Part shown: positions 1 to 37,250 of the stretch, in pieces | How positions within the stretch are numbered: position 1 is the stretch's first letter | Layout of the letters: every line of letters begins with the position of its first letter | DNA from: Cytophagaceae bacterium | GTDB taxonomy: Bacteria; Bacteroidota; Bacteroidia; Bacteroidales; Marinilabiliaceae | NCBI GenBank assembly: GCA_031285765.1 | Contig: JAITVO010000093.1 | Coordinates: forward strand, 1 to 37,250 | DNA: 37,250 nt | Direction of reading: 5' to 3' | The notes under the pieces: model-generated | Seen by the model: the letters and a program-made list of their open reading frames with translations, nothing else | Databases searched by the model: none | What the model was told of the DNA's origin: nothing | Translations under genes and position numbers: made by a program

Positions 1-407
1 GGTTGCGTAAAAATAATTTCGTGGATAGAATCTTCCTGTCCTGTGCTGCCCTGCATAATTTTAGGCTAAAAACAAGACCATTCCACTATGAAAACAATTT
101 GACATAATCTCTAATATTCGAATAAATTATCATGCTGCGTATAGTCACGAATAAAACCTGTTTGTTACCGGTATCAGACAGTACATAAATTGAAATGCTT
201 ACCACAAACCAGTAGTAAGCAACAAATTATGTATCAACAATAAACAGACAAATACTTTGCTCGAAAGATGCAAAATACCTTGCAAACATTATATGAAATT
301 TTCATAAACTTTGTGGTAAAAATGAACATGCTGCAAACATTTTTACTCCATTTTCAGACAAAAACGATTGAAACCATCAGTAAAATACCTAATTTCGGCG
401 TTTTATT

Positions 408-2771
408 TTGCACGCATTGAACATTCAACTTCCAAAATATCACTTTCGCAGATGGCACATCGCAATAGCAGTAATGGCAGTGGCGTTTTACTTTTCGCTG
501 CCCCAAAAGCTGTTCGACACGGGCTACGCAACGGTTATTACCGATAGCAGTGGCAACCTCTTGGGTGCATACATTGCCAATGACGGACAGTGGCGCTTTC
601 CGCCCGCCGATTCAGTGCCATACCGATTCCGAACTTCGCTGCTTATGTTCGAGGACGAGTATTTTTATTATCATCCGGGCGTTAATCCGATTTCGCTGGG
701 CAGAGCACTATGGCAAAACCTGCGGCACCGGCGCACGGTGAGCGGCGGAAGCACCATCACCATGCAAGTGATACGGCTGGCGCGACCTGCACGGCGCACA
801 ATTATTCATAAAATAAAAGAGATGTACCTTGCGATTCGCCTCGAATGTTCGCTCAGCAAAGATTCCATTCTTGCGCTTTATGCAGCTGAGGCGCCTTTCG
901 GCGGAAATACGGTTGGCATTGAAGCGGCAGCGTGGCGATATTTTAATCGACCCGCCCGCGAGCTTACGTGGGGCGAATCGGCAGCGCTGGCAGTGCTTCC
1001 CAACGCGCCCGCACTGGTGCATCCGGGCAAAAATCGCAGCCAACTGCTCTACAAACGAAACCGGCTACTGCATAAACTTCACGACAGTGAAATTATCGAC
1101 AGCACTACGCTCAAAATTTCGCTTGCCGAAGCCTTGCCCGGCGAGCCGCAGCTTATTCCGCGCAAAGCGCCTCACCTGCTTGACAGGCAAATTGTGAACC
1201 GGCGGGGCACGATTCTCAACACAAGCCTCGACGGTAACCTTCAGCAGTTGGCTGCACAGGTCGTCAATCGCCATGCAAACCAGTTGCAGCAGAATCAGAT
1301 TTACAACGCGGCTGCCGTTATTGTGTCGGTGCAGAGCGGCAAGGCGCTTGCGTACGTGGGTAATGTAGATGGCGACGACGACGCGAAAGGTTATCGTGTG
1401 GATGTGGTGCAGTCGCCGCGCAGTTCGGGAAGCGTGCTCAAGCCGCTGCTGTACGCGAAGGCGTTGCAGGAGGGCATTGTGCTGCCACGCACGCTTTTGC
1501 CCGACATCCCGACTTATTATCGCAACTTCAGCCCGCAAAACTATCAGCGACGTTTCGACGGAGCGGTGGCTGCCAACGAGGCGCTGTCGCGCTCGCTCAA
1601 TGTGCCCTTTGTGCGGCTGCTCAACAATTATGGCGGCGATATTTTTACTGCCAACTTGCAGCAAATGGGTTTCAGCACTGTTGATAAACCCTACTCGCAC
1701 TACGGATTGAGCCTTATTTTGGGCGGTTGTGAGGTTACGCTGTGGGATTTGGCGGGATGTTATGCTTCAATGGCACGGATGCTCAACCGCTATACGACGG
1801 AGCAGGCTGTTTACAATGGCGCCGACTTTCGCCCTCTCACCTTTTTGAATAACGACACATTTGTGTTAACAAAAAACACGTTTCACCCGCCTGTGATGTC
1901 GGCGTCGGCAGCATATTTTGCCTTTAAGGCGATGACCAACGTGCAGCGTCCGCCCGAAGAAACGGGGTGGGAAAACTTTTCGTCATCGCGCCGCATTGCG
2001 TGGAAGACTGGTACGAGCTACGGCTTTCGCGATGCGTGGAGCATTGGCGTTACGCCGGAATATGTTGTGGCGGTTTGGGTGGGGAATGCGTCGGGCGAAG
2101 GTCGCCCCGGCATTGTTGGCGGCGCAACGGCGGCTCCCATCATGTTCGAGCTGTTAAATTTGCTGCCGCCAACGTCGGTTTTTGCTGTGCCCTACGACGA
2201 TATGGCAGAGGTGCGTGTCTGCGCCGCGTCGGGCTACCGTGCTTCGTCCACCTGCTCGGATACCGATACGGTTTTGATACCGCTTACGGTGAAAAAAACG
2301 GGAGCATGTCCTTATCACCGCCTCGTTTACCTGACTGCCGACGGGCGATTTCAAACCCGCATGGAGTGTGAGCCTTTGGGCAATGTTCGTATCGAAAGTC
2401 GATTTGTGCTTCCGCCCGTTGTGGAGTGGTATTACAAGCCGCATCATCCCGAATATCGCTCGCTTCCGCCCGTGCGCGAGGGTTGCGAGGCGTTGGAAAA
2501 CAGCGCTCCGTTAGATTTTATTTATCCACCGCCCCAAACTTCGGTGTATGTGCCCACTGGCTTGGACGGACAGTTGTCGCGCATTGTAATGAAAGCCGTT
2601 CATCGCAATCCCGATGCCAATCTTTACTGGCATTTCAACAGCGATTATCTTGGCAGCACCAAATATCAGCATCAGTTTGAGGTTCTTCCCCTTGCGGGGA
2701 TAAATACCGTTACGATTGTTGATGATGAGGGAAACCGCATTGTGAGGCGGTTTGTGTGTGCGGGAGAGTAA
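408..2771 (+). CDS. pbpC: Penicillin-binding protein 1C (glycosyltransferase 51 + transpeptidase + C-terminal BiPBP domain)
   Basis: Translation has GT51 motifs (FEDEYFYYHPGVNP, GGSTITMQ), transpeptidase motifs (SSGSVLKPLLYAKAL, SLNVPFVRLL, WKTGTSYGFRDAW) and a PBP1C-like tail. The start is TTG; another TTG lies at 417. Confidence 0.95.
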   Translation: MHALNIQLPKYHFRRWHIAIAVMAVAFYFSLPQKLFDTGYATVITDSSGNLLGAYIANDGQWRFPPADSVPYRFRTSLLMFEDEYFYYHPGVNPISLGRALWQNLRHRRTVSGGSTITMQVIRLARPARRTIIHKIKEMYLAIRLECSLSKDSILALYAAEAPFGGNTVGIEAAAWRYFNRPARELTWGESAALAVLPNAPALVHPGKNRSQLLYKRNRLLHKLHDSEIIDSTTLKISLAEALPGEPQLIPRKAPHLLDRQIVNRRGTILNTSLDGNLQQLAAQVVNRHANQLQQNQIYNAAAVIVSVQSGKALAYVGNVDGDDDAKGYRVDVVQSPRSSGSVLKPLLYAKALQEGIVLPRTLLPDIPTYYRNFSPQNYQRRFDGAVAANEALSRSLNVPFVRLLNNYGGDIFTANLQQMGFSTVDKPYSHYGLSLILGGCEVTLWDLAGCYASMARMLNRYTTEQAVYNGADFRPLTFLNNDTFVLTKNTFHPPVMSASAAYFAFKAMTNVQRPPEETGWENFSSSRRIAWKTGTSYGFRDAWSIGVTPEYVVAVWVGNASGEGRPGIVGGATAAPIMFELLNLLPPTSVFAVPYDDMAEVRVCAASGYRASSTCSDTDTVLIPLTVKKTGACPYHRLVYLTADGRFQTRMECEPLGNVRIESRFVLPPVVEWYYKPHHPEYRSLPPVREGCEALENSAPLDFIYPPPQTSVYVPTGLDGQLSRIVMKAVHRNPDANLYWHFNSDYLGSTKYQHQFEVLPLAGINTVTIVDDEGNRIVRRFVCAGE

Positions 2772-2785
2772 AGTGCAGGGATAAT

Positions 2786-3601
2786 TTAATGTTCTACCTC
2801 CTTTAAATACATCAGGTATTTAATATTTCCGGCATTGTAAACAGACAGATAGTTGTTTGCCGGCAAACTGTTTGAATGGCATTGAAGGCGATGAGTATAG
2901 TGGCGTTCCATTGTATCGGGATTGATCAGAAATTGCTGAGGCGGAGTTGTTTCAATTTTTCTGAATCCCAATTTCTCATAGCTATCTCCGCTCGACCATT
3001 CGCGGTCGGCATAACTCATCACATCGTCGGGACGATGTTTGTGAATAAAACAGGCAAGAAGTTTGCCCATTCCGCCTGCCACCAAATAGCCGTTAAGATT
3101 GGCAAAACGAACCATTTCTGCCGATTTAAAAACCTCTCCGTTGCGCCAGTAGCTACGCATTGCCGAAAATGATGCTGCCGCCACCAATTGATTATTGTAA
3201 AATAAGCCATATTTATACTTGCAGGCTGGTGAGCCAAGCAAATGATTCTTATTTAAAAAGGAGTTTATTGCAGGAGTATTGATACGTTCAACTACCGTTT
3301 TTCGCGCATGTAGCCGTACAAAATTGCCCAGAATAGCCTTAACGCGTGATTCTACTATTGACTGTTTCCTCACCCAGTAATCTTCCCATAAATGAATCAG
3401 CCGTATGCCCTGTTTTTGATAAACATCCGAAAGCAAAGCAAAACAGTTTTTGTCGGCAACATTGTGAACAGGTACAGCATGAAAGGCGACTTTTTTATCT
3501 GGAAGCATCAGAACAGTAAATTTTGAATGATTTTCAATGTTGATATTCCCCCCATAAACAGAGGTTATAAACTCTCTTATCTTTATTTCAAAATCACTCA
3601 T
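2786..3601 (-). CDS. Phage Hef-like/Vsr-like endonuclease-fold N-terminus plus GNAT-like C-terminal domain, hypothetical
   Basis: 'YQKQGIRLIHLWEDYWVRKQSIVESRVKAILG' resembles the end of Vsr/Hef-like homing endonucleases; 'SYADREWSSGDSYEKLGFRKI' resembles the C-terminal domain of phage Hef-like proteins. Confidence 0.6.
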   Translation of the reverse strand: MSDFEIKIREFITSVYGGNINIENHSKFTVLMLPDKKVAFHAVPVHNVADKNCFALLSDVYQKQGIRLIHLWEDYWVRKQSIVESRVKAILGNFVRLHARKTVVERINTPAINSFLNKNHLLGSPACKYKYGLFYNNQLVAAASFSAMRSYWRNGEVFKSAEMVRFANLNGYLVAGGMGKLLACFIHKHRPDDVMSYADREWSSGDSYEKLGFRKIETTPPQQFLINPDTMERHYTHRLQCHSNSLPANNYLSVYNAGNIKYLMYLKEVEH

Positions 3602-3725
3602 AGTTTAGTTAGTTATTAACTGATGTTACGCGCTGGTTTTTAAAAGCGGAGTTGTGGCTCCACCTATTTCAATTCATGCTTTTCATCTGCGGATATAAAA
3701 ATTAAGCCTTTTCATATCCATATAA

Positions 3726-4211
3726 TCATTTGTCATTTTTCGCGTTCCCGCCATATTTTATGCAAATATCAAGCAAATCGCTCAAACGGGCAATTTCTTC
3801 TTCTGCCTTTTCTTTTGTTTTAGTTTTACAGATAAGGTACTGTTTTTTTCTTTTTGTATCAATCAGAATGATAAGATATTGGGCATCGCTCACATCAACT
3901 ACTCTTTTGCTGGCGCATTTTACTATGCAGGGTTTTCGCACATCGGTAAGTAGCAGTTCCATATCGGGAGGAATATACATCCAGTTGCCTATCCTGATAA
4001 AGCCCAAAAGCTCGAAAGCAAAACAAATTCGGTAATGCTTCACATCAATCACATTGGAGGATACTGAAAAGGCAAGCAAAGCGCCGATTGTTATTAAAAT
4101 GATGCCCGACCACGACCTGAAAACAGTGATGCAGCCGAGTGTTATCAGAAAAATTCCAAAAACAAAGCCAGCCAGTCCATATACTTTGTCGAACCTGTAT
4201 CGTATCTGCAT
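3726..4211 (-). CDS. Hypothetical membrane protein with two N-terminal TM segments
   Basis: 161-aa ORF with hydrophobic segments GLAGFVFGIFLITLGCITVF and IILITIGALLAFSV, then a soluble tail. No family recognised with confidence. Confidence 0.6.
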   Translation of the reverse strand: MQIRYRFDKVYGLAGFVFGIFLITLGCITVFRSWSGIILITIGALLAFSVSSNVIDVKHYRICFAFELLGFIRIGNWMYIPPDMELLLTDVRKPCIVKCASKRVVDVSDAQYLIILIDTKRKKQYLICKTKTKEKAEEEIARLSDLLDICIKYGGNAKNDK

Positions 4212-4427
4212 AATGTGATTGTTCTTTTGTTTGTATATTTCCCCCTGTCCCGCTTTTTCGCAATAAAAATATCTGAAAACAAAAAAAGGACAGATATGAA
4301 ACCTGTCCCTTACTCTAAAAATCAGTTTTTGTTAACCAAATCCAAATCTATGAAAAAAATCGAGGCAAAAATACGCTGTTTTTGCGCAAACAAATATTAA
4401 ATGCAACTAAATATCACTAAATCTTTT

Positions 4428-5171
4428 TCATTCAATAAAGCCTTGTTCTTTCAGCGTTTTTAGCAATACCGATGAAAAATATTCGTTATCACTCTTTTTG
4501 TAACGGACATCGGTAAATACTTGCGCCAATGTTTCCAGTCTGTTCTCCTCAACAAAGCTTTTGTAAAGTTCCATACTTTCTTTTTGGGCATAAATACGGT
4601 CAATATCAGCAGGTGTATAATCTTTGTAAACTTCGTGGTGAATAACTGCTTCGAGTGGAAGCCGGTCGGTAAGTTCGGGAGTTTCGTCGGGATAACCCAA
4701 TGTTACAGTGGCTATAGGAACAACGCCTTTGGGGAGTTTCAGTGTTTCAATAATTTTGTCGGCGTTGTATATTACCGTTCCCAGGTAGCAAATTCCCAAA
4801 CCGTTGGCTTCGGCTGCAATACAAACGTTTTGTGCAGCAAGAAGCGCGTCGATGGCTGCTGTTATAAACGAGATAAAGTTATTGTAACCCGGCTCGGCAT
4901 TTCGCTGTATGCACCATTTTTTAAACCGGTTGAAATCGGCGCAAAAAGTCAGTACAACCGGCGCTTGGTTTATCATTGGCTGGTTGAAATGTGCCGGCAT
5001 CAACTGTTGTTTAATATTCGCGTCGGTTGTTACCACAATGCTGTAAACTTGCATGTTTCCTGTTGTCGATGCTCTGGTTCCTGCCTCAAGAAGTGTTTGA
5101 AGCAGTTGCGCATCAACAGGTTTATTTTTGTATTTTCGTATTGTGCGGTGTTCAAATATGGTGTTTATCAT
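4428..5171 (-). CDS. Nitroreductase family protein (NfsA/FRP-like NADPH oxidoreductase)
   Basis: N-terminal HRTIRKYKNKPVD...ASTTGNMQVYSIVV and GLGICYLGTV motifs of flavin nitroreductases. Confidence 0.85.
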   Translation of the reverse strand: MINTIFEHRTIRKYKNKPVDAQLLQTLLEAGTRASTTGNMQVYSIVVTTDANIKQQLMPAHFNQPMINQAPVVLTFCADFNRFKKWCIQRNAEPGYNNFISFITAAIDALLAAQNVCIAAEANGLGICYLGTVIYNADKIIETLKLPKGVVPIATVTLGYPDETPELTDRLPLEAVIHHEVYKDYTPADIDRIYAQKESMELYKSFVEENRLETLAQVFTDVRYKKSDNEYFSSVLLKTLKEQGFIE

Positions 5172-5180
5172 ATAAATAAA

Positions 5181-6071
5181 TTACAGAAGTCCTGTTTTTT
5201 TCATTTCTCTCAAAAGCAACTCTTTGCTGTTTGTTTCCATCTCGCAGAGCGGAAGACGATAGATTTCGCCAATTTTACCCATTGCCGCCAAAGCTGCCTT
5301 TACGGGAATCGGGCTCGATTCGATAAACATCAAATCCATCAAGCGTTTGTATTTTGAAAAAATGAGGCGAGCCTTTTCTACATCTCCGTTCAGCGAATAT
5401 TCCATCAAATTGCGAAATTCGCGGGGAATAATATTGGCAACTACCGAAATGCAACCGTCGGCGCCCATGAAGTTAGCCATCATCGAAAGAAAATCGTCGC
5501 CGCTGTAAACCTTGAAACCTTCGGGACGGTTCAGCAGCAGGTTTGCAAAAACGTCAATGCTGCCGCCGGCTTCTTTTATTCCCATAATGCCGGGATTATC
5601 GTTGGCTAATTGAATTGCCAAATCGTAAGGAATGTTGCACCCTGTTCGCGACGGCACATTGTAAAGAATAACAGGAATATTAATTGACTGCGATACTGTT
5701 GAAAAGTGGCGGTACAAACCTTTTCGCGCAGGTTTGTTGTAGTAGGGCGTTATCACAAGTACTGCATCGGCGCCGTTTTTTTCAGCTGTTTGCGAATACT
5801 TTACGCAATCGTGCGTGGCGTTGCTTCCCGAACCGGCAATAACCGGAATACGCTTGTTGATAACATCAACAGCGCGCTTGATAAGAATTTCGTCTTCTTC
5901 CTCGGTTAGCGTGGGTGTTTCGCCGGTGGTTCCGCAAACTACAATAGCATTGGTGCCTTGTGCGATATGCCATTCGAGTAACCCGTCGAAAGTTTCAAAA
6001 TCAATCTCCCCGTTTTCTTTAAAAGGGGTGGCAATGGCTACAATTGAGCCGCGCAAATTTCTTATGTTCAT
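5181..6071 (-). CDS. dapA: 4-hydroxy-tetrahydrodipicolinate synthase
   Basis: GTTGETPTLTEEE, VIAGSGSN, ITPYYNKPARKGLYRHF, ILYNVPSRTGCN, GIKEAGG motifs. Confidence 0.96.
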   Translation of the reverse strand: MNIRNLRGSIVAIATPFKENGEIDFETFDGLLEWHIAQGTNAIVVCGTTGETPTLTEEEDEILIKRAVDVINKRIPVIAGSGSNATHDCVKYSQTAEKNGADAVLVITPYYNKPARKGLYRHFSTVSQSINIPVILYNVPSRTGCNIPYDLAIQLANDNPGIMGIKEAGGSIDVFANLLLNRPEGFKVYSGDDFLSMMANFMGADGCISVVANIIPREFRNLMEYSLNGDVEKARLIFSKYKRLMDLMFIESSPIPVKAALAAMGKIGEIYRLPLCEMETNSKELLLREMKKTGLL

Positions 6072-6129
6072 ATCTTTATTGTGTTACATTAAAACAAGAT
6101 ACCGAAAAATATTCTTTAAAAAAACATTG

Positions 6130-6137
6130 CAAAGATA
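6130..6137 (-). promoter_or_regulatory. Bacteroidetes -7 element (TATCTTTG) upstream of dapA
   Basis: CAAAGATA on + strand, about 60 bp upstream of the dapA start. Confidence 0.6.
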
Positions 6138-6231
6138 GATATTAAAAAAATCATTCGGCTGTTTCAGTCCGGGAAATTATAGCGTAACCGAATCAAATTA
6201 CTTTTAGCAGCCTTGAAAAGGCTTAATTTTC

Positions 6232-6268
6232 ATAACCCGCAGGCAACGCTTTGCCTGCATCCGGTTAT
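6232..6268. repeat. Hairpin (ataacc/gcaggcaa ... ttgcctgc/ggttat)
   Basis: Perfect 8-bp arms GCAGGCAA/TTGCCTGC plus outer ATAACC/GGTTAT arms. Confidence 0.6.
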
Positions 6269-6273
6269 AAATT

Positions 6274-6322
6274 AAAAATCGGCGCATGTCAAAAGCCAAA
6301 ATTTGGCTTGCGCCGATTTTTT
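6274..6322 (-). terminator. Probable Rho-independent terminator of the nitroreductase gene at 6362
   Basis: AAAAATCGGCGCA...TGCGCCGATTTTTT inverted repeat with an inner AGCCAAAATTTGGCT stem and T-run, downstream of the minus-strand gene. Confidence 0.7.
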
Positions 6323-6361
6323 CAATTCAAGCCGATGCGTAACATGAGTTATTGTTCGCAA

Positions 6362-6892
6362 TTACAATTTCCCGTCCAGCGAATTGTAAAAAACAATTTC
6401 TTCGAGAGGTTTTCTATTTTTCTCGGCAACGGCTGCTTTTTCGGCCGGATAGCCAATTGGCAGCAAAGCAACAGGCTCCATGTATTCGGGCAGCTGGAGC
6501 GCTTCGCTTACCAGACCGGTATTAAAGCTGCATACCCAGCAGGTTCCCAATTCTTTCGACTCGGCCATCAGCGTAATATGGTCAATTGCGATGGCTACGT
6601 CCACATCGCAGTGGTCTTTGCTGTCCGATGCTCTTTTCCACGATTCGCGATGATCGCCGCAAACAACAATAACCTGCGGAACGGCTGCAAACCAGTTGCG
6701 GGGATAAGCCTCACAGATTTTACGAAGCGCCGACGGTTCATCGACCACTACAAAGCGCCATGGTTGATAATTGCATGCCGAGGGCGCTAATCGCCCGGCT
6801 TCGAGCAGTTCGAGCATTAAACTCCGCTCAATTTTTTTTGAAGAGAAGTTTCTCTCCGATTTACGCTGTTTAATGATGTTCAACAAATCCAT
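6362..6892 (-). CDS. Nitroreductase family protein
   Basis: IKQRKSERNFSSKKIE...AGRLAPSACNYQPWRFVVV and ELGTCWVCSF motifs. Confidence 0.9.
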   Translation of the reverse strand: MDLLNIIKQRKSERNFSSKKIERSLMLELLEAGRLAPSACNYQPWRFVVVDEPSALRKICEAYPRNWFAAVPQVIVVCGDHRESWKRASDSKDHCDVDVAIAIDHITLMAESKELGTCWVCSFNTGLVSEALQLPEYMEPVALLPIGYPAEKAAVAEKNRKPLEEIVFYNSLDGKL

Positions 6893-6950
6893 AACTGTTT
6901 TTTATTTAGTGATTCAAGATATTTTTCAATTCATACATCCGTTAATTTCT

Positions 6951-7077
6951 TATAGTCAAACAAAAATAGGTTGCAAATAACAGAGGGTTCCAGTTTTTAA
7001 CTGTTCAGTTTTATTTATTGACAAGGGGATTAATCCCCTTGTTGCTTTTATTCGCAAATCAATTCTGTTTGAGTATA
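6951..7077. mobile_element. MITE-like element, family A (127 bp)
   Basis: Imperfect TIRs TATAGTCAAACAAAAATAGGTTGCAAAT / TATACTCAAACAGAATTGATTTGCGAAT; central perfect palindrome ACAAGGGGATTAATCCCCTTGT (7021-7042); second 127-bp copy at 35699-35825. Confidence 0.75.
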
Positions 7078-7095
7078 ATTTCCTCATTTTTCCGT

Positions 7096-8214
7096 TCAAA
7101 CTTCTTCCAAATCGTACTTGAGCGTTCCTATTCCAATTTTTTCGGCGTGCTGCAATCCTGCAAGCCAGTTGGCATTGGGATGAACGAGTTTGAATTTGTC
7201 GGAGCCCGACAGGCTGTTGCTGTGCCCGTGTTTTTGATGGAGCGCGCTGAATATATTGACAGGCGCTTTTTTTACCAAATCGGCGCAAGCCATGTCGAGC
7301 GCAACAGGGTTGAACGACGCGGCAATGCCAATATCCGAAACAATGGCAACATCGTTGTGATTCCAGCAATCACATTCGGGCGAAACATTCATAATAAAAC
7401 TGATGTGAAAATGAGGTTTGCCCAGCAGTACGGCTTTTGAATACTCGGCAATTTTACAGTTCAGGTTTTCGGAACTGTCCCATCCGCCCAAAACCGCCGA
7501 ACTGTACTGGCAAAGCGCAACGCATTGCCCGCAGCCAACACAGTTACTGTAATCAATTTCGGCACATTTGTTTTCGATTTTTATAGCCGAATGTGCGCAG
7601 TATTTTACGCAAATGCCACATGCCTTGCATTTCTCCCGCACTATTTTTGGCTGCGAGTTGGAGTGCATTTCGAGCTTGCCGCCAACGCTTGCGCTCCCCA
7701 TCCCTATATTTTTAAGAGCGCCGCCAAAGCCTGCCTGCTCGTGCCCCTTAAAGTGCGTCATACTTATAAATACGTCGGCGTCGGCAATAGCGGAGCCTAT
7801 TTTGGGAGCCCTGCAATATTCGCCGTCAATTTTTATTTCGCGATACTCGGTACCTTTAAGCCCGTCGGCAATTATTACGTTGCAGTGTGCTGCAATAGGG
7901 TTAAACCCGTTTTCCATTGCCGACTGCAAATGATCGACAGCATTGGAGCGACCGCCGGAATAGAGCGTATTTGCATCTGTAAGAAATGGCTTGGCGCCAA
8001 GTTTTGTCAAAATTTTTACCAGTCGCGCTGCATAGTTGGGACGAATGTATGCCAGATTTCCCGGTTCGCCAAAATGAATTTTGATTGCAGTAAACTGTTT
8101 TTCAAAATTGATTTTCTCGATACCTGCTTTTTTTACAAGATGTTCCATTTTGTCGAGCAAGTTGCTGCTTGGGGTAGTGTGCAAATTGGTAAAATAGACT
8201 TTTGAATTTTCCAT
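7096..8214 (-). CDS. DUF362 domain protein with 2x[4Fe-4S] ferredoxin motifs
   Basis: KCKACGICVKYCAHSAI and NCVGCGQCVALCQYSSA cluster motifs; DUF362-type N-terminus (IKIHFGEPGNLAYIRP). Confidence 0.9.
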   Translation of the reverse strand: MENSKVYFTNLHTTPSSNLLDKMEHLVKKAGIEKINFEKQFTAIKIHFGEPGNLAYIRPNYAARLVKILTKLGAKPFLTDANTLYSGGRSNAVDHLQSAMENGFNPIAAHCNVIIADGLKGTEYREIKIDGEYCRAPKIGSAIADADVFISMTHFKGHEQAGFGGALKNIGMGSASVGGKLEMHSNSQPKIVREKCKACGICVKYCAHSAIKIENKCAEIDYSNCVGCGQCVALCQYSSAVLGGWDSSENLNCKIAEYSKAVLLGKPHFHISFIMNVSPECDCWNHNDVAIVSDIGIAASFNPVALDMACADLVKKAPVNIFSALHQKHGHSNSLSGSDKFKLVHPNANWLAGLQHAEKIGIGTLKYDLEEV

Positions 8215-8241
8215 ACTGTGTAAGTTTTAATTATTGCGTTG

Positions 8242-8249
8242 CAAAGATA
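8242..8249 (-). promoter_or_regulatory. Bacteroidetes -7 element (TATCTTTG) for the DUF362 gene
   Basis: CAAAGATA on + strand, about 28 bp upstream of the start. Confidence 0.6.
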
Positions 8250-8478
8250 TACTTTTTTGCGAACAGTAATACAAAATCCATGTCGTTGTGCAACAATTGT
8301 GTTGCAAATATGCTCTAAGGCAGAGCGTATGCCAGCAATATCAAAACATACGTTTTGATGTGGCTCAATGGCAAACGGAAATAAATATTCTGCAAAATGT
8401 TCTGCTCTGCTTACAGGGTGGCATGCCATCTTGTTTTAACATACAGAAGTGGAATTGAAACACATCATCACTGTTTTC

Positions 8479-8604
8479 GTAAGTACAACATATCTTATGT
8501 GTTGCAAAAGAGCTATAGTGTGCTGTAAATGCTGGCTTTTGTGTTGCAAATGCTGGCTTTTGTGACTCAAAAGAACTCTCGTGGATGCCAAAAGATCTCT
8601 TATA
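8479..8604. repeat. Degenerate 21-bp tandem array (about 6 units)
   Basis: Consecutive 21-mers: gtaagtacaacatatcttatg / tgttgcaaaagagctatagtg / tgctgtaaatgctggcttttg / tgttgcaaatgctggcttttg / tgactcaaaagaactctcgtg / gatgccaaaagatctcttata. Confidence 0.55.
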
Positions 8605-8713
8605 TGATTAAAAAAACATCTTTTAAAATGAATTATAATGCTATTATTGAGATATATATATCTTCATATAAAATTTTGTTCAAATTTTTAGCTTCAAAGA
8701 TATGGTGTGTATT

Positions 8714-8969
8714 TATATTTAAACAAAAATTGTTTGAATATAAAAGTTGATTACAGTTTTTGAATGCTCAGTTTTATTTATTGACAAGGCGATTAATCAA
8801 CTTGTTGCGTCTTGCATTGGCAATTGGGCATGCCCCATTGTTGAACTGCCAACTCTGCTTACAGGAGGGCATGCCTTGTTGCGGATTAATACCCTTGTTG
8901 CGTTCTGCATCGCAATGGGGTATGCCCCATTGTTGATTATGTTTGCATAATCAATTTTGTTTGAGTATA
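8714..8969. mobile_element. MITE-like element, family A, expanded/degenerate copy (256 bp)
   Basis: Shares TATATTTAAACAAAAAT, CAGTTTTATTTATTGACAAGG and TCAATTTTGTTTGAGTATA with the 127-bp copies; carries about 130 bp of extra GGGCATGCCCCATTGTTG-type repeats. Confidence 0.65.
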
Positions 8970-9031
8970 ATTCAACCGGCTTGTAAGATAACTGGCGCGG
9001 TACATTTTTTCGCTTTTCCAAAAATGTATTG

Positions 9032-9039
9032 TACTTTTG
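9032..9039 (+). promoter_or_regulatory. Bacteroidetes -7 element (TACTTTTG)
   Basis: TACTTTTG 21 bp before ATG 9060. Confidence 0.6.
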
Positions 9040-9059
9040 CGCCAAAATATAAAGTAAAT

Positions 9060-12000
9060 ATGTATTGGTATAAAAATTTACGAAACGCAGGCTATATACT
9101 GCTTTTGCTGTGTGCAGTGTGGATGGTTGCAGTTGATGTGCAGGCGCAAAACAGCGACGAGCCGTCGGCGCGGATGCAGAGAAAACTCGAAAATGAACTG
9201 AGAAAACAGCTGAAGAACAGCGACGTAATATTTTCGCATCTGAAACATCTTGGCAAAATAAAAGCCGACAGCGCCGGTATTGATATTGAGAATAAAATTA
9301 TCCGCATCCATCTGTCGCCTGCGTTTACGCATTTGCCGGTAAGGCAACAGTTGATTGACGAAATTGCAGGGCAATATGCAAAATACATCGACGAACAGTT
9401 TGAAGATTACACGCTGCACCTTTACAGCAGGGGTGCAAAGGCTGAAACTTTTATTCCACCATTTTTTAACAGCGGCAAAGCTGTTTACGGCACTGCCCGA
9501 GCCGTTGCTGCAAAGTGCAAATATCCTGTTGTGCAGCGGCAATCATTGTTCCCGAAAGGGTTAAGCGGACGGCACATTGCGCTGTGGCAAAGCCATGGAC
9601 TGTATTACGAGGCAAAGCTGGACAGGTGGGAATGGCAGCGTGCCGGGCTGTTTCAAACTGTTGAAGACCTGCTTACAATGTCATTTGCCATTCCATACCT
9701 TGTGCCGATGCTCGAAAATGCCGGCGCCAACGTTTTTATTCCGCGCGAAAGGGACGTGCAGCCACGCGAGGTGATAATTGACGGCAACGGCTCTACGGGC
9801 AATTCGGAAATAATAGTTGTAAACGATGGCAGCAACCGGTGGCAGCTTGCCAAAGGCGGTTTTGCAGCAAAGGATACGCTTTTTGATAACGAAAATCCTT
9901 TTGCGAAAGGCTCGCATTACACCGTTCAATCGGCAAGAGCTACTAATGCACGCCTGTTTTATGTGCCCGACATTGCCGAAAGTGGCAATTACTCCGTATA
10001 TGTTTCGTGGGCACAGCACGCCGACGCCATTGAAGATGTGGACTGCACGGTGAGCCATGCGGGTGGCGCCGATCACTTTGGTCTTAACCAGAAAATGGCG
10101 GCGGGTACATGGATTTATCTGGGAACTTATTATTTTAATAAAGGAAAAGATTTTTACGGAGGCAGAATCGAAATCAGTGCGCAAAACAGTACAAAAGGAA
10201 CTGTTTCGATTGATGCTGTTCGCTTTGGCGGAGGCATGGGAAACGTGGCACGGAGCGCTGGCGACACGGTTGTTCAACGCCTGTTGAGCGCAAAGAGCGA
10301 TACCGTTCCGCCATTGTACAAAAAAAACTGGCAGCTGAGCGGCAAACCCCGATATATGGAGGCTGCGCGATATTATTTGCAATACGCAGGAATGCCCGAT
10401 ACTGCTGTTTACAGTCATAACAAAGGCATGGACGATTACCGCGACGATATTACTGCGCGTGGCGAATGGGTTAATTACCTTACGGGAGCTGTGCATCCGG
10501 CTGACAGCCTGCAAACAAAAGGGCTTGGCATTCCTGTCGATTTGTCGTTTGCTTTTCATACCGACGCAGGCGTTACGCAGTGCGATTCGGTTGTCGGAAC
10601 GCTTGCAATTTACAGCTCCGGGCGCAACAACGGCAGTTTTACGGATGGAACATCCAAACTGAAAAGCCGCGACCTTGCCGACATCGTGCAAACGCAAATT
10701 GTGGACGATGTTTGCATGCTGTACAATAAAAAGTGGACGCGACGCGCTATGTGGGACAAGCTCTATTCCGAAGCATGGCGACCCAACACGCCAGCAATGC
10801 TGCTTGAGCTGCTTTCGCATCAAAACATGGCCGACATGCGTTACGGGCTTTTGCCTCAATTTCGCTTCGATGTGAGCCGCGCCATTTACAAAGGCATTGT
10901 GCGTTACCTCGAAGGAAGCGACGCCATTGTTCAGCCATTGCCGCCAACGCATTTGGCAATAGAAAGAAAGGAAGGCAAAACGGTGCGCATTACGTGGAAA
11001 CCTGCGAGCGACCCGCTCGAACCATCGGCAGAAGCCGCAAGCTACAAAGTTTATATCCGTAAGGAAAATAAAGGTTTTGGAAGCGGGATACTTTGTGATG
11101 AACCTGTATTGGAACTCGAACTGGACGAATGGCAAACCTGTTACGACGTAAAAGTTACAGCTGTTAACGATGGCGGCGAAAGCTTTGCAACCGAAACGCT
11201 TTCGGTTGCGCTGTTGCCAGCCAATTGCCCTGCTGTATTGATTGTAAATGCCTTTACGCGCACCAGCGCGCCTCCGTTTTTTACTGCCGACTCCACAGCT
11301 GCCGGAATTGCATGGTGGAACGAGCATGGCGTACCTGCCGGAATTGACTATGGAATGACCGGATTTCAGTACGATTTTGACCGCCGCTCGGCGTGGCTCG
11401 ACGACGACAGTCCGGGCTTTGGCGCAAGCCATGCCGACATGGAAGGAAAGCCTGTGCGTGGCAACACATTCGATTTTGCTGCAACGCACGGAAAGGCGTT
11501 TCGCAATGCCGGCTATTCGTTTGTGTCGGTAAGCCGCGATGCTTTTGAAAACAGGCATTTCGATGCTTCGGGTTACAAAGCTGTCGATATTATTTTTGGA
11601 GAAGAAAGAGGAACATCCAGCTATAAGCAGCCCGAATGTAAACAATTCAGAGTTTTTAGCGACGGGATGATAGACGCCATTGAGCGTGTGATTAAAGCGG
11701 AGGGCAACATCCTTGTTTCGGGCGCATACATCGGCACCGACGGCGTTGAAAACCGTGATGAAAAGGCTATTGCTTTCGCAAAAAAGAGTTTGGGTTTTGC
11801 ATGGCGCACTAATCATGCCGACAACCGGGGCGAAGTGAAGCCAACCGCCGAAGCCGCCTCACTGTTTCCGGCGCTCATCAGCTACAACGCCGGCTATCGC
11901 AGCGATTGCTACACGGTAGAATCGCCCGACGCAATTGAGCCCGACGGCGAAAAGTCGGTAAGAATATTTCGCTACGCCGGCAACAGCCGTAGCGCAGGCG

Positions 12001-12131
12001 TAGCTTTTACCGGCAAAAAACACAAAGCCGTTACGCTCGGTTTCCCCATAGAAACTGTTATTGACAAAGAACAGCTCAACGGACTGGTAAAAGGGTGCAT
12101 GGTGTTTTTTGAAGAGGAGCAAATGCAGTAG
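9060..12131 (+). CDS. Secreted amidase_3-like protein with golvesin/xanthan-lyase-like domain and FnIII domain
   Basis: Signal peptide MYWYKNLRNAGYILLLLCAVWMVAVDVQAQ from ATG 9060; amidase-like H/E/H/E motifs; golvesin-like segment ending VSIDAVRFGGG; FnIII-like PTHLAIERKEGKTVRITWKPASDP. The ORF-track start 8943 lies in a repeat. Confidence 0.8.
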   Translation: MYWYKNLRNAGYILLLLCAVWMVAVDVQAQNSDEPSARMQRKLENELRKQLKNSDVIFSHLKHLGKIKADSAGIDIENKIIRIHLSPAFTHLPVRQQLIDEIAGQYAKYIDEQFEDYTLHLYSRGAKAETFIPPFFNSGKAVYGTARAVAAKCKYPVVQRQSLFPKGLSGRHIALWQSHGLYYEAKLDRWEWQRAGLFQTVEDLLTMSFAIPYLVPMLENAGANVFIPRERDVQPREVIIDGNGSTGNSEIIVVNDGSNRWQLAKGGFAAKDTLFDNENPFAKGSHYTVQSARATNARLFYVPDIAESGNYSVYVSWAQHADAIEDVDCTVSHAGGADHFGLNQKMAAGTWIYLGTYYFNKGKDFYGGRIEISAQNSTKGTVSIDAVRFGGGMGNVARSAGDTVVQRLLSAKSDTVPPLYKKNWQLSGKPRYMEAARYYLQYAGMPDTAVYSHNKGMDDYRDDITARGEWVNYLTGAVHPADSLQTKGLGIPVDLSFAFHTDAGVTQCDSVVGTLAIYSSGRNNGSFTDGTSKLKSRDLADIVQTQIVDDVCMLYNKKWTRRAMWDKLYSEAWRPNTPAMLLELLSHQNMADMRYGLLPQFRFDVSRAIYKGIVRYLEGSDAIVQPLPPTHLAIERKEGKTVRITWKPASDPLEPSAEAASYKVYIRKENKGFGSGILCDEPVLELELDEWQTCYDVKVTAVNDGGESFATETLSVALLPANCPAVLIVNAFTRTSAPPFFTADSTAAGIAWWNEHGVPAGIDYGMTGFQYDFDRRSAWLDDDSPGFGASHADMEGKPVRGNTFDFAATHGKAFRNAGYSFVSVSRDAFENRHFDASGYKAVDIIFGEERGTSSYKQPECKQFRVFSDGMIDAIERVIKAEGNILVSGAYIGTDGVENRDEKAIAFAKKSLGFAWRTNHADNRGEVKPTAEAASLFPALISYNAGYRSDCYTVESPDAIEPDGEKSVRIFRYAGNSRSAGVAFTGKKHKAVTLGFPIETVIDKEQLNGLVKGCMVFFEEEQMQ

Positions 12132-12196
12132 AAACGGATAATTGTCCATCTTTGCCCGAAACCTTGAACTCATTTTGATTGTCGAAATATTCTTTC

Positions 12197-12204
12197 TAAT
12201 TTTG
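12197..12204 (+). promoter_or_regulatory. Possible Bacteroidetes -7 element (TAATTTTG)
   Basis: Match to TAnnTTTG inside the N-terminal extension of the flippase ORF. Confidence 0.35.
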
Positions 12205-12255
12205 GGCGTTTTTTTAACAGCCGTTTTTTATATCATTTTTAATACTCCGCATATT

Positions 12256-13797
12256 TTGACAGCTTCCGACAGAAACCGGCGCATTGCCCGAAATACCGTT
12301 ATGCTGTACATCCGTACGCTCCTTACAACGGTTATCACCCTTTATACTTCAAGAGTAGTGCTGGCTGCGCTCGGCGTAGAAGATTACGGCATTTACGATG
12401 TGGTGGGCGGAGTTGTTGTGATGCTTTCGTTTTTTGTTAATTCTCTCTCTGCCACTACGCAGCGCTTTCTCAACTACGAAATGGGATTGGGCAATAGCCG
12501 GGCAGTAAAAAATGTATTTTCAACTGCCCTCACATGCCATCTGCTAATAGCCCTGCTAATTGTTGTTGCTGCCGAAACAGCGGGACTGTGGTTTGTTAAA
12601 AACAGGCTGATAATTCCCGCCGAACGGTTGCACGCCGCCATTTGGGTATATCATTTTTCGATTGCCACCATGCTTGTTGCCATTGCCGCAATACCCTGCA
12701 ATGCAATGATTATTGCGCACGAACGAATGAATATTTATGCTTATGCCTCAATTGCCGACGCTGTTATGAAACTGATTATTGTTTATCTTTTGCAGATGCT
12801 TCGCTACGATAAACTGGTGATGTACGGAGCGCTGATGCTTGTGGTAACAGTTTTTACAAATGGAATTTATGTGGTTTACTGCCGGCAAAAATTCAGGGAA
12901 TGCAGGTTTACACTTTCGTGGAATAAAACGCTGATGAAAAAATTGATGGGTTTTTCGGGATGGATGGTTGCCGGAGCCTCGTCGAACATGCTTGCAGGGC
13001 AGGGCGTAAACATGCTGATAAATATATTCTTTGGACCCGTGTTTAATGCCACGCGAAATATAGCAAAACAGGTACATGCAGGCGCATACATGCTTACCGC
13101 CAACATTATTACGGCTGTGCGGCCACAAATTATTAAATCATATTCGCAGCATGATTACAAATATATGTACCGCCTTGTTTTCAGCGCGTCGAAACTCGCA
13201 TTTCTGTTGCTCTACATTGTAGCATTGCCCATTTTGCTGCATACCGAATACATATTGCAGCTTTGGTTGAAACAGCCACCTCAGTTTACCGCCATTTTTG
13301 TACAAATAATACTTGTTGATATGCTTGTGCAGGCATCCTACGTTTCCATTGCTTCAATTTCGCAGGCATCGGGCAAAATAAAAAGGTATCAAATAATTAT
13401 TGCAGCAGGTTTTCTATCGGAATTTTGCCTTTCCGCGCTGTTTTTCAAGCTCGGCTACCCTGTTTATTCAACTTTTATGGTTGCGCTTGCTGTTTCGTTT
13501 CTCAGTTTATTTACCCGACTGCTGGAGCTGCGGGCATCAGTCGGTTTCCCTGTGCGCAAATTTCTGCTCGAAGTGTCGGCGCGCATGTTGCTGGTAGCTA
13601 TACTGGCTGCAATAGCGCCATTGGCGGTTACTATGCTTACCAGTTTTTCGATTTTCCGATTTTTTGCTGTTACAGCGCTGTCGGTGCTTTCTACGCTTGC
13701 AGTTTCGTGGTTTACAGGTTTTGGTAAATGGGAAAAAGAGTTGCTGAAACAGAAGATACGGGCTGTTTTTATGCCAAGTCGCCATCATACTGTTTAA
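12256..13797 (+). CDS. Polysaccharide/lipopolysaccharide flippase (MOP/MATE superfamily)
   Basis: NTVMLYIRTLLTTVITLYTSRVVLAALGVEDYGIYDVVGGVVVML is typical of Bacteroidetes polysaccharide flippases. Start uncertain: TTG 12256 or ATG 12301 rather than 12142. Confidence 0.85.
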   Translation: MTASDRNRRIARNTVMLYIRTLLTTVITLYTSRVVLAALGVEDYGIYDVVGGVVVMLSFFVNSLSATTQRFLNYEMGLGNSRAVKNVFSTALTCHLLIALLIVVAAETAGLWFVKNRLIIPAERLHAAIWVYHFSIATMLVAIAAIPCNAMIIAHERMNIYAYASIADAVMKLIIVYLLQMLRYDKLVMYGALMLVVTVFTNGIYVVYCRQKFRECRFTLSWNKTLMKKLMGFSGWMVAGASSNMLAGQGVNMLINIFFGPVFNATRNIAKQVHAGAYMLTANIITAVRPQIIKSYSQHDYKYMYRLVFSASKLAFLLLYIVALPILLHTEYILQLWLKQPPQFTAIFVQIILVDMLVQASYVSIASISQASGKIKRYQIIIAAGFLSEFCLSALFFKLGYPVYSTFMVALAVSFLSLFTRLLELRASVGFPVRKFLLEVSARMLLVAILAAIAPLAVTMLTSFSIFRFFAVTALSVLSTLAVSWFTGFGKWEKELLKQKIRAVFMPSRHHTV

Positions 13798-13858
13798 AAT
13801 ATTTTTTTATGTTACTGTTTTTTATTCATGCAATTCCATAATTAATAATGAATATACT

Positions 13859-13866
13859 TACCTTTG
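13859..13866 (+). promoter_or_regulatory. Bacteroidetes -7 element (TACCTTTG)
   Basis: TACCTTTG 21 bp upstream of ATG 13888. Confidence 0.55.
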
Positions 13867-13887
13867 GGGCGATTTTGAAACAACAGC

Positions 13888-15288
13888 ATGATAGATTTAA
13901 TAAAGACAAAAACGGGAATGCTCATTTTTATTGCAATTCACCTTGTTATGGGAGTTGCTGTAAAGTATGCAGCATCACTTGTGGCGATGATTTATGCCGC
14001 ATCATTCGCACTGTTTGTGATTGATGTATTTATAACGCGCGACAGAAACAGCAGGGCGGGATTTTATTGCCTTTACCTGATGGGAATGGAGATGATTTAC
14101 CGAATGGTGGGCGCTCCTTTTTCGTGGGAATTGGGAAAATATGTATCTGTTCTTATTCTTTTATTTGGAATGCTTTTCGGTCGGCGAAAATATATTCCCT
14201 GGGCATTCATATTTCTTCTTTTTCTGCTGATACCGGCTATCTTTCTCGCCGAAAATCCCGACCCTGTACGATTGCGAAAAATGATCATGTTTAATATTTC
14301 AGGACCGCTTACATTAGTTTTTTCGGGACTTTATTTTTATTGCCGCCCCATTTACGAAGAAGATTATATGAGGCAGTTAAAGTTTTCGTTTCTTCCGGCT
14401 TTTACGGTTTGCGCAGCATTGAGTGTAATGGCAAATATTGCCGATTTGGAGTTCACGAGCTTGCAATCGAATGCCGAAGCATCCGGTGGTTTTGGCGCCA
14501 ATCAGGTTTCGACAGTGTTGGGATGGTTTATTTTGCTGGGATTACTGTTGAAGTTCAATCGAAGCAAAATAACGCCTTTTGAATGGTTTGACTGGGGAGT
14601 ACTCTTTTACTTGCTGCTTCGGGCTCTTCTTACCTTTTCACGAGGCGGTGTAATGGGCGCTATACTTGCGCTGGCAGGCTCAATAGCTGTGCTCTATTTT
14701 TCAAGTCCGCTTTTCCGTAAACAGATGAAAAAACTGTCGCCTTACATTTTGTTAGGAATCATATTTCTGGTCGGCGTTTTTATTTTAGCCAACAACATCA
14801 CAGGAGGGATGTTGCTGTTCCGATACCGAGGATTCTCCACTAACGAAATGCTGGCAGGCGCAACCGAACATAAGGGCAGTATGCTTACTGGGCGGGGCGA
14901 AATTATGCAGGGCGACTTTCATGCGTTTACCGAAGAACCTTTCTGGGGCGTAGGTTTGGGCATGGGCGAATTGTACAGAGCAATCTATTATGGACACGCT
15001 GCTGCTGCGCATACCGAATTTGCACGACTGCTGTCGGAACACGGAACATTTGGCATTCTGTTTATGTTGTTGGGAATGATTTGCCTTCCTGTGAGTCATT
15101 TTTTTAAGGAGAAAGGGATAATTGCCCGATGCTTTTTTATAGCGCTTTACCTGCTGGGTATGTTTACCATGTTTCATGCAGCAATGCGGCTGGCGTTGCC
15201 CGGAATATTGTTTGGAGCGTCGTTTATGCACATTATTTCCAAACCAAAAGAAACTCCGATAACGGCGCCGGATTCACAGGATTTGTAA
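13888..15288 (+). CDS. O-antigen ligase / polymerase family membrane protein
   Basis: Multi-TM; LTFSRGGVMGAILALAG, TGRGEIMQ, PFWGVGLGMGELYRAIYYG...AAHTEFARLLSEHGTFGILF motifs of the O-antigen ligase family. Confidence 0.85.
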   Translation: MIDLIKTKTGMLIFIAIHLVMGVAVKYAASLVAMIYAASFALFVIDVFITRDRNSRAGFYCLYLMGMEMIYRMVGAPFSWELGKYVSVLILLFGMLFGRRKYIPWAFIFLLFLLIPAIFLAENPDPVRLRKMIMFNISGPLTLVFSGLYFYCRPIYEEDYMRQLKFSFLPAFTVCAALSVMANIADLEFTSLQSNAEASGGFGANQVSTVLGWFILLGLLLKFNRSKITPFEWFDWGVLFYLLLRALLTFSRGGVMGAILALAGSIAVLYFSSPLFRKQMKKLSPYILLGIIFLVGVFILANNITGGMLLFRYRGFSTNEMLAGATEHKGSMLTGRGEIMQGDFHAFTEEPFWGVGLGMGELYRAIYYGHAAAAHTEFARLLSEHGTFGILFMLLGMICLPVSHFFKEKGIIARCFFIALYLLGMFTMFHAAMRLALPGILFGASFMHIISKPKETPITAPDSQDL

Positions 15289-15381
15289 AGACAGAACTTC
15301 AAAACTGTTTGAATTAAATAAATGATTATGGAATATATATCCATGTCTCGCAGGGACGACTCGTTATTAGTGAAGAGTTGT

Positions 15382-15445
15382 AAGTTGAAAATGGAGAGTT
15401 ATGCAGAACGTAGGGAAATAACTCTCAACCCTCCATTCTCAACTT
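15382..15445. repeat. Inverted repeat with heptad-like AGTTGAGAATGGAGAGTT arms
   Basis: AAGTTGAAAATGGAGAGTT (15382-15400) versus reverse complement of AACTCTCAACCCTCCATTCTCAACTT (15420-15445). Confidence 0.55.
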
Positions 15446-15502
15446 AATAAAGTTTTGTCCCCGCGGGACGCCTTAATAATATTTCCTGTTATCTGAACAG
15501 GA

Positions 15503-15576
15503 AATAACTCACGTTACGCAAGCCATACTTCTTAATAACGACGTTATGAAACATATCTTGCATAACATCAGTAATA
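15503..15576. mobile_element. TGCGTAACAT-terminated inverted-repeat element (74 bp)
   Basis: AATAACTCACGTTACGCA ... TGCATAACATCAGTAATA. Confidence 0.55.
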
Positions 15577-15617
15577 ATTCAAACAGCTTTCTTATTCTTC
15601 AATAACATTTAAAATTT

Positions 15618-16748
15618 ATGCGTTTTTTAATTGTTTCGGCAGTCATACACAAAAAATCGGAAAATAAATACGGTGGATACACGCCTTACGTAAGAGAAAT
15701 GAACATCTGGTTCAAACATGTGGACGAGGTTCGCATTATTGCGCCACTCTCGCCTGAGTCGTTAGACCCTCTGGAAACATTATACAGCCATCCCAAACTG
15801 ACATTTGTAAAAGTACCAGCGCTTGATTTTACGGGTGTAACAACAGCGTTCAAATCGCTGCTTGCCTTGCCTGTTATACTGTTCCGCATTTTTCAGGGAA
15901 TGGTGTGGGCAAATCATATCCATTTGCGTTGCCCTGCCAACTTGGGATTGCTGGCCGCTTTTGTGCAGATATTTTTTCCGCGAAAGCCCAAAACCGTGAA
16001 GTATGCCAACAACTGGGACAGAGCGAGTAATCAGGCAAAATCGTACCGCGTTCAGCAAGCGATTTTAAGCAGCGAGTTTTGGACACGCAACACAAAAATT
16101 CTTGTGTATGGCGACTGGAACGAAAAGAGCCGAAACATACTTCCGTTTTTCACAGCCTCCTATTCCAAAAAAATGCGTATTCCTGTCGAAGTGCGAACAA
16201 TTTCAAAAGACACAGAAATCCGTTTGCTCTTTGTAGGAACTGTTACACCCAACAAACGACCGATGATTGCAGTAAAAACGCTCGAAACGCTTCGCGAAAG
16301 AGGCTTCGGTGTACGGTTGGATTTAATTGGCGGTGGTTTTCAAACCGAAGAGATACGAGAGTACATTGCTTCGAATAAGTTGGAAAGTTGTGTTTCCATT
16401 TTAGGAAAAATGAATCCCGACGAGGTAATCGAATATTTCAAGCGGTCGCACTTTCTGGTATTTATGTCAATGTCCGAAGGATGGCCTAAAGTAATAGCCG
16501 AAGCCATGTGGTGGGGATGCTTGCCGGTAACTACCGATGTATCGTGCGTAAGGCAGATGGCAGGCAACGGAAGTCGCGGCGTAGTGGTAAAGCCCGACTC
16601 CGGCATTGTGGCAAACGTCATTGAGCAGCTGCTTGAAGCTCCCGAACAGTATGCATCAATATGCAAAGAGGCAATGACGTGGGCGCGACAGTATCATTTT
16701 GAGCGTTTTGAAGAGGAAATTGTGAAACTTTTAAAAAATGAGATATGA
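15618..16748 (+). CDS. Glycosyltransferase family 1/4 (GT-B)
   Basis: LLFVGTVTPNKRPMIAVKTLETLRERG..LDLIGGG and MSEGWPKVIAEAMWWGCLPVTTDV motifs. Confidence 0.9.
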   Translation: MRFLIVSAVIHKKSENKYGGYTPYVREMNIWFKHVDEVRIIAPLSPESLDPLETLYSHPKLTFVKVPALDFTGVTTAFKSLLALPVILFRIFQGMVWANHIHLRCPANLGLLAAFVQIFFPRKPKTVKYANNWDRASNQAKSYRVQQAILSSEFWTRNTKILVYGDWNEKSRNILPFFTASYSKKMRIPVEVRTISKDTEIRLLFVGTVTPNKRPMIAVKTLETLRERGFGVRLDLIGGGFQTEEIREYIASNKLESCVSILGKMNPDEVIEYFKRSHFLVFMSMSEGWPKVIAEAMWWGCLPVTTDVSCVRQMAGNGSRGVVVKPDSGIVANVIEQLLEAPEQYASICKEAMTWARQYHFERFEEEIVKLLKNEI

Positions 16749-16933
16749 CATTTGACAGATCGAAGTAAAATAATCATATCGGTTGCATGCAGCCATTAAA
16801 AAAACAGTATGAATACTCAATCAATGTTACATCTAAATTAATATCAGTATCTTGCAGAGATATTTCGCTCGATAGAAAAACAGTATCCGACTACATTGCA
16901 TCCTGCAATGTATAGATATACAAAGCAAATATA

Positions 16934-17378
16934 TTTACTCATGTTACGCAACAATGATATCGGGGGAGCACAGAGCAGTGGTTATGTAACACAGATACGT
17001 GGTTATGTAACACGGATACGTGGTTGTGCAGCACGGATACGTGGTTGTGTAACACGGATACGTGGTTATGTAACACGGATACGTGGTTGTGCAGCACGGA
17101 TACGTGGTTGTGCAGCACGGATACGTGGTTGTGTAACACGGATACGTGGTTGTGCAGCACGGATACGTGGTTGTGCAGCACGGATACGTGGTTGTGCAGC
17201 ACAAAGCAGCCCCTTGTAAATGGTTAACAATTGAAACTTAAAGGCGCTTAAAAGCAACAAACTGTAAGTGGCTTATCTATCTTGAAAAATTAAACAATGC
17301 GTATATCAAACTATTACCTGTTGAACAAAACAGGCAACATACTCACAGCAACACAACAGATGGCGTAACATCGGTTAC
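16934..17378. mobile_element. TGCGTAACAT-terminated inverted-repeat element carrying the minisatellite (445 bp)
   Basis: TTTACTCATGTTACGCA at the left, TGGCGTAACATCGGTTAC at the right. Confidence 0.45.
16978..17202. repeat. 21-bp minisatellite, 10.7 copies (GTGGTTRTGYARCACRGATAC)
   Basis: Ten full 21-mers plus a 15-nt partial unit read directly; variation at only four positions of the unit. Confidence 0.97.
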
Positions 17379-17390
17379 TAACAAAAACAA

Positions 17391-17432
17391 CCTCATTACC
17401 TCATTTGCATGACCCCAAATGTGATAATGAGG
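17391..17432. repeat. Hairpin CCTCATTAcctCATTTG...CAAATGtgaTAATGAGG
   Basis: Two nested perfect arms (8 bp and 6 bp). Confidence 0.65.
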
Positions 17433-17493
17433 TAAATATGGATGTAATACATAGCTACAGAGGTAAAATAAGATAAAAAATGAAGTTATTATT

Positions 17494-17683
17494 AATAACT
17501 GATGTTACGCACTGTTTTTTTTGAATGTGAGGATGCAATATCACAATAAAAAACTGTTCTCACAATTTGTAAAAAAAGAGAAAGGTTAAAAAAAGCTGTC
17601 TTCCCAACTTGGAAAAGGGTACAGAAAATAAAAAAAACAGACACTCACATCATGTGGCGATAAATTGCGTAACATGAGTTAGC
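17494..17683. mobile_element. TGCGTAACAT-terminated inverted-repeat element (190 bp)
   Basis: AATAACTGATGTTACGCA ... TGCGTAACATGAGTTAGC. Confidence 0.6.
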
Positions 17684-17726
17684 AATAAGTATCCATAAAA
17701 GAATCATTTTCCCATAAAAACACAGC

Positions 17727-17758
17727 AAAAAGGCTTCGAGCAACCCGAAGCCTTTTTA
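17727..17758 (-). terminator. Rho-independent terminator of rpmE2
   Basis: AAAAAGGCTTCG..CGAAGCCTTTTT hairpin directly downstream of the minus-strand gene. Confidence 0.85.
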
Positions 17759-17780
17759 TAACATTCAAAAACTGTTTCGA

Positions 17781-18044
17781 TTACTTTTTTCTGTTATCGA
17801 AATGTTTTTGGTATCTGTTCATAAACTTATCAACACGTCCTGCGGTGTCAACCAATTTCATTTTACCGGTGTAAAACGGGTGCGACGAACTCGAAATTTC
17901 AAGTTTTATTACAGGGTATTCAACGCCATCAACACTCTCGGTTTCACGTGTGTTAGCTGTTGAGCGTGTAACAAAAACGTCGCCATTCGACATGTCTTTA
18001 AAAGCGACTAAGCGATAATTATCCGGATGAATTCCTTTTTTCAT
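17781..18044 (-). CDS. rpmE2: 50S ribosomal protein L31 type B
   Basis: [29 protein letters not shown]...[27 protein letters not shown]; no Zn-binding cysteines. Confidence 0.95.
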
Positions 18045-18119
18045 TTCTATTTATTTTATTCTTCGTTATTTCTTAGTTAATACGGGCATACGCCAAAATT
18101 ACTGTTTCAAATTGGCGTG

Positions 18120-18127
18120 CAAAGATA
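18120..18127 (-). promoter_or_regulatory. Bacteroidetes -7 element (TATCTTTG) for rpmE2
   Basis: CAAAGATA on + strand about 76 bp upstream of the start. Confidence 0.5.
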
Positions 18128-18185
18128 AATGTTTCGGGTAAAAGGACAAAAGATTACATAACATTTTTTTCGCTCAACCATGAAA

Positions 18186-19379
18186 TTATTTTTCTTTGTT
18201 TATAAAACGCGGGTCGAACGGAATGGCAGTTGCCCGTTTTTCGCTTCTTTTCACATCGTCGAATATATAACGGTACGTAATGTGCCGTTTTCCGAAAGTG
18301 GCGCCAACTGATTCGTGCAACGCTCTCATTCTCGGATTAAAATCGCCAACCCACGACAGCTCGATTTCGGTTATTTGCGGCTTGGTTTTCATAGCTTCGC
18401 GCAAGTGCCAGAATATTCCAGATTCAAGTCCAAGTCGCTGATAATGCGGTGCAACACCCATAATTACAATTCGGGCACGGGTAATTGTTTTTTTCCACTT
18501 GTGATAAGCGAATCGAAGTTTATTCAAAAAATGAAGTTTCCCATCAAGAAGTTTCAGTATCTGATTAATATCGGGAAACATGATAAGAAACGCAACGGGC
18601 TCGTTGTTGTGATACACAAACCAGATAATATCTTCCATCAAGAACGATTTGGCATCGTTCAGCGATTTACGGAGCGTATCGGGATTCATGGGCGTAAAAT
18701 TCTCGTGATATTGCCACGCATCGTTGTAAACTTTAACAAAATCGGAAACAAATTTTTCACTCTCCGCCCAGTTAAAATGACGAAAACTGTAATCGGGCTT
18801 GTTGATAATGCGCTCTGCAATTTTCCAGAACCTTTCGGGAAATGGCTTGGTCAAATCCAAATGATTGCTCACCTGTTCAAAATAGTTTCCAAATCCGTAT
18901 TCTTCAAAAAATGCCTTGTAATAAGATGGATTATACTGCATTCCGAATCCGGGATGTGTAAAACCTTCGACAAGCAATCCCCAAAAGTTGTCGTTTTCGC
19001 CGAAATTAACAGGGCCGTCCATTGCTTCCATTCCGCGTTCGGAGAGCCATTTTTTTGCTGCGTCAAAAAGCATAAACGCTGCTTCTTTGGCGTTAATACA
19101 TTCAAAAAAACCCATGCCGCCCGTAGGCTGGTTGAATCCATAAGCTTTGTTTTTGTTGATAAATGCGGCAACCCGTCCTATGGCTTGCCCGCTATCGTTG
19201 AGCAACAGAAATCGGACAGCCTCTCCGTTTCCGAAAAATTCATTCTTTTGGGTATCAAATATCTCCTCGATGGAAACATCCAGCGGACGAACATAAAATT
19301 TATCGTCTTTGTATATCAGTTTCACTACATTCAAAAACTGCTTTACCTGCATGGGTGTGCTGACTTGAACAACTTGCAT
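18186..19379 (-). CDS. Conserved Bacteroidetes GNAT-like N-acetyltransferase protein
   Basis: IGRVAAFINKNKAY...GGMGFFECINAKEAAFMLFDAAKKWLSERGMEAMDGPVNF GNAT-like core. Confidence 0.75.
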   Translation of the reverse strand: MQVVQVSTPMQVKQFLNVVKLIYKDDKFYVRPLDVSIEEIFDTQKNEFFGNGEAVRFLLLNDSGQAIGRVAAFINKNKAYGFNQPTGGMGFFECINAKEAAFMLFDAAKKWLSERGMEAMDGPVNFGENDNFWGLLVEGFTHPGFGMQYNPSYYKAFFEEYGFGNYFEQVSNHLDLTKPFPERFWKIAERIINKPDYSFRHFNWAESEKFVSDFVKVYNDAWQYHENFTPMNPDTLRKSLNDAKSFLMEDIIWFVYHNNEPVAFLIMFPDINQILKLLDGKLHFLNKLRFAYHKWKKTITRARIVIMGVAPHYQRLGLESGIFWHLREAMKTKPQITEIELSWVGDFNPRMRALHESVGATFGKRHITYRYIFDDVKRSEKRATAIPFDPRFINKEK

Positions 19380-19421
19380 AAATATTAATATTTAGAAAAT
19401 GAATTATATGATTCGGGCGAC

Positions 19422-19429
19422 AAAAGTAG
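19422..19429 (-). promoter_or_regulatory. Bacteroidetes -7 element (TACTTTTG)
   Basis: CAAAAGTA on + strand 43 bp upstream of the 18186..19379 gene. Confidence 0.5.
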
Positions 19430-19467
19430 TGATTTATATAGACTTTTCGAAAAACAATAATATATAA

Positions 19468-19585
19468 GTACAGGGGCGACGCATCTAATTTTTGTCAATA
19501 GGGAATAAAGACGTATCTTTCGCCTCAAAACGTCCAATGGATACCTAATCAAACTTATCAAAAATTAGATGTGTCGATACTGTGC
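19468..19585. mobile_element. MITE-like element, family C (118 bp)
   Basis: TIRs GTACAGGGGCGACGCATCTAATTTTTG / GCACAGTATCGACACATCTAATTTTTG (17 of the inner bases near-perfect). Confidence 0.6.
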
Positions 19586-19625
19586 AATATCCATAAAGAA
19601 AAGATACACATATCCAATATTTTTG

Positions 19626-19633
19626 TATCTTTG
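19626..19633 (+). promoter_or_regulatory. Bacteroidetes -7 element (TATCTTTG)
   Basis: 19 bp upstream of ATG 19652. Confidence 0.55.
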
Positions 19634-19651
19634 CCAAAATTTTTTCAAGCT

Positions 19652-20515
19652 ATGGGTGTAAGACGATTAGTTAAAAACATAAAAAAATACAGGGTTGTGA
19701 ACAATATCTTCAGACGTTATGGAGAACTCTGCAAAAATCATCCCGATGAGGAGATGATTGAAGCCTTAAGATATATCAAGCAAAACGGACCCATTTTAAT
19801 ACCTTATTCTTTGGGTGATAATCCTCCTGTCGAAATTTTGCAGGACGAATCATGTAATCTTAAATATGTGATTCACGAAGGAAAACGTCTTTATTTCAAC
19901 GCTGCTAAAAGCGACCATGCCATAACACTTCTGGTTTCGGATTTGATAAACGAACAAAACATTAACTCACCACACTGTTACCATTCTGAAAATTTTGACG
20001 CAGAGGAGGGCGATATTCTTTTCGACATAGGCGCTGCCGAAGGTATCTATGCTCTGTCGGTTATCAATAAAGTAAATAAAGTGGTTTTGTTTGAATGTGA
20101 ATCGGAATGGTTTGAACCTCTTAAAAAAACATTTGAACCATGGAACGATAAAGTGGTGATTGTGAAAAAATATGTGTCGGACAGCGATAGTGATACTACA
20201 ATTACGATTGACTCTTTTCTTGAGCAGCATAGCGAATATGTCGATAAATCGCTGCTGTTTAAAGTAGATGTGGAAGGAGCTGAAGAATCGGTACTCAAAG
20301 GAATGAAAAATACATTGGCGAACAGAAACGTCAAAGCTGCAATATGTGTTTATCATAAGCGAAACGATTATGCAACGTTGAGCCAAATGATGCTGAATCA
20401 TGGATATAATGTGGAAACATCGAAAAGATACATGCTGCTTCACGACGACTGGAACGATGAATACTCTCCCTATTACCTTACGAGAGGTGTTATTTATTGT
20501 CGCAAAAATGTTTGA
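19652..20515 (+). CDS. FkbM family methyltransferase
   Basis: EGDILFDIGAAEGIYALSVI..VVLFECES and LLFKVDVEGAEESVLKGMK motifs. ATG 19652 preferred over GTG 19571, which lies in a repeat. Confidence 0.85.
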   Translation: MGVRRLVKNIKKYRVVNNIFRRYGELCKNHPDEEMIEALRYIKQNGPILIPYSLGDNPPVEILQDESCNLKYVIHEGKRLYFNAAKSDHAITLLVSDLINEQNINSPHCYHSENFDAEEGDILFDIGAAEGIYALSVINKVNKVVLFECESEWFEPLKKTFEPWNDKVVIVKKYVSDSDSDTTITIDSFLEQHSEYVDKSLLFKVDVEGAEESVLKGMKNTLANRNVKAAICVYHKRNDYATLSQMMLNHGYNVETSKRYMLLHDDWNDEYSPYYLTRGVIYCRKNV

Positions 20516-20608
20516 TAATATACGATTTTCTTCGCTGGAATATACTGATTTTTAGAAATACAAAATATTTGTACTACCTTTGCGATGCTATTTTGAAAAA
20601 TAAAAGAC

Positions 20609-20692
20609 ATGAAAACTGTAAAAATTGCCATAGACGCCAGTTTATCCATAACTAAACTGAAAAACTGCACTCTCGCTGATTTGGGGAAATGA
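20609..20692 (+). CDS. Candidate 27-aa small ORF MKTVKIAIDASLSITKLKNCTLADLGK
   Basis: ATG...TGA in the 220-bp gap, preceded by TACCTTTG at 20575-20582 and an A-rich leader. Not in the ORF track. Confidence 0.25.
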   Translation: MKTVKIAIDASLSITKLKNCTLADLGK

Positions 20693-20739
20693 AAGTTTCT
20701 TTTAATTAAATTCTCTCTTAATATAAAAATAACAACTTA

Positions 20740-21690
20740 ATGAATACTCCAGTCCTGTTTATTATTTTCAACAGACCCGATACTACCGAAAAGGTATTTG
20801 ATGAAATAAGAAAAATTAAGCCAAAATACTTTTATGTGGCTGCCGATGGTCCGAGAGATAACAGACACGACGATTTGGTTTTGTGCGAAAAAACCCGTTC
20901 AATTATTGAAAAAATTGACTGGGACTGCGAATTGAAAACGCTGTTCAGAGAAAACAATTTAGGTTGCCGAAAAGCGGTAAGTTTGGCTATTACATGGTTT
21001 TTCGATAACGTAGAAGAAGGAATTATTTTGGAAGACGACTGTTTGCCCGCCCAAAGTTTTTTCGGATTCTGCTCCATGATGTTGGAAAAATACAGACATG
21101 ATGAACGCATCGGTCATATTTCGGGGGGAAATTATCAGATGGGAGTCAGTCGCGGCGATGGAAGCTATTATTTTTCGTGGATGACAAATGTATGGGGTTG
21201 GGCAAGCTGGCGAAGGATATGGAAAGATTTTGACGTGAATATTGAAAAGTTTCCCAAATTCAAAGAATTAAAATATATAGAACGAATGGCAAGCCACGCC
21301 CCTTTCAAAAATTCGTGGCTGCACGCTTTTGAAGTTCATCATCAAGGATGGGACAGTTGGGATTATCAATATTCTTTTTTGAATTTAATCAACAATCGGC
21401 TCTCAATAATTCCCAACTGTAATTTGGTTACGAATATAGGTTTCGATAACGAAAAAGCTGCAACACATTTCAGAGCAAACCATCCTTTGGCAAACATTCC
21501 TTTGACAGAAATAAACTTAGCAAATATAAAAAAAACACAACCAACATTTATTGTGGGAGATATTGAGGCAGATATTCACTTCCAGTTGATAGAACAGAAT
21601 TATCTGAAAAAAAACCTGCTGTCGCGATTGAACAGAAATATAAGATATGCAATAAAACAGGCGTTTAGAGGAGAATTAATATTACACTGA
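20740..21690 (+). CDS. Glycosyltransferase (GT2/GT-A-like nucleotide-diphospho-sugar transferase)
   Basis: PVLFIIFNRPDTTEKVFDEI, VAADGPRD, GIILEDDCLPAQSFF (DxD-like), WGWASWRRIW. Confidence 0.85.
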   Translation: MNTPVLFIIFNRPDTTEKVFDEIRKIKPKYFYVAADGPRDNRHDDLVLCEKTRSIIEKIDWDCELKTLFRENNLGCRKAVSLAITWFFDNVEEGIILEDDCLPAQSFFGFCSMMLEKYRHDERIGHISGGNYQMGVSRGDGSYYFSWMTNVWGWASWRRIWKDFDVNIEKFPKFKELKYIERMASHAPFKNSWLHAFEVHHQGWDSWDYQYSFLNLINNRLSIIPNCNLVTNIGFDNEKAATHFRANHPLANIPLTEINLANIKKTQPTFIVGDIEADIHFQLIEQNYLKKNLLSRLNRNIRYAIKQAFRGELILH

Positions 21691-22916
21691 TGAAAGATAA
21701 AAAGATAGCATTTGTCGTGTTCCGATACGGAATAGACATAAACGGTGGAGCCGAATACCATTGTCGCATGTTAGCCGAAAGACTGGCAGACGGGTATAAT
21801 GTTGAAGTATTAACTACTTGCATCAGGTATTTAACTACATGCGCAAATGAGTTTTATCCGGGCATAGAAGAACTGAACGGCGTAACCGTCCGTCGTTTTT
21901 TCGCACTTGCTGAAGCCGGTTGCAATGCCTCCGACTTCAACAATAAAAAAATTAAAATAGCACGAAAATTGCGGCGACGACTTTACCGGATGGGAGTTTT
22001 GAAATTTTTCCCGATAAAATATAAAAAATATCGGCAGCTTGAGTTGGAACTTTTTGGAAACCTGAAAGCTAACAGTCCCGAATTACTCAATTTTTTATCG
22101 GAACATAAAGACGACTACCACAAAATTATTTTCCTTACTTATATGACGCCATCAACCATACTTGGCATTAATATATGTAAAGAAAAATCCATTTTAATAC
22201 CTACGGCGCACAATGAGGGGATGCTGTTTTATCCGGTAATGACCGATGTATTCAGTTTTCCGGCACATATTGCATTCAATACTGTATCGGAACAAAAACT
22301 GTGTTCAAATATTTTTAACGATATGGCGGCAAATTCAATCGTAGGAGTAAAATTCAATGAAGCGGAGCCTGCCAACTTTGATACGGTAAAACAGAAATAT
22401 AATATCCCTGACAACTATATTCTTTATGTGGGACGGGTTGAACCGGGTAAAACAGGAAAATTAGTTGAATATTTTCTGAAATTCAAGAACGAAAACAGCA
22501 CTGTAAAACACAAACTGGTTATGACAGGTGGCATCGGTATGTCCGTAGTCAATAATCCGAACATTATTTATACCGGCTATGTTACTGAGGAAGAGAAATT
22601 CTGTCTGATTAAAAATTCGGCAGTCGTTGTTAATCCCTCCTTGTGGGAAAGCCTTTCACTGATTGTGCTTGAAGCGCTATCCATGGAGATTCCCGTACTG
22701 GTAAATGGAGGTTGCGATGTTTTAAAAGAACATATCAAAAAAAGTAACGCCGGCTTCTTTTACGAAAATTATAAACAGTTCCACAATTCGTTATTTAAAC
22801 TGTTAGACTCCGAAACGTTGCGAAATCAAATGGGTGCACTTGGCAAAAAATATGTTGATAATAATTACGAATGGGATATTATTATCGGCAAACTGCGAAA
22901 CATTATTGAAAGTTGA
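21690..22916 (+). CDS. Glycosyltransferase family 4
   Basis: GGAEYHCRMLAERLAD..VEVLTT, YILYVGRVEPGKTGKLVEYF, NPSLWESLSLIVLEALSMEIPVLVNG. Confidence 0.9.
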   Translation: MKDKKIAFVVFRYGIDINGGAEYHCRMLAERLADGYNVEVLTTCIRYLTTCANEFYPGIEELNGVTVRRFFALAEAGCNASDFNNKKIKIARKLRRRLYRMGVLKFFPIKYKKYRQLELELFGNLKANSPELLNFLSEHKDDYHKIIFLTYMTPSTILGINICKEKSILIPTAHNEGMLFYPVMTDVFSFPAHIAFNTVSEQKLCSNIFNDMAANSIVGVKFNEAEPANFDTVKQKYNIPDNYILYVGRVEPGKTGKLVEYFLKFKNENSTVKHKLVMTGGIGMSVVNNPNIIYTGYVTEEEKFCLIKNSAVVVNPSLWESLSLIVLEALSMEIPVLVNGGCDVLKEHIKKSNAGFFYENYKQFHNSLFKLLDSETLRNQMGALGKKYVDNNYEWDIIIGKLRNIIES

Positions 22917-22935
22917 GGGTTGGAAAGCATAATTC

Positions 22936-24006
22936 TCAACTTATGCTCAACATTTCCATGTAAATTTCACGATATTTTTCCATGTGCTTTGCGTATGAAA
23001 AATTTTCGGCATAAAGCCTGTTTTTTTCGGCATTATCAGGCGATGCGTAAAATAGTGGTAAATGCCTGTCGATAACTTCTTTCATTCGGTCGGTATCAAA
23101 ACTGTCCCAAAAGAAAGCACAATCGCCGCCAATTTCTTTCAAACTTGTTTCTTTTGACGAAAAAACGGGTTTGCCAAACGACATGGCTTCGATAACCGGC
23201 AATCCAAAGCCTTCGAGCAGCGAAGGAAACAGAAACGCTTCGCAGTTGGTGTAGAGCCACGTGCGTTCTTCATTGCTAACCGTACCTGTCAGGTGTACAT
23301 TGTGGAGTTTTTCTGTTTCTATCATGTCGAGCATCTTTTGTGCGTATGGCATAACAATTTTTCCCGCTACATAAAGTTCCTTTTCGGGAAACAGTTTCAT
23401 AAGTGGAAGAAGAACATGAAAATTTTTCTTAGCATTTGTTTCTCCAATAGTGAAGAAAAAAGGCTTGTCATTTTTTACAAAATCAGGCTTTTTTTGATTT
23501 TGCACATCAAAAAGATTAACACCATTGTAAACAACGTCGATTTTCTTTTTTCTCAATTTGAAATTTTTTGTAACCTCATCTTTTGTAAATTGGGAGATAC
23601 ATACAATTTTAGAGGCTCTGTTTACTTTTCGCCGGATACGTCTGTAATATTTTTTGATTTTTGCTCCTTTTTTTTCGTACAGAAAGTTAAGATCATGAAT
23701 GGTGAGAATATATTTTGTATTCCAATAAAAAGGAGGATATTTTGATAACTGATGAATAGCATGCCAAACATCATATTTGCCGGTCAAAAAGGGGAGAAAC
23801 TTTTTCCGGTTGTTCGATTCTACGTATTTAACTTCGCTGCCAAAGATTCCGAAGAGTTCTTTAGGCATAAGCAGGTAAAGTTCGTAATTGGCTGAAGCCG
23901 AATAATTTTCTTTAAAATAATATCCGTAGTTCAGTGCAACTTGCCCCAAACCGCAGTAAACGTTTTTAAGGATGGATAAATCAACAAGTATTTTTTTCTT
24001 TTTCAT
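22936..24006 (-). CDS. Glycosyltransferase family 4
   Basis: ILTIHDLNFLYEKKGAK, FFFTIGETNAKKNFHVLLP, FPSLLEGFGLPVIEAMSFGKPVFSS. Confidence 0.92.
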   Translation of the reverse strand: MKKKKILVDLSILKNVYCGLGQVALNYGYYFKENYSASANYELYLLMPKELFGIFGSEVKYVESNNRKKFLPFLTGKYDVWHAIHQLSKYPPFYWNTKYILTIHDLNFLYEKKGAKIKKYYRRIRRKVNRASKIVCISQFTKDEVTKNFKLRKKKIDVVYNGVNLFDVQNQKKPDFVKNDKPFFFTIGETNAKKNFHVLLPLMKLFPEKELYVAGKIVMPYAQKMLDMIETEKLHNVHLTGTVSNEERTWLYTNCEAFLFPSLLEGFGLPVIEAMSFGKPVFSSKETSLKEIGGDCAFFWDSFDTDRMKEVIDRHLPLFYASPDNAEKNRLYAENFSYAKHMEKYREIYMEMLSIS

Positions 24007-24016
24007 ATCCGCAATA

Positions 24017-25138
24017 TTAAATGATGCTTCGGTAAACAGCCATCAGGTTTTCGGCAACTTTTTCGTCGGTAAACAGGTCGGCATGGGCAAATCCTTTTTG
24101 TACCATGCTTTGGCGAAGTTCGGTATTGCCAAAAATTTTGCCGAGAGCGTGCGCCATTTCTTCGGCGTTATCGTAATCGACATACAGAGCTGCGTCGCCG
24201 CCGGTTTCGCGAAAGCAACTGCCGTTGGATGTGAGTACAGGCGTGCCTGTGCAGAGCGCTTCGAGGATGGGAATACCAAAACCTTCGTAGCGCGAGGGGT
24301 AAACAAATACGGACGACAGGGTGTAAATTGTTGGTAAATCTTTGGTTGGCACACCATGCAGAAAAATCACTTGGTCATTGAGTTTCAGGTCGGCTATCAA
24401 TTGTTTTACTTCAATCAGATAATCCGATTTGTTGCCTATTACCACAAGCGGAATATTGAGTTTTGCAATATGCATTGCCCTTATTACGGTTTCAAGATTT
24501 TTACGTTTTTCGATAGCGCCTACGTCGAGCATAAAATCGTGGGGAAAGTTGTATTTTTCGCGAATATTTTTCATTTCTTCCTCCGTTGGTTTTTGCCTGA
24601 AAATATTGCTGCATCCCTGATAAACCACATCTATTTTTGCCGGGTCAGCGCCGAAAAACTCTACAAAATCGTTTCCTGTTTGTTGGCTTATGGCAATAAT
24701 ACGGTCGGCAGCCTTAACACTGTATTTGTTTTTCTGCTCGAATATTTTGCGGTAAACAGCGGGATAGAGTTCGGGAAATCGCATAAAAATAGCGTCGTGC
24801 ATTGTAACAACGGTTCCCACCTTTGTGTTATGAATACCGTAAGGCAGTTCCTGACTGAGCCCGTGATAAATGTCGGGCTTCAATCCGTTAATCAGCGACA
24901 GGCATCCGCTGCTTCGCCATACGCCGGGGAACATCCTGTAAAAGGTATTTTGAGGAACGATTGCTTCGGCATTATGCGGAACATCGAACAATTTTTCGCC
25001 CGAAGGCTTTATCGGACTGAAAAGGAAATACCGATTATCGGCAAATCGTCCGGTCATAAGCCTGATGATGTCGCGGCTGTAATTTCCCAAGCCTCTGTTG
25101 TTGTGGAATGCCCGCTTTGCGTCGAATGCCAAAATCAT
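24017..25138 (-). CDS. Glycosyltransferase family 4
   Basis: TMHDAIFMRFPELYP, FMLDVGAIEKRKNLETVIRAM, YPSRYEGFGIPILEALCTGTPVLTS. Confidence 0.93.
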   Translation of the reverse strand: MILAFDAKRAFHNNRGLGNYSRDIIRLMTGRFADNRYFLFSPIKPSGEKLFDVPHNAEAIVPQNTFYRMFPGVWRSSGCLSLINGLKPDIYHGLSQELPYGIHNTKVGTVVTMHDAIFMRFPELYPAVYRKIFEQKNKYSVKAADRIIAISQQTGNDFVEFFGADPAKIDVVYQGCSNIFRQKPTEEEMKNIREKYNFPHDFMLDVGAIEKRKNLETVIRAMHIAKLNIPLVVIGNKSDYLIEVKQLIADLKLNDQVIFLHGVPTKDLPTIYTLSSVFVYPSRYEGFGIPILEALCTGTPVLTSNGSCFRETGGDAALYVDYDNAEEMAHALGKIFGNTELRQSMVQKGFAHADLFTDEKVAENLMAVYRSII

Positions 25139-25176
25139 AATAAATTGTATATTTATTAATTGTCCGAATGAAAATG

Positions 25177-25184
25177 CAAATGTA
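25177..25184 (-). promoter_or_regulatory. Bacteroidetes -7 element (TACATTTG)
   Basis: CAAATGTA on + strand 39 bp upstream of the 24017..25138 gene. Confidence 0.5.
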
Positions 25185-25221
25185 AGAGTTGTTTTTTTAA
25201 ATACAAAACCGAATCAATATT

Positions 25222-25308
25222 ATTTACTTATGTTATGCATCTTGAATTGAAAATCGACGAAATAAAAATCGAGCATTTTCAAAGCATTTAAAAATAACAT
25301 GATGTAAA
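25222..25308. mobile_element. Degenerate TGCGTAACAT-type inverted-repeat element (87 bp)
   Basis: ATTTACTTATGTTATGCA ... AAATAACATGATGTAAA. Confidence 0.35.
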
Positions 25309-25368
25309 GATGAAAATTTCAATCATTCGCGCCTGTAACGAAACTGTGAAAAATAAGAATTTATTTAC

Positions 25369-25376
25369 TACTTTTG
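25369..25376 (+). promoter_or_regulatory. Bacteroidetes -7 element (TACTTTTG)
   Basis: 24 bp upstream of ATG 25400, inside the ORF-track N-terminal extension. Confidence 0.6.
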
Positions 25377-25399
25377 CCGGCAGATTAATAAATAATAAA

Positions 25400-26251
25400 A
25401 TGCAAAACACACTGTTTTATATTATTACAACAGCAGCGCTGCTAACAGCCTCGTGCAAACCGTCGCAAACAACTCAGCCAAATCCACCCATTGTAACTGT
25501 TGATGGATACACGCTTACGATGAACGATATAAAAAAGGGAATACCCGAAAATCTTCTTGTTACTGACAGCGTGGCGGTGGTTGAAGATTACATTAATCGC
25601 TGGGTAAAGACCCGACTCACTTTGCGGCAGGCTGAACAGAACCTTTCGCCCGACGAAAAAAATGTTGAACAGAAATTGGACAGTTATCGCACTTCACTGC
25701 TGGTGTATCTTTATCAGCAAAAAATTCTGGAACAAAAATATACGCCACTACTCACCGACAGCGAAATAAGGCAGTATTACAACGAAATGCAGGATAACTT
25801 CACATTGCAGGAAAATATTTTCAAAGGACTTTATATTAAGGTGCCGAAAGACAGTCCCAACCAAAACCGGCTCAAACAGTGGTATCGCTCAAGTAAACAG
25901 GAAGATTTGGTTAATCTCGAAGCGTATTGCTATCAATATGCCCGTCAGTACGACAATTTTATGGACAACTGGGTTGCCTTTCGCCGTATTAACCGCATGC
26001 TGCCCGAACAGATTCCGAATGAAGACCGCTTTTTGCAGTGGAATAAAAGTTACGAGGCACACGATTCGCTCTTTAATTATTACATAAGCATTCATGAGTA
26101 TATGCTTACAGGCGTTACGGCTCCGCTGACTTACGTTGAAAGAAGAATAAAAGCAATTTTGCTGAATAAGAAACGTGGCGAATTTATTCAACAATTGGAA
26201 CAGGATTTGTATGACGACGCGCAGCGCGAAAAAATCATTAAATTCCATTAG
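25400..26251 (+). CDS. Periplasmic lipoprotein of the SurA/PpiC N-terminal type
   Basis: Lipobox TAALLTASC from ATG 25400; VDGYTLTMNDIKKGIPENL SurA_N-like start; next to a SurA-like gene; no clear rotamase motif. Confidence 0.75.
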   Translation: MQNTLFYIITTAALLTASCKPSQTTQPNPPIVTVDGYTLTMNDIKKGIPENLLVTDSVAVVEDYINRWVKTRLTLRQAEQNLSPDEKNVEQKLDSYRTSLLVYLYQQKILEQKYTPLLTDSEIRQYYNEMQDNFTLQENIFKGLYIKVPKDSPNQNRLKQWYRSSKQEDLVNLEAYCYQYARQYDNFMDNWVAFRRINRMLPEQIPNEDRFLQWNKSYEAHDSLFNYYISIHEYMLTGVTAPLTYVERRIKAILLNKKRGEFIQQLEQDLYDDAQREKIIKFH

Positions 26252-26257
26252 TTTTCT

Positions 26258-26265
26258 TATCTTTG
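26258..26265 (+). promoter_or_regulatory. Bacteroidetes -7 element (TATCTTTG)
   Basis: 19 bp upstream of ATG 26284. Confidence 0.6.
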
Positions 26266-26283
26266 CCGCCAAATTTTTAAAAT

Positions 26284-27642
26284 ATGATGTTTAAAACAAA
26301 GAGTTTTTATGCGGGAATCATCTGGGCAATGCTGTTTGTCCCGCAGTTGCTGAAAGCGCAGTCAAATGTAATCGACGAAGTGATTGCCGTTGTTGGCGAC
26401 TCGCCCATTCTCCGTTCCGACGTCGAATCGCAGTACCAGCAAGTAATGATGCAGGGTTCCAACTACGCGGGCGACCTCAAGTGTCACATTTTTGAACAGT
26501 TGCTGCTGCAAAAGCTGCTGCTCGAACAGGCAAAAATTGACAGTGTTGAGGTAAGCGAAAACACTGTAATTTCGTATGTTGACCGTCAGATTAACGAGTT
26601 CATTAACCGCGCAGGTTCAAAAGAGAAGCTCGAAGAGTGGCTTAACAAACCTCTTTACCAGATTAAGCAGGAGCAGCGCAATATTATTCGCGACCAGCTG
26701 ATTACGCAACAGATGCAGGGCAATATTACGGGCGATATTAAAGTTACGCCATCCGAAATCAGGAGCTTTTACCGCAGCCATTCCGACACGTTGCCTCAAG
26801 TGCCTGCACAGTTCGAAGTACAGCAAATCACTGTTTATCCGCAAATATCAGTCGAAGAAACTGAAGCCGTAAAAGCCCGCCTGCGCGATTTTCAGCGTCA
26901 GGTAAACGAGGGGCGCGACTTTGCAACTTTGGCAGTGCTTTATTCCGAAGACCCGGGCAGCGCTGCACGCGGCGGCGAAATGGGCTACATGTCGCGTGCC
27001 GAGTTTGTTCCCGAATTTGCGCAGGTTGCATTTAATCTTCAGGATAAAAATAAAATATCGAAGATTGTAGAAACCGAATTTGGCTTTCACATCATTCAGC
27101 TGGTTGACCGTCAGGGCGACCGTATCAATGCGCGCCACATTCTACTGCGTCCCAAAGCCAAACCTGAAGCCATTGAGGAAGCAAAACGGCGAGCCGATTC
27201 GCTTGCTACCGTTATCCGAAACGGCGATATGTCGTTTGAAGAAGTCGCCCTGCGCTATTCGATGGACAAAGATACAAGAGCCAATGGCGGAACAATGGTA
27301 AATCCTCAAAATCAGTCCACCAAGTTTCAGGTGCAGCAAATAGCCGCCGACATTTACCGACAAGTAGAAAAAATGAAACCCAACGATATTTCCAACGCTT
27401 TTTTGATGAAAGACGAACGTTTGGGCAAAGATTATTATGCAATTATTAAACTGAAATCGTTCAACGAGCCTCACAAAGCCAATCTACAGGACGATTATCA
27501 GTTACTTCAATCCCTTCTGGAAGAGGAAAAGAGTCAGGATAGTTTCAAAAAGTGGATAACGAAACGTCAGCAGGAAAATTACATTTCCATCAGTCCCAAC
27601 TGGATTAACTGCGAATTTGAATTTAAAGGGTGGGTGAAATAA
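26284..27642 (+). CDS. SurA-like peptidylprolyl isomerase with two parvulin-type regions
   Basis: VIDEVIAVVGDSPILRSDVE; FATLAVLYSEDPGSAARGGEMGYMSRAEFVPEFAQVAFNL; ARHILLRPK...FEEVALRYSMDKDTRANGG. Confidence 0.92.
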   Translation: MMFKTKSFYAGIIWAMLFVPQLLKAQSNVIDEVIAVVGDSPILRSDVESQYQQVMMQGSNYAGDLKCHIFEQLLLQKLLLEQAKIDSVEVSENTVISYVDRQINEFINRAGSKEKLEEWLNKPLYQIKQEQRNIIRDQLITQQMQGNITGDIKVTPSEIRSFYRSHSDTLPQVPAQFEVQQITVYPQISVEETEAVKARLRDFQRQVNEGRDFATLAVLYSEDPGSAARGGEMGYMSRAEFVPEFAQVAFNLQDKNKISKIVETEFGFHIIQLVDRQGDRINARHILLRPKAKPEAIEEAKRRADSLATVIRNGDMSFEEVALRYSMDKDTRANGGTMVNPQNQSTKFQVQQIAADIYRQVEKMKPNDISNAFLMKDERLGKDYYAIIKLKSFNEPHKANLQDDYQLLQSLLEEEKSQDSFKKWITKRQQENYISISPNWINCEFEFKGWVK

Positions 27643-27840
27643 TTTTGCAAAACATTGTGTGTATAGATGGATAATTTCCGCCTATCCTAAATTACAAAAA
27701 AAGGATAGTTGAAAATTCAGCTCTCCTTTTTAATTGTTACGTGCTGTCTTAAACTACGATTTTATTCAATGCTGATCCCGAAATTTTACAGCTTTATCAA
27801 TGCTGCTGTTTATGAAAAACATAAAACCTCATTTACAAAT

Positions 27841-27888
27841 AATACCAAACTGCTATCAATCACATTAAAATGATGACAGTTTGGTATT
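27841..27888. repeat. Inverted repeat AATACCAAACTG...CAGTTTGGTATT
   Basis: Perfect 12-bp arms; left-arm sequence recurs at 36809-36827 and, degenerate, at 27997-28013. Confidence 0.7.
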
Positions 27889-28051
27889 CTCAAAAAGAAA
27901 TGAATTTATTTCAAAAACAGGTTCAATAATTTTTTTTAATCAATTGTCTGCCGTAAGGAAACAGATGAGATAAAAAACAGTAATTATTTTGATGTTATAC
28001 TAACCCGCTATCATCAGTATTAAAATAACACAAAAGTATGCTGGTTGCAAT

Positions 28052-28099
28052 GTTTTGCAGGGACGATACTTCGCATTTATTGTGTCGTCCCTGCAAAAC
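28052..28099. repeat. Inverted repeat GTTTTGCAGGGACGA...TCGTCCCTGCAAAAC
   Basis: Perfect 15-bp arms, 18-nt loop. Confidence 0.8.
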
Positions 28100-28438
28100 T
28101 TAAAATAGCAAGGTGTAAATCTCCGTAGGTTATACTTCGCTTCACCTTCGGTTAATAAAGTAAATTTCCTAAGGGACACTTGAATAGCATAGTTTCTATT
28201 ATCTGAATACATAATAAACACAATAGTTCATTGCGCTATTTATCTATTTTTTTATATTAAACGATAATATATAACTTTACATGGACTATCTGTTGTACAG
28301 ATAATGTTTTGCTATATTTACTATGTTCTTTTTCGGAAAAATAGTCATCAATTGTTCAGTGCAAAAATTTATATGTGCCGATATAACTGAAATGTTTATC
28401 AAAATACTTAATTTTGCCGCAATAATGTTTTGTACTAT

Positions 28439-28559
28439 GGAACTTCTAAAGATTAGATTTTTCTAAGTTTGCGACTGATACAAAAGCGGAGTTTACTAAA
28501 GTAAATGAGCATTTTAGCGAAAGAACATAACAAAGAAATAGCAGTTTTTTGAAGTTTCC
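28439..28559. mobile_element. MITE-like element, family B (121 bp)
   Basis: GGAACTTCTAAA...GAAGTTTCC ends; core AAAAGCGGAGTTTAC..GTAAATGAGCATTTTAGCG matches the element at 37131-37250. Confidence 0.7.
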
Positions 28560-28579
28560 ACTAATTAAATCACAAAATT

Positions 28580-29452
28580 ATGAGAATACCTGAATCCGAA
28601 TTAATCATCAATCCTGATGGTTCTATTTTTCATCTGCACATTAAACCCGAACAGCTTGCTCCAAACATCATTTTAGCCGGCGACCCCGGAAGGATTAAAA
28701 TGATTGCCGACCATTTTGATAAAATACTTTACAGCGGCGAAAACCGCGAGTTTGTGTGGAAAACAGGTCTGTACAGGGGTAAAGAGTTTACCGCGCTTTC
28801 AACAGGTATTGGCACCGATAATATCGACATCGTGCTTACCGAACTCGATGCTTTGGTGAATGTTGATTTTGAAACCCGTACTGTTAAATCCGAAAAACAG
28901 TCGCTCAATATTGTGAGAATCGGCACATCGGGTTCTATGCAAGCCAACATCCCTGTTGATACGTGGTTAGTGTCTGAAAAGGCGATAGGCTTCGACGGAT
29001 TGCTTAACTTTTACGACGGGCGCAACGATGTGTGCGACCTCGACTTTGAACGGGTGTTTACCGACGCAGTAGGCTGGAAGTCCGCCCTGCCTGCGCCTTA
29101 CGTGATTGACGCCGATGCGAATCTGGTTGCAAAACTCAATCATACTTCGGCTGTAAAGGGAGTTACCATATCGGCGCCCGGCTTTTACGGACCGCAGGGA
29201 CGTGTAGTGCGGCTCCAGTTGTCGCACCCCGAACTCAACAGCAATATTACGCGCTTCAATTACCAAAATCGAAAAATCACCAACTTCGAAATGGAGTGTT
29301 CAGCTATATACGGACTTTCGGCACTGCTCGGACACAAAGCCGCAACGGTGTGCGTTATCATTGCCAACCGCTTGGCGGGCAAAAACAGTAAAGATTACAA
29401 TGTTCCGATGCGGGCGCTGGTACAGCATGTTCTGGATGTTTTGTCGAAATAA
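28580..29452 (+). CDS. Nucleoside phosphorylase (uridine phosphorylase-like)
   Basis: NIILAGDPGRIKMIADHFD, STGIGTDNIDIVLTEL, VRIGTSGSMQ, NFEMECSAIYGLSALLGHKAATVCVIIANR. Confidence 0.93.
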   Translation: MRIPESELIINPDGSIFHLHIKPEQLAPNIILAGDPGRIKMIADHFDKILYSGENREFVWKTGLYRGKEFTALSTGIGTDNIDIVLTELDALVNVDFETRTVKSEKQSLNIVRIGTSGSMQANIPVDTWLVSEKAIGFDGLLNFYDGRNDVCDLDFERVFTDAVGWKSALPAPYVIDADANLVAKLNHTSAVKGVTISAPGFYGPQGRVVRLQLSHPELNSNITRFNYQNRKITNFEMECSAIYGLSALLGHKAATVCVIIANRLAGKNSKDYNVPMRALVQHVLDVLSK

Positions 29453-29909
29453 TAATAATTGCTTACTTTCAATCTGTTTGATAAAACAAAAAGGGTTCAT
29501 CCGACAAATTTAAAGCCTGTTGTTCCGCCAAAGTCTAATCGGAAGAAGACATGGAAATACAACAAGAAAATTTACAAACGCAGAAATGACGTAGAGCAAT
29601 TATGTCACAGGGAAATGGATAAACAAAACAGGGCTTTAAACCGAATTGTGTTTTTTCGGTATTATCTGTCATTTGTAAATAGCCCTTTTATCCATATTAC
29701 GAAAACAAATACATAGTGTTAAATGTCATAAAATATAAAAAAATATTCACAAGTACATACCAAGACAATCATTCATTACGTTATTCAAAAACATTTGCAG
29801 GTTTCAGTTGTTTCAAGGGTTTGAATTTTTATTTGAGAAAAAATAACGCTGAATATGTAACCTTTTTATTTTTTTGGAGTAAAAAGTCTGCGTGAAAAGA
29901 AGGATGTGA

Positions 29910-29940
29910 TTTGAATATTATTTATATTTGCAGCCTTGTT
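29910..29940 (+). promoter_or_regulatory. Canonical Bacteroidetes promoter TTTG-N19-TATATTTG
   Basis: TTTG at 29910-29913 and TATATTTG at 29933-29940 with exactly 19 bp between, upstream of ATG 29978. Confidence 0.75.
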
Positions 29941-29977
29941 TATTTAGTCGAATCATCAAAATAACAATTAATAAGCT

Positions 29978-31477
29978 ATGAGATTTCATTTCAGAATTTT
30001 AGTTGCCGCTTGTGTTGCAATCGCAGTATTGTCGTCATGCGGAGGAGGAGGTAAGGGTGTTTCATCTGCTACCGGTTGGGGTTACAATGACCCTAAGTAT
30101 GGAGGTTTTGAATATCATCCGGGTTATGAACAGGAGCTCGGACCGGGTTTAACCTTTATCGAAGGTGGTACATTTATCATGGGGCAAACCGATGAAAATG
30201 TAATGAGAGAATGGGATAATACACCTCGCAGAGTTACGGTTATGTCATTCTACATGGATATTACCGAAGTAAGGAATCTTGACTATAGGGAATATCTGCA
30301 TTGGTTAAACAGGGTTTATACCGATTTTCCCGAAGTTTACAAAACAGCTTTGCCCGACACACTTGTTTGGAGAAGGTCTTTGGCTTTGAACGAACCCCTT
30401 GTCGAAACTTACTTGCGCCATCCGGCATACGACGATTATCCGGTAGTTGGCGTAAACTGGTTGCAAGCCTCCAATTACTGCGCATGGCGTACCGACCGCG
30501 TTAACGAGTTGATATTGGTTGACCGAGGAATTATAGAGTTGGATGTTACCAATCAGCTCAATTCCGAAAACTTCAATACCGAAGCCTATTTGTATGGGCA
30601 ATATGAACCCACTGCCGGTCGTCGCCCCGTTAAAGACTTGGGTAATAACAACGAACCGCGCCGTGTGCGAACCGATGACGGGATACTGTTGCCAAAATAT
30701 CGCCTCCCAACCGAAGCCGAATGGGAATATGCAGCTTCGGGTTTGATAGGTAATTCAAGCGAAGAGCGCATGACCGATCGCAGAATTTATCCTTGGAACG
30801 GGCACGTTTTAAGAAATGCCGAAATGGGTAAAGAACGCGGCAGAATGATGGCTAACTTTGTTCGCGGAAATGGTGACTACATGGGGCTGGCTGGAAATTT
30901 GAACGATGGAGGCGCTATAACTATGGAAGTAAGATCGGCATATCCTAACGATTATGGACTGTATTGCATGGCTGGAAACGTAAACGAATGGGTTGCCGAT
31001 GTTTATCGTCCACTCTCTTTCGAGGATGTTGAGGAATTTAACCCTTATCGTGGTAATGTTTTCCAAACAAAAGAACTCGACGAAGAAGGAATGGTTGTAG
31101 AAAAAAATGAATTTGGGCATATCCGTTATCGCGAAGAAACAGATGCCGACATCAAGGATAGAGCTAATTACAGAACTGCTGATAACATAAACTTTCAGGA
31201 CGGCGACAAAGTATCGAATATTGTAGCGGGTGATAATTGGAGCGACTCTGAGGCTTCGACCGACAATATGTATGGTGCAAGCACCGGACCACTTGGCTCG
31301 CTTATTACCGACAGATCAAGAGTATATAAAGGAGGCGGCTGGAGAGACCGCGCTTACTGGTTAAGCCCCGGAACTCGCCGATTCCTCGACGAACGCCAAT
31401 CGACCGATGACATAGGCTTCCGTTGCGCAATGATAAGAGTTGGCTCACCAATAGATACAGGAAAAAAGAAAAGATAG
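29978..31477 (+). CDS. GldJ-like SUMF1/formylglycine-generating-enzyme-fold lipoprotein
   Basis: Lipobox VAIAVLSSC; GGTFIMGQTDENV..TPRRVTVMSFYMDITEVRNLDYREYL; YRLPTEAEWEYAASG; MAGNVNEWVADVYRP; VYKGGGWRDRAYWLSPGTRRFL. Confidence 0.85.
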   Translation: MRFHFRILVAACVAIAVLSSCGGGGKGVSSATGWGYNDPKYGGFEYHPGYEQELGPGLTFIEGGTFIMGQTDENVMREWDNTPRRVTVMSFYMDITEVRNLDYREYLHWLNRVYTDFPEVYKTALPDTLVWRRSLALNEPLVETYLRHPAYDDYPVVGVNWLQASNYCAWRTDRVNELILVDRGIIELDVTNQLNSENFNTEAYLYGQYEPTAGRRPVKDLGNNNEPRRVRTDDGILLPKYRLPTEAEWEYAASGLIGNSSEERMTDRRIYPWNGHVLRNAEMGKERGRMMANFVRGNGDYMGLAGNLNDGGAITMEVRSAYPNDYGLYCMAGNVNEWVADVYRPLSFEDVEEFNPYRGNVFQTKELDEEGMVVEKNEFGHIRYREETDADIKDRANYRTADNINFQDGDKVSNIVAGDNWSDSEASTDNMYGASTGPLGSLITDRSRVYKGGGWRDRAYWLSPGTRRFLDERQSTDDIGFRCAMIRVGSPIDTGKKKR

Positions 31478-31502
31478 AATTTAAACAGAACATTTCATCG
31501 TG

Positions 31503-31531
31503 AAAAAGCCGGTTTTAAACCGGCTTTTTTT
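31503..31531 (+). terminator. Rho-independent terminator after the GldJ-like gene
   Basis: AAAAAGCCGGTTTTAAACCGGCTTTTTTTA. Confidence 0.9.
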
Positions 31532-31576
31532 ATACCGAAATAAGATGTAACTTGCGACGCAAAACAATTAAAGAAT

Positions 31577-32875
31577 ATGGAAATTGCAAATCTATACAAT
31601 ATATATAAGGAGTGTTCTTCGGTTTCGACCGACAGCCGGAACTGTACTGCAAATGCGCTGTTTTTTGCATTAAAAGGCGACACATTCGACGGCAATCAAT
31701 ATGCACTGAAAGCCTTAGATTCAGGCTGTAAATATGCTGTGGTTGATGCTGTTGAGTTGAAAAATAGAGCTGATTGTATCTATGTAGATGACTCACTGAA
31801 AACGCTTCAACAACTTGCCGCTTATCACAGGAAAACGCTTGGCATTCCAATTATTGCAATTACAGGCACCAATGGCAAAACAACTACAAAAGAATTGACT
31901 GCCGCAGTTCTTTCGAAGAAATTAAAAGTTCGATATACGCAAGGCAATCTGAACAACCATATTGGCGTGCCTTTAACCTTATTGGCAATGACCAGCAATA
32001 CCGAAATTGGCATTGTTGAGATGGGTGCCAATCATATTGGTGAAATTGCTTTTCTGTGTACGATTGCAAAACCCGATTACGGCTTAATTACCAATGTTGG
32101 GAAAGCCCATCTCGAAGGATTTGGCTCACTCGAAGGTGTGATGAGCGCCAAAGGCGAACTTTACAAGTATCTTTTCGGGAAAAAAGCACCAGTTTTTGTA
32201 AATGCCGACAATCATCTTTTAATGAAAATGATTGCTGAAAAAGAACACATTGGTTACGGAACAACTCTCAACGCATCTGCCAGCGGGCGAAACATACATG
32301 CCGCTCCCTTACTTCAATTTGAATGGAAAAAACGTGATGCAGAAGTGTGGGAAAACGTTGAAACACAATTAACCGGCGACTATAATTTCGAAAATGCGAT
32401 GGCTGCCATTTGTATTGGCAACTATTTTGATATTGCACCACGCCTTATTAATGAAGCATTGGCAAATTATACCCCCTCGAATAACCGCTCGCAACTTGTT
32501 TTAACGGTTCGCAACAAAGTTTTAATGGATGCCTACAATGCCAATCCAAGTAGTATGAAAGTGGCGCTGGATAATTTTGACAAAATGACAGCATCCCGAA
32601 AAATTTTGATACTTGGGGGGATGAAAGAGTTAGGCGACGAAAGTTACAACGAGCACAAAATATTGATGGAACGTATCGAAAAATTAAATGCCGCCACCAC
32701 TTATCTGGTAGGAAGCGAATTTGCGCCTTTCGATGTTCATCAACAAACGTGCAGAACGTTTGAATCGGCAAACCTGTTGATTGACTATTTTAAAGAGAAC
32801 CCTGTTACGGATGCGCTGATACTTGTAAAAGGCTCGCGCACAAACCGGCTCGAAGATATGATGAGCGTGTTGTGA
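31577..32875 (+). CDS. murF: UDP-N-acetylmuramoyl-tripeptide--D-alanyl-D-alanine ligase
   Basis: ITGTNGKTTTKELTAAVLS, TQGNLNNHIGVPLTLL, EMGANHIGEI, TNVGKAHLEGFGS, DAYNANPSSM, ILGGMKELGD. Confidence 0.97.
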   Translation: MEIANLYNIYKECSSVSTDSRNCTANALFFALKGDTFDGNQYALKALDSGCKYAVVDAVELKNRADCIYVDDSLKTLQQLAAYHRKTLGIPIIAITGTNGKTTTKELTAAVLSKKLKVRYTQGNLNNHIGVPLTLLAMTSNTEIGIVEMGANHIGEIAFLCTIAKPDYGLITNVGKAHLEGFGSLEGVMSAKGELYKYLFGKKAPVFVNADNHLLMKMIAEKEHIGYGTTLNASASGRNIHAAPLLQFEWKKRDAEVWENVETQLTGDYNFENAMAAICIGNYFDIAPRLINEALANYTPSNNRSQLVLTVRNKVLMDAYNANPSSMKVALDNFDKMTASRKILILGGMKELGDESYNEHKILMERIEKLNAATTYLVGSEFAPFDVHQQTCRTFESANLLIDYFKENPVTDALILVKGSRTNRLEDMMSVL

Positions 32876-33118
32876 TAAAAAAGGTGGCTATAGGTTGACA
32901 ATTTTCATCAACAGAAAATACCCCAACCATATTTTGGCATAACTGCATCAGCAAAAAAAAGCAGAACGTAAAACCTTACGCCTCTGCACTTATCTGTATA
33001 GTTCATCCAAAATAATGAATATTATACAAAACTCAGGTTAATAATCAATAAATACGCTATTATTTCTCTTGCACGGCAACTGCGTGTAGATAAAAGTTGT
33101 AAGTTTGCAGCTATTTTA

Positions 33119-33155
33119 TACAAGCCTTATATCATCAAACAATATAAGGCTTGTA
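33119..33155. terminator. Hairpin, possible terminator (TACAAGCCTTATAT/ATATAAGGCTTGTA)
   Basis: Perfect 14-bp arms followed by a T-rich tail. Confidence 0.45.
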
Positions 33156-33196
33156 TTGTTATTAAATGATGATTTACGAATTAAATAATAACCGAT

Positions 33197-35536
33197 TTGT
33201 CAACAAATAAATTTATCGCTGTTCTGCATCTGTTGTTTTTTTCGATAGTTGCGGATGCGGCGGCGCAGGGAAAGTACTTCACCTTGAGTGGAACAGTGAG
33301 GGACGCCAAGGATGGCGAGGATTTGATAGGTGTAAATATTTACGCACGGGCGCTTAAAAGCGGAACGGTAACCAATACCTACGGTTATTACTCGCTGCTG
33401 CTGCCAGCGGGAAAGCACGAATTGGAAATCAGCAGCATGGGATATGTTTCGCAAACAATAACTGTCAATTTATCGGCACACGTTACACAAAACATCCGAA
33501 TGGAACCATCGGACAAAATTTTGCAGGAAGTTACCATTGCCGGCGAGCAGCGAAACAATAACATCGTAAGCCCCGATATGGGCGTGCAGCGACTGTCGTC
33601 GAAAATAATTAAAGCCATACCCGCCATGATGGGCGAAGTGGACGTGATAAAGGCAATACAGCTCTTACCCGGCGTTCAGTCGGTAAGCGAAGGCTCATCA
33701 AGTTTCAGCGTGCGCGGAGGCGGGCACGACCAGAATCTTATACTGCTCGACGAAGCTACGGTGTACAACGCATCGCATTTAATGGGATTTTTCTCAATTT
33801 TCAACAACGAAATCGTAAAAGACGTAAAGCTATACAAGGGCGACATTCCGGCGGTTTATGGCGGACGGCTTTCGTCGCTCATGGAGGTGCATACAAAAGA
33901 CGGAAACAATCGTACCTTTGGCGGAAGTGGCGGCATTGGCACAATATCAAGCCGATTAATGCTCGAAGGTCCAATAATTCGCGACCGCGCCTCATTCATT
34001 GTAGCCGGCAGGAGAACCTACGCCGACGTTTTTTTACCCCTTGCACGAAATGAGGAACTTCACAACAATTCGCTCTATTTTTACGACTTGAATGCCAAGA
34101 TTAACTTTCGTATCAATAACCGCAACCGCGTTTTCCTGTCGGGATATATGGGCGACGACCATTTTGCCAACAACATTGCAGGAATGAATTTTGGTAACAA
34201 AACTTTCTCTGCCCGATGGAACTGGATTGTAACGCCTCGCCTGTTTGCCAATTTTACCCTTACGGGAAGCCAGTACGACTATTATACCGGCATCACGTTT
34301 AACGAACATATTTCGCAGGACTGGAAGTCGCGCCTGCGCGATTTTGGGAGTAAAGCCGATTTTTCGTATCACATCAATCCCGAACATGCCGTAAAGTTTG
34401 GTTACAATGGCAACTACCACATCTTTTTTCCGGGCAACGGCGGTGGTGTGGGAGAACAGTCCATTATCAAGCGATTTAATTTGCCGCAGAAGTATTCGGG
34501 CGACCACGCCGCCTACATTTCTGCCGAATCCACCCTTTGGGGAAAGTTAACGCTGCGTTACGGCTTGCGATACTCTGTATTTCAAAACATAGGCAACGGC
34601 GAAAAGGAATATTTGCTCACCAGTTATGCTGTTACCGATTCGGCAGTGTACGAACGGGGAAAAGTATATCATACCCACTCGCGCCTCGAACCGCGCTTCG
34701 GAATAAATTATGTGATAAACGACCACCAGTCCGTAAAGGCAAGTTACTCGCGCACGGCGCAGTACATACAGCTCGCGTCGAACTCGGCGGCAGGCTCGCC
34801 ACTCGATATTTGGTTTCAGGTATCAAAAAACATCCAGCCTCAGATAAACGACCAGTTTTCGGCAGGTTATTTCCACAATTTCAGCAACGATACTTACGAA
34901 ACATCCATCGAATTTTATTACAAGGATATGAAACACGTAGTTGATTTCCGCGACAGGGCAAACCTGCTTGGAAATGCGCATCTCGACCGCGAACTCCGTT
35001 TCGGCGTAGGGAAAGCTTACGGCGTGGAACTAATGGCTCGCAAAAACAGCGGTACACTTACAGGATGGGTTAGTTATACACTTTCGCGAAGCCTCCGAAA
35101 AATAGACACGGTAAACAACGACGACTGGTACCGCTCACCTTACGACCGTCCGCACAATATTTCCGCAGTATTGAATTACGAGCTGTCGCCCAAGTGGTCG
35201 GTATCGGCAAACTGGGTGTATGCCACAGGAATACCGGTAACATATCCCGTCGGGCGCTTCGAGGTCGAAAACGTTTATATTCCCATTTATTCAAAGCGCA
35301 ACGAGTACCGTTATCCCGATTATCACCGCATGGACATAGCCGCCGTATGGAAGATTTCCAAGCCCGAAAAACGTTTTCAACATGAATTGAATTTTTCGCT
35401 CTACAACGCCTACGGACGCAAAAATCCGTGGGCAATATATTTTAATCAGGAAGAGGACAACCCCAACGTTAGCTACGCCGAGATGCTTTACCTCTTCTCG
35501 TTTGTTCCCTCAATAACTTGGAACTTCTCGTTTTAA
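33197..35536 (+). CDS. TonB-dependent receptor with N-terminal carboxypeptidase-regulatory-like domain
   Basis: GTVRDAKDGEDLIGVNIYARALKSGTVTNTYGYYSLLLPAGKHELEISSMGY; plug-domain GEVDVIKAIQLLPGVQSVSEGSSSFSVRGGGHDQNLILLD; beta-barrel tail ending WNFSF. Start codon TTG. Confidence 0.93.
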   Translation: MSTNKFIAVLHLLFFSIVADAAAQGKYFTLSGTVRDAKDGEDLIGVNIYARALKSGTVTNTYGYYSLLLPAGKHELEISSMGYVSQTITVNLSAHVTQNIRMEPSDKILQEVTIAGEQRNNNIVSPDMGVQRLSSKIIKAIPAMMGEVDVIKAIQLLPGVQSVSEGSSSFSVRGGGHDQNLILLDEATVYNASHLMGFFSIFNNEIVKDVKLYKGDIPAVYGGRLSSLMEVHTKDGNNRTFGGSGGIGTISSRLMLEGPIIRDRASFIVAGRRTYADVFLPLARNEELHNNSLYFYDLNAKINFRINNRNRVFLSGYMGDDHFANNIAGMNFGNKTFSARWNWIVTPRLFANFTLTGSQYDYYTGITFNEHISQDWKSRLRDFGSKADFSYHINPEHAVKFGYNGNYHIFFPGNGGGVGEQSIIKRFNLPQKYSGDHAAYISAESTLWGKLTLRYGLRYSVFQNIGNGEKEYLLTSYAVTDSAVYERGKVYHTHSRLEPRFGINYVINDHQSVKASYSRTAQYIQLASNSAAGSPLDIWFQVSKNIQPQINDQFSAGYFHNFSNDTYETSIEFYYKDMKHVVDFRDRANLLGNAHLDRELRFGVGKAYGVELMARKNSGTLTGWVSYTLSRSLRKIDTVNNDDWYRSPYDRPHNISAVLNYELSPKWSVSANWVYATGIPVTYPVGRFEVENVYIPIYSKRNEYRYPDYHRMDIAAVWKISKPEKRFQHELNFSLYNAYGRKNPWAIYFNQEEDNPNVSYAEMLYLFSFVPSITWNFSF

Positions 35537-35606
35537 AATATTATCATAAAAGGAAAACGAATGAAAGACTCAATTTGGCAAAAGCCGATAAAATTTTACG
35601 CATTTG

Positions 35607-35630
35607 TTCCTTCGGTTAAAACCGAAGGAA
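35607..35630. repeat. Hairpin TTCCTTCGGTT-AA-AACCGAAGGAA
   Basis: Perfect 11-bp arms, 2-nt spacer. Confidence 0.7.
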
Positions 35631-35698
35631 ATAAAACGGAAGAAAGAATAAATATTTTTGACAAATAGACGATTGACTCCTTGGCTAAAACCGATTAT

Positions 35699-35825
35699 TA
35701 TACTCAAACAGAATTGATTTGCGAATAAAAACAACAAGGGGATTAATCCCCTTGTCAATAAATAAAACTGAACAGTTAAAAACTGGAATCCACTGTGATT
35801 TGCAAACCATTTTTGTTTGATTATT
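35699..35825. mobile_element. MITE-like element, family A (127 bp), inverted relative to 6951-7077
   Basis: Near-identical reverse complement of 6951-7077, including the palindrome at 35734-35755. Confidence 0.75.
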
Positions 35826-35866
35826 TAAAAACCGAACAAATACTAATAATAAAATCATCTACTAAT

Positions 35867-36721
35867 ATGAAAACACTTGGCAACACAGCCCTTTTATTAC
35901 TGATAACGCTTGTGTCGTGCACCGAGCGGATTGAAATCAACACATCCGACGCTGCGCCCCGCCTGTCGGTGTTCGGATACATCACCAACAGGGTAGCAAC
36001 CCATACTATCACAATAACACGCACGGCGGGTTACTTCTCTACTCAACCGCCCGAAGGCATCAACAACGCAGCTGTAACGCTTTCGGACGGCAACATCACT
36101 CATCTTCTTGCCAGAAAACCGGATGCAGCAGGCGTTTACTGCACTGCGCCCAATTTTTACGGAACCGAAAACACAACTTACACGCTCAATATCACGCTCG
36201 ACTTTGACAACGACGGCACTCCCGAACAATACACCGCACAGGCACACATGCCCGGCGCAACGCGGGTCGACTCCATCAAGCTTCAGCCGTCGGTGATGCC
36301 CCGCATTCCCAATCTGTTGCTTTACGGCGAAGTCCCCGATTACCAAAAGAACTGTCTGGCAGTATATCTCTCCAAAAACAATGAACACGAAAACATCTTC
36401 GAATACCTGTTGATATTAACCGACTCCTACTTCAACGGGCACATCATCAACGGCTACGCCTTTCCATGCTTTGTGGACGAAGGCGTAAAAAAGAGCGACA
36501 CCATCCTGTTTCGCGTCAACAGTTTTTCAAGCGATTTCGCCGCATTTATATCCAATGCGCGTGGCGAAACGGGCGGCTCAAATCCCATCTTCGACGGACC
36601 TCCCGTTGATGTGCAAACAAATATCACTGCTGTTGATAAAAACAATACCACAGGCATTGCCGGCTACTTTGGCGCCTTTGCATGGGACGAAAAGATTACC
36701 GTATCGGACAGGGATTTTTAG
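35867..36721 (+). CDS. DUF4249-family lipoprotein paired with the TonB-dependent receptor
   Basis: Lipobox LLLITLVSC from ATG 35867; ends IAGYFGAFAWDEKITVSDRDF; directly follows the TonB receptor. Confidence 0.85.
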   Translation: MKTLGNTALLLLITLVSCTERIEINTSDAAPRLSVFGYITNRVATHTITITRTAGYFSTQPPEGINNAAVTLSDGNITHLLARKPDAAGVYCTAPNFYGTENTTYTLNITLDFDNDGTPEQYTAQAHMPGATRVDSIKLQPSVMPRIPNLLLYGEVPDYQKNCLAVYLSKNNEHENIFEYLLILTDSYFNGHIINGYAFPCFVDEGVKKSDTILFRVNSFSSDFAAFISNARGETGGSNPIFDGPPVDVQTNITAVDKNNTTGIAGYFGAFAWDEKITVSDRDF

Positions 36722-37130
36722 CAGGGGATTATAAATTACGTTGATTGTATATGCGAATCAACGGATACGTCGATTTATTTCGCTTTTGCGAATGACTGAA
36801 AATACTGTAATACCAAACCGCTATCAAGCAACATCACTTATTGTTTTTAATATTAACCAAAGTTTTAGATAAACGATTATTTTATAATTGTATGCTAATA
36901 AACATATCATGTTGCTAAAACCACAAAACTGTGATTTGTTCAAAACTGCGCAAGGCTGTATTGTGTTTAATATCCTTTTAGCTCAATCAGACATACTCAA
37001 AATCGGTGTTTTGTGAACAGGCAAGCATTTATCCTGATCGAAAATATGAGTTTTTATATTAATGATGAAAAATTATAATTGATTTTTTGTATATAACAAC
37101 TGTATAATAACAGACTTATATTCTATATAG

Positions 37131-37250
37131 GGAACCTCTAAAAACTCAAAGTTCGAGGCTTGCGAGGCGATAAAAGCGCAGTTTACATAAACGTAAATGA
37201 GCATTTTATCGTCCGAAGCATAACGAAGAAATTGGAGTTTTTAGAGGTTC
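37131..37250. mobile_element. MITE-like element, family B, running to the window edge
   Basis: GGAACCTCTAAAAACTC ... GAGTTTTTAGAGGTTC; internal CGATAAAAGCGCAGTTTAC/GTAAATGAGCATTTTATCG hairpin. Confidence 0.75.

Follow-up and report, generated by a model that had tools for sequence, protein, structure and literature searches.

The gene at 9060..12131 on the forward strand of the window (the whole 37,250-nucleotide stretch of DNA analysed here) probably encodes a secreted zinc-dependent N-acetylmuramoyl-L-alanine amidase of the Amidase_3 fold that is dedicated to the salvage of peptidoglycan fragments. In the predicted structure, the chain of this fold appears to be cut between its second strand and its second helix by a Golvesin_C domain. 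The reading draws on the domain order, four invariant residues, a fold match, an insert that is fixed in the full-length relatives and the salvage-operon context of those relatives; from these we infer zinc binding, catalysis, the substrate and the role of the insert. The enzyme class is already known, and the split architecture together with the pathway assignment appear undescribed in the literature searched, from which most subscription journals were excluded.

Domain layout of the predicted protein

The intact open reading frame starts with the ATG at 9060, ends with the stop codon at 12131 and encodes a protein of 1023 amino acids. Residues 1-29 (9060..9146) contain a hydrophobic stretch followed by VQA/Q, and residues 2-30 form a helix in the AlphaFold2 model. 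This region is read from the sequence as a Sec signal peptide and the protein is taken as secreted; a hydrophobic N-terminus was present in 83% of the ORFs of the split-amidase family. A small alpha/beta domain spanning about residues 35-125 (9162..9434) of the model, which had no match in the Pfam scan, precedes the N-terminal part of the predicted amidase fold (about residues 168-241; 9561..9782). The inserted golvesin-like beta-sandwich covers about residues 245-395 (9792..10244) and the C-terminal part of the amidase fold about residues 455-622 (10422..10925), and these are followed by a fibronectin type III domain at residues 628-714 (10941..11201; Pfam fn3, E 1.2e-5).

The C-terminal residues 716-1018 (11205..12113) did not match any Pfam family and seem to resemble a class I glutamine amidotransferase. 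The Foldseek match to 3fij_D (E 1.1e-4) was obtained with the full-length model as query and would belong to this domain, which apparently lacks the nucleophile Cys and has SGAYIGTD at the site. A PADLOC search gave no match, and the single NCBIfam match was judged to be due to chance.

The predicted amidase fold, its putative active-site residues and the golvesin insert

The original prediction had described an Amidase_3-like catalytic domain split by a golvesin-like domain, with all four expected active-site residues present. The motifs that it quoted were all found in the ORF where it had placed them: IALWQSHGLYY contains H179, TVEDLL...PRERD contains E202 and R231, VDLSFAFHTDAG contains H500 and TPAMLLELLSHQN contains E583. 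The conservation of these residues was monitored in an alignment of 64 sequences comprising the query and 63 relatives (36-48% identical to it), which came from one scan of GTDB contigs that returned 80 loci, nearly all from Bacteroidota. H179 (codon 9594..9596), E202 (9663..9665), H500 (10557..10559) and E583 (10806..10808) were invariant in 64/64 sequences, as were G180, R231 and the run KLDRWEWQR (residues 186-194). The sequence thus has the His-Glu-His ligand order followed by a catalytic Glu, as in Amidase_3, and the invariance and the modelled fold together suggest that zinc would be held by H179, E202 and H500 as first, second and third ligands, with E583 as the catalytic residue. The region of the first His is unusual, with SHGxYYExKLDRWEWQR in place of the canonical GHGGxDxGA. 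In addition, KLDRWEWQR (window 9615-9641) is invariant although its loop was modelled with low confidence (pLDDT below 50 at residues 187-192), and this loop perhaps becomes ordered only upon binding of a substrate or partner.

The Pfam scan that had been proposed for the prediction matched its golvesin part clearly and its amidase part below the cut-off. Golvesin_C (PF25275) was matched at residues 282-389 (E 7.2e-20, profile 26-130 of 132) with 71.8 bits against the Pfam cut-off of 31.6 bits, whereas Amidase_3 (PF01520) was matched in its C-terminal half only, at residues 497-614 (profile 72-173 of 174, E 8e-4), with 19.9 bits, so that the whole-protein score falls under the curated cut-off of 27 bits. 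A profile match that starts at position 72 would result from an insert that leaves the first 70 profile positions on its other side. The ligand Glu and the second His are separated by 54-55 residues in 23 canonical Amidase_3 proteins of the same phylum and by 298 in the split protein, which indicates that approximately 243 residues have been inserted. When residues 237-454 were deleted in silico, the Amidase_3 score of the query increased from 19.9 to 24.0 bits (cut-off 27); removal of the insert from four family members gave 20.3-29.5 bits, of which one homologue, at 29.5, was above the cut-off, and in the spliced homologue L032 the Amidase_3 match spanned the junction (profile 35-173). The hhalign comparison with the canonical profile found the C-terminal half at E 2e-4 to 1e-3 with low probability values and aligned E583 with the catalytic Glu of the canonical LVELGF, while a column-shuffled control gave no match. 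The N-terminal half did not match the canonical amidases in this profile-profile comparison, and its assignment as an amidase half is suggested by the invariant residues, the order of the elements and the structure model.

The AlphaFold2 model of the full protein had a pLDDT of 88 and a pTM of 0.91, and that of residues 154-624 a pLDDT of 88 and a pTM of 0.89 (range of pLDDT 88.0-88.5). In this model the insert is flanked by the secondary-structure elements of Amidase_3 in their proper order, with strand 172-177, helix 202-220 and strand 224-226 before it, and helix 459-475, strands 495-500 and 515-518, helix 534-554, strands 564-566 and 579-583 and helix 599-621 after it. H179 lies after the first strand, E202 begins the first helix, H500 ends the third strand and E583 ends the last strand. 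The suggested Foldseek comparison of residues 154-624 with the PDB returned the golvesin domain of 6f2p first and then many Amidase_3 enzymes, including AmiC2 (5emi, E 1.6e-6, rmsd 2.6), CwlD (7rag), a C. difficile amidase (4rn7), AmiB (8c0j), CwlV (1jwq), AmiC (4bin), AmiA (8c2o), LytH (7tj4) and Rv3717, the set having probabilities of 0.95-1.00. Most of these amidase alignments spanned about 130-180 columns, probably those of the C-terminal half alone. A sequence search of the PDB found the golvesin end of 6f2p and fn3 domains and, when a profile was used, a weak match to LytH (E 0.23). The invariance, the element order and the Foldseek matches together thus support a split Amidase_3-like domain, the fold being indicated by Foldseek for the C-terminal half and by the order of modelled elements for the N-terminal half.

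The amidase-region fragments of the 63 relatives were all 435-525 amino acids long, and therefore every one of them carries the insert. When 393 Bacteroidota genomes were searched with a profile, 41 of them yielded a total of 42 full-length matches, nearly all running end to end over the model, and no insert-free relative was found in these genomes. All other matches were limited to or around the golvesin part within other proteins, which indicates that golvesin is a shuffled module. The fold of the insert also resembled CBM35/CBM6 in Foldseek. In Amidase_3, the strand ends bear the active site, and from this known topology the insert would exit the fold after strand 2, at the edge where the ligands lie. 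The golvesin domain would most likely act as a clamp or lid for the glycan strand beside the zinc. Six further matches were on unannotated faecal contigs recorded as "Bacteriophage sp.", and full-length relatives were encoded in MT836367, MT836053, MT836381, MT835805 and MT835912; these contigs are probably bacterial DNA fragments in phage records and were left out of the analysis.

The split protein is like the canonical Amidase_3 enzymes (CwlD, CwlV, AmiC, AmiA/B, LytH and Nostoc AmiC2) in the order of its elements, its four predicted residues and its Foldseek match. It differs from them in that strand 2 and helix 2 are separated by an interruption of about 243 residues, in the motifs around each ligand and in carrying fn3 and GATase-like domains as well. 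E. coli AmiA, AmiB and AmiC are also known to have an added segment close to the active site, an autoinhibitory one in their Amidase_3 core. That segment is short and helical and lies after the third ligand and before the catalytic Glu, whereas the insert of the split protein is a whole domain between the second and third ligands. The Golvesin_C domain of the Paenibacillus xanthan lyase 6f2p belongs to the same domain family as the insert, as given by the score of the latter to PF25275, but it is found at the C-terminus of the lyase and not inside a catalytic domain.

Genomic context and alternative functions

The original prediction had suggested in passing a link of the gene to an adjacent polysaccharide export locus. 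In the window it does stand upstream of a predicted membrane protein, a Wzy_C ligase/polymerase and glycosyltransferases, and the membrane protein looks like a flippase, although it has no Pfam match. None of the other genes of the window matched the peptidoglycan-salvage set, and the gene here is outside such an operon. A link to export was not supported, and the adjacent locus is taken to be incidental, because the context conserved among the relatives is peptidoglycan salvage. Their neighbours include a MurQ etherase (TIGR00274), a BadF-family (MurK-like) kinase, GT2, DUF4922 and SpoIID/LytB proteins, an AmpG-like permease, NamZ, an SSF symporter and a phosphoesterase with a beta-propeller, and at least one member of this set was present in 55 of the 70 related loci that have 4 kb or more of flank (SpoIID in 37, AmpG in 25, MurK in 24, NamZ in 24 and MurQ in 21). 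In the nearest relative found (50% identical), NamZ, AmpG, SpoIID, DUF4922, GT2, the amidase gene, MurK and MurQ occur together. The genome of the window has AmpG (54% identical), a MurK-like kinase (45%), NamZ, SpoIID, GT2 and DUF4922, all located on contigs other than that of the window. No MurQ was detected in the genome, a MAG of 89.6% completeness. DUF4922 and GT2 are usually adjacent in the salvage operon (L001:5840-8270 and related loci), and the two are also close together in the genome of the window, on contig C287 (L196).

This context was weighed against other functions. An active Amidase_3-fold enzyme that acts on another bond or glycan, such as a glycopeptide or secondary-polymer amidase or a peptidase, and that sits in the salvage operon by chance, is considered unlikely. 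The first-His loop, HTDAG and LLELLSHQN of the split protein do differ from the canonical GHGG, SIHaN and LvElGF, and the fact that KLDRWEWQR is so strongly conserved points to a specialised site for the substrate; however, the neighbours are mostly peptidoglycan-salvage genes, and the PDB matches of amidase fold that carry names are cell-wall amidases. A housekeeping amidase that works on the cell's own sacculus in division or remodelling, with the salvage link being secondary, is still less probable. Such a role is established for the Amidase_3 enzymes AmiA/B/C, and the operon arrangement is absent from the genome of the window, but a canonical Amidase_3 match above the cut-off was found in 26 of 26 sampled genomes, with two in that of the window, and the occurrence of the split family in just 41 of the 393 Bacteroidota genomes is unlike that of a core division gene. 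It is very improbable that the protein is a pseudo-enzyme whose amidase fold was retained to bind or sense peptidoglycan: such a state seems to apply to the C-terminal GATase-like domain, but the four predicted catalytic residues are the same in all 64 divergent sequences, and a loss of catalysis would not have preserved them. A polysaccharide (xanthan) lyase, as in the annotation of the presumed Tannerella forsythia counterpart, is hardly credible, as the match to the Paenibacillus enzyme 6f2p is limited to its C-terminal accessory domain (residues 945-1035) and no catalytic lyase domain was found by Pfam scan, PDB sequence search or Foldseek.

A putative amidase step in peptidoglycan salvage and the T. 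forsythia operon

As a salvage amidase, the split protein would act in the periplasm or outside the cell and cut the amide that links MurNAc to L-Ala, as expected from its family, and the peptide-free glycan pieces would then pass to the exo-muramidase NamZ. Uptake would follow through AmpG for disaccharides and through a MurT-type symporter for MurNAc, after which MurK and MurQ would act inside the cell. A hydrophobic N-terminus was present in 31 of 32 NamZ proteins. The SpoIID, DUF4922 and GT2 proteins of the operon had no signal peptide, a strongly hydrophobic N-terminus being seen in 1 of 37 SpoIID proteins, and they probably act inside the cell. The SpoIID domain, which is of lytic-transglycosylase type, may thus work in the cytoplasm on imported fragments. 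A periplasmic SpoIID acting on amidase-denuded glycans, like the SpoIIP/SpoIID pair, was also considered and dropped, since the operon SpoIID, DUF4922 and GT2 proteins lack a signal peptide. SpoIID/LytB proteins without a signal peptide were seen at L001:8278-9609 and at 36 other loci.

In T. forsythia, a single transcript has been described that covers Tanf_08345 ("xanthane lyase"), followed by two "gtf" genes, lytB, ampG and ybbC, and extends to murTKQ (PMC5388701). The order amidase-GT2-DUF4922-SpoIID-AmpG-NamZ in three related loci (L041, L045 and L058) fits Tanf_08345-08370 of this ampG operon (PMC5388701); they share the gene order of the ampG/murTKQ operon, and the gene of the window stands outside an operon of this type. 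The gene order suggests that Tanf_08345 is an orthologue of the window protein. According to a second report, AmpG is required by T. forsythia for growth on complex sources and extracts yield disaccharides only; its authors inferred a strong periplasmic amidase activity (PMC7670621). A literature search on Tanf_08345 turned up just these two reports. The passages of PMC7670621 drawn on here name no gene for this activity, and those of PMC5388701 and PMC7670621 assign Tanf_08345 no function beyond its "xanthane lyase" annotation. From the gene order and the logic of its domains, the split amidase would be the natural candidate for the T. forsythia amidase. Whether the family is a distinct one, whose active site is completed across a glycan-clamping insert and which supplies the periplasmic amidase step of salvage in Bacteroidota, among them T. 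forsythia, which is auxotrophic for MurNAc, we regard as evenly balanced.

With the split amidase, the activity inferred in T. forsythia would have a gene that can be put to the test, and a misleading "xanthan lyase" annotation would be corrected. It is also an example of a catalytic domain whose ligand set is broken by a fold of carbohydrate-binding type. Peptidoglycan fragments that come from Bacteroidota of the gut and mouth act as signals to the host, and an enzyme that would break muropeptides at the first step of salvage is therefore of wider interest.

Elsewhere in the window, a 21-base tandem repeat of 10.7 copies (GTGGTTGTGCAGCACGGATAC) was observed at 16978-17202, downstream of a glycosyltransferase gene, and it can be read as a degenerate repeat peptide.
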